Origin: a virus | IMG/VR virus record: IMGVR_UViG_3300012984_000022 | Location: 1 to 44,126 of that record | Direction: 5' to 3' (one strand) | Length of the DNA stretch: 44,126 nt | Shown: piece by piece, positions 1 to 44,126 of the stretch | Layout of the letters: the number at the start of each line of letters is the position of its first letter | How positions within the stretch are numbered: position 1 is the first letter of the stretch | Made by a program: the position numbers and the translations under genes | Notes under the pieces: generated by a model | Database searches by the model: none | Told to the model about the DNA's origin: nothing | What the model saw: only the letters and a program-made list of their open reading frames with translations

Positions 1-2
1 CG

Positions 3-329
3 GCCAAGGATGAACCGGAGCTCGCAAATGAGTTCATTGATGCCATTTATGGAGAGACAGCAACAAGGAAGGGGCTTCCGAGAATGTACCGCGGCAAGAA
101 TACGCTTCCAGGGGTGATTGCCCTGTTTGGAGATACCGGACGTGACGAGCTGGCATCCAGGATGAAGTCCATGCGACAGTACGACACTGGCTCCTGCTCG
201 GAGTCATGTGAGGCGTTTCCCGAATTCTCACCGCGGGTGGAAGAGCAACTTGAGCGAGATGAACTGGATGGCGAAAGGAATGAGGTGCGTCTAACGGGCT
301 TTGAGGGAGAGCTCGACGAGAATTATTAA
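3..329 (+). CDS. PAPS reductase-like PP-loop protein, C-terminal part (5' end outside window)
   Basis: The frame is open from base 3 with no start codon and ends at TAA 327-329. The 108 visible residues are charged and end in an acidic tail (GELDENY). They match what should follow the N-terminal part at 43581-44126: the stretch AKDEPEL is typical of the region after the GNCxxC motif in phage PAPS-reductase-like proteins (recalled, not searched). So the gene spans the window ends. Direct joining of the ends would put the two parts out of frame, and the second Cys of the motif is in neither part, so a short segment is missing. Role: probable PP-loop ATPase; substrate unknown. Confidence 0.75.
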   Translation, partial: AKDEPELANEFIDAIYGETATRKGLPRMYRGKNTLPGVIALFGDTGRDELASRMKSMRQYDTGSCSESCEAFPEFSPRVEEQLERDELDGERNEVRLTGFEGELDENY

Positions 330-331
330 TG

Positions 332-352
332 AAAGCCCCTCCAGGGGGCTTT
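332..352. terminator. bidirectional rho-independent terminator
   Basis: AAAGCCCC pairs with GGGGCTTT around a short loop. It separates the rightward PAPS-reductase-like gene from the leftward MuF gene, whose stop codon lies inside the 3' arm, so it can serve both convergent units. Confidence 0.75.
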
Positions 353-1394
353 ATCTTTCACCAAGGTATTGCGCCACGCGACTGTCCAGCGCACTCATTT
401 CTTTCAGTGTCATCGGCCTACCGAAGCCGTCAATGGATATTGACCTGAACTCCTCCGGTGTCACGCCGCTATTGCGAAATATCTTACCACGTACCGGGCC
501 GAGCGCCTCATCCTGGAACCAGGCTGGCTGTTGCTTCAGGAATTCGTAGTATGTCGTATCGGCGTTAACCTGTTCGCCACCATCCGCACCTTTAGCTGCT
601 CGCTTGGCTCCTTTATCCAGGAAGTCGAATTCTGAGCTGATAACCGGTGCTGTAGTGGTCCTGCAATTGGGATGGAATGGTGGCAGTGGACCCTTGCCGA
701 TTTCGTACTTCTGCCCATCAAGGCCGCGACATATTGTTGATGTCCTGCTATCCAAGGTGGCAACAATCTCATACTTCTCAATGATGTCGCTATTCTTCTC
801 GTAGGTCTGCTTGCGCGCCTCGTTGGACACGTGCGCCAGGGCCGTACGCACCGTTGTCATGGCATTGCGCTGAGACACATCGGCCAGGCCGCCAGCACCG
901 ACGACGCTTTTCACAATCTGCCTGGTCGTCAGGCCCTGCACAAATCCCGAGCGAACTCCGGTAGTAAGGCGCTGAACCTCAGATTCTGTCCAGTTGCTCA
1001 GCAGGCTATTGAAGTCAACTGGCTTATCGCTCAGGGCGAGCGGCTCAAACTTAACCGCAGACCAGACCTGTTCTGGTGACGGTGTCGTGAAGTTCGCATC
1101 CACATTATCGGCAAGCGTTTTGACATTCCAGTCAGCCTCATACTTTGCCAACTCCTGTAGGTCCTCCAGCAGAACGTCATTCCAGTCACCAGCGATACCG
1201 CGCAAGGCAGCGTCAAGGTCGCGAAGCATCTTGTTCAGGCGCGCAGCGGTGCGGCTGTCATCGCCGAACTTCAGCACCTCATCGCGGATTTCATCACGCA
1301 TCTGCTGGATGAATGGAACAACAAGGCCAGCCTCATGCGAGGCCGTGCGCTGGAGCCAGATTTGATGGCTGATGTATGATTCGAGGAGGCTCAT
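351..1394 (-). CDS. MuF-like minor head / head morphogenesis protein
   Basis: 347 aa. It follows small terminase, large terminase and portal in the same direction, the usual place for a Mu gpF-like protein. The second half carries the family signature: around residues 220-255 there is STICRGLDGQ followed by PPFHPNCRTTTAP, the Cys and HPNCR motif of phage MuF domains. Such proteins bind the portal and are packaged in the head; some are ejected with the DNA. No toxin or enzyme domain is obvious after the motif. The ATG is preceded by only a weak GGA at about 8 nt, so translation may depend on coupling or a weak site. This is the last gene of the packaging block. Confidence 0.85.
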   Translation of the reverse strand: MSLLESYISHQIWLQRTASHEAGLVVPFIQQMRDEIRDEVLKFGDDSRTAARLNKMLRDLDAALRGIAGDWNDVLLEDLQELAKYEADWNVKTLADNVDANFTTPSPEQVWSAVKFEPLALSDKPVDFNSLLSNWTESEVQRLTTGVRSGFVQGLTTRQIVKSVVGAGGLADVSQRNAMTTVRTALAHVSNEARKQTYEKNSDIIEKYEIVATLDSRTSTICRGLDGQKYEIGKGPLPPFHPNCRTTTAPVISSEFDFLDKGAKRAAKGADGGEQVNADTTYYEFLKQQPAWFQDEALGPVRGKIFRNSGVTPEEFRSISIDGFGRPMTLKEMSALDSRVAQYLGER

Positions 1395-1406
1395 TGTGAT
1401 TTTCCA

Positions 1407-1444
1407 AACAAATTAGTTGCAATCAAGCTGGATTGTGTTAATCT
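1407..1444 (+). promoter_or_regulatory. sigma70-like promoter with the repeated AACAAATTAGTTGCAA element
   Basis: AACAAATTAG lies directly before TTGCAA (1417-1422, -35). A 16-nt spacer leads to TAATCT (1439-1444, -10). It reads right, toward the two small genes at 1482-1840. It belongs to a family of near-identical promoters in this window. Confidence 0.75.
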
Positions 1445-1481
1445 TACTACATCGAAACGAAATGCACACAGGAAAGAAGAA

Positions 1482-1634
1482 ATGAAAAACAAAGTTGAAG
1501 CGCTGCTGATTAAATGGGGTAACAACCAGGACGAAGTAAAAGCAATGATGGATAAATGGTTCGAAGTAATCTACGGCGGCAACAAAGACGAAAGACCGAG
1601 CTACATCGCCAACATGATCAGGACTGCATGGTGA
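1482..1634 (+). CDS. small hypothetical protein (50 aa)
   Basis: The ATG has a good ribosome site (AGGAAAG, 5-6 nt) and sits about 40 nt after the promoter. The 50-residue product is charged, begins MKNKVEALLIKWG and is rich in Lys, Glu and Trp. It looks like a soluble helical protein with no recognised domain. Its TGA overlaps the next ATG (TGATG), a sign of translational coupling. Function unknown; probably an early accessory gene inserted between the MuF and portal genes on the opposite strand. Confidence 0.7.
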   Translation: MKNKVEALLIKWGNNQDEVKAMMDKWFEVIYGGNKDERPSYIANMIRTAW

Positions 1635-1840
1635 TGAAAACTGAAAATGTTCACATAAGCAAAATCACGGTGGGGGACACCGTGATACATAACGGAGAGA
1701 TGCGTACAGTATGCCGTAGGGCATTCAGCCGTGATTCTTTTGTTGGCCTGATGCTGTGGGGTGATAGCTACAATCTGGGCAGAAAGCTAATTGAGCGAGT
1801 CAAATTCAATAGGTTCTATCAAGGAAAACCAATAAAATAA
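1634..1840 (+). CDS. small hypothetical protein (68 aa)
   Basis: I start it at the ATG that overlaps the previous TGA; a longer reading from upstream would only be the out-of-frame shadow of the 50-aa gene. The product has a regular beta-like pattern (ISKITVGDTVIHNGEMRTV) resembling small SH3- or hedgehog-like barrels seen in many phage accessory proteins, and a basic C-terminus. No family recognised. A strong terminator follows immediately, so 1482-1840 is a self-contained two-gene cassette. Confidence 0.7.
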   Translation: MKTENVHISKITVGDTVIHNGEMRTVCRRAFSRDSFVGLMLWGDSYNLGRKLIERVKFNRFYQGKPIK

Positions 1841-1860
1841 AAGCCCCTTTCGGGGCTTTT
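1839..1860. terminator. bidirectional terminator
   Basis: AAAAGCCCC / GGGGCTTTT with a TTTC loop. It closes the rightward two-gene cassette and also lies just after the leftward portal gene (stop 1862-1864). Confidence 0.85.
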
Positions 1861-1861
1861 C

Positions 1862-3364
1862 TTATTGTTTCTGCTGGTCATTCGCATTCCCGCCATTCTG
1901 CTGGTCAGGCTGGTTCGCATTAGCCGGAATCTCACCGTTCACCTGAGCCGGACCCGCCGGAAGAGGAAGAGGATTGTTCTCAATCTTCTCCTTCATCTCA
2001 GCGTTAGTCCAGTTTGTCCACCCGCCACGGCGCATAGCTTCCCACATCGCTTCAGTTGGCACATAGCCAGCCTGAACCATAGCCATCCACTGCTGAGCTT
2101 CCTGTGGCGTCATCTGCTGGAGGAAGAATTCCATATTCAGCTTGAACTCAATGCCGGTAGTCGGCAGGCCTTTCATCTGGGCCACCCACTTCAGGCAATC
2201 TTCATAGGCCTTGCTGACGTTGCGCGCGATGGTTGCCATCACTGACGTATCAGCTCCGCGCTGCAGTCGTGCTGATTCTGCGGTGACCTGTTGTGTTGGC
2301 GTAATGAGCTGAGCGCCAATCTGTACGGCCTGCTGCTCTTTCTTGGCCAGTGCCAGGTCAAGCGCATTGGTAGCCTGAGCCTGAATGAGCTTGGCATCAC
2401 CGCCCGAGCCTACGTTAAGACCGCGCCGCGCACCGAACTTTACACCATTCGGGTTTAATGCCAGCCACTGCTCCGGGCTGATTTTCTCGCTCGGGGCAAT
2501 AACCAGCATGGCCTGGGACACCACAAAGAGATTCTCTTCGTTGTCGGCACTGTTACGGAAGTGGCCAATCTGCAGGTCTGACAGCGGAAGCAGCGGCGCG
2601 TCATCCACGGTAGAGTCGTTATTGCTGGCGCCGACGAACGTGAACGGGATTTCCCCCTTTGGCACGCCATTGAGCTGCGGGAAGAACTCCTGCACGCCAT
2701 CCTGCAATGTGCCGCCATTATCGAATTTATACACGCGCTGGCGGTAATTACCATCTTCATCGATGTCCAGGACGCGATACTGCTCGCCCTGTAGCGTACT
2801 GAACTCGTCAGGCGAGTCGTTGTACTCATACGGCTCACGCAGCACCACCATCTGGAACTTGTTCACTGAGCCGACGCGCTTCATCTTCCAGTTGATGACG
2901 TTCTCCGCTGTGTAGAAAGCGATAATTGGGTTTAGCTGCCCGGCATTCTGCTGCGCCATGGTGGCGACATCAACAGCTGGGGCATCAACCAGCAGGCCTC
3001 CGCGCCCTACGGAGTCAATCTCCATCAGTGTGTCCTGCACATGCTGCCACAGGCCAACGCCTGAGCCGTCAGCATCCTCAAGCAGATAATTGAGTGCATC
3101 CGGGATTTCCTGCTCAGGGTCCTTACGCATGACGCTACCGACCATGCCAGACAATGTGCGTTTAGTGAAGTTGTAGACGATGGCTCCATCGGCATATTCC
3201 CTCTGGCGAAGCGTGCCATATACAGGGTCATCTTCATTAGCGCCAACGTTTCGAAGGTATTTGGTCATATCGCCAGCGACGGCATGACGCACCTTTTCCC
3301 ACTTGCCATGGTTGGCAATGTAGTCTCGGTGCTGTGTTTTTACTGTGTCGAATCCGGTAGTCAT
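1862..3364 (-). CDS. portal protein (DUF4055-type)
   Basis: 500 aa, placed between large terminase and MuF. The N-terminal part, with KYLRNVGANEDDP and a following basic stretch on a helical scaffold, is like the DUF4055 phage portals; the C-terminus is a Gln/Asn/Pro-rich low-complexity tail (PANANQPDQQNGG), as often seen in portals. It would form the dodecameric ring at the capsid vertex through which terminase packs DNA and to which the tail connector binds. The ATG has GAGGGC upstream. Assignment rests on family memory plus gene order. Confidence 0.88.
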   Translation of the reverse strand: MTTGFDTVKTQHRDYIANHGKWEKVRHAVAGDMTKYLRNVGANEDDPVYGTLRQREYADGAIVYNFTKRTLSGMVGSVMRKDPEQEIPDALNYLLEDADGSGVGLWQHVQDTLMEIDSVGRGGLLVDAPAVDVATMAQQNAGQLNPIIAFYTAENVINWKMKRVGSVNKFQMVVLREPYEYNDSPDEFSTLQGEQYRVLDIDEDGNYRQRVYKFDNGGTLQDGVQEFFPQLNGVPKGEIPFTFVGASNNDSTVDDAPLLPLSDLQIGHFRNSADNEENLFVVSQAMLVIAPSEKISPEQWLALNPNGVKFGARRGLNVGSGGDAKLIQAQATNALDLALAKKEQQAVQIGAQLITPTQQVTAESARLQRGADTSVMATIARNVSKAYEDCLKWVAQMKGLPTTGIEFKLNMEFFLQQMTPQEAQQWMAMVQAGYVPTEAMWEAMRRGGWTNWTNAEMKEKIENNPLPLPAGPAQVNGEIPANANQPDQQNGGNANDQQKQ

Positions 3365-3374
3365 CTTGCCCTCG

Positions 3375-4646
3375 CTATAATGCGAATGAGATAGGAATAT
3401 TAAGAACTGGCTTCATTATAGGCATTTCATAGGCTATTGGATACCCAAGGGCATCTGCCATATGGTCGATTACGCCATTCTTCTCTGGCTCGCCGTTGTC
3501 GTCGTATGCCTGCTGCTCCAGCGTGCGCGAGACGTTAGGGCATGCATGGTCGTTGATGAGCAGCAATCCCTTCTCAAATGCGGTATTGACAGAAAGAATC
3601 CTGTCCTTCACTGCCGGGTTGCTGGCGTTAACTCTCACCTCAAAGCCTGCCTGTTGGAACATGGCGATATCAGAGGTGGACGCCTGGTTGCTTTTTCGGT
3701 TCTTGCCGCTGGCGTCAGGGTAGACAATAATGCGATGGCCGTTATTCTTCCAGCGCTCCGTGATGACGCGGATAACGTCAGGTGTATCGAACAGGTCAAC
3801 CAGCTCTGCCACCGCGTGCCACTCCTTCCCGCGCTGCACGTATACCGTTGATGCCATTTTGCCAACATTGAAGTCCTGTCCGATGTAGAGTGGCTCATTG
3901 GGTTGTATTGTTTCACGGCTTCTGCACTGCTGGCGTTTGTATGCGTAGTACACGGTGCCGGATGTCAGGTTGACGAACTGCCCATTGATATACGCCTCAA
4001 TAAGCGAGCCAGGGTAACTATCTCTGAGCGCCTGAACATAATCATCAGGCAGGAACGGGTTAGACAAAGTACTTGCCTGAATCATCTCGTATCCAGGCCT
4101 TCTGTTCACCACCCACCTGTCATGCACAAACCTGAACCCCTCCGGGGTAGTGAACACGGAAACGGTATTTAGCGGCTTATTGCTTATGGGCTTGTAAGTG
4201 TCAGGCTTCTGTCTATTTCGGGCTATAATCTTCACCCATGCGTCAGCTGCGTGCTGTGGCTTTAGGGTATCAAGCTCATCTATTTTAGCCCTGAATGACT
4301 CGTATCCAACAATCCTTGCTGGATTGTCAAGGGTTCTAAGGATAAAGTCACCCATCTGCCCGGTGCTGGTGTAGATTATGTTTTCGGCTTTGTTGTATTT
4401 ATATCTAACACCCCAATCAGTTAGCTTCTCCTGCATCCTCGGGGCCAGTATAAGTCTAACCAGGTCGTATGTTGGCTCGTACATTGCGACCATTGAATTA
4501 CTTCCGCCCTCAAGGCTATCAAGGAGGGCTGAATTGCACATGACCTCCGACTTTCCGGTGCCAAACCCAGCAACGAAGGCTGGAAACTTGCAGTCCATCC
4601 CAAGGAATTCAGCCTGTGGCTCAGTTGCCGTTATCTTTATTTGCAC
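3375..4646 (-). CDS. terL: terminase large subunit
   Basis: About 423 aa. The N-terminal ATPase has a Walker A (GFGTGKSE, about residues 29-36) and a Walker B-like segment ending IDELD near residue 128. The C-terminal RNase H-like nuclease shows GQDFNVGK near residue 245, YPDASGK near 310 and the closing acidic motif IDHMADALGYP. It cuts and translocates phage DNA into the prohead. I choose the GTG at 4646 because GGAGG lies 6 nt before it; two TTG codons upstream are too close to that site. The start overlaps the end of terS. Phages of this class usually package by a headful mechanism, which would fit the permuted ends (inference). Confidence 0.92.
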   Translation of the reverse strand: MQIKITATEPQAEFLGMDCKFPAFVAGFGTGKSEVMCNSALLDSLEGGSNSMVAMYEPTYDLVRLILAPRMQEKLTDWGVRYKYNKAENIIYTSTGQMGDFILRTLDNPARIVGYESFRAKIDELDTLKPQHAADAWVKIIARNRQKPDTYKPISNKPLNTVSVFTTPEGFRFVHDRWVVNRRPGYEMIQASTLSNPFLPDDYVQALRDSYPGSLIEAYINGQFVNLTSGTVYYAYKRQQCRSRETIQPNEPLYIGQDFNVGKMASTVYVQRGKEWHAVAELVDLFDTPDVIRVITERWKNNGHRIIVYPDASGKNRKSNQASTSDIAMFQQAGFEVRVNASNPAVKDRILSVNTAFEKGLLLINDHACPNVSRTLEQQAYDDNGEPEKNGVIDHMADALGYPIAYEMPIMKPVLNIPISFAL

Positions 4647-5187
4647 CAACAACCTCCACAGTTATGTTTGTGATAGGCTGACTCTTCTCTGAGCCATCAT
4701 CTTTAACAAAGGCATTGACGCTGATGTGCTTGCCGAGCAACTCAAGATTTCTAAGCTTGTCAGGCCACTTAATCTTTTCGATTATCATCTCAATAGGCTC
4801 ATCCTTCCCTTGAATGATCTTTTTGATGTCAACTCCGGAAATGGAAGTTCTCCATGCCTTTGGCCATTCAAATAGCGGCTTAAATGCGCTCATATCACTT
4901 TCCAGAATGTCTAGGATGTCCAAGTCATCTATCTCTTTAAAGCGCCTTAGAACGTATCCAGCATCGATTCTGAACTCTTTTTCAGCCACTTCCATCTTGA
5001 CAGCTTGAAGTTCAGCAATCCTTAGCGATATTTTAGCGTGATTAAATAGCTTATCAGCATCAACTGACTGAGCAGCGCTTGTCATCTTTGTGCTGTACCC
5101 GGCCGCCTTTCTTGCGGCGACCTTATCGCCGCCATTACGCACAACCTCTTGTGCGAATGCCTCTTGTCGCGCGTTTAAAATAATCAT
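4621..5187 (-). CDS. terS: terminase small subunit (Terminase_2 type)
   Basis: 188 aa. The N-terminus has the Terminase_2 pattern: LNARQEAFAQEVVRNGGDKV, then AARKAAGYS, a helix-turn-helix that recognises the packaging site. The middle contains a long helix and the repeated D/L segment DDLDILDILESD. It overlaps terL by 26 nt, consistent with coupled synthesis of the two subunits. It is first in the packaging block. The upstream 70 nt contain a TATATT but no convincing -35. Confidence 0.88.
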   Translation of the reverse strand: MIILNARQEAFAQEVVRNGGDKVAARKAAGYSTKMTSAAQSVDADKLFNHAKISLRIAELQAVKMEVAEKEFRIDAGYVLRRFKEIDDLDILDILESDMSAFKPLFEWPKAWRTSISGVDIKKIIQGKDEPIEMIIEKIKWPDKLRNLELLGKHISVNAFVKDDGSEKSQPITNITVEVVGANKDNGN

Positions 5188-5264
5188 ATCTTTGCCCCAG
5201 GCAATTGATAGCGTCGGCCCTACCGACAGATATGAAACAATATAACATTAAAGTTGCGGAAATG

Positions 5265-5289
5265 AAAAAGCCCCGGATTGGGGCTTTTT
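5265..5289. terminator. bidirectional rho-independent terminator
   Basis: AAAAAGCCCC and GGGGCTTTTT form a 10-bp stem around a 5-nt loop. It ends the leftward accessory operon (last gene stops at 5291) before the terminase block. Confidence 0.88.
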
Positions 5290-5290
5290 G

Positions 5291-5467
5291 TTATATTTGG
5301 ATTACCTTCCCGACACTGACGGATTCTGCCTCCTCAAGCGTTCTGCACATTATCTCTGTTTTGCTTTCACGCCCATAAGCGGTAACCTTTACGTCAACCC
5401 AGAAGCGCCCATAAAGATGATACGGATTTGATAGTATTTCAATAACCTTCGCGTCTATTAGGTTCAC
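5291..5467 (-). CDS. small hypothetical protein (about 58 aa)
   Basis: Last gene of the leftward accessory run. The product is beta-rich (YGRFWVDVKVTAYGRES) with no family I recognise. Three in-frame GTG codons (5485, 5473, 5467) are possible starts; AGAGGGGG lies 5 nt before the one at 5467, which decides the choice, but 5485 cannot be excluded. A strong terminator follows the stop. Confidence 0.6.
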   Translation of the reverse strand: MNLIDAKVIEILSNPYHLYGRFWVDVKVTAYGRESKTEIMCRTLEEAESVSVGKVIQI

Positions 5468-5503
5468 ATTCACCCCCTCTGCCACTTCATCGCGGCGTCT
5501 AAT

Positions 5504-5824
5504 TCAGTTTCTGATAACCCCGATTGATAACAGAGCGAATGCGGCCCCCATGGCCATAAGCCACCCGCTGCTAAATACCATCACCGTAAAGCAGAAAGCT
5601 TTTGATAACTCTGACTGCTCTTTCTTCTTTGTCGGTACAGAATTCATATCAGTCTGACTCTCCAGCTTCGCTATGTGTTGATTGGCGTTTGTGAGCTCCT
5701 GCGTCAACTGAGAAACCTTGGCGGCCAGCTTATCGACCGTCTTTTTGTGACCCTTTGCGTTTGCGCGGAGCTGGTCGATGGTTTGTCGCAACTGAATCTC
5801 TGTTGCTGTTAATAATTCGCTCAT
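5504..5824 (-). CDS. coiled-coil protein with C-terminal membrane anchor (106 aa)
   Basis: Residues about 5-70 form a heptad-like coiled coil (LRQTIDQLRANAKG, KLAAKVSQLTQEL). The last 30 residues are a hydrophobic helix (WLMAMGAAFALLSIGVI) that should span the inner membrane, tail-anchored with the coil in the cytoplasm. The ATG at 5824 has AGGG 6 nt upstream; the longer reading lacks a site. Topology resembles small phage exclusion or membrane-associated proteins, but no function is assigned. Confidence 0.65.
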   Translation of the reverse strand: MSELLTATEIQLRQTIDQLRANAKGHKKTVDKLAAKVSQLTQELTNANQHIAKLESQTDMNSVPTKKKEQSELSKAFCFTVMVFSSGWLMAMGAAFALLSIGVIRN

Positions 5825-5832
5825 ACCTAACC

Positions 5833-6030
5833 CTAAATAACCTTGTTGAATACTTCGTTCATGTCGGCCCAGCGCTTTGTCGACGTTCCACATTTAACCT
5901 TCGTGGCAGTGAACGTGACGATACCTTCCGCCATGACCATGTGCACATCGCTGACCTTAATGCGGCCTTCAATGGTGAAAACTTCATCGCCGTCGTTAAG
6001 GAGGCATGCTTTTGTTCCTATGGTAATCAT
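5833..6030 (-). CDS. small hypothetical protein (65 aa)
   Basis: Starts at ATG 6030, two bases after the previous TGA, with a GGTGG-type site. The N-terminus MITIGTKACLLNDGDEVFTI looks like a small beta barrel. Not recognised. The longer reading upstream is the shadow of the preceding gene. Confidence 0.6.
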   Translation of the reverse strand: MITIGTKACLLNDGDEVFTIEGRIKVSDVHMVMAEGIVTFTATKVKCGTSTKRWADMNEVFNKVI

Positions 6031-6032
6031 AT

Positions 6033-6287
6033 TCAGTCCACCATGTGCGCGTGTTGGTCGTCTTCGCCCGGTACGCGCGTTGCTCCGCATTCGCACAGGC
6101 TCCATGATTTCTCCATTCCCAGCTCGCGCACCTGAATCCAATCGTGCTCGTGCTTATCGTCCGGTATCAGGTCGATGAGCATGCGATACGCCTTGAGCTG
6201 GTATTCCTCGTTCAGCGACAGGTCGCCGTAACTCTCCAGGCGGCCGATATTCTCGGCCAGGGATTCTTTAGTTACTTTGGTGGTCAT
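6033..6287 (-). CDS. hypothetical protein with putative metal-binding C-terminus (84 aa)
   Basis: The N-terminal half is helical (ENIGRLESYGDLSLNEEYQL), like small phage proteins of the Ea-type accessory set. The C-terminal half has HEHDW, CECG and a terminal HAH, a plausible but unproven zinc site. GAGGTATTTAAATG provides the ribosome site. ATGA overlap with the upstream gene indicates coupling. Confidence 0.65.
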   Translation of the reverse strand: MTTKVTKESLAENIGRLESYGDLSLNEEYQLKAYRMLIDLIPDDKHEHDWIQVRELGMEKSWSLCECGATRVPGEDDQHAHMVD

Positions 6288-6535
6288 TTAAATACCTCAC
6301 CGCAATCAGGGCATTTAGCCAGTCCGGTTGGAGTCCATAAAGCACGAGCATGGCCGCAGTGTTTATTCAGATTGTACTGATTAACAATCTCCCTGCGCGC
6401 CTCCTGTGCTTTAGTCAGCTCTGCTTCCAGTGTGGCTATGTGCTCGTCCCACTGCTGAAGTTTGTGCTCGCCTTCGAAGCGGTCGTAACAACCGGCAGCG
6501 GCGATGCTGGCGGCTTCGTATTCCTGGTTAGTCAT
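6284..6535 (-). CDS. small zinc-ribbon protein (83 aa)
   Basis: A helical, Gln/Glu-rich N-terminus (coiled coil about residues 25-55) is followed by CGH at about 61 and CPDCG near the C-terminus, a short treble-clef or zinc-ribbon-like arrangement. Overlaps both neighbours by ATGA. Function unknown; typical small early phage protein. Confidence 0.65.
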   Translation of the reverse strand: MTNQEYEAASIAAAGCYDRFEGEHKLQQWDEHIATLEAELTKAQEARREIVNQYNLNKHCGHARALWTPTGLAKCPDCGEVFK

Positions 6536-6630
6536 AACAACCCCGAGTATTTAGCGAAACAGTAATAAGATAATCCTAAAAGGCACGTTATTAATGCGAG
6601 CATAAATATTTCAAATACGGTGTATTTCAT
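6532..6630 (-). CDS. 32-aa single-pass membrane microprotein
   Basis: MKYTVFEIFMLALITCLLGL starts a hydrophobic helix that fills most of the 32 residues. The ATG is preceded by GGAGAG at 6 nt and follows the promoter at 6662-6689. Its stop overlaps the next start (ATGA). It is the first gene of this transcription unit. A position right after the promoter with a canonical ribosome site makes it likely real despite its size. Confidence 0.65.
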   Translation of the reverse strand: MKYTVFEIFMLALITCLLGLSYYCFAKYSGLL

Positions 6631-6661
6631 TTCCGTCTCTCCATCAATAAACAATAGGGTA

Positions 6662-6700
6662 AGCATAACATCACTCACCCTATTTGCAACTAATTTGTTT
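6662..6700 (-). promoter_or_regulatory. promoter with the AACAAATTAGTTGCAA element
   Basis: On the minus strand: AAACAAATTAG, then TTGCAA (6684-6689), 16-nt spacer, TATGCT (6662-6667). It drives 6630 to 5291. The TAG of the element is also the stop codon of the 26-aa gene at 6690-6770. Confidence 0.8.
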
Positions 6701-6770
6701 GATAAATGCTGGCTATCGCATCAAGAATGTACGGTATTGATATCAGTCCGATGAACAGGATGTTGTTCAT
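6690..6770 (-). CDS. 26-aa hydrophobic microprotein
   Basis: Begins MNNILFIGLISIPYILDAIA, a single membrane helix. The ATG has GAGG 5 nt upstream. Its last codons and TAG form the conserved promoter element of the next unit. Too short for certainty, but the ribosome site, hydrophobic pattern and tight packing support translation. Confidence 0.5.
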   Translation of the reverse strand: MNNILFIGLISIPYILDAIASIYQTN

Positions 6771-6799
6771 GTGTGCCTCATTGTTATGCGTCGAATGGG

Positions 6800-6976
6800 T
6801 TAGGCATTCCGCTTCTCCTTTGGCGGGGCATCCATCATGACGCGCTCCATGCGACGTCCGCACGCCAGGCGAACTTTGCGAGCAGCCTTCTCGATTGCAA
6901 GAGCTGGCTTTCCTACTAATTTGCAGAAAATCAGATTCGGCAGCACCACAGTGATTACGTAGCGGTTGAAGGTCAC
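6800..6976 (-). CDS. small basic hypothetical protein (58 aa), GTG start
   Basis: GTG at 6976 overlaps the TGA of the upstream gene (GTGA) and is preceded by AGGAGG at 7 nt, an ideal site. The N-terminal 20 residues are moderately hydrophobic (MTFNRYVITVVLPNLIF); the rest is strongly basic with many Arg and Lys. Possibly membrane- or nucleic-acid-associated. No family recognised. Confidence 0.65.
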   Translation of the reverse strand: MTFNRYVITVVLPNLIFCKLVGKPALAIEKAARKVRLACGRRMERVMMDAPPKEKRNA

Positions 6977-7581
6977 GACTTCACCTCCTGCTGCGGTGCT
7001 GCTGGCTGAATTACCTCCTGCATGGTGCGGCTTAATTGCTCTCGTAACTGCTGACAGCCATGATACTTAACCGCAGTATCACGCAGGCTATTCACAAGCT
7101 CGCGGTAAACATGTGGTGGCAACTTGTAAGCCGTCGCTACAGGCTCGGCACCCTGAAGCATGGCGGCGCGGCAGGAGTTGTATACAAACTCCTCCGCTCT
7201 GGCGATAGCGTCATCATCCGCAGCACCATAATCAACAAGGCGCTGAACGATGCATTTCGTTAACGCGCCTAAGTCAGCCACGGATACCGGCGCTGGCGGG
7301 GCGGTGTAGAGCGGAGCGATATTTCTTTCCAGGTCGGTAATTACGCTCCATACCGGAATAGACTCAATACCCTGCTTAGCCATATCTCGGTAACTGTCTG
7401 CATAGGCCAGCACCGGATTTCGCCCTGACCCCTCCGCTTCGAGCGATGCCAGCGCGATAGCAAACAATTCGTTATCCATCGCCAGTCCATCAGCGTCCGG
7501 GTCCCTACTGATGCGGAATTTATTGATTGCAGTTACCTGGTTGATGCGGGAGATCAACTGCTCTTTGGTGAATGTGGTCAT
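6973..7581 (-). CDS. Ea22-like accessory protein (202 aa)
   Basis: Contains the linker ERNIAPLYTAPPAPV near residue 90, which recurs in lambdoid Ea22/Ead-type proteins, as do the helical N-terminus and the DNELFAIALASLEAEG segment (family memory). These are modular, frequently exchanged proteins of early accessory operons with no settled function. Overlaps the next gene by ATGA. Confidence 0.65.
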   Translation of the reverse strand: MTTFTKEQLISRINQVTAINKFRISRDPDADGLAMDNELFAIALASLEAEGSGRNPVLAYADSYRDMAKQGIESIPVWSVITDLERNIAPLYTAPPAPVSVADLGALTKCIVQRLVDYGAADDDAIARAEEFVYNSCRAAMLQGAEPVATAYKLPPHVYRELVNSLRDTAVKYHGCQQLREQLSRTMQEVIQPAAPQQEVKS

Positions 7582-7874
7582 GATGCCTTTCCTTTACCGG
7601 CTGCGGCGCGCCTTGCATATTTGAATCCAGATCGGAACGCATCAGAAAGTTGGCTATGGCCGTCAACCTTAAGCCTATGAACTTGAAGAGCTGCATTTAA
7701 TTCTTCGTCGCTGACCTCTCCAGTCCAATCCGGTGCCTCAAGCTCAGCAATCCGCTTCTCTGCGGCTTCCAGCTCATCCAGCAGCGCCAGCGCTAACTTC
7801 CGCAGGTGGGCATTATTCCCGATCGCCGGGTTCGATAACTCTTCACGTAAACCGCGTTTGTCGATGTTGCTCAT
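7578..7874 (-). CDS. hypothetical protein, Ea-type (98 aa)
   Basis: Helical protein with a coiled coil at about 20-50 (ALLDELEAAEKRIAELE), followed by a WTGEVSDEELN module and a C-terminus rich in Ala, Lys and Gly. This looks like the interchangeable segments of lambdoid accessory proteins. ATGA overlaps at both ends place it in a coupled string. Confidence 0.6.
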   Translation of the reverse strand: MSNIDKRGLREELSNPAIGNNAHLRKLALALLDELEAAEKRIAELEAPDWTGEVSDEELNAALQVHRLKVDGHSQLSDAFRSGFKYARRAAAGKGKAS

Positions 7875-8470
7875 TGGGCGGCCTCCCCCTGGCGAATTGA
7901 GTTGATGTACGCTTTAAACGCATCTCCATCATCACGGCTGGTGTACGCATGATTCTCGCCAACAGTCCATGAGGCCTTTGCTAATCCACCAGGGAATCTA
8001 AAATAAACCGTGATGTCTTTCTTGTGCCCGATGTAGGCCTTGACGTCTGTAATTCCAGGGAATTTTGCTTCCGCTTCCGCAATGGCTTCCTGCTCTGCTT
8101 CATGAGTGCGCTTGCGCTCAGTTTCGCAATCAAGGCGATGGTTAATCCAGCGCGCCTCGCACTCCATATCGCAATACACAGAATCGCCATCCCACACGCG
8201 CCCCTCTGTTTCTTCATCAACGTGACAGTTGCAATAGGTGCACTCTTGCCAAAAGCCAAACTCTTCAACCAGAACGCGAGAAGGAACGCGACCAAGTTCT
8301 GCATATTTATCAGCGCCAGGAATGCGCTTGCATGATACGCAGTTGAATTCCTCTTCCAGTTCGTTCGCACCCTCACGGCGAGCCACGACGTTACTTGTAG
8401 CGAAACGGATAATCCCGTACTCATCACCCTGCACGTAATAAGCTTTCAGCACTTGAATGTTGTTGCTCAT
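7871..8470 (-). CDS. Cys-rich putative zinc-binding protein (199 aa)
   Basis: Several Cys pairs lie in the first 115 residues: CVSC near 44, CTYCNCH near 78-83, then CDMEC near 100, consistent with two zinc sites or a treble-clef/FCS-like finger. A charged helix follows (ERKRTHEAEQEAIAEAEAKF) and then a beta-rich C-terminal domain. Function unknown; may bind nucleic acid or a host protein. Confidence 0.6.
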   Translation of the reverse strand: MSNNIQVLKAYYVQGDEYGIIRFATSNVVARREGANELEEEFNCVSCKRIPGADKYAELGRVPSRVLVEEFGFWQECTYCNCHVDEETEGRVWDGDSVYCDMECEARWINHRLDCETERKRTHEAEQEAIAEAEAKFPGITDVKAYIGHKKDITVYFRFPGGLAKASWTVGENHAYTSRDDGDAFKAYINSIRQGEAAQ

Positions 8471-8973
8471 GACTGCACTCCTTTGCGAAGCTGGGCGGCA
8501 TAAATTTCCATAGCGTCAATCGCTGCTACAATCCCATCACCTTCTCGCTCATCCCATATTTGTTTCTGTATTTCGGCTGAGCACATCTCTACACCCTGCG
8601 CCCGCACTTCAGCCAGGAAAGCGTCGGTGGCCTTGAATGGGTTTTCTGCTTCAACATCGCGTGAAACGTAGGAATTGATTTCAGATACGTAATCCATTGG
8701 AATTCCAGCGTACAGGTACTCATCCTGGTTAACGTACTCGTCATGGTTCTCGCTGATGTCAGTCAGCAGGCGCAGCATCTGAGCATTCTCCGCAGCTAGC
8801 TTCTCTACCTGCATCTGCAGATTCTCGATAGTCGCATCAGCAGCACGGAACTCGCGCTGAGACTCTGCAAGCTTTTGCTCAAGTGCGGAGTAGTCGTCGT
8901 AATCAACCATACCGCCGTCTTGAGATACAACAAGCGCCCCTGAGAATGTCAGGCTATAACGTTTAACACTCAT
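8467..8973 (-). CDS. coiled-coil Ead/Ea22-like protein (168 aa)
   Basis: After a short N-terminal beta stretch, residues about 28-80 are a coiled coil (LEQKLAESQREF, LQMQVEKLAAENAQ). The C-terminal part holds TDAFLAEVRAQGVE, a motif I recall from lambdoid Ead/Ea22 proteins. First gene after the promoter at 9005-9042. The start has CTGGAGATGAAGAG upstream. Confidence 0.65.
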   Translation of the reverse strand: MSVKRYSLTFSGALVVSQDGGMVDYDDYSALEQKLAESQREFRAADATIENLQMQVEKLAAENAQMLRLLTDISENHDEYVNQDEYLYAGIPMDYVSEINSYVSRDVEAENPFKATDAFLAEVRAQGVEMCSAEIQKQIWDEREGDGIVAAIDAMEIYAAQLRKGVQS

Positions 8974-9004
8974 CTCTTCATCTCCAGTTATTGTTTACAA
9001 ATTC

Positions 9005-9042
9005 ATCATATCACTGAGCCTGTTAATTGCAACTTATTTGTT
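9005..9042 (-). promoter_or_regulatory. promoter with the AACAAATAAGTTGCAA element
   Basis: TTGCAA (9027-9032), 16-nt spacer, TATGAT (9005-9010), with AAACAAATAAG directly upstream. It drives the 8973 to 6690 gene string and lies inside the last codons of the upstream gene. Confidence 0.85.
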
Positions 9043-9511
9043 TATTATTGCGAACTGATTTCAGGAGCTGCTCAAACATGAATCGCGTCGGGTTCTGCAT
9101 GCCGAATGGGAGCTTGCTGTCCTCAATCAGCGCATACATCCATTCACCGGCTTCGTTTTTTTCTCGCTCCATGCGCTCGTCACGGTATGCGTTGCGGACG
9201 TATTCGAGGACGGTCTGCTTCCGGCATGGAATGCGCTCAGCTATTTCATCTGCGGTGAGCCCTGGGTTTTCCTCAATGAAGCGTCTCACAGTTCCGCGCT
9301 CAAGTGGGTTATTGCGCTCAATGAGTTTGAACTCCCGGCGCTTGCCTTTTGCCGATGGACGGGATTCTGCTACTGATGAGTTCACCATATTGTGAAGAGT
9401 CTTACTCACCTCTGGCGTGTAGCCCTCTGGAAGAAGGTGACAAATCTGATTTGACGTAAGCCACGGCTGGCCTTTCATAGCCTGAATGAGTCTTGTGCGT
9501 AATGATGCCAT
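9023..9511 (-). CDS. DNA-binding helix-turn-helix protein (162 aa)
   Basis: Two winged-helix-like repeats are visible. The first is around 10-60 (PWLTSNQICHLLPEGYTPEV). The second is around 75-110 (NPGLTADEIAERIPCRKQTV). This predicts a DNA-binding protein that could regulate phage transcription. Its final residues NKQISCN are encoded by the conserved promoter element of the next unit. It could be the factor that reads that element, but this is speculation. Confidence 0.6.
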   Translation of the reverse strand: MASLRTRLIQAMKGQPWLTSNQICHLLPEGYTPEVSKTLHNMVNSSVAESRPSAKGKRREFKLIERNNPLERGTVRRFIEENPGLTADEIAERIPCRKQTVLEYVRNAYRDERMEREKNEAGEWMYALIEDSKLPFGMQNPTRFMFEQLLKSVRNNKQISCN

Positions 9512-9543
9512 TATCTTTCTCCTGGCCGTCCTTGGCCAACTTT

Positions 9544-9699
9544 CTACTTACTGGTTAATGGGTTGATGTATCTGTCACAGCGGCCGTGACCTGCGCCGCC
9601 GGTGTTGCCGTTCCAGGTGAATTTATTCGAATTCGACGGTTGTTGCTTCTCCGTCGATTGGTTCACTGGCGCTGTCTGTTGTTTGCTTTGCTGGTTCAT
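9544..9699 (-). CDS. 51-aa protein overlapping the 3' end of recT
   Basis: In another frame than recT, an ATG at 9697-9699 with GAGG about 9 nt before it opens a 51-codon ORF. It shares 77 nt with recT and continues to TAG 9544-9546. The N-terminal half is Gln/Ser/Asn-rich, the C-terminal half is Gly-rich with one Cys (TGGAGHGRCDRYINP). It fills an otherwise empty gap. No family recognised; moderately likely to be translated. Confidence 0.5.
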   Translation of the reverse strand: MNQQSKQQTAPVNQSTEKQQPSNSNKFTWNGNTGGAGHGRCDRYINPLTSK

Positions 9700-10480
9700 T
9701 TGCTGCTTCCTCGCTTACTTCTTCAAACTCTGCCTCGATAGGTGCCGCAGCTTCGATGCGCGCTTTATGGCGACCGTTCATTTCAATGACGATTGCCTTT
9801 TCTGCGTTCCAGATGCCGCGCTTTTCCATATCTTCACGGATTGCTGTGCAGCACGCGCGCAGCTTGTCTTGCGTGTCGCATGCTGACATCTCAGCCTCAA
9901 GAGCCTGGTAATCAACAACGCCGCGAGATTGCTGCGGAGTTACGTCACGCTCACCGGCCTTGATTCTCTCGGCTTCGTCCGGGTCTACCATTTCTGTTAG
10001 GCCAAATGCCATACGAGCACATTGAATGTAACTTTTGTGACGAAGCATTCTGCTAGGCCATTTGCTCCAGACGCTTGACCTCGCATCCTTGCACTCCCTT
10101 AAATATTCCGTAACCGTTACTGGATGCTTTCGGTTTTTTAAATGCATACTGCAAGTAATTGATACCAGATCACCTTTTTCATCAAAGTTGTCTTCAAACG
10201 TAACTCCGTCAAATTCAGGTTGACGATTAACTACCTTGTAAAACCCGTCAATCATGACAACCATTTGTAGCTTTCCGCCAGATACAAATGCTGCACATTC
10301 TTTAACCAACGGATTTAATCCATACTTTGCGCAAACACTTGTTACAATAGCCATTTCCGCGTTTGTAGTGCTTGCTCCGTGCTGATTCTTGGAGCTGATA
10401 ATCATTCCCTTGATAACTTCTGCAACCTCTTCGGTTGTAGCACCTACGTTTGATGCAACTAATTCCAGTGCTGTAGACAT
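9623..10480 (-). CDS. recT: RecT-family single-strand annealing protein
   Basis: 285 aa, the usual RecT length. The core shows AEMAIVTSVCAKYGLNPLVK, then AAFVSGGKLQMVVMIDGFYK and RQPEFDGVTFED, the characteristic RecT segments (about residues 42-105). It anneals complementary strands and pairs with the exonuclease two genes upstream, as in Rac RecE/RecT. The C-terminal tail is acidic and variable. ATG with GAGGAG upstream; start overlaps the stop of the inserted AP2-like gene (TAATG). Confidence 0.92.
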   Translation of the reverse strand: MSTALELVASNVGATTEEVAEVIKGMIISSKNQHGASTTNAEMAIVTSVCAKYGLNPLVKECAAFVSGGKLQMVVMIDGFYKVVNRQPEFDGVTFEDNFDEKGDLVSITCSMHLKNRKHPVTVTEYLRECKDARSSVWSKWPSRMLRHKSYIQCARMAFGLTEMVDPDEAERIKAGERDVTPQQSRGVVDYQALEAEMSACDTQDKLRACCTAIREDMEKRGIWNAEKAIVIEMNGRHKARIEAAAPIEAEFEEVSEEAANEPAKQTTDSASEPIDGEATTVEFE

Positions 10481-11133
10481 TATTTTGACTCCTCAATTAA
10501 TTTTATAACTCTATTGAAAATTCTTAAATCTATCTCATCCATGTGAGGTTTTAATGATATTGCATGCTCTTTTTTTCTCTCCTTGTATCTTTCTGACGCT
10601 TCAACCATATCGTCAAAATGACCTATAAACTCCCTCTTCCCTGTTACTGGATTATTAGACTGCGCTATATACTTACCGCTTCTTTTATTTACATTAACGC
10701 CAATTAGGCAATCACCCCTCCTTGACTCCCCTGTCATTATGAATGCGTTTAGCCATTGAGGTATGTAAATGCATTTTTCTGGGGAGTATTCTTTGCCATT
10801 TCCAAAAAGGTCTTTATCTAAATGAAATCCCTCTCTGTAATTGTCAACCCACCAACCCCTAAAGCTCATGAACTTAAGCCACCCATCGCAAACTTCAACG
10901 TCAGCGTATGCAGGCTCTAGCCTGTGAATCCTATCGCAATACGCCCTTGCTAGCATTGACTTCCACGCTCTATATGCAGGGCATGTAACCCTCCCGTTTT
11001 CTGTTACAGGCTGCTGCATGTAGTCAGCATCATTAATCCCAACACCATGAACCAGCGTTCTCATGGACATTGATCGCATAGTTGGCTTGTAATTTTTCCT
11101 TATATAGTTTGATAGCTCTACACTGTTCATCAT
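10480..11133 (-). CDS. AP2-like DNA-binding protein, possible relic of a homing endonuclease
   Basis: 217 aa. Residues about 145-180 (VNVNKRSGKYIAQSNNP, then FIGHFDDMVEASERY) look like an AP2/ERF-type DNA-binding domain, as in HNH-AP2 homing enzymes. The centre has DGWLKFMSFRGWW and a Cys, but I see no clear HNH triad. It sits between exonuclease and recT, normally neighbours, and its DNA is visibly more A/T-rich than its flanks, so it is probably an insertion. The ATG at 11133 has GGAG at 6 nt; the track of upstream TTG is not needed. Confidence 0.6.
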   Translation of the reverse strand: MMNSVELSNYIRKNYKPTMRSMSMRTLVHGVGINDADYMQQPVTENGRVTCPAYRAWKSMLARAYCDRIHRLEPAYADVEVCDGWLKFMSFRGWWVDNYREGFHLDKDLFGNGKEYSPEKCIYIPQWLNAFIMTGESRRGDCLIGVNVNKRSGKYIAQSNNPVTGKREFIGHFDDMVEASERYKERKKEHAISLKPHMDEIDLRIFNRVIKLIEESK

Positions 11134-11158
11134 CAATAACTCCGCTCCTGTTTAAGTG

Positions 11159-11211
11159 ATGATACAATCACAGCTCAACTCAGTCAACTACATAAACTCA
11201 GTTATTTGTTT
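11159..11211 (-). promoter_or_regulatory. promoter with variant of the repeated element
   Basis: TTGACT (11182-11187), 17-nt spacer, TATCAT (11159-11164) on the minus strand. AAACAAATAA is present upstream (11202-11211), but the TTGCAA half is replaced, so the -35 is displaced downstream. It drives the AP2-like gene and recT. The stop of the exonuclease gene is the TAA inside this element. Confidence 0.7.
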
Positions 11212-12002
11212 ACCCATTTCGGCATAGGCAGAAGCTCTACGTCGAACGATGAGCCAAACTCATCAAGCTCTTTCGCTATCGCCAGGTCTTTTCGGTACTC
11301 GTCACGACCGTATTCAACCCACTCAAGTGGGAGCTCAACAACATGAACCGGATGGCGGCCGATACTCCTACGCTCACCTACGCATATGAAGATGAAGCGC
11401 GGCATGCTGCCAGTCAGCTGCTGATACGCATCCGAGTAGAATGCGGCCTGAACGTGATAGCGGAAATCCTGGAAGTGGCGCTGCATTTTGTCCGCATCAG
11501 CAATCTTCTTCACGTCAACCAGAACGTGACCGAAATGCTCCTCGTCGGGAATGCGGTCAGGCCGGGCCTTCAGGCGAATTCCATCAAGCTCCCAAAAAAT
11601 GCTTTGTTCAGACTTTCCGCTGACGGTGAGCAGGCTTCTCGCCACAGGATGCGCAAGCACAGAATCACGCATTGCTATGACCATGTCGTGCTCCTGTGCC
11701 GTGTGAATGATGCGCCCGCTACCCGCCATGCTTTCGCGGAACGCCTCCGCATTTGCACGGCCAGCAGATGACCTTAAATCGTACTCAGGCATTCTCACGT
11801 ATTGCGCAGCAAACTCGTCGGGCTCAAGTAGCGCGCAGTGGAGATTGGTTCCGCGGTAAACTGCCGGGCTACCATCCGACGGCGCGTTTCGTGACCATTC
11901 AATCAGAGCTGGCGATTTGTGCAGGAGGTCAAGGTCGGACTTCGACCACGCCTTGACCTTTCGGTACTCATCATTTGTGAGTACGCCGGTTATTGCTGCC
12001 AT
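11202..12002 (-). CDS. RecE/exonuclease VIII-like 5'-3' exonuclease (PD-(D/E)XK)
   Basis: 266 aa, matching the nuclease domain of RecE. Seen motifs: YRGTNLHCALLEPDEF near 48-63, KARPDRIPDEE near 145, VLVDVKKIADAD near 160 (the D and K of the active site, with an expected xVK in place of DxK spacing), and YHVQAAFYSD near 183. It would resect double-stranded ends to feed RecT. GGGGGATTAAATG gives the start. Upstream neighbour overlaps by one base. Confidence 0.88.
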   Translation of the reverse strand: MAAITGVLTNDEYRKVKAWSKSDLDLLHKSPALIEWSRNAPSDGSPAVYRGTNLHCALLEPDEFAAQYVRMPEYDLRSSAGRANAEAFRESMAGSGRIIHTAQEHDMVIAMRDSVLAHPVARSLLTVSGKSEQSIFWELDGIRLKARPDRIPDEEHFGHVLVDVKKIADADKMQRHFQDFRYHVQAAFYSDAYQQLTGSMPRFIFICVGERRSIGRHPVHVVELPLEWVEYGRDEYRKDLAIAKELDEFGSSFDVELLPMPKWVNK

Positions 12003-12590
12003 TTAATCCCCCAGTTTCACGCCAGTTATTTTACCGGAGGCTATGGCGTCGTAAACACATCCAAACGCACCTGTAACGTCGCCTAATGCATTTCGGTAAA
12101 CCTCAACTAACGCCTCAATGGAAGCATCGCGCTTCTTGTCTGCTTCTGAACGGATAGGGCGGAAATAATCAATCGCCGCCTTTGCACTTACGCAGTCAAT
12201 TTGTCCGCAGTATTTCTCATCGTCACCCCCAAGATAAACAAAGGCCACTCCACATGAATCATCAGAGTAAACGACACGGCAGAGATTAAAGTAATCACCT
12301 CCAATCTTAACCTCACACTCACAACCAACCGGAGGCAAGCCATCGCCATCCCATTTAGTCTTGCTGGCTGCAAGTGCGGATTCGCATTGTTCAATGGTTA
12401 CTTTACCTTCACGCCAGTCATCAGCTTTGATAAACATGAAGTCATCGAACAAATAAGGGTCTTCAGACGTTAATGTTTCATCGTCAGCATCCATGAGCAT
12501 GCCATCTGACGCCTGCTCAATGGTTTTTATATTTGCAGGCCATCCGCCACGCTTCGGTAACTCTTTAACCAGCAATTCAAGTAAAGTCAT
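12003..12590 (-). CDS. hypothetical phage protein of the Ea-type accessory set (195 aa)
   Basis: N-terminus LLELLVKELPKRGGWP and a central PPVGCECEVK module are segments I recall from several enteric-phage accessory proteins. The middle has acidic stretches; no enzyme motif. Of two close in-frame ATGs, 12590 has CTGGAG at a better distance than 12596. First gene after the promoter at 12626-12663. Confidence 0.65.
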   Translation of the reverse strand: MTLLELLVKELPKRGGWPANIKTIEQASDGMLMDADDETLTSEDPYLFDDFMFIKADDWREGKVTIEQCESALAASKTKWDGDGLPPVGCECEVKIGGDYFNLCRVVYSDDSCGVAFVYLGGDDEKYCGQIDCVSAKAAIDYFRPIRSEADKKRDASIEALVEVYRNALGDVTGAFGCVYDAIASGKITGVKLGD

Positions 12591-12625
12591 CTTCATTCTC
12601 CAGTGTTTATTTAAGTGCTGACATA

Positions 12626-12663
12626 AGCATATCAGCACCTGTTGTTATTGCAACTTATTTGTT
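12626..12663 (-). promoter_or_regulatory. promoter with the AACAAATAAGTTGCAA element
   Basis: TTGCAA (12648-12653), 16-nt spacer, TATGCT (12626-12631), preceded by AAACAAATAAG. It drives the 195-aa gene and the exonuclease. It begins two bases after the previous gene's stop. Confidence 0.85.
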
Positions 12664-13739
12664 TAGTAATGAATCTTGATGTTCGCCACCAGACCCTTCG
12701 CCACCGCAGTAATTACCGCCCTGGCCTGGTCTTCGCTCAATCCTGCCTGAGCAATAAGGTCGGCCAGTGCTGCGCGGTTAATCGCCACGCGATGAGCCTT
12801 GTCATCGGCCCGGCGCTGTTCTTCATCCTTCAGACGCTGAGCCTCAAGAGCCTGCTGCTCTTCAGCGTATTTCTTCGCGTTCTCTGATGCGATGCGCTCT
12901 CTCTCCTTAGCTTGCTGTTCTGCCAGCTCTGCATCACGCTTCGCCTTTTCCTGTGCATCCTTCAGCGCCTGCTCAGTTGCGGCCTTATCCTGCTCTGCCT
13001 TCAGTTTAGCAAGTCGGTCCTGCTCGGCCTTGTTACGCTCGTCCAGTATTCGCTGCTCTGCGCGCTGACGCTCGTCCTCCTGAGCTTTCAGAGCTGCAGC
13101 TTCTGCAATCTGGCGATCGCGTTCACGCTGCGCGTTTTCTTCCGCTTCTTTGCGCAGGCGTTCGAGTTCTGCGGCTTGCTCTTCAGCAGCAACAAGGCGG
13201 GTGATTGTCGTTGACGTAGCTGCTACAGCCCCATCCACTGACGCACGCGCCTTTTTGATTAGCTCAGGCCAGAAGGTTGTCTCAACGCTAACGGATGCAG
13301 CTCGCGCCTCATCAGCCCATAAGCGCACTGTATCGCTCTGTAAGCCATCCATCGCACACATGCGCACAATCTCATCCATACGCTCAATAATCGCGTCCTG
13401 TGCCGCCTGAGCCTCAGCAAGAGGCTTAAGCGTTGCATCACGCAGAGCGTCGAATCGCTCCACGCTTTCTCGTGCATTCTTCTCAACAACTTTCGGTAGG
13501 GCCTTAATTTCGCGCAGGTAGTCGCGCATCGGCTTGTCGATGGCCGTCTTGCTGCTGGAAATCTTCGCGGCCAGAGATTTGATATGCTTGCGGCCCTCTA
13601 CGGTTTCCAGGTCCGGGACGTGAGCCTCAACCTCGGCCTTAACTTTGTTGAAGAGGTCTTCCAGGCTTTCAGCGCTGTATGCAACCGGCAGGGAAGGGAG
13701 CTCGGTTACTTCTGTGCTTACTTCGGTTTTGTTGGTCAT
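12663..13739 (-). CDS. long coiled-coil protein in the recombination operon (358 aa)
   Basis: N-terminal part (residues 30-190) is globular and helical with KSLAAKISSSKTAIDKPM, like DUF1351-type proteins often found beside RecT or exonuclease genes (recalled). Residues about 195-320 are an extremely regular charged coiled coil of Glu, Arg, Ala, Lys and Gln. The C-terminal 40 residues form a small HTH-like cap (ALADLIAQAGLSEDQA). Likely a scaffold or DNA-end accessory protein. ATG 13739 with AGGAGAACC upstream; the longer reading is spurious. Confidence 0.7.
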   Translation of the reverse strand: MTNKTEVSTEVTELPSLPVAYSAESLEDLFNKVKAEVEAHVPDLETVEGRKHIKSLAAKISSSKTAIDKPMRDYLREIKALPKVVEKNARESVERFDALRDATLKPLAEAQAAQDAIIERMDEIVRMCAMDGLQSDTVRLWADEARAASVSVETTFWPELIKKARASVDGAVAATSTTITRLVAAEEQAAELERLRKEAEENAQRERDRQIAEAAALKAQEDERQRAEQRILDERNKAEQDRLAKLKAEQDKAATEQALKDAQEKAKRDAELAEQQAKERERIASENAKKYAEEQQALEAQRLKDEEQRRADDKAHRVAINRAALADLIAQAGLSEDQARAVITAVAKGLVANIKIHY

Positions 13740-13752
13740 TTTGGTTCTCCTG

Positions 13753-14031
13753 TTATTTGTTTCGTGCTGCCAGCATTGCGTCTGCAAAATCGTATGCCGC
13801 TTTCGCTGCAGCATCCTGTGTATTGCAGCCTTCACTTTTGGCAATGATTTTGAATGCCTGAAGCATTTCCATGTTAGCCGTTAGCCCTGCGATTGCCTTA
13901 CCAGCAAAGTAATCGCGCAGAGTCATTCCGTCCATCTGCACTTCTTGCAGCGAACCGCAGATTCCGTCAAAGCTTCCAGTCACGTTTTTGTGCATTACCG
14001 GGAATGCTGGACCGCCAGTAGTTTTACCCAT
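13753..14031 (-). CDS. conserved small phage protein (92 aa)
   Basis: Contains MTLRDYFAGKAIAGL followed by a helical C-terminus with AAAKAAYDFADAML. This is a widespread small family of enteric-phage proteins without known function. Of two in-frame ATGs, 14031 is 6 nt from GGAGAG. It is the first gene after the promoter at 14063-14100 and the last before the origin-like region. Confidence 0.75.
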   Translation of the reverse strand: MGKTTGGPAFPVMHKNVTGSFDGICGSLQEVQMDGMTLRDYFAGKAIAGLTANMEMLQAFKIIAKSEGCNTQDAAAKAAYDFADAMLAARNK

Positions 14032-14062
14032 CTTCATCTCTCCATCGGTTGTTAGTCCGTTC

Positions 14063-14100
14063 AGTATACGCAAGATGAACACACTTGCAACTTATTTGTT
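14063..14100 (-). promoter_or_regulatory. promoter with the AACAAATAAGTTGCAA element
   Basis: TTGCAA (14085-14090), 16-nt spacer, TATACT (14063-14068). CAACAAATAAG precedes it. This has one of the best -10 boxes of the family and starts the leftward recombination block at the edge of the origin region. Confidence 0.88.
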
Positions 14101-14163
14101 GAGATATGTGATATTACTTAGCGCGCTACTGGTATGGTAGTATTCACTATAAATAGAGAGAAA

Positions 14164-14595
14164 GGATAATTATCCAATCCTTATCCGTTCATTTATCCGT
14201 GTATGTTCATGTTATATATAGTAATTATCCATTTATCCGTGTTTTTGGTATCTCCTGCTTTTGATACTTAATGTGATATGTTAAATAATTGTTAATATTT
14301 TAATCCAATTTTTATTGCATTTTTCTTTATCTCTCTATTGATTTTCTCTTTGCAAAATGTTAGTGTATGAATACACTTTGTGATTCGGACACTAAATTAT
14401 ATATACATAGTAAAAAATAATAATATATATAGACCCCATCATTTTTGATAAATCCCCCCCCTATATAGACCCACCCCCCTACCGGATAAATTCAGATGGA
14501 TAATTACCGTCGGATAAGCCGGATAAATGGATATGAGCCTTTATTATCAGCTACTTACCTGTTATCCAGTTTTTATCCATTTTGGATAATTATCC
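14164..14595. other. putative replication origin with GGATAA/TTATCC iterons
   Basis: A gene-free A/T-rich stretch next to the primase-helicase gene. The palindrome GGATAATTATCC occurs at both edges (14164-14175 and 14584-14595). Further TTATCC copies are at 14181, 14193, 14225, 14233, 14562 and 14573. GGATAA copies are at 14484, 14498, 14512 and 14521. The left cluster favours TTATCCGT and the right favours CGGATAA, so the two face each other around an almost pure A/T core (14240-14450). Two C runs (14453-14461 and 14474-14479) and a TATATAGACCC direct repeat lie before the right cluster. P4-type alpha proteins bind iterons at their origin (known), so this is a likely binding and melting site. 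Confidence 0.7.
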
Positions 14596-14608
14596 AAACG
14601 CAGGACAC

Positions 14609-14633
14609 AAAAAAGCCCCCGCATGCGGAGGCT
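14609..14633 (-). terminator. rho-independent terminator of the primase-helicase gene
   Basis: On the minus strand AGCC-CCGC pairs with GCGG-GGCT (one mismatch), followed by six T. It lies between the primase-helicase stop (14652) and the iteron region, keeping transcription out of the origin. Confidence 0.8.
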
Positions 14634-14651
14634 GGTTAATTTTTGTTCTTT

Positions 14652-17366
14652 CTATGGGAGTCGTATCACCTTCCCTTCGACAATAATCTTCCCGGTCATC
14701 TGAAGCATGCTGATGGCGTTCTGGAACGCATCCTGGCCAGTGCCTTCAAGAGCCTTCTTGATTTCCTTGTAGTAGGCAGCTTTGGTGATTGACTGCTTCA
14801 CTGATGCCATGAACACCTGTTCGCCCCTGGATGATTTCAGCCTGCGCATAATCTTCTCCTGGATAGCGTTAACCTTGTCGGTCAGGTCGTCACCGTCGAC
14901 TGCGGCGTTAAGCTTCAGGTTGCTTATCAGGTTGTCGAAGCTCTTGATGATGAGCGCCAGAGAGTAGTGGACGAAATCTACCTCAATGACCGCTTTTCCG
15001 TCTTTGATGTTGCCAAAGGCCATCAGGCTGGAAAGGCTCTGCACGCGCTCAGCGATACGCGCATACATTGAGCCAATCTGCTCGTGGTTGCGATATCTGT
15101 CCTGGTCGTAGTGGAGCTTAATCAAATCTATAGCCTCTATTGCTTCGCTGGTGGCGATAACTTCCATCACCGGTGCTTCGCCATTGAACTCACGCTCCGT
15201 GTCGCTACGCATGGCCTTATCTGCGTCAGCTGCGATAAGCGCGATGTCTCGGATAATGTCATTGCGATCGTGAATGTTGAGCATGGACACATCCACTCCA
15301 GTAAGGCGCATATTCAACCTGGCGCGAGTCTCACCGCAGTCAACGACGATTGCACGGGCCAGCAGGCCGGAGTCGATGTTGTCGGTGTTTACCATCTGCG
15401 ACAGCTTTCCAGGGGTGGATGAGCCAGCCAGATTGAGGCATGGGTTAGGTATTCCCGTCTCCAGCATATGCAGCGCAGATTCTTCTGTTGCCAGGCGCTC
15501 AGCCTTCTTCTGGATTTGCAGCTCGTACTGCTTAATCTTGGCCTCGTCATATTCCGGGTTACAGTGGCCGATGCACTCTTCCAGCGCCAGCTTTTCCTTC
15601 TCCAGGCGAGATAGTGAGTTCCTGATTGACGCTTCAACTTCTCCGACGTGGTTGCGGGCTGGCTTGAAGTTGTCGGTGGTAGCCAGTTCCATAAGTGTCG
15701 TTGAGATGTTGGCCGCATAGCTGCTGCTGGAGTTCTTCGGCTGGATAAGGAATTTGTGGGCCTCATCCACAATGTAGGCAGCGCGCCCGGCGTCATACAT
15801 GGTCGTCATGATGACGTCTTTATCTGAGCGGATGTCGCCATAAACCTTACGCCCGGCCTCTGTAAGAATGCTCTTAATGACAGATTGCGCGCGCTCCTTT
15901 CCTGAGCCTGACAGCGCCAGGATGATGGTGATAAGGCTTGTCTTGCCGCCGCCATAGCACTTTAGTCCTGAAGCAGCGATCGCAATGCACTGCAGCGCCA
16001 TTACCGCATAAGCCCCGCCAGTTAACTCACGGTGGGCGCCATCCCGGATATAATCAACGATACGGCCAGGCAGCCCGGGAGGATTGTCGATGTCTATTTT
16101 TGACAGGTTAATGCCGTCCGGAACTTCGCCTTTATGGCTGTACGGTTCATCAGGCTCGGCGTCGTTTACCTTCACCTCTTCAGCTGGTGAACATCCAGGA
16201 AGATAGATGCCTGGAATAATGAGCGGAGCAGGAGCGTCGTCGACCGGCGCATTTTCTTTTACGACCGGCGCAACTTCTGACTCAACCGGAGCAGACCCGT
16301 ACGAATGTACGTTAGCCGCTGGGGCCTTCCCGTCCAGCCTGATAGCCTCACGCATGGCAATTCGGCATGACTCAGCGCCATATTTCTGGCGGTAATCATC
16401 CCAGTCACCTGTCTCCGGAGGCAGTGCTATTTTTGCTCCAGACTGAATGGCTGCCTCTTCGGCATACTTCAGGCCAGCGCCATGATCGTCATTGTCCGCG
16501 AAGATGACCAGAATGGATTCAGGATGTTCTGCGCGCGCCTGCGCGGTGATTGACATCAGGTTCCCGGTGTTGAATGCCACATAGGTCGTTGCATTGGTCA
16601 TGCGGTTAACGGTGACGCCAGTGGCGAACCCCTCGACAACGGCAACTGTTTTTCCGGGTCCTGTTATCACATGGCAAACGCCAGCCATGTCTCCGCCGTA
16701 AATCGGGCGCTTTGTGCCGTCCATCTTAATTTTCTGAACGTTCACCAGTTCGCCATTTTTATAAACCGGAACCAGAAGCAACGAACCAGGATCAATGCGC
16801 TCGTTATCAGCGCCCATCATAATTTGTGAGTTAACAGCCCATTCCCCGGCAAGGCCTTTTTTATCCATGTACTGGTGCGGCGCAAGCATTGAGCTTTCCA
16901 TGAGCATTGCAGCACCTTTCACGGCGCGCTTGCGCAGCTCTTCTCGCATCTGCTCATCTGTTGCTGAATGCTTTCTCACCGGCGCGATGGTGCGGGGCAT
17001 ATCCTGACCGAGCAGCTCCTTTGCCACTTCTACCGTTGGCTTCCCAAGATAGCGAGAAAGGAGGAGTAGGCCGCCGCCAGATTGTGGATCACATTGAGAG
17101 CAGAACCATGTTCCGCGCCCGTCCTTATCGTCGAAGCGGAATCGGTCTTTTCCGCCGCACACCGGGCAGGGGCCGTGATGGCGTCCGGAAGGGAGCTGGC
17201 AGCCGTAACCTTCAAGTGTTGAGCGCCATGCGCCATTGAATTCACGCAGAACGCGGTCAATTGGCCCGTCACCATCAGGGTTAAATGAGTAGTTGCCTTT
17301 CCAGCAGTCGCATGTGCCGCTGGCGAGATGTCCGCATGACAACGTAAGTGGGAATATTAAATTCAT
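14652..17366 (-). CDS. P4-alpha-like primase-helicase
   Basis: 904 aa. The N-terminus has a zinc-binding primase motif: HGPCPVCGGKDRFRF near residue 65 and FCSQC near 88. Toprim-like region: VAVVEGFATG near 240 and ESILVIFADNDDHG near 280. After a Pro/Ala linker with acidic residues (about 345-400), the DUF3987-type helicase half shows Walker A ALSGSGKERAQS (about 480) and Walker B YIVDEAHKF (about 533). It would make primers and unwind DNA at the adjacent iterons. No phage polymerase is present, so host Pol III is the probable partner. GGAG 7 nt before the ATG. Confidence 0.88.
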   Translation of the reverse strand: MNLIFPLTLSCGHLASGTCDCWKGNYSFNPDGDGPIDRVLREFNGAWRSTLEGYGCQLPSGRHHGPCPVCGGKDRFRFDDKDGRGTWFCSQCDPQSGGGLLLLSRYLGKPTVEVAKELLGQDMPRTIAPVRKHSATDEQMREELRKRAVKGAAMLMESSMLAPHQYMDKKGLAGEWAVNSQIMMGADNERIDPGSLLLVPVYKNGELVNVQKIKMDGTKRPIYGGDMAGVCHVITGPGKTVAVVEGFATGVTVNRMTNATTYVAFNTGNLMSITAQARAEHPESILVIFADNDDHGAGLKYAEEAAIQSGAKIALPPETGDWDDYRQKYGAESCRIAMREAIRLDGKAPAANVHSYGSAPVESEVAPVVKENAPVDDAPAPLIIPGIYLPGCSPAEEVKVNDAEPDEPYSHKGEVPDGINLSKIDIDNPPGLPGRIVDYIRDGAHRELTGGAYAVMALQCIAIAASGLKCYGGGKTSLITIILALSGSGKERAQSVIKSILTEAGRKVYGDIRSDKDVIMTTMYDAGRAAYIVDEAHKFLIQPKNSSSSYAANISTTLMELATTDNFKPARNHVGEVEASIRNSLSRLEKEKLALEECIGHCNPEYDEAKIKQYELQIQKKAERLATEESALHMLETGIPNPCLNLAGSSTPGKLSQMVNTDNIDSGLLARAIVVDCGETRARLNMRLTGVDVSMLNIHDRNDIIRDIALIAADADKAMRSDTEREFNGEAPVMEVIATSEAIEAIDLIKLHYDQDRYRNHEQIGSMYARIAERVQSLSSLMAFGNIKDGKAVIEVDFVHYSLALIIKSFDNLISNLKLNAAVDGDDLTDKVNAIQEKIMRRLKSSRGEQVFMASVKQSITKAAYYKEIKKALEGTGQDAFQNAISMLQMTGKIIVEGKVIRLP

Positions 17367-17386
17367 GCCAGAACTCCAGTGAATAG

Positions 17387-17417
17387 AAAACTATGGCGTG
17401 GCATGCACGCCAGTTTT
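17387..17417 (-). promoter_or_regulatory. strong hairpin in the leader of the primase-helicase gene
   Basis: GGCGTG/CACGCC and, after a 2-nt bulge, AAAACT/AGTTTT form a 12-bp imperfect palindrome around GCATG. On the minus strand it ends in TTTTC. It is in the 79 nt between the 71-aa gene and the primase-helicase, so it may act as an attenuator or as an operator. Confidence 0.5.
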
Positions 17418-17445
17418 GTTATGTTATATCGTTTCTTTTTTGCTG

Positions 17446-17661
17446 CTACAGGTCTGCTTTAATCTCATCCAGCACGGCGTTGATCGCATCCGCTTCTTCA
17501 TCGGTCAGGGATTTGCCCGCCTTATAAGAAGCATCGGCAATAATGCTTTTGATGCGAAACGGACTCAGTTCTGCCTTGCCGTAAATTGCTGATACCTTGA
17601 TGCCTAAACCTGCCGCTTTTCGCAGGCGCTCAATAGTTGTTTGTGCCTTATCTTTGTTCAT
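17446..17661 (-). CDS. small helical protein, possible transcription regulator (71 aa)
   Basis: Mostly helical and charged: TTIERLRKAAGLGIKVSAIYG and a helical C-terminus with LTDEEADAINAVLDEIKADL. The first half could be a small HTH (ribbon or Cro-like), but no motif is decisive. Its gene is divergent from the SSB-like gene and has its own promoter whose -35 abuts the opposite one. That position suits a switch between leftward and rightward operons. Function is inferred from location only. Confidence 0.6.
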   Translation of the reverse strand: MNKDKAQTTIERLRKAAGLGIKVSAIYGKAELSPFRIKSIIADASYKAGKSLTDEEADAINAVLDEIKADL

Positions 17662-17690
17662 TCACGAATCCTCTGTTGTTGATGGAAATA

Positions 17691-17737
17691 AAAATAACAA
17701 CAAAAAGGTTGCGCGTCAATTCGTTTTGGTGTTTACT
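17691..17737. promoter_or_regulatory. back-to-back divergent promoters
   Basis: Plus strand: TTGCGC (17709-17714), 17 nt, TTTACT (17732-17737) toward the SSB-like gene. Minus strand: TTGACG (17714-17719 reversed), 17 nt, TATTTT (17691-17696) toward the 71-aa gene and the primase-helicase. The two -35 boxes share one base pair, so RNA polymerase cannot use both at once. Confidence 0.65.
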
Positions 17738-17790
17738 TCATCTCACCAGCAGCAACGAGCTGCACAACTCAACCACAAAGAGAGAACGAT

Positions 17791-18351
17791 ATGAGCGAAT
17801 TTTTCTTAGGCCTGGCTTCTGAAGACGACATCCAGTTTGACGGTTTCTATGACGGTCAGCAAAAAGTAATTCCTGAAGGCACTGAGCTGGAAGGTGTTGT
17901 TATCGACGGCTTCAACGGCATTGAAGAAGGTAAGGCTGTGCAAACCTGCTTCGTTCAGGTTGCAGTGACAACGCCGGGCGAATTCCTGGGCCAGAAATAC
18001 CGCTACCAGGCGAAGATTTATGACATGGACGCAGCTAAACGCGATCGTGCCATGAAAAACCTCACACTGCTTGACACCCAGGCCGGTTCGCCGCTTGGCA
18101 AAGGTCGCCTACCTCTGACTACCGAAAACATCCAGGAGCACTGGGTTGGCGCATCAAATATGCGCATCAAATTCGGCCTGATGGTGGCAGAGGACGATGG
18201 TCGCGAAATCAACTTTATCCGCGGCTTCGGCTTCCTGCGCGAAAAGCTGCCGCAGACCAACTCGCAACCAACCGGTGTTAATGGCGGTGCTGGTGCTGGC
18301 GCAGTAAGCGCAGCAGCAAACCCAGCAGTAGACGAAGATGTTGGCTTCTGA
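17791..18351 (+). CDS. single-stranded DNA-binding protein (phage SSB-like)
   Basis: 186 aa. A beta-rich N-terminal domain (about 20-150) is followed by a flexible Gly/Ala-rich linker and an acidic tail ending DEDVGF, which mimics the DDDIPF tip by which SSB recruits partners. It heads the rightward replication operon with ParB-like protein, helicase and resolvase. Start: ATG with AGAGAG upstream. A hairpin follows the stop, so ssb may be made in excess. Confidence 0.8.
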   Translation: MSEFFLGLASEDDIQFDGFYDGQQKVIPEGTELEGVVIDGFNGIEEGKAVQTCFVQVAVTTPGEFLGQKYRYQAKIYDMDAAKRDRAMKNLTLLDTQAGSPLGKGRLPLTTENIQEHWVGASNMRIKFGLMVAEDDGREINFIRGFGFLREKLPQTNSQPTGVNGGAGAGAVSAAANPAVDEDVGF

Positions 18352-18360
18352 TAAATAACT

Positions 18361-18380
18361 GCCGCCTCCGGGCGGCCTTT
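18361..18380 (+). terminator. intercistronic hairpin, partial terminator
   Basis: GCCGCC-TCCG-GGCGGC followed by CTTTAAA. The short T tract suggests incomplete termination, letting some transcripts reach the ParB-like gene. Confidence 0.65.
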
Positions 18381-18398
18381 AAAGCACTGGAGACTTAA

Positions 18399-19169
18399 AT
18401 GGCCTCATTAGCTCAGCACTATAAACAAAAAGAGAAGAACGGCACCGGAACCGCAGTAAACAAAACTTATATCGTGCCGGTCAAAGAGCTTTACGTAGAG
18501 CCTGGTTATAACGTCCGTGATATCGACCAGGAACACGTTAACGAATTCCGTGATGCGTTTATCGCCGGTGAATTTATCCCGCCACTGGTGGTGAAAGTCA
18601 CTGAGCTCGGCATCAAGGTTATGGATGGGCACCACCGCTACTACGGCGCGCTAGCAGCAACGGAAGCAGGTCATGAAGTCCTGCGCCTTGAGTGTAAGGA
18701 TTTCGTTGGCTCTGAAGCAGACCAGATTGCTTTTATGGTCACCAGCAGCCAGGGTAAGCCGCTAAGCGCAATTGAGCGCGGCATGGCTTACCGCCGCCTT
18801 GTTAATCAGGGTTGGACAAATGCAGAGATTGCCAAAAAGGTTAAGCGCTCACCGGCTGACGTAGACCTTCATCTTCAGCTAACCGAATGCGATGAGAAAA
18901 TTATTGGCATGGTTAAATCAGGCCAGCTTGCTGCTACGACAGCAGTTGCAATGACGAAAGAGCATGGTGCTGATGCCGGTCGGTTCGCTGAAGATAAGCT
19001 GGAAAAGGTAAAGTCAGAGGGCCGGGCGAAAATAACCAAATCCGATGCCATTCCTCAGTTCAGCGCTAAAAAAGCGCGCCGCTTCCTTGAGCTTTATTCT
19101 TCAGGCGGTGGGGAGCTAAACGCAGAAATGGCAGGCATCATCAGCGAATTTGAAGCCTTTAATAATTAA
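18399..19169 (+). CDS. ParB-like nuclease-fold / DNA-binding protein
   Basis: 256 aa. ParB N-terminal domain at about 20-120: VPVKELYVEPGYNVRD, then PPLVVKVTELGIKVMDGHHR with the GHHRYYGAL helix. An HTH follows (ERGMAYRRLVNQGWTNAEIA, VKRSP) near 128-155. Phage proteins of this type bind DNA and in some cases hydrolyse CTP or act on DNA; no partition ATPase is present, so plasmid-like segregation is unlikely. Probably a replication or regulation factor. RBS ACTGGAGA, 7 nt. Confidence 0.8.
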   Translation: MASLAQHYKQKEKNGTGTAVNKTYIVPVKELYVEPGYNVRDIDQEHVNEFRDAFIAGEFIPPLVVKVTELGIKVMDGHHRYYGALAATEAGHEVLRLECKDFVGSEADQIAFMVTSSQGKPLSAIERGMAYRRLVNQGWTNAEIAKKVKRSPADVDLHLQLTECDEKIIGMVKSGQLAATTAVAMTKEHGADAGRFAEDKLEKVKSEGRAKITKSDAIPQFSAKKARRFLELYSSGGGELNAEMAGIISEFEAFNN

Positions 19170-19173
19170 GCAC

Positions 19174-19193
19174 AGCCGCTTCGGCGGCTTTTT
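19174..19193 (+). terminator. UUCG-loop hairpin with T tract
   Basis: AGCCGC-TTCG-GCGGCT followed by TTTT, right after the ParB-like stop. The ribosome site of the helicase gene (GCACTGGAGA) follows within 15 nt; the same GCACTGGAGA also follows the hairpin after ssb. Confidence 0.75.
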
Positions 19194-19208
19194 GCACTGG
19201 AGAATGCA

Positions 19209-21134
19209 ATGACATTCGAACTCCGACCGCCACAAGTCGAGGCCGTTGATTCAATAATTGACCACATAAAGAAACGCCTGAGCCCATGCCTGGTTGAGCT
19301 TGCTACAGGTTTTGGTAAGAGCCTGGTCGTTTCTGCTATAGCAAAGTATCTCGCCGGGGTAGCACCAAGCAAACGTGTTCTCTGTATAGCTCCAACACTT
19401 GAATTAATTTTGCAGAACCATGAGAAATACGTTACCTGGTACAAAGAACCAGCCAGCATCTATTGCTCAAGCGCAGGCAGTAAAGACCTGCGACACCAGG
19501 TTATCTTCGCAAGCCCGTTGACTGCGGTTAAAAACATTCGCCTGATCGCCCACCTTGGCGTGTCCGGTATCATCATTGATGAAGCCCACGGAATGACGCC
19601 AACGATGCTTGAGCTAATCAAGCAGATTCAGGAATACGAAATTAATGGCGTAAGACCAAACGAAAACGTGCGCGTTATAGGCATGACGGCAACCCCTTAC
19701 CGCACTGGAACAGGGTACATTTACGCCAAAGACTGCACCGGGCCGGATGAAATCCTTCACGATGACGATAAAGCAAGGGACCCGTATTTCTCCAGGTTAC
19801 TATATCGAGCTACCGCAGGTGAGCAGGTTCAGCAAGGCTATCTCACCCGCCCTGTCATTGGCGAGACTGATGAGCACTATGACACCAGCAAGCTTGAAAT
19901 CGGTAAGAATGGACTTTTTACATCCGCGTCAACAGCAAAGGCCTTTAACGGAAACACCAAAACCGAGCGCATCGTTAACAAGGTGATGTCGTTTGCTGGC
20001 GATCGCAAAGGAGTGATGTTTTTTGCCGCCACCATCAGCCACGCAGAAGAAATCGCAAGCTATCTGCCCGCTGATGATGTTCACGTAATCACCGGAAAGC
20101 TGAAGAAGTCAGAGCGCGAGAAGTTCATCAATGACTTTAAGGCCCAGCGAGTCAAATATCTGGTTAACGTCGACGTCCTGACCACCGGATTCGATGCTCC
20201 TCATGTCGACCTGATCGCAATCCTTCGCGCCACAGAATCACCTGGCTTGCTTCAGCAGATTATCGGTCGTGGCCTTCGCCTTTCTCCAGGAAAGGAAGAT
20301 GTTCTGATGTTGGACTATGCAGAAAACATTGAGCGCCATGGCCTTGAGGATGACATTTTTACACCAGAAATTAAGACCAGCCGACGAGCCGATGAAAGCA
20401 CGGAGATTCAGGTTGAATGCCCGGCATGCCATGCGATAAGCATGAAGAAGCGCCGTAATGACCCTATCTACGATGGCGTTGAGCATGACCAGTTCGGAAA
20501 CTTCTTAGTGCCAGGCACGAACGAAGTCATGACGATGAAGGTTGTTGACCCAAGCCAGAAGGACGAGTTTGGTGACGTAATGACGAAAGACCTGCCAATG
20601 CCAGCGCATTACTCCCGCCGGTGCAACAACCCGGAGGCTTTCGTTATCAAGGGCCAGCCTGTTCGCTGTGAGCATCGCTTCTCGCTTAAGATTTGTCCGA
20701 AGTGCTTTGCAGAGAATGACATTGCAGCCAGGCACTGCGCTGAATGCAAAGAGCGCCTGGTTGACCCAAACAGCAAGCTCACCGACGCAGCCGGATTCGC
20801 AAACGTCATGATGGATGGAGAAATCCGCAGAGTTAAGTGCTACAGCGCAACATACACACCGTGGGTTGCGAAGGCGACCGGTAACCACTCTCTGAAAGCA
20901 GAATACCGGACCGAGATTGGCGAGGTAACGGCGTGGCATACAATCCGCCAGAAGTGGATATTCTCCAAGCTGGCGCAGATTAACGGCGCCGACAGCGAGG
21001 CGATCACCGGTTACGACCAGTGCGCAGAATGGAAGAACGCGCCGCGAGAAATAACCATCAGGAAGACGGAGCATAACGGCTACGTTAAATTCGAAATTAA
21101 ACAAGTTCATTACACAGAAAAGGTGGGAGCATGA
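19209..21134 (+). CDS. DEAD/DEAH-box helicase (SSL2-type)
   Basis: 641 aa. Motif I ELATGFGKS near 32-40, motif II IIIDEAHG near 121-128, motif III MTATPYR near 160, motif V TTGFDAP near 320, motif VI QIIGRGLRLSPG near 350. The C-terminal third has zinc-ribbon pairs: CPACH near 404 and CPKC with CAEC near 497-515, likely DNA contacts. Superfamily 2 helicase, probably for replication restart or recombination. It overlaps the resolvase start by ATGA, indicating coupling. Confidence 0.92.
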   Translation: MTFELRPPQVEAVDSIIDHIKKRLSPCLVELATGFGKSLVVSAIAKYLAGVAPSKRVLCIAPTLELILQNHEKYVTWYKEPASIYCSSAGSKDLRHQVIFASPLTAVKNIRLIAHLGVSGIIIDEAHGMTPTMLELIKQIQEYEINGVRPNENVRVIGMTATPYRTGTGYIYAKDCTGPDEILHDDDKARDPYFSRLLYRATAGEQVQQGYLTRPVIGETDEHYDTSKLEIGKNGLFTSASTAKAFNGNTKTERIVNKVMSFAGDRKGVMFFAATISHAEEIASYLPADDVHVITGKLKKSEREKFINDFKAQRVKYLVNVDVLTTGFDAPHVDLIAILRATESPGLLQQIIGRGLRLSPGKEDVLMLDYAENIERHGLEDDIFTPEIKTSRRADESTEIQVECPACHAISMKKRRNDPIYDGVEHDQFGNFLVPGTNEVMTMKVVDPSQKDEFGDVMTKDLPMPAHYSRRCNNPEAFVIKGQPVRCEHRFSLKICPKCFAENDIAARHCAECKERLVDPNSKLTDAAGFANVMMDGEIRRVKCYSATYTPWVAKATGNHSLKAEYRTEIGEVTAWHTIRQKWIFSKLAQINGADSEAITGYDQCAEWKNAPREITIRKTEHNGYVKFEIKQVHYTEKVGA

Positions 21135-21589
21135 TTATCATCGGTATTGATCCGGATTCAAGCAAGCATGGAGTTGCTGTATATCGTGACGGTAAGCTTG
21201 ACCATCTTGGTTCTCGCCAGCTATTCGAATTATTCGACATGATTAATATGCTGAAAGGCGAGGGCCGACTGCAAATCCACATGGAGGACGTGTGCGCAAT
21301 AAATGCAACCTTTAGCAAACAGTTCGTTAAAAACAGGAGGGCAGAGACAACCATATCTCGCTCTGTTGGCATGTGCCAGCAAGCTCAGGTGGAAGTCGAA
21401 AGAATGGCAGCTTACCTTGGCGTTGAGGTGATAAAGCACCCAATAAGCAGCAAGTGGAAGGATGCAACCACCGGGAACCCAATCCTGAAGAAACTTGGCT
21501 GGCCTGGGAAGAGCAATGAAGATACTAGATCAGCTGCTTACTTTGGCTATCTCGGGGTAAAAGCATGGCATACGGCCAACAAAAAATAA
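21131..21589 (+). CDS. RuvC-like Holliday junction resolvase
   Basis: 152 aa with an RNase H fold: GIDPDSSKHGVAVY (first Asp), HMEDV near 58 (Glu/Asp) and NEDTRSAAYFGYLG near the end (final Asp). These four acidic sites bind the metal ions. It would resolve branched DNA before packaging. It is in the same operon as the helicase and overlaps the next gene by 25 nt. Confidence 0.85.
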   Translation: MIIIGIDPDSSKHGVAVYRDGKLDHLGSRQLFELFDMINMLKGEGRLQIHMEDVCAINATFSKQFVKNRRAETTISRSVGMCQQAQVEVERMAAYLGVEVIKHPISSKWKDATTGNPILKKLGWPGKSNEDTRSAAYFGYLGVKAWHTANKK

Positions 21590-21822
21590 CCGGAGCAATG
21601 CCGTTCCGTTACCACAAAGACGATGCCGCATGGATTGATTCCCAGCTCTCATTACTGGGAGTTTCCGAACGCGCTCAGGTTGCAGCTGCATACGGTCGCG
21701 CATACCAAGCCAGCGAGGATTGCCACGACATTGATTATCAAAAGGCTGGGGCCGCGAGGTATGAAGCGAACAGCAGGCTGCGCAAATATATAAACAAAAA
21801 AGTTGCAAAGCAGGTCGAATGA
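21565..21822 (+). CDS. hypothetical protein (85 aa)
   Basis: Helical, with RYHKDDAAWIDSQLSLLGVS and AQVAAAYGRAYQASE. I recall similar small proteins next to phage resolvases and primases, but no function. Its 3' end (YINKKVAKQ) is encoded by the promoter element at 21793-21808. Confidence 0.7.
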   Translation: MAYGQQKITGAMPFRYHKDDAAWIDSQLSLLGVSERAQVAAAYGRAYQASEDCHDIDYQKAGAARYEANSRLRKYINKKVAKQVE

Positions 21823-21830
21823 GGTATAGT
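21792..21830 (+). promoter_or_regulatory. internal promoter with the repeated element
   Basis: AAACAAAAAAG, TTGCAA (21803-21808), 16-nt spacer, TATAGT (21825-21830). It lies in the end of the 85-aa gene and drives the small-gene string 21875-23672. Confidence 0.8.
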
Positions 21831-21874
21831 TAATCACATGAGGCGGCGCGGTGCTGCTGGAACTGGAGATTATC

Positions 21875-22087
21875 ATGACATACGAAGAAGCAGTGGCATC
21901 AATGCGGCTTGGAAATAAAGTTGTACATGAATACTTTTGCCGTGGCGAATTCTTTGAAATGAAGAATGGATCAATTATTGATGAAATGGGCTACAACATG
22001 AGTGGGTGGTTCATGGCTAATGGATATACATCTGATTATGACTGGCAGAAGGAAGGATGGTCAGTCTTGGAAGGCAAGCATGATTAA
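21875..22087 (+). CDS. Tad2/DUF2829-like small protein (70 aa), putative
   Basis: Begins MTYEEAVASMRLGNKVVHEY, then EFFEMKNGSIIDEMGY and ends with DWQKEGWSVLE. The order EEAVxxMxxGxKV, strand pair with NG turn, and closing DW..GW..E matches the small Tad2-type fold (DUF2829), known to bind cyclic-ADP-ribose signals of Thoeris and related defences. The likeness is by pattern only. It is the first gene after its own promoter, as for an early anti-defence gene. ATG 21875 has CTGGAG 6 nt upstream. Confidence 0.5.
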   Translation: MTYEEAVASMRLGNKVVHEYFCRGEFFEMKNGSIIDEMGYNMSGWFMANGYTSDYDWQKEGWSVLEGKHD

Positions 22088-22280
22088 CCACAACGCACTG
22101 CGCGCAGCGCAAAACAAGGCCGTCATTGCCAGATTTATTGGCGATGGCGAAATGTGGAAGCAGGCCAATGAAGCGATGAAGATTGCCTGCGGATATCCAC
22201 TGTATCGGAGGAGTGGCGGATTTATTACCGAACAGAGAACTTATGTGGTAGGAGAGAGTCAATGCAATATATTTTATTAA
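22080..22280 (+). CDS. hypothetical protein (66 aa)
   Basis: Helical N-terminus (NALRAAQNKAVIARFIGDGEM) and a short basic C-terminal part. Start overlaps the previous gene by 8 nt, with GGAAGG at 5 nt. Not recognised. Confidence 0.6.
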   Translation: MINHNALRAAQNKAVIARFIGDGEMWKQANEAMKIACGYPLYRRSGGFITEQRTYVVGESQCNIFY

Positions 22281-22453
22281 TAATGCTCGCCTACCCATCG
22301 GGCGACGTGAAAATTAACGATGAAAACCCGCCGGTGTTCTATGCCAAAAAAGCATGCACTGACGCGCAGGACTTCATTCGTGTTTCAACACCATCAAACG
22401 CCACGGTGACCATTAGCACCATGTGCGCCAAGCGCGGGAGTAACAGGGAATGA
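22262..22453 (+). CDS. hypothetical protein (63 aa)
   Basis: AGGAGAGAG precedes ATG 22262. The first 12 residues are hydrophobic (MQYILLIMLAYP), followed by a mixed region with two Cys (KACTDAQDFI and TMCAK), so it might be secreted or membrane-attached, possibly with a disulfide. Overlaps both neighbours. Confidence 0.6.
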   Translation: MQYILLIMLAYPSGDVKINDENPPVFYAKKACTDAQDFIRVSTPSNATVTISTMCAKRGSNRE

Positions 22454-22572
22454 GCTGGGAAGACATCAAAGACCACGATGATGCTATTGCATTCTGGAAT
22501 GACATCCAGCAGAAGGAAATTGACGACCTGGCATCAGAATTATCTGACGCCATCGGTGAGTTTGGCATGTAA
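22450..22572 (+). CDS. small acidic protein (40 aa), first part of a possibly interrupted ORF
   Basis: ATG overlaps the previous TGA (ATGA). It encodes an acidic helix (MSWEDIKDHDDAIAFWNDIQ) and ends at TAA 22570-22572. The same frame continues open after this TAA up to 22731, where its stop overlaps the next gene's ATG. A single change in the TAA would give one 93-codon protein, so this is either a short gene or the first half of a gene cut by a nonsense codon. Confidence 0.55.
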   Translation: MSWEDIKDHDDAIAFWNDIQQKEIDDLASELSDAIGEFGM

Positions 22573-22611
22573 CTGTTTGTCACGACTCGACTTCGTGGAA
22601 AGCTGAACAGC

Positions 22612-22731
22612 ATGGGTACGATTGCAAAGCTGTTCGGCGACGACAAGTTTCAGGACTGGATTGGTGAAGTTCGCGAAGAGCTTTGCCGCCGGGTTGCAGA
22701 GGCTGACATTGCGGAGAAATATAAGCCATGA
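22612..22731 (+). CDS. second part of the interrupted ORF (39 aa from internal ATG)
   Basis: In frame with 22450-22572. An internal ATG at 22612 with GGAAAG about 9 nt upstream could start it independently. Helical and charged (LFGDDKFQDWIGEVREELC). The TGA overlaps the ATG of the next gene, which argues that this frame is, or recently was, translated. Confidence 0.5.
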   Translation: MGTIAKLFGDDKFQDWIGEVREELCRRVAEADIAEKYKP

Positions 22732-22997
22732 CCACCATCGAAATTCAGTTCGACGAATATGTTGATTGCCTGCTCACCATTGAACTGGCCGTAAAGCTCG
22801 CTCAAATCGACTGCAGGCCGGTTAACAAGACAATACGCGATAGTTGGTCAGTAATTCGTAAGCGCATGAAAAACGCGGCTAATATCGCGATTTTCGATGG
22901 CCTTTGCCGCCAGGCGTTTCCTGATGGTGCGCTCAAGATGATTCGCCGCCAGTTGAATCAGGTTGGCGGTGGCGAGGTTGGCTTCTATGGCTCGTAA
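22728..22997 (+). CDS. hypothetical protein (89 aa)
   Basis: Helical, with FDEYVDCLLTIELAVKLAQI and a basic middle (IRKRMKNAANI). ATGA overlap upstream. No family recognised. Confidence 0.65.
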   Translation: MTTIEIQFDEYVDCLLTIELAVKLAQIDCRPVNKTIRDSWSVIRKRMKNAANIAIFDGLCRQAFPDGALKMIRRQLNQVGGGEVGFYGS

Positions 22998-23223
22998 GCA
23001 AATCATGAGAGGATGCGCCACAAATGAAGAGCGTCAGGCATGCTCTGCGGCACTTAAAGCGCACGTTAAGCATTACGGTGACCACAGCCCGGAAAGCGTG
23101 CGAACGGTTTACAGCGTTGCTGTGGATGGTAAGAAAATCAGCGTTGAGGTGGTGAACCGCGCAAAGAGCTACGTGGCAACCTGCATGAATAAGCCGCGCA
23201 GGTTGCGAAGTGTGATGCACTGA
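22987..23223 (+). CDS. small basic protein (78 aa)
   Basis: I start it at ATG 22987 (MARKQIMRG), 11 nt inside the previous gene; an upstream in-frame ATG is deeper in that gene and lacks a site. Rich in Lys, Arg and His, with two Cys; may bind nucleic acid. Function unknown. Confidence 0.6.
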   Translation: MARKQIMRGCATNEERQACSAALKAHVKHYGDHSPESVRTVYSVAVDGKKISVEVVNRAKSYVATCMNKPRRLRSVMH

Positions 23224-23244
23224 GTGCAAGCAGAAGAGGGGTGT

Positions 23245-23478
23245 ATGATGGACATGTTCCGCGTTAATGAAATTGCCGCGTTGAAAATTAAAACGCTATC
23301 CGACGGTTTAACTAATATCGCGCCTGATGCCTATAGCACTGTGCGAAGCGAAGAGATAGTGTATATGGCGCGACGAATCAAGGAACTCGAAGCGGAGAGC
23401 GCCAGACTACGGCAGCAGCGAGACGCGGCAAACGCGCAACTTGATTTTATCCTGGAGAACATGAAGGAAACAAAATGA
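23245..23478 (+). CDS. coiled-coil protein (77 aa)
   Basis: C-terminal half is a coiled coil (RRIKELEAESARLRQQRDAA). AGAGGGG lies before two adjacent ATGs (23245 and 23248); the second has the better spacing, and I give the outer one. A GTG at 23224 is less likely. Small accessory protein like those in lambdoid Ea regions. Confidence 0.6.
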   Translation: MMDMFRVNEIAALKIKTLSDGLTNIAPDAYSTVRSEEIVYMARRIKELEAESARLRQQRDAANAQLDFILENMKETK

Positions 23479-23672
23479 GAGCTTATATTGAATGCCGTAA
23501 ATGTAAAGGGCAGTATATGTTGAATAACGTAGATGGACGTGTTATGTGCCCTAAATGTAAAAAGAAGGGAGGCCCTTACAAGATTGCTATGGGGTCGGAG
23601 TTTATGGCTGTCCCTGATTGGTTTATTGCAAAGGGAGGAGCTTCGATTATCTCAATATTACAGAATAAATAG
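23475..23672 (+). CDS. zinc-ribbon protein (65 aa)
   Basis: IECRKCKGQY near the N-terminus and VMCPKCKKKG about 15 residues later form a CxxC...CxxC zinc ribbon, resembling Com of Mu (a translational activator). C-terminus is mixed and mildly hydrophobic. Last gene of the rightward operon; terminator follows. Confidence 0.7.
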   Translation: MRAYIECRKCKGQYMLNNVDGRVMCPKCKKKGGPYKIAMGSEFMAVPDWFIAKGGASIISILQNK

Positions 23673-23695
23673 GCCCCGTGAGGGGCCTTATTTTT
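23671..23695. terminator. bidirectional terminator between converging operons
   Basis: GGCCCC-GTGA-GGGGCC with T tract TTATTTTT on the plus side. It ends the rightward early operon and lies beside the stop of the leftward tailspike gene (23697-23699). Confidence 0.85.
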
Positions 23696-23696
23696 A

Positions 23697-25922
23697 TCAG
23701 GTAACGGGGACTCCGTTTACACGGAATTCCTCTGTACCATTTGATGTCCCAGCACCACCGTTGCTAAATCTATTAGGAGTTCCGCCATCATAGAAGTTAG
23801 GCTCGACTTTTGCCACAGAAGTGCCTGTTGAGCGAGCCAAACGGAAGGCGTTAGCACAACCAAAGAATTGATTGTTTCCCCACGGCAGTACCGTGTCACT
23901 GTTAACATAGGTGTTATACCATACACCATAGCCAAACCCATAAATCTGATTGCCACGAACGTTAACTGCCGTCGCATTCTGGTTTACGTATATTGCAACA
24001 TTCGTATTGCTAACAGTTGAAGTGCCTCTAATCTCGCAATTCTTAATATTAGCGCTAAGCACACCATTTGACATAAGAATGCCGTAGCCATCGACAACGC
24101 GCTCAATACGGCAACCATCAATGGTGTGAGACCTGAACAGCGTAGCCCCGCTTTTGGCTTCCATGAATATTCCGGCACCGGTTGGCTCAATGCTCCTGTG
24201 ACCAATAATCATGACGTTTACGGATTCCGTAGCGATGTGAACACCGTACCCCGCAGAGTTACGGTCAACACAATTCGCCAGAGTAAGCTTGCCTGTGCCG
24301 ACTGAATCCTGGATTTTGTAAGCGCCGTTATTTGAGTTTAGATAGCCTTCGACATAACAGTTGCTAATCATGTCTCCGTCTACTACATCTCCAAACAAAA
24401 TACCAGCTCCGATGTTATCTGCGTTAACGCCAAAACCACAATCATAGACAGAAACGTTAGAAACTGTAGCTGGCTGATACCGAACGGCGCCATCTAGGCC
24501 GCCAGACCTGTACATCCCCGTCCAGCCTTTGTCACGGATAATTACGTCACTTACTTTGATGCCACCACCGTAGGTTTGATTGGAGTTATACCCAATGGTA
24601 ATACCATGTCTGGCTTTTATGTTAGCTTGCACTTTAGGTGTAAAGTTAGCAGAATCGTATGTAAAACAACGACCATTACTTATTAAGATGTTTCGCCCAA
24701 ACGAGAGTGAGTTAACCGAAATACTCTGGCTGCCGTCTGACAGGCAAAGAAAATTGGTGATACTGCATGATTTCGCCAAACCTGCGCTGGAAGTCCATTC
24801 CACCAGGTCGCCGCCAGACGAAAACAATGCAGTTCCATCCCAGTCATTACGCCACCCAACAAAACCATCAATGGTCATGTTGTTAACTTCAAACCACCAA
24901 ACCCCGGCATTTCTCCATCCTTCACAACGGATGTCGTTTAGGGTTACTTCCTGGCTACCAGCGATGTAGAAGCCATTTGCTTTATTACGATTCGTTACTG
25001 TAAGCCCATCCGCCGCAAAAGACTCAAGACCCTTAATTCTGATGCGACGCGATGTAGCCTGCGGCATCTCCACACCATTAACATCTGGCGCTGTGGTTAC
25101 TAACTGCATCCCGTATGCGTCAATATTAATTGGGTAAGACAAGGCAGTTGGTATTGTTGCCGTTGATTTGTAGAATTTACCAACGGAACCGATACAGTGC
25201 TGTTGTGACATCCAGCGGTTTAGCGCCACATCATTATCGAACGTGTTATCGTTCGGGACGCACCCGCACTCCTCCGGCAGAAGTCGCCCACGCTTAACGT
25301 TAACCCAGCGCCCCGCGCCAGAAATCGATGCCGGCTGTATTACGGAGAAACCATCATCCGCAGTAGTTGATAACGGGTACCACTGGAAAACGCCACCGCC
25401 GATGTCATATCCGGCAAGAAAACTTCTAACTACTACGCGTATGCCAGCACTGAAAGAGGAGGTGCCAGTATACGCTTTAAGTGCTGCCACCGATGGGAAC
25501 GCGCCGATTAGAGCCGCGCCATGCTCAGAGGCAAGGTCATCCCTAAGCTTAGGGTCTGTTTGAGGCTTCCAGTTGGCATCAAGTAAAGGGTTAGTCCCCG
25601 CAGGGATAACCTTCGGCAGCGACCCACCCCAGGAATACCACGTAGTACTGACAGGGTCATACACAACTTTGCCGCGGTCGTTTACACCTAATGTGCCACC
25701 CGTAGTGAAGTCAAACGATGCGGGGGAGAACCCCGCATCTCTCAAAACCGCTGGCATTGTTTTCTGCACCTGCCCTGTGGCCTGATTAGTCGCATAGTCG
25801 ATATCAGCGCCACCGGCAACGCCACCAGCTTTTCCGGTGATAACCTCGGCCTCGAAAATCTGATGTTTCTTGGCAGTCTGTAAGTCTTGCAGGCTTAAAA
25901 CGTCGCCGCATCCGCTAGACAT
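23697..25922 (-). CDS. tailspike protein with right-handed beta-helix
   Basis: 741 aa. The N-terminal 120 residues (SGCGDVLSLQDLQTAKKHQI, then GGVAGGADIDYATNQATGQ) are a tail-binding module I recall from many siphovirus spikes of enteric phages. A linker with GAFPSVAALKAYTG leads into a beta-helix of about 480 residues with short repeated turns (INIDAYGMQLV, VMIIGHRSIEP, IKNCEIRG). Spikes of this form bind and often cleave O-antigen or capsule. The catalytic residues cannot be named from sequence alone. ATG with AGAGGAC upstream; last gene of the late tail operon, as expected for the most exchangeable one. Confidence 0.85.
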   Translation of the reverse strand: MSSGCGDVLSLQDLQTAKKHQIFEAEVITGKAGGVAGGADIDYATNQATGQVQKTMPAVLRDAGFSPASFDFTTGGTLGVNDRGKVVYDPVSTTWYSWGGSLPKVIPAGTNPLLDANWKPQTDPKLRDDLASEHGAALIGAFPSVAALKAYTGTSSFSAGIRVVVRSFLAGYDIGGGVFQWYPLSTTADDGFSVIQPASISGAGRWVNVKRGRLLPEECGCVPNDNTFDNDVALNRWMSQQHCIGSVGKFYKSTATIPTALSYPINIDAYGMQLVTTAPDVNGVEMPQATSRRIRIKGLESFAADGLTVTNRNKANGFYIAGSQEVTLNDIRCEGWRNAGVWWFEVNNMTIDGFVGWRNDWDGTALFSSGGDLVEWTSSAGLAKSCSITNFLCLSDGSQSISVNSLSFGRNILISNGRCFTYDSANFTPKVQANIKARHGITIGYNSNQTYGGGIKVSDVIIRDKGWTGMYRSGGLDGAVRYQPATVSNVSVYDCGFGVNADNIGAGILFGDVVDGDMISNCYVEGYLNSNNGAYKIQDSVGTGKLTLANCVDRNSAGYGVHIATESVNVMIIGHRSIEPTGAGIFMEAKSGATLFRSHTIDGCRIERVVDGYGILMSNGVLSANIKNCEIRGTSTVSNTNVAIYVNQNATAVNVRGNQIYGFGYGVWYNTYVNSDTVLPWGNNQFFGCANAFRLARSTGTSVAKVEPNFYDGGTPNRFSNGGAGTSNGTEEFRVNGVPVT

Positions 25923-25934
25923 ATTGTGTCCTCT

Positions 25935-28505
25935 TTATGAAAAACCGTTATTGAATCCGTCGCTGAATGCGCGACCAAATGGCGGGACGCCATCGTATTT
26001 GTAGTAGTCTACATCGTAGTTAAAACCGGTAATTCTGACAGTCCTGTCATCACTCGGCTCTACTGTACTGACCATAATCATTTGCGCCGCGTGGCGGCTA
26101 TCGCTGCCGAAGGAGAATTCTGTCTTCAGCTCACTGTTACCAGTATAAATGGCTTCTTGCGGCGCTGAAAGCATAATGACAGTGCGATCGTTATGCCCTT
26201 TTGTGACCTGTACGCTCTGGATGCCGCCATCGCGTTTCTTCAGGATTAATGAGTGGTCTTCGCCAGGTGTAAATTCGACATTCTGAGACAGGACCAGCGT
26301 CAACCCGTCAACGGCAACAACGTAGCCGTCGAATGGAGACACTCGCGATCCTTTCACAACGCTAATCGGCCTTGCTGGAATAGCCAGGACGCCTTCCTCC
26401 AGCGCGGTGAACTCAACCGATACACGGTTAAGGCTGTTGCGCTGATACCGTCGCCATGCGTGCCAGTAGGCTTGCTTGTAGTTGCGAATGCCTTTCGAGT
26501 CGAAGGTGTCCGTCTTGACTCCGCCCGTCTCCGGTATCTGGATTGTCTCCTTGATGTTAGTGTCAGGGTCGATGTAGCTAAACTTCAGGGAGTCGTAGGC
26601 GCTCTTGTCGTTAAACTGACGCGTCCATTTTTCACCAGACGGCGCTTTACTGCGATGGGTGAACACCATTTCGGGCCCGAGTCGCGGGCGCTCCAGATTA
26701 AGCAATATCTGCTTGCCCCGTCTCGTTGCCGAACAGAAGATAGCCTCGGCAATCGTCGTGATGATTTCCTGCGCCGTCGTTGTGTAGTTGTCGAATGTGT
26801 AGCAGAACTGCCCGGCCAGCGGTGACTGGAAATATTCCTCCACCTCCGCCTGTGTCGCAAGCAGGGCATCCATGGTGGCTGTGGATAACTCCATATTGCC
26901 AACAACCGGGTCGCGCATAAGGCGGATAAGAGACTGCACGGCCTGCGTGTTATTTGTGCGCACCGTATCGAAAACGCCATTGCCGAGGTATTTAAACACC
27001 TTCTCAGTAACCAGCATTTTGAGCTGCGGCTGCTTAACGGCAGTTGCCCGGGCGGTTTGCTTGCGAGCTGTGTGTACGGTAGTGCGGTTGCCGTAATTAG
27101 GGGTCGTGTCTCGGATTTGCCCGTACAGGTTGGAATATTTAATCTCATCGACCACCTGACCCTCAAAGTCGAGGTCGAGGTTTGTTACGCGGCGCGCACG
27201 AACGCGAACGGCAGACGGCGACGGCAGAGCCCCTATAATAGTCGTTCCGGTCGCGTCAGTTGAGCGCCCGGTAATGGTCCCCTGCTTCGTGTAAATCGGA
27301 CCGTAAGGAACGCCATCATCGCCAATTAGCTGGAACTGAATCTCAGCCGTTACGGATGCGCGTTTCTTGCTGCTGTTGCCGTTGTCCTTATACATGCCGT
27401 TGTCAGCGCTGATGTTAACCAGCACGCGCTCTGGCTTTATTCGGTCAATGGTAACCCAGTCAGTGAGGCTTTTCGTGACGGTGTCCTGCGGCCCGACGGT
27501 GGCGTTGTCGTTTGGGGTTATCGTCCAGGTAGTCCCGCCTAGCTTCTGCCACTCCGCCAGGTTCGACGCGACGTTAAGACGAATCTCAACATCACTTACC
27601 GCGGTGACAACGTAATAGCCATCGAACACGGCATCGTTTCCATCAACACCTGGAGTAACATCGACAGAAATGTTTGTCAGCTTTGCGGTGTCGCCGACGG
27701 AGAGGAATTCGCTAAACTCGGCATCGCCGGTTGGGTCTGTGATGACGCCGGTGGTTCCGGTAAGGAAGGCCGTAGCGACGTCTCCGACGTTGGCCTGCAG
27801 GTCGTTTGGAGCCTTCAGAGTCTGGCCGTCAATCTCGTTAGCGGCGGATGTGATATACAGGTTTTCCGTAATCGCGCTACCTACCAGCGTTTGTGGTGAA
27901 CCGCTGTTCGGAGAGGTGAACGGTGCATACACGGCGGCAGACGAGCCGGTGATGTCTGCCAGGAGCGTGTCACCATCTGTGATGCCTGAAATCGGCGTGT
28001 CAAGGTAGTCGCGTCCGACGTCGTAATACCCGTACTCAATAACCGTACCTGCGCTGTTATACGTGCGGTATGTGGTCATCAGGTCGGACGGAATGCTCTG
28101 TACCAGGCCGCAGATATCGTAGGTGCGCTCATATGGACGCGGCTTGTTGTTGCGGTCCGTAAGGCTGTTGTTAGGGCTGGCAGCCTGGGAGTTATCAAGC
28201 CCAGGAGTCGACACTTTCTGCGACGGCATCAGCAGTTTAAGAATCGGGTTTAGGATTGCCGTGAACACTTTCAGCACGCCGCCGATCGCCCCGCCGCCTG
28301 GTGATTCGACGATGTGGTAATTGCCCGGCTCTTTCAGCGCTTCGAAATCGTCAGTTACGCGGTTGTCATCTCCGATGGCGTCGCGGTAAATCTCGAACGG
28401 AACGCCATCCGGGATATGCTTGACGACGAAGTCCATTGGCGGCATGTAGTGGGTCGCGCTGCGATAGTTGCCATTTCCGTCTCTGGTATGGTGGGTTACG
28501 CTCAA
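25935..28505 (-). CDS. tail tip / host-specificity protein J-like
   Basis: 856 aa, placed after tape measure, minor tail and NlpC-like proteins as in lambda. The middle (about 120-500) carries the TipJ-type hub domains, with ERTYDICGLVQSIPSDLMTT and later fibronectin-like segments; the last part has the usual C-terminal hub domain (YKYDGVPPFGRAFSDGF). Shorter than lambda J, consistent with receptor binding being given to the tailspike. TTG start chosen at 28505: GGAG lies 6 nt before it and no ATG is available for 20 residues. Confidence 0.8.
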   Translation of the reverse strand: MSVTHHTRDGNGNYRSATHYMPPMDFVVKHIPDGVPFEIYRDAIGDDNRVTDDFEALKEPGNYHIVESPGGGAIGGVLKVFTAILNPILKLLMPSQKVSTPGLDNSQAASPNNSLTDRNNKPRPYERTYDICGLVQSIPSDLMTTYRTYNSAGTVIEYGYYDVGRDYLDTPISGITDGDTLLADITGSSAAVYAPFTSPNSGSPQTLVGSAITENLYITSAANEIDGQTLKAPNDLQANVGDVATAFLTGTTGVITDPTGDAEFSEFLSVGDTAKLTNISVDVTPGVDGNDAVFDGYYVVTAVSDVEIRLNVASNLAEWQKLGGTTWTITPNDNATVGPQDTVTKSLTDWVTIDRIKPERVLVNISADNGMYKDNGNSSKKRASVTAEIQFQLIGDDGVPYGPIYTKQGTITGRSTDATGTTIIGALPSPSAVRVRARRVTNLDLDFEGQVVDEIKYSNLYGQIRDTTPNYGNRTTVHTARKQTARATAVKQPQLKMLVTEKVFKYLGNGVFDTVRTNNTQAVQSLIRLMRDPVVGNMELSTATMDALLATQAEVEEYFQSPLAGQFCYTFDNYTTTAQEIITTIAEAIFCSATRRGKQILLNLERPRLGPEMVFTHRSKAPSGEKWTRQFNDKSAYDSLKFSYIDPDTNIKETIQIPETGGVKTDTFDSKGIRNYKQAYWHAWRRYQRNSLNRVSVEFTALEEGVLAIPARPISVVKGSRVSPFDGYVVAVDGLTLVLSQNVEFTPGEDHSLILKKRDGGIQSVQVTKGHNDRTVIMLSAPQEAIYTGNSELKTEFSFGSDSRHAAQMIMVSTVEPSDDRTVRITGFNYDVDYYKYDGVPPFGRAFSDGFNNGFS

Positions 28506-28507
28506 GG

Positions 28508-28873
28508 CTATCTCCAGAATTCTATGTCGCTAAACCTGCTTTTCAGGTCGGATAATGGCTCCAATCTTACTTGACGGGCCGCCAGCTCGCAATGGCTCAC
28601 AAATCCATCAAAGTATACACCAGCGTGCCATACCAGGCGACCAGCAACCTTCTGCGCCATCAACACCGCATCGAAGTTCTGTGGTGCAAATACCTGCTCC
28701 AGCCCCTTAGGTGCCGAGTGGCCGTCGTCAAAGGCTTCCTGAATCTGCGCCGGAGAGATAACGTCGAACTCTGGAGTTTCAAGCCCTGCATCACGGCGCA
28801 CGTTGCGTACATGGTGCCAACAGTTCCTGGTGCGAAAGTTATACGGAAGTCCGGTGTAATCGTTAATGTTCAC
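28508..28873 (-). CDS. NlpC/P60-like tail-tip peptidase
   Basis: 121 aa. RNCWHHVRNV (Cys 18) and LVWHAGVYFDGFVSHC (His 79-ish) supply the Cys and His of the NlpC/P60 pair. Lambda gpK has a similar domain and place. It may cut peptidoglycan during DNA entry or assist tip assembly. Starts at a GTG overlapping the previous TGA (GTGA), with AGGGG 9 nt upstream. Confidence 0.75.
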   Translation of the reverse strand: MNINDYTGLPYNFRTRNCWHHVRNVRRDAGLETPEFDVISPAQIQEAFDDGHSAPKGLEQVFAPQNFDAVLMAQKVAGRLVWHAGVYFDGFVSHCELAARQVRLEPLSDLKSRFSDIEFWR

Positions 28874-29373
28874 GCCAGAATACCCCTGATTAACGGAATG
28901 TCCGTGGGCGTCGCCAGAAGCCCTGTGGGGCGCTCATTAAGGCGTGGCACACCAACATCCGCAGTGAATATACCCTTGCTCTGTGACAGAGCCTGGAGGT
29001 CATACGACACAGGCCCGTCACATGGCGCGGAAAGGTCCGTGCTGATAAAGCGGCGGAACGTGAATACCGGCCATTCCTGGTTATCGAGTGGGATGCGGCT
29101 CATTTCATCATCCAGCAGGTTACCAACATCCGGCAGCGTGAAAGACGCCTGCTGGTCGAGGTCGCTGTTATTCGCAGCGTTAGCCGCGTTCATCGGAGAC
29201 GGGTCGAAGGTCACCGTCTCGCCGGTCTCCAGTGTTGCCGTGAGCTCTGAGGTGCCACGCACAATAAAATAGCGCTTCGACAACATGGAGTGGGTGATTT
29301 CGACAGTAACGAAATCGACCTCGCCCTCCGGATTGGACGCCAGCTTTCGGCGGTAATCGTCTTCAATACTCAT
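28870..29373 (-). CDS. minor tail protein (DUF1833-like)
   Basis: 167 aa from ATG 29373, which has GGAG upstream; the longer reading starts inside the small gene before it. The body (YFIVRGTSELTATLETGETV) and position between a gpM-like and an NlpC-like gene match DUF1833/gpL-like minor tail proteins (recalled). It probably forms part of the distal tail or hub. Confidence 0.72.
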   Translation of the reverse strand: MSIEDDYRRKLASNPEGEVDFVTVEITHSMLSKRYFIVRGTSELTATLETGETVTFDPSPMNAANAANNSDLDQQASFTLPDVGNLLDDEMSRIPLDNQEWPVFTFRRFISTDLSAPCDGPVSYDLQALSQSKGIFTADVGVPRLNERPTGLLATPTDIPLIRGILA

Positions 29374-29461
29374 TTTGGAATCTCCGCTTAACGAGACGAT
29401 AGGCAGTCTCAATATCAAGTCTCGTCCTTGCATGTGCGTACCATATTTTAAGAAATGTCAT
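29363..29461 (-). CDS. 32-aa tail-region microprotein
   Basis: ATG overlaps the preceding TGA (ATGA at 29458-29461) and its own TGA overlaps the next gene by 11 nt. Sequence begins MTFLKIWYAHARTRL and is basic. It fills the only gap in the tail-tip string exactly, which argues for a real gene. Small uncharacterised genes occur at this place in related tail clusters. Confidence 0.6.
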   Translation of the reverse strand: MTFLKIWYAHARTRLDIETAYRLVKRRFQNEY

Positions 29462-29952
29462 TGCATCGGGTCCCAGATTCGAGGGAATGTCGTCTGCGAC
29501 ACGCCATAGGCTTTCAGGAATTCGCCAAGGCAATCGCCATAGCAGCCGTACAGGTCTGGCAGGTTAGCCGTAAGACAGGTGTCTTCCTGAATCGCGGTGC
29601 GCTCTGCCGTCGCAGTGAAATTGATATTCCAGTTAATGCCGTCTGTCGTGTTTATCCCGACGTTGCTGGTGATGATTACCTGGTGAACCTGAAGCCCCAG
29701 GCCACTGTCCAGCGTCATGTTGAAGCTGTCCGCACCGCCGTGGATGTTGTTCAGGAACGACTGGAACACCTGATTGCCGAGTGCGGACGTTACCAGATTA
29801 ACCTCAATCGGCACCGGCTCAAAGTAAGTATCGCGGCCCTGGCGGGGTAAGCCGCCCTGGACCGTGTTACGGTAGATGTTGCTGCCGCGTGAATAAGAAT
29901 AGCCCTTGTTGACCACTGGCTTCAGCGAGGCAGGAAAATTAATATCGGACAT
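29458..29952 (-). CDS. minor tail protein, distal tail type
   Basis: 164 aa. Follows the tape measure directly (TAATG overlap). Sequence is beta-rich (FEPVPIEVNLVTSALGNQVF, INWNINFTATAERTAI) with Cys at the C-terminus (GCYGDCLG). Position corresponds to lambda gpM or a distal tail protein. Assigned by gene order. Confidence 0.7.
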   Translation of the reverse strand: MSDINFPASLKPVVNKGYSYSRGSNIYRNTVQGGLPRQGRDTYFEPVPIEVNLVTSALGNQVFQSFLNNIHGGADSFNMTLDSGLGLQVHQVIITSNVGINTTDGINWNINFTATAERTAIQEDTCLTANLPDLYGCYGDCLGEFLKAYGVSQTTFPRIWDPMQ

Positions 29953-32186
29953 TATGCCATCCCCGGTTGACCGCGTGATATTTTGCGGGCTTTTGATATT
30001 CTACTGTTGCTGTCCTGGAAGTCATTAGACACAACCTCCCTCACAAGTAGTGTTATTCTGCCTTCATCATCCTGCTCCTGCTGCACGCTGTCAATGCGCC
30101 CGGAGGTCTGGTTGATGATGCTGATTTGTGGAACTCCAGTGTTCTTGTTCCCGCTTTCACCCATAATCTGCCGCATTTGCTCGGCAGTCCGGACGCGCGA
30201 GGCGCCAGCAGGCATGATAACTTCCGCCTTGCCTCGCTCAGCAATAGTGGATATCTGCCCAGCGGCCAGGTTGCCACCCTGCTCACGCGCAGAGCGGATA
30301 CGACCAACGTTGGCAAGGCCTGCGGCAGTAATTGCTGCTGCGGCCGCGATGCCGAGTGATGGGCCAACAATAGGAATGGTCGACAGCGACGCATACGCTG
30401 CAGTGGCACCCTTGTACGTTTCTATGATGGTCTGCGTTATCGCGGCAGCCTTATACAGCGCCGAGCCTTCACCAAGCGCAGTTTTCAAGGCTGAAGTGGT
30501 GTCGCCCAGCGTTTGCACATAACTATCTAATTTCTTCTGGTCGGATTCTTCCTGGATATCCTGCTTCGCTTTCTGATAATCCTCTTCCGCCACCAGGCCT
30601 TTGTCATAGAAGTCCTGAAGTTTTTGCAGCTTGATTTCATTCTGGCGGTCAATCTCTGCGATTTCACCTTCGTTTTGAGCACGCAGCTGTTCGATGAAGC
30701 TGTCCGCGCTGTTCTGCTGCTTATCTCGGTCTTCGGTCTGCTTCTGCAGCAGTTCGTTGCGCTTCGTGTCGGCATCCAGCGCAATTTGTGTTTTGGCTTC
30801 CTCGAATTGCTGCTGGGTGATCGTCTCGTTATCACGGAAGCCCTGTAGTTTTTCCAGCTTCTGTTGCTCCTGCGCGTCGATGGCGGCAAGCTCGTCCTCG
30901 TTCTGACGCTTCAGCGTGTCCAGGAAGTTGTTGGCTGCTGTCTGCTGCCGTTGGGCTGCTGTTTCGGCCTGTTTGGCCTGCTGAGACGCTCGGTTGTCTG
31001 CAGCCTTTCGCTCTGCTTCGGCACGCTTCGCCTCGGTGTCGTTAACGCGCTGGATGTCCTGGCGAGCCTCTTCGTCACGGGCGGCGTTGTAGTCTTTAAT
31101 CTGCTGCTCGGTTACACCTTCACGCTTGGCGAATGCAGCCTTATCTGCTTCTGCCTGAGCTGCGTACCTGTCCTTGTCGGCCATGTTCCCAATCTGGACA
31201 TTCTTGATAATCTGGTCGTTCTGTTCTCTCAGTCGCTGGGTGGTTGAGTTAACAGAGTTTCCGAGCTTGTCCTGAGAACCGCTCAGCGTGTCTGCCTTGG
31301 CTGCTGCCTCCTGCATGTTCCCGATGTTCTTGAATAGCTCGCCGTTAAACTTAACCAATTCGCCGTTGGTCCCCTGGTATTTATCATTCAGGCGCGCGGT
31401 CTCATCGGAAAGCGCCTTGATGTTTTCCGGCGATGCATTCTTCTGCACCGCGGCGAGCAGGGGCACCAGCGTTTCCGCTTCCTGGTTGGTGATGCCGAAC
31501 TTGCTTGACAGGTCTTCGATATACCCGGTTAGGGAGGATGTGTTTTGCCCAAGCTCAAGAGAGCGCTGAGCACCGATAGCTGAGCCGTTTGTCCAAGTGT
31601 CGAGGCTATCAACCAGGTCGGTGATTGCTTCCTTCGCACCTTCAGTCTGGGTTACGGTTGCCGATTGCGCCTCGTAGAATTTAGCCTGAGCCTGAGAAGC
31701 GGTGTCGATATTGTTCGCCAGCGTTACGAAGCTGTCCGATAGCTCGTAGGTGCCATCCTTGTTCTTCTGGAGAACGTCATCCAGCGTCTTCGTCGACGCC
31801 TGGAGTTCTTCTGCGCTCACCTTGGCGCCACCTAATGATTTAACCAGCGTGCCCGCAACTGCAGCGGACAACGCGATGATCGCACCGATTACCGCGCCGC
31901 CCGGGCCGAATGCTCCCGCGAGCTGGGAGCCCTGCTGCCCGATCGCCACAAATGCAGAAGTTCCGCCCTGAATCTGGACGACCATATCCTGCACCTGGTA
32001 ACCAATCTGTTGCGCACCGGTGCCGAAGCCTCGTAACTTAGGAGTGGCCCTGTCGACAGACGACGCCATCTTTGTTGCTGATGTGTCTGCTCTGCCAGCT
32101 GATGTGGCGAAGTCGTCAAGCTGCTTAGCCGACTGTTCCGCCCCCTCTGTTTTTACTCTTGCAATAAGCGAAGCTGTATCAGCCAT
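29952..32186 (-). CDS. tape measure protein
   Basis: 744 aa. Hydrophobic Ala/Gly stretches near residues 85-135 (AFGPGGAVIGAIIALSAAVA) and 585-640, and a long coiled coil between about 320 and 560 rich in Lys, Gln and Glu. Contains the usual GRADTSATKMASS N-terminal segment. It sets tail length (a short siphovirus tail) and is probably ejected through the membrane. The correct start is ATG 32186 (MADTASLIARV), which has GAAGG upstream; it overlaps the end of the GT product. Confidence 0.88.
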   Translation of the reverse strand: MADTASLIARVKTEGAEQSAKQLDDFATSAGRADTSATKMASSVDRATPKLRGFGTGAQQIGYQVQDMVVQIQGGTSAFVAIGQQGSQLAGAFGPGGAVIGAIIALSAAVAGTLVKSLGGAKVSAEELQASTKTLDDVLQKNKDGTYELSDSFVTLANNIDTASQAQAKFYEAQSATVTQTEGAKEAITDLVDSLDTWTNGSAIGAQRSLELGQNTSSLTGYIEDLSSKFGITNQEAETLVPLLAAVQKNASPENIKALSDETARLNDKYQGTNGELVKFNGELFKNIGNMQEAAAKADTLSGSQDKLGNSVNSTTQRLREQNDQIIKNVQIGNMADKDRYAAQAEADKAAFAKREGVTEQQIKDYNAARDEEARQDIQRVNDTEAKRAEAERKAADNRASQQAKQAETAAQRQQTAANNFLDTLKRQNEDELAAIDAQEQQKLEKLQGFRDNETITQQQFEEAKTQIALDADTKRNELLQKQTEDRDKQQNSADSFIEQLRAQNEGEIAEIDRQNEIKLQKLQDFYDKGLVAEEDYQKAKQDIQEESDQKKLDSYVQTLGDTTSALKTALGEGSALYKAAAITQTIIETYKGATAAYASLSTIPIVGPSLGIAAAAAITAAGLANVGRIRSAREQGGNLAAGQISTIAERGKAEVIMPAGASRVRTAEQMRQIMGESGNKNTGVPQISIINQTSGRIDSVQQEQDDEGRITLLVREVVSNDFQDSNSRISKARKISRGQPGMA

Positions 32187-32957
32187 CTTCACGCCCTTCA
32201 AATATGCCGTCGATTCCCATGATAAGCTCAGCGTCAAGAAGGCTTATCTCATTACCAGTAATCTCTTTGTACGCTACCAGGTCTTGCCACCTCAGCATTT
32301 CGCGAGGGTAAATTGTGATCCTTTCTCCATCATCTCGCTGTATGAATTTAAGCTCTCTGTACCTTGCGAAAAGGTCTGCGAATAATGCCGGGCATTCAGG
32401 TGAATCATCCTTCTTCTTTTGCTCGCCAGTATCAATGCCCATTGCCGCTAGAGCTGCGCGATGTGAATCTGCTATGCTGTCAAACTTCTGCTTCTTGTGC
32501 CGATCAACATAGTTCCACTGCGCGAATTCATACAGCGCAGCTACTTTTCCGCCAGTGATGCTCTGCTGTCGTTGAAGTGCTTGGCAACCATTGTTCCAAG
32601 GCCCTTGTACTGTTTCAGCAGTTCATTCAATGAATCTTTGCTGAACTCATTACTCATCGACCAACCGGTAACCACGGCTAGCGCCAGCGAATCGTTAAGC
32701 TCGTCAGCCTTCCAGTTAAATTCTGCGTTATACGTGGTCCAGTCATTCTTCTCTTTGCATTCAGCGTCAAGAGGCGCGAGATCAGCCTTGATGGCATGGT
32801 AGGCGCGGTGATAGTCTCTGCCAGCCTTAACTCCTGCATCGCATGCCGGGCCAATGACGCGGAGCCATTCTCCAGAGTCACCACCTCCAGGTAGTGGGAT
32901 TGGCATCACTGTGCCAGCTGCGTGCTTGTCTGCGTAAAAGAAGTCTTTGATTTCCAT
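32179..32957 (-). CDS. tail assembly chaperone GT, frameshift product
   Basis: Residues 1-138 are the G protein. Before the G stop (TAG 32541-32543), the ribosome can slip -1 at GGAAAAG (32544-32550) into a frame that is open to 32179, adding about 121 residues with a charged segment (NYVDRHKKQKFDS, ERITIYPREML). The product is about 259 aa. Both lie directly before the tape measure. This copies the arrangement of lambda G/GT, in which a low-level -1 shift yields the GT chaperone of the tape measure. Confidence 0.8.
32541..32957 (-). CDS. tail assembly chaperone G-like protein
   Basis: 138 aa, acidic, helical: FFYADKHAAGTVMPIPLPGG, then WSMSNEFSKDSLNELLKQYK. It is the short form that coats the tape measure during tail assembly and is not in the finished virion (by analogy with lambda gpG). 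AAGGAAAG precedes the ATG. Confidence 0.78.
   Translation of the reverse strand: MEIKDFFYADKHAAGTVMPIPLPGGGDSGEWLRVIGPACDAGVKAGRDYHRAYHAIKADLAPLDAECKEKNDWTTYNAEFNWKADELNDSLALAVVTGWSMSNEFSKDSLNELLKQYKGLGTMVAKHFNDSRASLAEK
32544..32550 (-). promoter_or_regulatory. programmed -1 frameshift slippery site
   Basis: GGAAAAG immediately before the in-frame TAG. In the zero frame the codons are GAA AAG; after slipping -1 they read GGA AAA. Glu and Lys tRNAs can re-pair with one G-U. Lambda uses GGGAAAG at the same spot. Confidence 0.7.
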
Positions 32958-33053
32958 TTGCTTTCCTTCGGTTTAAAGGGTGATGGTTTGGTGATGTCGT
33001 GAAAAGCGATAACCAGTCTCCTTGTCGGTTGCGAGCCTATTCACGACAAATGC

Positions 33054-33091
33054 AAACAAATAAGTTGCAATGTGTCTGTATGCAATATAAG
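33054..33091 (+). promoter_or_regulatory. promoter of the moron cassette, repeated element
   Basis: AAACAAATAAG, TTGCAA (33065-33070), 15-nt spacer, TATAAG (33086-33091). It reads rightward against the late tail operon and leads to the lipoprotein gene 32 nt further on. Confidence 0.78.
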
Positions 33092-33122
33092 CTGATTACA
33101 TTCTAACTGAGGAGTGAACAAA

Positions 33123-33482
33123 ATGAAAAGAATCACCGCAATTGCCATCGTAGTTTCTGCCGTTATTGGATGCTCATACGTCGGCGGCGCCAGCGCAGCA
33201 TCTCCAGTATGCGAGCAGATTTTTAATGACTCTGCGCTGGTTTCTTCCGGCCTGTATGACACCCTGGCCAAAGGGACTCCAGCGGAAGCTGAATATTACA
33301 AGCAGGCCACTATCGAAGCGTGCAATTCGGCGATCAAGGTTGCACGACAGGGAGTTGGCCCAGCACCTGTTGCGCACATGCTTGCCAAGAGCGTCACACA
33401 CAAGGATTCTCTTGATAGCCTTCTGTCTCTTACGCGCGTCGATGTGGTGATGAAGGGTTGGGCTTTCGGGGCGGAGAAGTGA
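33123..33482 (+). CDS. secreted lipoprotein or periplasmic protein, moron (119 aa)
   Basis: N-terminus MKRITAIAIVVSAVIGCSY has a basic start, hydrophobic core and lipobox VIGC; Cys 17 would be lipidated. An alternative signal-peptidase I site is GASA-AS near residue 26. The mature part is helical with two more Cys (SPVCEQIFND, IEACNSAI) about 40 apart, which could form a disulfide. Phage lipoproteins with their own promoter, such as Cor and Llp, block receptors against superinfection; that role is a guess. ATG 33123 has AGGAG 8 nt upstream. First gene of a five-gene cassette of opposite orientation. Confidence 0.75.
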   Translation: MKRITAIAIVVSAVIGCSYVGGASAASPVCEQIFNDSALVSSGLYDTLAKGTPAEAEYYKQATIEACNSAIKVARQGVGPAPVAHMLAKSVTHKDSLDSLLSLTRVDVVMKGWAFGAEK

Positions 33483-33519
33483 CTGCATTTATCAACAAGG
33501 CATTGAGAGAGGTGAGAGC

Positions 33520-33819
33520 GTGAGTAAAATGAAGGAAAAATTGAACTGGCTTAAGAATGCAATATTAAACCGCAAAGAATACCGATCGCTTTCTTGGTGG
33601 GAAAACTTCATGGGTGGCCATGTGAGCTTTGGTCCTGTCACTATTTTCGGAGAAAACGCTATGCATTGGGCAGTGAATATCAAAACCAAACGGTGGGGAT
33701 ATATCTGTTTCCGACTGCCATTGCGTTGCTTTGGTCAATGGTGGCCAGTTTATTTTTATTGCTCACCAAACGGAACTCCCTGGGCTGCAACATTCAAGCT
33801 GCCAAAACATATTGACTAA
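33520..33819 (+). CDS. hypothetical protein, moron cassette (99 aa)
   Basis: Starts with GTG (GAGAGG, 7 nt); ATG 33529 is an alternative. Rich in Trp and aromatic residues (LSWWENFMGGHVSFG, WGYICFRLP, FGQWWPVYFYC). Similar short Trp-rich proteins occur in phage accessory regions. The pattern suggests a compact beta domain. Function unknown. Confidence 0.6.
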   Translation: MSKMKEKLNWLKNAILNRKEYRSLSWWENFMGGHVSFGPVTIFGENAMHWAVNIKTKRWGYICFRLPLRCFGQWWPVYFYCSPNGTPWAATFKLPKHID

Positions 33820-33847
33820 CACCCCAGCACGCTGATGGAGAGGAATG

Positions 33848-34003
33848 ATGATTGAGTTACTGGAAGAGATGAAAAACCACAAGCTGGCCTACGTTTATTT
33901 TCATCGCAACACGTTCAAGGTTGAGTTTGCGGATGGAGAGCAGGTGCAGGCAAGCTCGCCAGAGTTGCTCACAAAGATTCTTAAAGCCATTCGTAGTGAA
34001 TGA
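33848..34003 (+). CDS. hypothetical protein, moron cassette (51 aa)
   Basis: GGAGAGGA precedes two ATGs (33845 and 33848); the second is better spaced. Sequence MIELLEEMKNHKLAYVYFHR then a beta hairpin and a helix; no family recognised. Confidence 0.6.
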   Translation: MIELLEEMKNHKLAYVYFHRNTFKVEFADGEQVQASSPELLTKILKAIRSE

Positions 34004-34015
34004 TGGAGGTTAGCG

Positions 34016-34225
34016 ATGATGCTGAAGATAACAGGCAAAGAAGCTGTGTTGAGATACAACCAGGCATTCGAGTCAATACCTGATTTCGTTGCAGGAATTG
34101 AGTTCAGGCCATCATTTGCTCTTTATGTGTGCTGCGTCGATGAAAAACTTAAATCGTTTACGCTGAAGGTAAAGAAAGAGCACTGCAGGCCAGCAAGGCG
34201 TAAGTTTTTGGGTGGGTGTAAGTGA
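34016..34225 (+). CDS. hypothetical protein, moron cassette (69 aa)
   Basis: GGAGG lies 6 nt before ATG 34016. Mixed alpha/beta, ending in a basic Cys-containing tail (KEHCRPARRKFLGGC). TGA overlaps the next ATG (TGATG). Not recognised. Confidence 0.6.
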   Translation: MMLKITGKEAVLRYNQAFESIPDFVAGIEFRPSFALYVCCVDEKLKSFTLKVKKEHCRPARRKFLGGCK

Positions 34226-34386
34226 TGGAGACCAATATGGGCGATAATACTGAAAAGAATATTGTTTGTAAGTGTGAGTGGTGCGGGATTAAGCTGCTAT
34301 GGAGTAAGCCCGCTAAGCCGTGTACCGCTAAAGAACACGGAATGCACTCATGGAAACGGCATCCCGCACGCAACGGATTGAAATAA
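34225..34386 (+). CDS. small Cys/His-rich protein (53 aa)
   Basis: Contains IVCKCEWCGIKL, then a Cys near 33 and HGMHSW, a plausible zinc finger of CxxC...C..H type. Starts at the ATG overlapping the previous stop; MGDN at 34237 is an alternative. Last gene before the bidirectional terminator. Confidence 0.6.
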   Translation: METNMGDNTEKNIVCKCEWCGIKLLWSKPAKPCTAKEHGMHSWKRHPARNGLK

Positions 34387-34388
34387 TT

Positions 34389-34414
34389 AAGGCCCCTGAA
34401 GGGGCCTTTCTTTT
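34389..34414. terminator. bidirectional terminator at the moron/late boundary
   Basis: AAGGCCCC-TGAA-GGGGCCTT followed by TCTTTT. It stops the rightward cassette; on the other strand it directly follows the tail tube gene, so tail chaperone and tape measure expression may need readthrough or another promoter. Confidence 0.85.
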
Positions 34415-35579
34415 ACGCGTAAGCGATACGCTGAACAACGATGGACGACAGCACCTTGTTGCCGGTGGCTTGCCCTTCGATTGTCAACGTCACCGACTCA
34501 GGACCACCAACTTCTGGTGTTGCAGCTGTCAGTTCGGCGCGCTTCAGAGAGAAAGACATCGCACCAGCTACGCCAGATAGAATCGACGTCATCTCAACCT
34601 GAGTTTCATTCAGGAACAGATTCAGCAGCGTCATGTCATACAGCTTCCCTGCCAGAGAGAAGGTGTTGGCAGCACGACCGCGCTCAACGAATGCTACGCT
34701 GTCATTGCCCAGTTCGAACTGCGCAGACGTTGCGTTGTCGTTAGTGATGGTGAAGGTGTCGATAAGCTTCAGCGGCGCGGTGCCGTTAAAGGCTGACACG
34801 TCAACGCTCGCGAATGGCTCGGCGTCAAAGCTGTACGGGAATGTTGAGCCAGCAGGCAGGGCGCTCAGCACCTGCTGAGACAGGCCGATGAACGGGAAGC
34901 TACCGGTTACCATGGCGTTAACTGCCTGCTCAATGGAGAAGCCAGAGAACTCAACACCCTTCGTCAGAAGGTACGCGTCTACCGTGCCGCACTTGCCGGT
35001 GAACACGGTAAGCACTGAGTATGTCTTACACAGGTTTCCGGTTTCAAGGCGATCAGCAGCAATCAAGTCTGTTGTTGCTCCTGTCTCATCTGTAAGCGCG
35101 TGAGGAATTCCAGCGCCGGTTACCACCAGAGCAGAGACTGCTGTGACGATAAACGGCTTCGCGTTATCACCTACCAGGTCAGGGAATGCAACCAGGTCGC
35201 CCACTTCAAGGAGGGTAGTAAAGTCACCAGCGGAACGCGTGAAGGTTTTTCCTGAAGCAGAAACGTCGATGGTAAGGCCTGAAACAGTCTGCCCGGCAAC
35301 CCATGAGCTCGTCATTGCGCCAGCCAGCAATTCATCCTGGCTCTGCGCGCTCAGTTCGATAGCAAACTCACCGGTAATCTGTTTGTTGCCGGTACGGATA
35401 GATGATGTTTCACGGCTGCCGTCAAGTTCGTTGGAAACCAGCGCGTCGCGGGTAAGGGCAGGGACGCCGCCAGTATTACGCAGCGGATACCATGCAGGGT
35501 TTGTAGGGGTGACACCAGCAGTCACCTCAGGGATATAAAAGTGCGCCGTGTTGGCACCCTTAAACGGTTGGATAGACAT
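34413..35579 (-). CDS. major tail tube protein
   Basis: 388 aa. N-terminus MSIQPFKGANTAHFYIPEVT and DGSRETSSIRTGNKQITGEF fit the phage tail-tube family (gp44/major tail subunit). It lies between the tail terminator-like gene and the chaperones. It is long for a tube protein, so an added surface domain is likely: residues about 100-170 form a second beta-rich insertion. GAGG before the ATG. Confidence 0.85.
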   Translation of the reverse strand: MSIQPFKGANTAHFYIPEVTAGVTPTNPAWYPLRNTGGVPALTRDALVSNELDGSRETSSIRTGNKQITGEFAIELSAQSQDELLAGAMTSSWVAGQTVSGLTIDVSASGKTFTRSAGDFTTLLEVGDLVAFPDLVGDNAKPFIVTAVSALVVTGAGIPHALTDETGATTDLIAADRLETGNLCKTYSVLTVFTGKCGTVDAYLLTKGVEFSGFSIEQAVNAMVTGSFPFIGLSQQVLSALPAGSTFPYSFDAEPFASVDVSAFNGTAPLKLIDTFTITNDNATSAQFELGNDSVAFVERGRAANTFSLAGKLYDMTLLNLFLNETQVEMTSILSGVAGAMSFSLKRAELTAATPEVGGPESVTLTIEGQATGNKVLSSIVVQRIAYA

Positions 35580-35581
35580 TG

Positions 35582-35998
35582 CTATATCCTCGCAGTGAAG
35601 GCAATGAAGTTAATGGTTAGTGGGCGCTTGGCCCATCCGTTTTCCACAATAAGCGGCCCCAGGCTAACCGACTGCACTTCTGCGCAGATAGCATTACGCT
35701 GGAACGATTTTCCGGCCTTAAATGCCGTATTAAGTAAGTCTGCCATTTTATTGATAGGCGCGCTACCGTAGTCTTTCCCGACATTGATATCTACTTGGTA
35801 GATACCTCCTCGGCGTTCAGTAAATCCCAGGTCTGCCTGTTCTGTAGGCTCTGGAAGCATGAACCCGGCAAGGTAAGGAGTTGCCGTACTGGTTGGTGCG
35901 TCAATGTTCTCCAGCGCGATGGCAATGCTATTCATGCTGCCGAACGACATCAGCGCCACGTCGAATACTTTCGTGAGGTCTTCAAAATAGGTAGCCAT
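35582..35998 (-). CDS. tail terminator / DUF4128-like protein
   Basis: 138 aa. Before the tail tube, after a gp10-like gene, where the tail-end or terminator protein is found. Contains YQVDINVGKDYGSAPINKMA, a strand-helix-strand core of that family. It would cap the tail so it can join the head. Its stop and the next start are separated by 2 nt. Confidence 0.72.
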   Translation of the reverse strand: MATYFEDLTKVFDVALMSFGSMNSIAIALENIDAPTSTATPYLAGFMLPEPTEQADLGFTERRGGIYQVDINVGKDYGSAPINKMADLLNTAFKAGKSFQRNAICAEVQSVSLGPLIVENGWAKRPLTINFIAFTARI

Positions 35999-36393
35999 TA
36001 TCTCACCTTCGCCGCCTCTTCGTTAAGTAACTGCTGGAATCGTGTAATATTAACACGAACCATCCCGACTGGCGCTTGCTTGGACCAGCCGTACTCAAGA
36101 CGCTCTGCATATGGCAGGTTGTTCGTCAGCGTGAACACATCCCAACCAGGAGCGTTTGTTATGAATGTAGCTGCGCTGTTTACAGCCTTGCCACCTGTAA
36201 CGTCAACTCCAGCAATTAATCCAGTAGCCGGAGTAGCGCCAGTTGTCTGCCAGTTACCACGGAATCGCCCTGTATCAACAGGACTAGACTTAATTATCGC
36301 GCTGAACAGTTTCATCGAAACCTGTCGCATGACAATCTCTGGATTCTTCTTAGCCTTATCGCAGAAGGCTTTAACATCTAGTGTGAAACTCAT
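35998..36393 (-). CDS. HK97 gp10-like head-tail / tail completion protein
   Basis: 131 aa. SPVDTGRFRGNWQTTGATP near 36-55 is the hallmark of the HK97-gp10 family, and YAERLEYGWSKQAP near 95 its second motif. It acts in head-tail joining or tail completion. Overlaps both neighbours by 1-4 nt. Confidence 0.85.
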   Translation of the reverse strand: MSFTLDVKAFCDKAKKNPEIVMRQVSMKLFSAIIKSSPVDTGRFRGNWQTTGATPATGLIAGVDVTGGKAVNSAATFITNAPGWDVFTLTNNLPYAERLEYGWSKQAPVGMVRVNITRFQQLLNEEAAKVR

Positions 36394-36749
36394 TTGCGCA
36401 CCTGAATGAACCAGGCCACGATATCATCGTTAACGATTTTCTTCTCGATACCCACGACAGACCATTGCTCGCCCGCAAACTCGACCTTATCTTCCATCTT
36501 CGGCAGCACGCTATAGTCGGCTTTAACAACCATATCACCCGCCTGGATGGTTGTTCCATTGACAAGCCCGGCGTTAACCGGAACCGGAACCGCAGTAAGA
36601 GGAATCTGAGTATAAGGCTGCTGCACGTATTCGCCGAGGTCTTCATCCCATACCTTAGAACCGGCGCGAACCAGCGTTACGGTGCTGCCGTATTTACCTA
36701 GCAGGTGCGTCGCTACGCCCTGCATTTTCTTGCTGAAAGCCGTACCCAT
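36390..36749 (-). CDS. head-tail connector / neck protein
   Basis: 119 aa from ATG 36749, which overlaps the previous TAA (TAATG) and has GGAG 8 nt upstream. A beta-barrel-like segment (VLPKMEDKVEFAGEQWSVVG) is usual in head-closure proteins of the gp16/gpFII type. Assigned by gene order between head adaptor and gp10-like genes. Confidence 0.7.
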   Translation of the reverse strand: MGTAFSKKMQGVATHLLGKYGSTVTLVRAGSKVWDEDLGEYVQQPYTQIPLTAVPVPVNAGLVNGTTIQAGDMVVKADYSVLPKMEDKVEFAGEQWSVVGIEKKIVNDDIVAWFIQVRK

Positions 36750-37363
36750 TATACTGGCTCCAGGCGAGAAATGACGAGTAACGCAGACGGCGCGGTACCC
36801 CATGCGGTTACAGTTGCGACCTGCGGGTAGACGCCACCGAAGTTAGACCCTGCGCTATCACGCATAATCTGGACAACGAATGTCTGCCCTGCTGTGGCGT
36901 TAATTACCACACGGGATTCTGTCGGCGTAGTGGCATCAGTCTGTGTCATTTTTACCGCAGCAGGGCTTCCTATCTGCGCGCTGCCAACCAGCAATCTACT
37001 TAACAGAATGGAAGTGCCCGTGGCCCCGGTTCGCCCACACTGTAGTTTGATTCGCACGGCATAAGAGCCAGCCGTGTTAAATGTTACCAATCCGGCAGCA
37101 TTAATCATAACCGGGATAGCCGCCGAGTTCTGCGCGGCGCCGAAAGTTAACTGCAAAGCGGTATCGACGGCAGATGGCGCTTGTGCAACCGTGGAAGGGG
37201 CGCGTAATACCTCAACCTCTTTCACACCAGCGGCCGCATAAAGCATAGAATCGGCAAGCTGCGTTGTTACCTCGCGAAGCTTGGCTGGAGTGATTGTGCC
37301 ACTATCGTTATCAGGAAGGTTATTCCCGATAAGGGTAAACATGCCTGATTTATCGAGAGCCAT
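36749..37363 (-). CDS. virion-associated protein with trimeric jelly-roll-like domain (204 aa)
   Basis: The N-terminus NNLPDNDSGTITPAKLREVT resembles the attachment segment of phage fibre or decoration proteins. The rest is beta-rich with aligned hydrophobics (LVTFNTAGSYAVRIKLQCG, ATAGQTFVVQIMRDS), as in C1q/TNF-like trimers. It may be a fibre or head/neck decoration. Domain assignment is by pattern. Confidence 0.6.
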   Translation of the reverse strand: MALDKSGMFTLIGNNLPDNDSGTITPAKLREVTTQLADSMLYAAAGVKEVEVLRAPSTVAQAPSAVDTALQLTFGAAQNSAAIPVMINAAGLVTFNTAGSYAVRIKLQCGRTGATGTSILLSRLLVGSAQIGSPAAVKMTQTDATTPTESRVVINATAGQTFVVQIMRDSAGSNFGGVYPQVATVTAWGTAPSALLVISRLEPV

Positions 37364-37365
37364 AA

Positions 37366-37878
37366 TTAACCCCTTGTCACTCTGAACTGAAAGCCGTTGT
37401 TACCGCCACCACAAATTAACGGCTTCAGCGCGTCCATGGCAGCAGTGATGGTAATGGTCGCACCTGTCATTCCATTATCGGCGTATTGCACCGTAACAGC
37501 TCCTTCAACGCGCTCCATGGTGGTTACTCGCCCGTCGGAACTGGCGCGCACATCTGCACCATTACCGTATTCAACACCCGCGATAAGCTGAGCCAGTTTA
37601 ACCTGGTCCGGAATAACGTTATTCGCTATAGGGAAACCGTACAGGCTAATTCCGGTGCGCGGGAATGATAAAGACTGCGCGGCGGACACGCGGCGACCGC
37701 ACATAGCAGGCTCCTGCAAACCTACATACATCGCGCCGTTACGCAATGCGGCTTCCGCTTCCGTATCGTCAGCGGGTAGGGCATAGCCGTATTTAGCCGC
37801 CAGCATTCTGGCATCAGAAAGGCCAATATAAGAGTCGGCACCGCTTACAATAGAGCCATCTTCGACGACTAAAGCCAT
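37366..37878 (-). CDS. head-tail adaptor (DnaT-like annotated family)
   Basis: 170 aa. Starts MALVVEDGSIVSGADSYIGL and has the helical core (AEAALRNGAMYVGLQEPAMC) of the family often labelled DnaT-like, which in phages functions as the connector next to the portal. Upstream genes encode capsid and decorations. Confidence 0.75.
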   Translation of the reverse strand: MALVVEDGSIVSGADSYIGLSDARMLAAKYGYALPADDTEAEAALRNGAMYVGLQEPAMCGRRVSAAQSLSFPRTGISLYGFPIANNVIPDQVKLAQLIAGVEYGNGADVRASSDGRVTTMERVEGAVTVQYADNGMTGATITITAAMDALKPLICGGGNNGFQFRVTRG

Positions 37879-37881
37879 GAT

Positions 37882-38070
37882 TTATTCCTTAACGCTTCTG
37901 CGGCCTGAGCGCCTTGATTCCGTGCCGCCGCCATTGAAATGCGCTCCATCGTTAACTGGCTGGGTTGCTACCAGTTCACCAGGTTCGACATTACCTCGCT
38001 GAGGTATTAGCTGCCCGTCAACGTCTACCAGGCCATTGTATCTTTCGCGTATTACATAATTATCGGCCAT
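37882..38070 (-). CDS. small hypothetical structural protein (62 aa)
   Basis: MADNYVIRERYNGLVDVDGQ and a disordered basic C-terminus (RRSGRRS). Lies between the Ig-like protein and the adaptor; likely a minor virion or assembly component. Not recognised. Confidence 0.65.
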   Translation of the reverse strand: MADNYVIRERYNGLVDVDGQLIPQRGNVEPGELVATQPVNDGAHFNGGGTESRRSGRRSVKE

Positions 38071-38084
38071 CTTGATTCCTTGTT

Positions 38085-38102
38085 ACGGCCCCGAAGGGCC
38101 GT
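38085..38102 (-). other. intercistronic hairpin
   Basis: ACGGCCC/GGGCCGT around a CGAA loop, between the Ig-like and the 62-aa genes. On the transcribed strand no T tract follows, so it is more likely an RNA-processing or stability element than a terminator. Confidence 0.6.
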
Positions 38103-38106
38103 TTAA

Positions 38107-38457
38107 TTAAGACACTGTTACAACGGTGCTGTCTGAGATGATATTACCATAACCATCCTGGACAACAACTTTGTAAGTACCGGAATCCGTTCCGGCAACG
38201 GTAGGCGTCTTGGTGTAAGTAGCTGCCGTTGCGCCGGAAATGGCATTGTTGTTTTTGAACCATTGATAGGCATATGGTGTCTGGCCACCGGCAACCACAA
38301 CGGTAAGAGTCAGGGCCGCCGGTGCAGTCACGGCAGTTGTGTCCGGAATGCCAGTAGAGAATGATGCTGGAGAGATATTCTCCATTACCACTTCAACCTG
38401 GCCGTCGTCGTTTGCATCGTCTACACCAGTGGTGCGTCGCTTGATTACATCAACCAT
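38107..38457 (-). CDS. Ig-like domain protein, capsid decoration candidate (116 aa)
   Basis: Residues about 45-115 form an I-set-like fold: PYAYQWFKNNNAISG with the core Trp, then GTDSGTYKVVVQDGYGN with the D-x-G-x-Y motif. The first 30 residues are charged. Phage Ig domains decorate capsids or tails and bind carbohydrate weakly. Related to the 149-aa protein at 43048-43497 (shared PYAYQW). Confidence 0.78.
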   Translation of the reverse strand: MVDVIKRRTTGVDDANDDGQVEVVMENISPASFSTGIPDTTAVTAPAALTLTVVVAGGQTPYAYQWFKNNNAISGATAATYTKTPTVAGTDSGTYKVVVQDGYGNIISDSTVVTVS

Positions 38458-38471
38458 TTTTTAATCCTCAA

Positions 38472-38744
38472 TTAAGGTGTGATAATCCCCGCCGAGCGAA
38501 GCTTCGCCAGCAGAGCATTAAATTCAGCCTGAGTCGGAGCTGCAGCAGAATCGGTCTGCGCCGACTGCAACAGAACACCGCCGCGCTGAGTGGCGGTCGG
38601 AACTTTATTCCCAGCCATTGCTGTAGTGGATGTTGTTCCGACAGTTGGCGCAAACGTCGCTGGCTTGCCAGTTACATCATCCCATGCTGCGCTAATTTCT
38701 GCACCTGCCAGACTGCGTGGCAAGCCCTTACCTGTTTTAGACAT
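38472..38744 (-). CDS. head-fibre-like protein (90 aa)
   Basis: AAWDDVTGKPATFAPTVGTT followed by AMAGNKVPTATQRGGVLLQS is the pattern of phi29-type head fibre proteins. A helical C-terminus (TQAEFNALLAKLRSAGI) ends in IITP. It is next to the major capsid gene. Start GAGGTGATTTATG. Confidence 0.72.
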   Translation of the reverse strand: MSKTGKGLPRSLAGAEISAAWDDVTGKPATFAPTVGTTSTTAMAGNKVPTATQRGGVLLQSAQTDSAAAPTQAEFNALLAKLRSAGIITP

Positions 38745-38758
38745 AAATCACCTCAATG

Positions 38759-38781
38759 AAAAAGGGCGCTTTCGCGCCCTT
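38759..38781 (-). terminator. rho-independent terminator after major capsid gene
   Basis: AAGGGCGC-TTTC-GCGCCCTT; on the minus strand it is followed by five T. It lies between the major capsid and head-fibre genes and would set a high capsid-to-downstream ratio. Confidence 0.8.
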
Positions 38782-38787
38782 GGTTAA

Positions 38788-39837
38788 TTATGCGCCAACG
38801 CCGGTCACCAGGAAGGCGATAGGGATATGCTTGCGATCCATTACGCGATTCCAGTTTGTGGCGTTTGCCAGGTCCTGCCACGAAGCAGAGCGCGGGACGG
38901 TTTCTGAGCCGTTACCGGTAATCACGGAACTGGTGAAGCTGTAACCGAGTGGGTGCAGCAGCCAGGTTTTGCGTGACCAAAGAACTTCAACGCCGCCGCC
39001 GTTTGCGCGCTCTGGTGAACGGTCATATTCAAGCGGCATGTTTGGCGAGCCTTCGCCGTAGCCGATCGCACCATTACCAAAGATGATGCTGATGAACTTG
39101 CGATCGTTACCAGTGCCAACAACGGTCATGCTGTCGTCGACAATAACGCGGTAGCCCTGATAGGTGGCGAACATGGTGTTATTATCAGCGTCACGGACGA
39201 AGTCGATAAGCTGCTGCTTACGCGCTTGTGCGTACACGAAGCTGTGCATTGCGATAGCACCCAGCACTTCGCCAGAGGAGCCCATCAGCGCATCACCCAT
39301 AGTCTGGGTTGCGTCAATGAATGCGCCGGCGTCGAAGCCAAGAGTGGAGGACACGTCGATAACCATGTCGTTCTGGGTGTGGTACGCGTCGGTTGCAGAA
39401 ACGTTATCGTTGTACAGACCGAGAGCTGTAGCAATCAGACGACGCTGCGCCTGGCGCTGCCAGAAGTTATCCAGGCGAGATGCCACGGATTGCAGCGGAT
39501 TCTGGCTGGTCAGTTCGACAGTTAGGTCGGCCTGGCCGAAGCCTTCGTTAAGATAAGCTACGCGAACGTCCATCTCGCCGGTCTGCACGTTGCGCGGGGT
39601 GGCGATATCCTGGTACACGTCGTTCGAGTAGTTAGGCTCGATAGATGTGTCGATAGATTTCCAGTACGGCAGCACCGCTTTGTTTGATGGCCCGCTTGCG
39701 ATAGCTGTCGCGTACGGAGTTGGTGTAAGGATGCCAGACTGGAAGAACGCAGTCTTCTCAACAGGGTCTTCTGTCATATAGGACAGGATTACTGGTTCGT
39801 TACCGGTTACGATATCGCCAATAGTAGTAATAGCCAT
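38788..39837 (-). CDS. major capsid protein
   Basis: 349 aa, following a scaffold-like gene. The body (MAITTIGDIVTGNEPVILSY, NEGFGQADLTVELTSQNPLQ, RDADNNTMFATYQGYRVIVD) is of the HK97-fold major capsid family gp13-like. No long N-terminal delta domain, so a separate scaffold is expected and found next to it. RBS: GAGGAAAAAGTAA. Confidence 0.88.
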   Translation of the reverse strand: MAITTIGDIVTGNEPVILSYMTEDPVEKTAFFQSGILTPTPYATAIASGPSNKAVLPYWKSIDTSIEPNYSNDVYQDIATPRNVQTGEMDVRVAYLNEGFGQADLTVELTSQNPLQSVASRLDNFWQRQAQRRLIATALGLYNDNVSATDAYHTQNDMVIDVSSTLGFDAGAFIDATQTMGDALMGSSGEVLGAIAMHSFVYAQARKQQLIDFVRDADNNTMFATYQGYRVIVDDSMTVVGTGNDRKFISIIFGNGAIGYGEGSPNMPLEYDRSPERANGGGVEVLWSRKTWLLHPLGYSFTSSVITGNGSETVPRSASWQDLANATNWNRVMDRKHIPIAFLVTGVGA

Positions 39838-40542
39838 TTACTTTTTCCTCAAGCCTGGGAACAGGCGGTAAAATTCATTAGGGTCTTCACGGAGCAGAGC
39901 AGCACGCTCTTCGCCGGTCAGTTCATTAGCTGTTTTTGTGGCCCCACCACGGAATTTGCCGCCATTGGCCCCGCCGCCGGTAGCTGCATCTGCTTTAATC
40001 AGATGCGAGAAAGCTTTGTGCTCACACAGATACTTCTTGAACTGCTCAACGTCAGTGGTGATGACAGCGCCATCTGCACCAACGAATTTGGTCGCTACAT
40101 CGTCGCCGTCGAATTCTGCGCGGACCAGCATGCCAAGCAGCTCAGTTGCACTTTCATCAATCAGCATGCCAGAGAGAGAGCTTACGATAGCCTTCTTCTC
40201 ACTGGTAAGAATTCGCTCACTGCGTGCCTGCAGCGCTTTGTCTTTTGCCGCCAGTTCACCATCGTACTGGCTGCGCAGGGTCTTCTCGAATGCTTCAAGT
40301 TCACCGGACTTCTTCGCTGCATCCTGGTCAGCCAGAAGTTTTGCCGCCGCAGCCTCATCAGCAAGGCGCTTGGCTTCTTTCTTCTCAGCCAGCAGTTTTT
40401 CACTGTTTGCCTTCAGGCCAGCGGTGCGTTCGGCTACAATAGCCTCAAGCTCTTCTTCTGTGTAAACTTTTCCACCGCTGCCAGATTTATCCGGGCCGGC
40501 CTCTTCACACAGCACATTGAAATAATCCGATAACTTAAACAT
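39838..40542 (-). CDS. scaffolding protein
   Basis: 234 aa. Central coiled coil about 40-115, rich in Ala, Glu and Lys (LAEKKEAKRLADEAAAAKLL). The C-terminal part has a Gly-rich linker and a short basic helix (EFYRLFPGLRKK), the usual capsid-binding tip. No protease motif is seen. It is immediately upstream of the capsid gene in transcription order. Confidence 0.85.
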   Translation of the reverse strand: MFKLSDYFNVLCEEAGPDKSGSGGKVYTEEELEAIVAERTAGLKANSEKLLAEKKEAKRLADEAAAAKLLADQDAAKKSGELEAFEKTLRSQYDGELAAKDKALQARSERILTSEKKAIVSSLSGMLIDESATELLGMLVRAEFDGDDVATKFVGADGAVITTDVEQFKKYLCEHKAFSHLIKADAATGGGANGGKFRGGATKTANELTGEERAALLREDPNEFYRLFPGLRKK

Positions 40543-40587
40543 TCTGCCCCCAAGGCAATTTGTGCGGCCCTGCCGCGTTGTTGATAT

Positions 40588-40614
40588 GTTATAACAGGTT
40601 TAGTTGTGGTGCAA
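40588..40614 (-). promoter_or_regulatory. candidate promoter for scaffold/capsid
   Basis: TTGCAC (40609-40614), 15-nt spacer, TATAAC (40588-40593), with AAG just before the -35 as in the repeated element. It overlaps the end of the 45-aa gene. Confidence 0.45.
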
Positions 40615-40737
40615 CTTAGCCATATATGAAGTGTAAGCAGCCATTGGACTATCGCCATGACCAACAACATAACTAAATGAATCCTTATGCGGCTCGCAAA
40701 ACCACAATCCGCTATGCATATAAATATTTGGCTTCAT
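40600..40737 (-). CDS. 45-aa hypothetical protein
   Basis: GGGAGAGAG precedes ATG 40737, which overlaps the stop of the 31-codon frame before it (TGATG). Sequence MKPNIYMHSGLWFCEPHKDS has aromatic and His/Cys residues; it resembles small phage proteins of unknown role. Good ribosome site makes it likely. Confidence 0.6.
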   Translation of the reverse strand: MKPNIYMHSGLWFCEPHKDSFSYVVGHGDSPMAAYTSYMAKLHHN

Positions 40738-40832
40738 CACTCTCTCCCGTAAGGTATCGCAATCTTCGCCACGGCTCGCGCAGTTGCTAAATCACTTCCG
40801 TCTTTCCGGCTGCCAAGATAGGCCCAGTAAAT
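40737..40832 (-). CDS. possible 31-aa ORF lacking a standard start codon
   Basis: A perfect AGGAGG (40842-40847) follows the stop of the 57-aa gene. The next in-frame candidate 9 nt further is ATT, starting IYWAYLGSRKDGSDLATARA; there is no ATG, GTG or TTG until near the end. Its TGA overlaps the ATG of the 45-aa gene. It is also in frame with the preceding gene, so readthrough of that gene's TGA would join the two. Confidence 0.35.
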   Translation of the reverse strand: MYWAYLGSRKDGSDLATARAVAKIAIPYGRE

Positions 40833-40847
40833 GAGCGACCACCTCCT

Positions 40848-41021
40848 TCATTTGCCATTGCTGGCTGATATCTTAACCTTCGAATACTTAACAACTAGCC
40901 TGGCATACTTTCTTGCATCAGGCTCAAGTCCGTGAAGGCTGCCGAACGCGTTAAGCATCATGGCGTATGCGCTAGCCCACCATGGTAGCTTTACTTTTAT
41001 CTCAAGGTTTGGTTTCGCCAT
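40848..41021 (-). CDS. small basic protein next to lysis genes (57 aa)
   Basis: ATG 41021 (MAKPNLEIKVKLPWWASAYA) has GAGAG at 6-7 nt. Overlaps the 3' end of Rz. Basic, with a helical part (DARKYARLVVKYSKVK). Small genes like this follow spanins in related phages. A GTG at 41036 is too close to its AGGAG. Confidence 0.65.
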   Translation of the reverse strand: MAKPNLEIKVKLPWWASAYAMMLNAFGSLHGLEPDARKYARLVVKYSKVKISASNGK

Positions 41022-41451
41022 AAAACGCTCTCTCACGCTCCTGCAAATAACGAATCTGCTTATCGGCCAGATTCATTTGCTCTCTGAGGCGGTAATAATC
41101 TTGTCGAGCTGACTCGTCAAGTTCGGCGGTTCCTGCATCGCCCACGCTGCCGCCGGTGGTGGTTTGGGGCACACACTTGGCACGGACTGACAACCGCTTA
41201 TTGCCAGCAGTGACATCATCACGCAGGCGGTCAATAGTGTTTTGCGCATCGGCTAAATCCTTCGTGTATTTGGCATCAAGCTCTGCTGCGGTCTTCTGCT
41301 GCGACTGCATGGTTGAGATGGTGGAAGTTGCATCATCCAGTGACTTCTTTGTCTCCTTGTACTTCTGCGCGTAATAGTGCGCAGAGTACGCGATTGAGCA
41401 GACAATAAGCAGGAAGAACGCCGCGATGAAAGGCTTGTATTTGTCTAACAT
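41002..41451 (-). CDS. Rz: Rz-like inner-membrane spanin subunit
   Basis: 149 aa. Signal-anchor helix about 7-28 (FIAAFFLLIVCSIAYS) then a periplasmic coiled coil (KKSLDDATSTISTMQSQQ) and a helical end (LREQMNLADKQIRYLQERE). With Rz1 it would fuse inner and outer membranes in the last lysis step. It overlaps the endolysin by 7 nt. Confidence 0.88.
   Translation of the reverse strand: MLDKYKPFIAAFFLLIVCSIAYSAHYYAQKYKETKKSLDDATSTISTMQSQQKTAAELDAKYTKDLADAQNTIDRLRDDVTAGNKRLSVRAKCVPQTTTGGSVGDAGTAELDESARQDYYRLREQMNLADKQIRYLQERERAFYGETKP
41073..41249 (-). CDS. Rz1: Rz1-like outer-membrane lipoprotein, nested in Rz
   Basis: 58 aa in a different frame entirely inside Rz. MRKTLLTACVMMSLLAISGC is a signal peptide with lipobox AISGC, Cys 20 lipidated. 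The mature part is short and Pro-rich (CPKPPPAAA), as in lambda Rz1. It is the outer-membrane partner of Rz. Confidence 0.88.
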   Translation of the reverse strand: MRKTLLTACVMMSLLAISGCQSVPSVCPKPPPAAAWAMQEPPNLTSQLDKIITASESK

Positions 41452-41912
41452 GATACTTTCCCGCCAGCGGCAGTGAAGTATTTGATAAAGTCATCCATGG
41501 TCTCTGTGCGCTGGCCGTATGGCGAACCAGGCATGGAGGCCCAGATGGTGCGGCACTTTTTCACGGCATCTTTGATCCGCCCAGCGTCAACGTCAGCCAG
41601 AGCACCGCGCTCTGCAATTTGCTGCAGTGCAATCTGGTCCTGGCTCGAAGGAGAGAAATCTGGAAGATTGAGAGACTTCTTGTAGGCGTCGAAGAAGCGA
41701 GATAGCAGCTGATAGCGCCCTGCCGCCGTGCTTTTCAATTGGGGATTTAGCTGCACAAGCTTACGAGGATGGTCAGAGAAGTCGGTAAAAAGACCACCAC
41801 CGACAATCACGTCATATCCGTTATGATTTGTTTTCTGCCTGCCGTTATCTGTGCCTTCGCCAACTGCGATGGCGTCAAGAAATGCCTTACGTTGAGGATT
41901 AATTTCCCGCAT
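41445..41912 (-). CDS. lambda R-like endolysin (transglycosylase)
   Basis: 155 aa, same length as lambda R (158). VGEGTDNGRQKT holds the catalytic Glu 19, and FTDFSDHPRKLVQLNP, STAAGRYQLLSRFFDAY and IWASMPGSPYGQ are R-family blocks. Lambda-type transglycosylase that cuts the glycan strand. No signal peptide, so it depends on the holin. Overlaps holin end and Rz start. Confidence 0.93.
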   Translation of the reverse strand: MREINPQRKAFLDAIAVGEGTDNGRQKTNHNGYDVIVGGGLFTDFSDHPRKLVQLNPQLKSTAAGRYQLLSRFFDAYKKSLNLPDFSPSSQDQIALQQIAERGALADVDAGRIKDAVKKCRTIWASMPGSPYGQRTETMDDFIKYFTAAGGKVSC

Positions 41913-42216
41913 TTGTCTTCACCCCTGTAATGCGCTCCCAGAAGTACGTGAGAGCCACTGAACCCATTGTTCCGCTTACGCCTGCAATGACGAGCATCAT
42001 ATACAGACCAGAACCGGAGTTTGCGCCGATAAGACCGCCGATAAGTCCGGTAAAACCAGACACGACAACCTGAGCGAGAGCATTGAAGAAGCTCCATGTG
42101 GCCTTGCTCTGCTTGATGTCGATGAGATACCGAACCAGGCCGCCCCAGCAAGCAATCACCAGTACGATTAACCAGGTAATCCCGGTAATGCTCTCTTTGT
42201 CTTGCATACGTTTCAT
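41899..42216 (-). CDS. holin with dual start motif (105 aa), LydA-like
   Basis: Three hydrophobic helices: about 14-33 (WLIVLVIACWGGLVRYLI), 43-64 (FNALAQVVVSGFTGLIGGLI) and 68-92 (SGLYMMLVIAGVSGTMGSV). The start is MKRMQ: two Met three codons apart with basic residues between, as in lambda S, where the longer form is the antiholin. GGGGGTGGAA lies before the first ATG. An extended reading from 42276 has no site. LydA-type assignment is recalled. Confidence 0.82.
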   Translation of the reverse strand: MKRMQDKESITGITWLIVLVIACWGGLVRYLIDIKQSKATWSFFNALAQVVVSGFTGLIGGLIGANSGSGLYMMLVIAGVSGTMGSVALTYFWERITGVKTNAGN

Positions 42217-42328
42217 TTCCACCCCCACGCAGGGGACCTGTTCACTTAAGATTAATCTTAGATTATTACTGAACAAGTCCGATTAGACTCTGAATGCCAG
42301 TTCATAGTCAACCTTCCTTGCAACAATA

Positions 42329-42356
42329 ACCATAGCTCATTCTCATTATGCCGCAA
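42329..42356 (-). promoter_or_regulatory. candidate promoter of the lysis/head operon
   Basis: TTGCGG (42351-42356), 16-nt spacer, TATGGT (42329-42334), between the ncRNA terminator and the holin. AACAAT before the -35 is a weak form of the repeated element. It would restart transcription for holin to scaffold after the terminator. Confidence 0.5.
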
Positions 42357-42376
42357 ATTGTTACTGTGTAACACAT

Positions 42377-42402
42377 AAAAAAAGACCCTCACAAGGAGGG
42401 TC
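42377..42402 (-). terminator. strong rho-independent terminator
   Basis: GACCCTC-CTTGT-GAGGGTC on the minus strand followed by seven T. It has no coding gene immediately before it; its source is the gene-free unit starting near 42992. Confidence 0.92.
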
Positions 42403-42992
42403 AAAGATACGCACTGGCTCTGGAAGATGAAGAGACTACGGTCGTGGGTACTTGTGAGTGCTTTGCCAGCTTCGCAGTGAATTGAAGAGCGGCAGGCCTA
42501 CCATTTGCAAAACACTCAAAACTACCGGCTGTCTGCTTCCAGCCCGTCAAACCGAATCGCCGCGATGGTTAATCGCCATTCCGGGGAAAGTTGTCAAACC
42601 CTGGCTATCTCATTCACCTCTCTCGCAAGCGGTAAGGAAGGTAAACCCGCCTGTTCAATTACCTGAAGTGCTCCGCATGGGAGTCATGCATCACAGCTAC
42701 TTCAGAGGCCCGCATGAGGTACGCGGTATTGTGGTGCGCAGTCTATTCGGCATGAAAACTCTGCGCAGATTCCTGTTAAAACCTAACCTAACCTAAAGTT
42801 AGGGGATGCCTTATTCACCACAGCGGAAAGAGCACTGCCGAGCCAGGGAAGTGTGCCTGGTCTCACCGGGATGCCGCCACATACTCAATGCTCTTACCTG
42901 TTGTGTGCCGGTTACGTTTATCCGGCGTCTTTCGACCGTTTAAAGACTAGGTTTTCCACAACCGTGCAGTCTGTGTACTAAGCATCGCCTTG
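42377..42992 (-). ncRNA. candidate large structured noncoding RNA (about 616 nt)
   Basis: Promoter at 42999-43027, terminator at 42377-42402, no convincing ORF between on either strand. Complementary segments (all + coordinates): 42507-42517 with 42456-42466 (11 bp, one G-U); 42536-42542 with 42420-42426 (7 bp), enclosing it; 42886-42895 with 42828-42837 (10 bp, one G-U); 42663-42669 with 42699-42705 (7 bp), with 42675-42679/42685-42689 inside; 42735-42741 with 42761-42767 (7 bp); 42927-42932 with 42942-42947 (6 bp) beside 42907-42911/42922-42926 (5 bp); 42787-42792 with 42798-42803 (6 bp); 42562-42566 with 42572-42576 (5 bp). Size and phage setting recall GOLLD and ROOL RNAs, but I see no proof of membership. 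Confidence 0.65.
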
Positions 42993-42998
42993 AATCTG

Positions 42999-43027
42999 AA
43001 TATAGCCGCATCCTTGCGACTGTGCAA
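42999..43027 (-). promoter_or_regulatory. promoter of the candidate ncRNA, repeated-element variant
   Basis: TTGCAC (43022-43027), 17-nt spacer, TATATT (42999-43004), preceded by AAAATAAATAAG and an A/T-rich block. Start of transcription would be about 42992. Confidence 0.75.
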
Positions 43028-43047
43028 CTTATTTATTTTATATTTCG

Positions 43048-43497
43048 CTATTTCACTTCAGCCTCTTTTGATACCGCCTCAAAACCGCCAGCGTCAGTGA
43101 CTTTCGCGAAGTACTTGCCTGGCTTGTCGGCCTTAATGGCATAGTCAGGCGTTGATACGCTGACCACCATTTGACCATCCTTGTACCACTGATACGCATA
43201 TGGCTCCTTGCCAGCTCGCGCCGACACACTGAGCAAGTCGCCAACAATTCCATCTGCTGGCTGACCGTCAATGTACACGTCGCCAGCGTCGGCCAGGTAA
43301 GGCACTTCATAAACCATACCGAAGTAGCCTGATGTAACAGCCAGGCCGGTTTTTTCCGCATACGGCATCTCGTTAATCGGGTCGCCAAGGATACCCTCAT
43401 CCGACACGTAAACCACGTCGTCTCCTGAATGGGCTACGCGCTTGTACTGCACGACGCGGCGCGCAGGGAGGTCTGTTACTGTAAAGAATCCACTCAT
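43048..43497 (-). CDS. Ig-like domain protein (149 aa), surface decoration candidate
   Basis: C-terminal Ig-like domain about 75-145 (PYAYQWYKDGQMVVSVSTPD, then a strand with KPGKYFAKVTDAGG). The N-terminal 70 residues form a separate beta-rich domain (VVQYKRVAHSGDDVVYVSDE). It shares PYAYQW with the protein at 38107. Its own transcription start is unclear; the divergent gap to the PAPS-reductase-like gene is 83 nt. Probably virion decoration. Confidence 0.7.
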   Translation of the reverse strand: MSGFFTVTDLPARRVVQYKRVAHSGDDVVYVSDEGILGDPINEMPYAEKTGLAVTSGYFGMVYEVPYLADAGDVYIDGQPADGIVGDLLSVSARAGKEPYAYQWYKDGQMVVSVSTPDYAIKADKPGKYFAKVTDAGGFEAVSKEAEVK

Positions 43498-43510
43498 TTA
43501 TTATCCTCGC

Positions 43511-43549
43511 AAACAAATTAGTTGTAACCATGTGCCACTGGTGTATCAT
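43511..43549 (+). promoter_or_regulatory. promoter of the PAPS-reductase-like gene, repeated element
   Basis: AAACAAATTAG, TTGTAA (43522-43527), 16-nt spacer, TATCAT (43544-43549). A 10-nt-further TATACA is also present. It reads into 43581. Confidence 0.8.
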
Positions 43550-43580
43550 TACTATACAGCAATCATAACGGAGTTATTCA

Positions 43581-44126
43581 ATGAAACAAGTAATCAGTTT
43601 TTCAGGCGGGAGAACGTCAGCATTCATGACGCTTGAGGTGCTCAAGCTTCACCCTCATGCCGAGGTGATATTTATGGACACCGGTGCTGAGCACCCAAAA
43701 ACATACGAGTTCATCCGCAATTTCTCGCGACATTTCGGAATTAAGATAACGTGCCTTCGCGTCATGCCAAATGCCAGAATGCGCAAAGCCAGCACATATG
43801 AGCAGCTAACAGTTGACCAGATAGGCCCCGACCTTGAGCCATGGCGGAGGATGCTCCGCAAGTACGGCCACCCATACGTTGGCGGGGCGTTTTGCACAGA
43901 CAGGATGAAGACTGTTCCATTTACAAAGTATTGCGATGCGTGGTTCGGAAAGGGTAATTACGAGCGCTGGCTGGGTATTCGCACCGATGAGCCATCCCGC
44001 CTTGGCAACCGAGGTCCTGGCTTTCACTACCTGGCAGACATTAGCGACTTCGAGAAGCAGGATGTTATTGACTGGTGGTCTGTCCAGGCGTTTGATCTGG
44101 GCATTCAGGAGCATCTGGGTAACTGC
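43581..44126 (+). CDS. PAPS reductase-like PP-loop protein, N-terminal part (3' end outside window)
   Basis: 182 codons are visible, up to the window end. MKQVISFSGGRTSAF carries the PP-loop (SFSGGRTS, residues 6-13), which binds ATP. FMDTGAEHPKTYEFI near 31 is the second family motif, GGAFCTDRMKTVPF near 102 the Cys-Thr-Asp segment, and the last residues are EHLGNC, the first half of a GNCxxC pair. It adenylates a substrate or handles sulfur; DndC-like DNA modification proteins are in the same superfamily but no Dnd partner is here. GGAG 7 nt before the ATG. Continues as 3-329. Confidence 0.85.
   Translation, partial: MKQVISFSGGRTSAFMTLEVLKLHPHAEVIFMDTGAEHPKTYEFIRNFSRHFGIKITCLRVMPNARMRKASTYEQLTVDQIGPDLEPWRRMLRKYGHPYVGGAFCTDRMKTVPFTKYCDAWFGKGNYERWLGIRTDEPSRLGNRGPGFHYLADISDFEKQDVIDWWSVQAFDLGIQEHLGNC

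Follow-up and report, generated by a model that had tools for sequence, protein, structure and literature searches.

A predicted modular RNA unit with tRNA-like relatives beside the lysis genes of a phage

Introduction

What does a phage produce from a promoter-to-terminator interval of about 616 nt that lies next to its lysis genes and seems to hold no gene? The question is raised by IMG/VR virus record IMGVR_UViG_3300012984_000022, of which positions 1 to 44,126 were analysed; this entire stretch of 44,126 nucleotides is referred to here as the window. A first-pass annotation had interpreted the interval as a large ornate phage RNA, possibly of a new class, with GOLLD and ROOL as the known RNAs of comparable size. 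The analysis presented here addresses whether the unit is bounded and free of genes, whether its helices are maintained in homologs, and which known RNA systems it resembles.

Boundaries and coding potential of the unit

The proposed RNA is encoded on the minus strand, and its features are collected in Table 1. It is flanked on one side by genes for a holin (PF16083) and Rz (PF03245), encoded on the minus strand like the unit itself, and on the other by a minus-strand gene for an Ig-like decoration protein, whose Ig match is below the cut-off. Beyond these, a plus-strand PAPS-reductase-domain gene (PF01507; 43581-44126) is opposed to the late genes and exits the window. The promoter pattern occurs exactly once in the 44-kb window, with two-mismatch look-alikes at chance level. 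Pattern scanning returned 8 promoter-like sites versus 3.4 in shuffles and 3 terminators versus 2.5, and bare matches of this kind would be weak evidence alone; the promoter and terminator of the window stand above chance because they are conserved in relatives. The promoter spacer, also conserved, contains an inverted repeat, GTCGCA-AGGA-TGCGGC (43018-43003, minus strand), a possible operator. In the annotation of Serratia phage Eta the promoter block is labelled a rho-independent terminator; the promoter reading is preferred here, since a T-run is missing and a short CGCA/TGCG hairpin is all that the block contains. The promoter-like site 3' of the terminator could serve the lysis genes, and probably does.

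Table 1. Features predicted in and around the RNA unit (positions in the window)
Feature	Positions	Strand	Details
Promoter TTGCAC-17-TATATT	42999..43027	-	within a ~37-bp block kept in 5/5 syntenic phages
Proposed RNA unit, about 616 nt	42377..42992	-	predicted from sequence
Possible remains of a first tRNA-like module	42900..42962	-	GUUGUGG 42962-42956; hairpin GCCGG-AUAAACGUAA-CCGGC 42926-42907; then ACACAAC
Frame hairpin 1	42819..42905	-	5' strand 42905-42886, payload 42885-42838, 3' strand 42837-42819; contains 10-bp helix 42895-42886/42837-42828
Hypervariable payload, 48 nt	42838..42885	-	near relatives: Cronobacter phage JK004, PHB10, L078, L095
P1-closed pseudoknotted domain	42728..42824	-	P1 42824-42816/42736-42728
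Pseudoknot GGCAU/AUGCC	42810-42806/42753-42749	-	covarying in homologs
Inner hairpin GGAA/UUUC	42773-42770/42757-42754	-	4/4 pairs doubly changed
Helix CGCAG/CUGCG	42765-42761/42741-42737	-	
Conserved 3' module	42527..42727	-	common to L280, L277, L275
3' module hairpins		-	CUGAAG..CUUCAG 42705-42663; GGCUG-GAAGCAGA-CAGCC 42544-42527
Frame hairpin 2, likewise with a slot for a payload	42447..42526	-	contains 11-bp helix 42517-42507/42466-42456
Intrinsic terminator GACCCTC-cttgt-GAGGGTC + T7	42377..42402	-	7-bp stem and loop 42402-42384; pattern and conservation
Promoter-like site GTTACA-16-CATAAT, 3' of terminator	42345..42372	-	sequence retained in L277, L280

The longest open reading frame overlapping the unit encodes 112 aa on the opposite strand from a GTG start, a length equalled in 5.8% of base shuffles, and it is retained in none of the relatives compared. 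The protein-coding reading was therefore rejected, and the earlier proposal of a gene-free promoter-to-terminator unit beside the lysis genes, with no open reading frame under conservation in between, held up. Folding energy on the minus strand gave a z of -2.3, with none of 20 shuffles as low, and on the plus strand a z of -1.0; this signal is modest and by itself would not settle the case for a structured RNA.

Screening against known families returned no Rfam match at gathering anywhere in the window. GOLLD and ROOL are absent from the Rfam matches to 42300-43100 even at E<=10, so that the suggested kinship with these two RNAs was not borne out, and STnc100 (RF02076) is likewise missing both at gathering in the window and at E<=10 in that interval. 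Permissive matches to RyhB, anti-hemB and toxic-sRNA are weak, all rest on the terminator hairpin, and were rejected; other matches at this permissive level are trivial. No tRNA was found in the window by ARAGORN or the Rfam tRNA model, and no tmRNA-like tag module was seen there. Two further candidates were set aside: lambda PreS, which is a different RNA located between ea10 and ral (PMC12197685), and VIPR vrRNA (PMC13142463), for which the window offers only GGTTAGGTTAGGTT (three GGY units), partly explained by its own hairpin CCUAAC/GUUAGG and treated as chance. Since the window copy failed every known-family membership tested, it is best regarded as belonging to a putative undescribed RNA class.

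Module exchange among syntenic relatives

Syntenic relatives were located through the neighbouring decoration protein together with a DNA pattern, yielding a set comprising L280, L277, L275/L279, Serratia phage Eta (L001/L069) and the window. L280, L277 and L275 have exactly the promoter block of the window, ~37 bp with ATAAATAAGTTGCACAGTCGCA-GGATGCGGCTATATT, and Eta departs from it at a single base; the DNA immediately 3' of the block diverges in three of the four relatives (L277, L275 and Eta). The terminator is common to the window, L280, L277 and L275, and the distance from promoter to terminator ranges from 613 to 795 nt in the relatives. Between these limits the interior has been swapped piecewise while the promoter block stayed constant: the slot that holds the P1-closed domain in the window (42824-42728) carries a genuine tRNA-Gly(TCC) in L275 and almost nothing in L277, and the L275 unit begins with a tmRNA-like tag module, which the window lacks. 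The 3' module is shared by four sequences, in which most of its pairs are invariant, so its fold is only partly checked by covariation.

The 10-bp and 11-bp helices that had been picked out by the first-pass annotation both exist and covary in homologs. The second frame, which contains the latter, covaries among the window, L280, L277 and Eta, its strands being GAGUGUUUUGC/GCAAAGCACUC in the window, GAGUUUAUUG/CAGUAAGCUC in L277 and GAGUGUUGUUGU/ACAACAGCACUC in Eta.

Frame hairpins and their payloads

The recurrent element of the family is the frame, a hairpin of ~18 bp with the general form CACAACAGGTAAGAGCAYTG ... CAGTGCTCTTTCCGTTGTG, which encloses a hypervariable payload. Two features define membership of the superfamily, and both are found in the window: a frame hairpin with payload at 42905-42819, and a P1-closed domain with a covarying pseudoknot or kissing contact at 42824-42728. 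The first frame of the window consists of CACAACAGGTAAGAGCATTG, the 48-nt payload and CAGTGCTCTTTCCGCTGTG. The 139 frames of the fetched loci carry 91 different payloads, which are 34 to 170 nt long, between frame strands that are nearly constant. Variant frames retain their pairing through compensatory changes, as in AATGGCATTG/CAGTGCCATT of L043 and AATAGTATTG/CAGTACTATT of L008.

The payloads include T-arm-like hairpins, and one class contains a hammerhead type I core (RF00163; L123:7185-7231, E 0.0008), which resembles that ribozyme although its score falls below gathering and the core is absent from the window. Payloads of this class, with the core at the payload start, also occur in L012, L062, L079, L119 and L139. 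On a Salmonella phage-plasmid (L015:2077-2721), several frames stand in tandem between a Dam-methylase region and dnaB.

The tRNA-like domain and its pseudoknotted variant

Downstream of the frame lies a domain closed by a helix, P1. The commonest form consists of P1 (e.g. GUUGUGGUG/CACCACAAC), GAAU, the P2 hairpin GCGC-AGGCUGAU-GCGC, a variable stretch of about 28-130 nt and the P3 hairpin GCCGG-AGAUCAGCA-CCGGC. The P2 loop GCUGAU is complementary to the P3 loop AUCAGC, with GUCGA/UCGAC as the equivalent in L008. In an alignment of 42 sequences, 97.3% of cells are paired, 14 of 24 pairs are doubly changed, and double-change cells number 76 versus 14.9+-3.1 in shuffles; every slid control collapsed. 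P1 pairing was part of the selection of this alignment (A1), and P1 is hence overstated in it. An unbiased retest was performed on sites chosen by P2 and P3 only, leaving out P1s of the GUUGUGGU type; 31 of 46 P1s paired at >=7/8, compared with 3.9 (maximum 11) when the 3' strands were re-dealt.

This common domain looks like a tRNA, with P1 as the acceptor, P2 as the D-arm and P3 as the T-arm, but a long variable insert stands where a tRNA has its anticodon arm, the linkers have extra bases and a conserved CCA is missing. Some other domains carry canonical tRNA D- and T-arms; that of L090 scores 46.4 bits as a tRNA, the gathering cut-off being 29, and a tRNA-Gly (L275) and a tRNA-Arg (L027) lie directly 3' of a frame. 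P1 also lacks a G3-U70 pair and is not followed by a conserved CCA, which makes alanylation of the classical tmRNA kind unlikely. The frame and the domain are further linked in a three-strand arrangement, in which the frame's 3' strand ends in the 5' strand of P1; that P1 strand has two possible partners, the upstream frame strand and the downstream P1 strand. The upstream strand, taken as the partner, beats all 20 shuffles in 41 of 67 domains, sequence-unrelated cases included, an example being the perfect 18-bp helix of L168.

The domain of the window itself is closed by GCUGUGGUG/CACCACAAU and belongs to a pseudoknotted variant that also occurs at 6 other loci. Across these seven sequences, 99.4% of 161 cells are paired and double-change cells amount to 12 versus 3.7 in shuffles; the end pair of the pseudoknot appears as UA, AU, GC or UG in different phages. 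The covariation anticipated for aligned homologs was thus found in both the window domain and the common one. The tRNA-like model reaches only 12.1 bits on the window (E 0.0024; 801 bases, filters off), a match that is essentially P1 plus GAAU, and with the score so low the window copy appears to be recognised mainly through its own seven-sequence variant family. Near the 5' end of the unit, 42962-42900 is possibly the remnant of a further tRNA-like module, a suggestion supported by conservation of its hairpin block (42926-42907) in Sashavirus, Skatevirus, Magnus and Carvaje.

Tag modules in sister units

A module with a reading frame of 10 codons occurs at about 80 IMG/VR sites, often immediately 5' of a frame hairpin. 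The encoded peptides, such as ANDDVVLMAA, ANEEMYLAVA and ANDEQFLAVA, may be compared with the E. coli tmRNA tag, ANDENYALAA. The tag is exactly 10 codons long at 84 of 84 non-canonical sites, and near-identical copies differ by 34 synonymous versus 8 non-synonymous changes, so that 81% are synonymous versus 23% expected at random, the compared pairs being non-independent. Covariation in the module extends over the stop-codon hairpin, the hairpin that follows it and a pseudoknot (CCGA/UCGG, CCAG/CUGG, CCAA/UUGG), with 64 double-change cells versus 20.6. Rfam tmRNA models give only sub-threshold matches to the module (26.5 bits versus 47), and ARAGORN makes no call on it. It is possibly an undescribed phage tmRNA-like RNA; loci include L275:3680-3716, L006:2878-2920, L008, L020, L024 and about 80 others. 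Near the tag module in L349 and L287, the P1 helix GTTGTG/CACAAC is capped by a GNRA tetraloop (GUGA, GCGA), with no tRNA-like domain. The likeness to tmRNA lies in sister units, of which L275 shares the promoter and terminator of the window and carries the pseudoknotted 10-aa tag module; the difference is that no tRNA-like domain visibly encloses the tag of the phage modules, and that the window itself has none.

Distribution, the lambda copy and STnc100

At E<=1 the frame core matched 313 phage records, among them those of Salmonella, Klebsiella, Escherichia and Vibrio phages, N4-like phages, Ackermannviridae, prophages, phage-plasmids and lambda. In lambda (NC_001416 44787-44941; L018), the frame and the P1-closed domain lie between the late terminator tR' and the holin gene S; the copy overlaps the annotated orf-64. 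The family appears, on these matches, to recur in hundreds of proteobacterial phages. For the family of an Enterobacter genome, the common-domain model matched 13 of 149 genomes, for that of a Pseudomonas genome 18 of 148, and for that of an Oceanobacillus genome none of 146. Pattern matches in Oceanobacillus, Leeuwenhoekiella, Streptomyces and others were rejected as real occurrences, being exact lambda sequence and apparent lambda contamination; GTDB genomes of Pseudomonas, Oceanobacillus, Leeuwenhoekiella, Neobacillus, Shewanella, Chromatium and Streptomyces (L145, L152, L155-L159) carry the exact lambda frame with its flank.

One described family, STnc100/PasD, shows sequence evidence of relationship to one module of the array. 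The tRNA-like model (R1) matches the STnc100 copy of phage Magnus (20.3 bits, E 4.7e-6), the Rfam STnc100 model matches the related loci L006 and L103, and in L103 (657-1334, minus strand) three tandem STnc100-like copies, two of them above gathering, follow the frame. In L058, the Hfq-binding sRNA isrJ (2558-2634) ends at a terminator directly upstream of the frame and sits where lambda has its late leader (6S) RNA. Hfq RIL-seq revealed the Pas sRNAs, among them PasD, which is structurally homologous to STnc100 and maps close to the antitermination gene Q (PMC13192938). Many frames have this same neighbourhood. These prophage sRNAs are regarded as base-pairing sRNAs, not decoys (PMC13192938). 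The feature that they appear to have in common with the phage family is a domain of the form P1-GGUGAAU-hairpin ... hairpin-CACC. In contrast, STnc100 is a unit of ~200 nt, and the window has an array of ~616 nt that includes frames, slots for payloads and a domain of the pseudoknotted variant; the STnc100/PasD literature compared does not mention a tRNA-like character. STnc100/PasD appears to share a single domain with the array and might, if preferred, alternatively count as its founding kind.

Discussion

Taken together, the conservation, covariation and boundaries described above make it highly probable that the unit is a conserved, structured, modular one with its own promoter and terminator. 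The initial idea of a large ornate phage RNA is retained in that the predicted RNA is large, structured and of an undescribed family, but it does not have one fixed fold, being instead a mosaic of exchangeable modules that are in part tRNA-like. No earlier description of the modular family was found in the open-access literature searched. In the reading preferred here, a leftward RNA from about 42992 to 42377 would be made during infection and would fold, either whole or after trimming by tRNA- or dsRNA-processing enzymes, into tRNA-like pieces, which would occupy those factors of the host that work on tRNA or on the ribosome. The hypervariable payloads, the real tRNAs in slots and the tag modules of sister units may point to the translation machinery as the target. 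The full statement, that the unit is the gene for a ~616-nt RNA of a modular superfamily acting as a tRNA- or ribosome-side mimic or decoy, is favoured by a narrow measure; the mimic or decoy mechanism, judged as a separate element, is a tentative proposal and somewhat unlikely.

The main rival to this mechanism casts the unit as a precursor of Hfq-dependent base-pairing sRNAs like STnc100/PasD, in which payload loops would be the seeds, the frame and tRNA-like domains the scaffold and the U-tract terminator the Hfq site. Hypervariable payloads within fixed stems and a U7 terminator would suit such a precursor, as would the match of the tRNA-like model to the Magnus copy, the STnc100 tandem and isrJ adjoining frames, and the Hfq RIL-seq evidence on the Pas sRNAs together with the homology and location of PasD. 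Seeds, however, leave unexplained the complementarity of the P2 and P3 loops, the T-arm sequences and the real tRNAs in the slot, and the Rfam STnc100 model finds nothing in the window even when relaxed; the precursor reading is considered unlikely.

The complementary P2 and P3 loops could also pair between molecules, which introduces an alternative in which the unit is one large oligomeric RNA like GOLLD and ROOL, its kissing loops and pseudoknots being intermolecular contacts. GOLLD and ROOL, too, are large and structured, come from phages, have no established function and are commonly encoded close to phage tRNA genes. They form RNA-only nanocages (PMC12286853); ICP1 has an abundant RNA of ~800 nt beside its lysis cluster (PMC7567579), and size, phage origin and the nearby tRNA and lysis genes of relatives are comparable. 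Yet GOLLD and ROOL each have one conserved fold, and the present family is modular and exchangeable and has no Rfam match to them; variation in length and content among close relatives, with an entire domain missing in L277, is ill-suited to a fixed oligomer. The comparison serves as an analogy only, and oligomerisation is improbable. The same turnover could be attributed to a functionless recombination hotspot, a graveyard of tRNA and RNA cassettes held by homologous frames, where payloads are replaced within conserved frames and tRNAs, ribozyme-like elements and tag modules come and go. Against this stand compensatory changes in every helix family tested, the conserved dedicated promoter and terminator, and purifying selection on the tag frame, which leave the hotspot with a very small probability.

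Returning to the reading of a modular RNA directed at translation, its wider form is that phages of Proteobacteria carry an unnamed modular RNA superfamily whose frames display tRNA-like domains, tmRNA-like tag modules, ribozymes and hypervariable payloads, and that they exchange these RNA parts, much as they do protein domains, in order to seize or protect the translation machinery, a proposal given slightly less than an even chance. A conserved, covarying element is present in lambda and in hundreds of phages, without RNA annotation in the records searched, making the family directly testable in lambda and E. coli K-12. The modular system would unite STnc100/PasD sRNAs, orphan phage tRNAs and tmRNA-like tags, and, if the link to tRNA and the ribosome is true, it would be relevant to the ways in which phages overcome ribosome rescue and defences that cleave tRNA.
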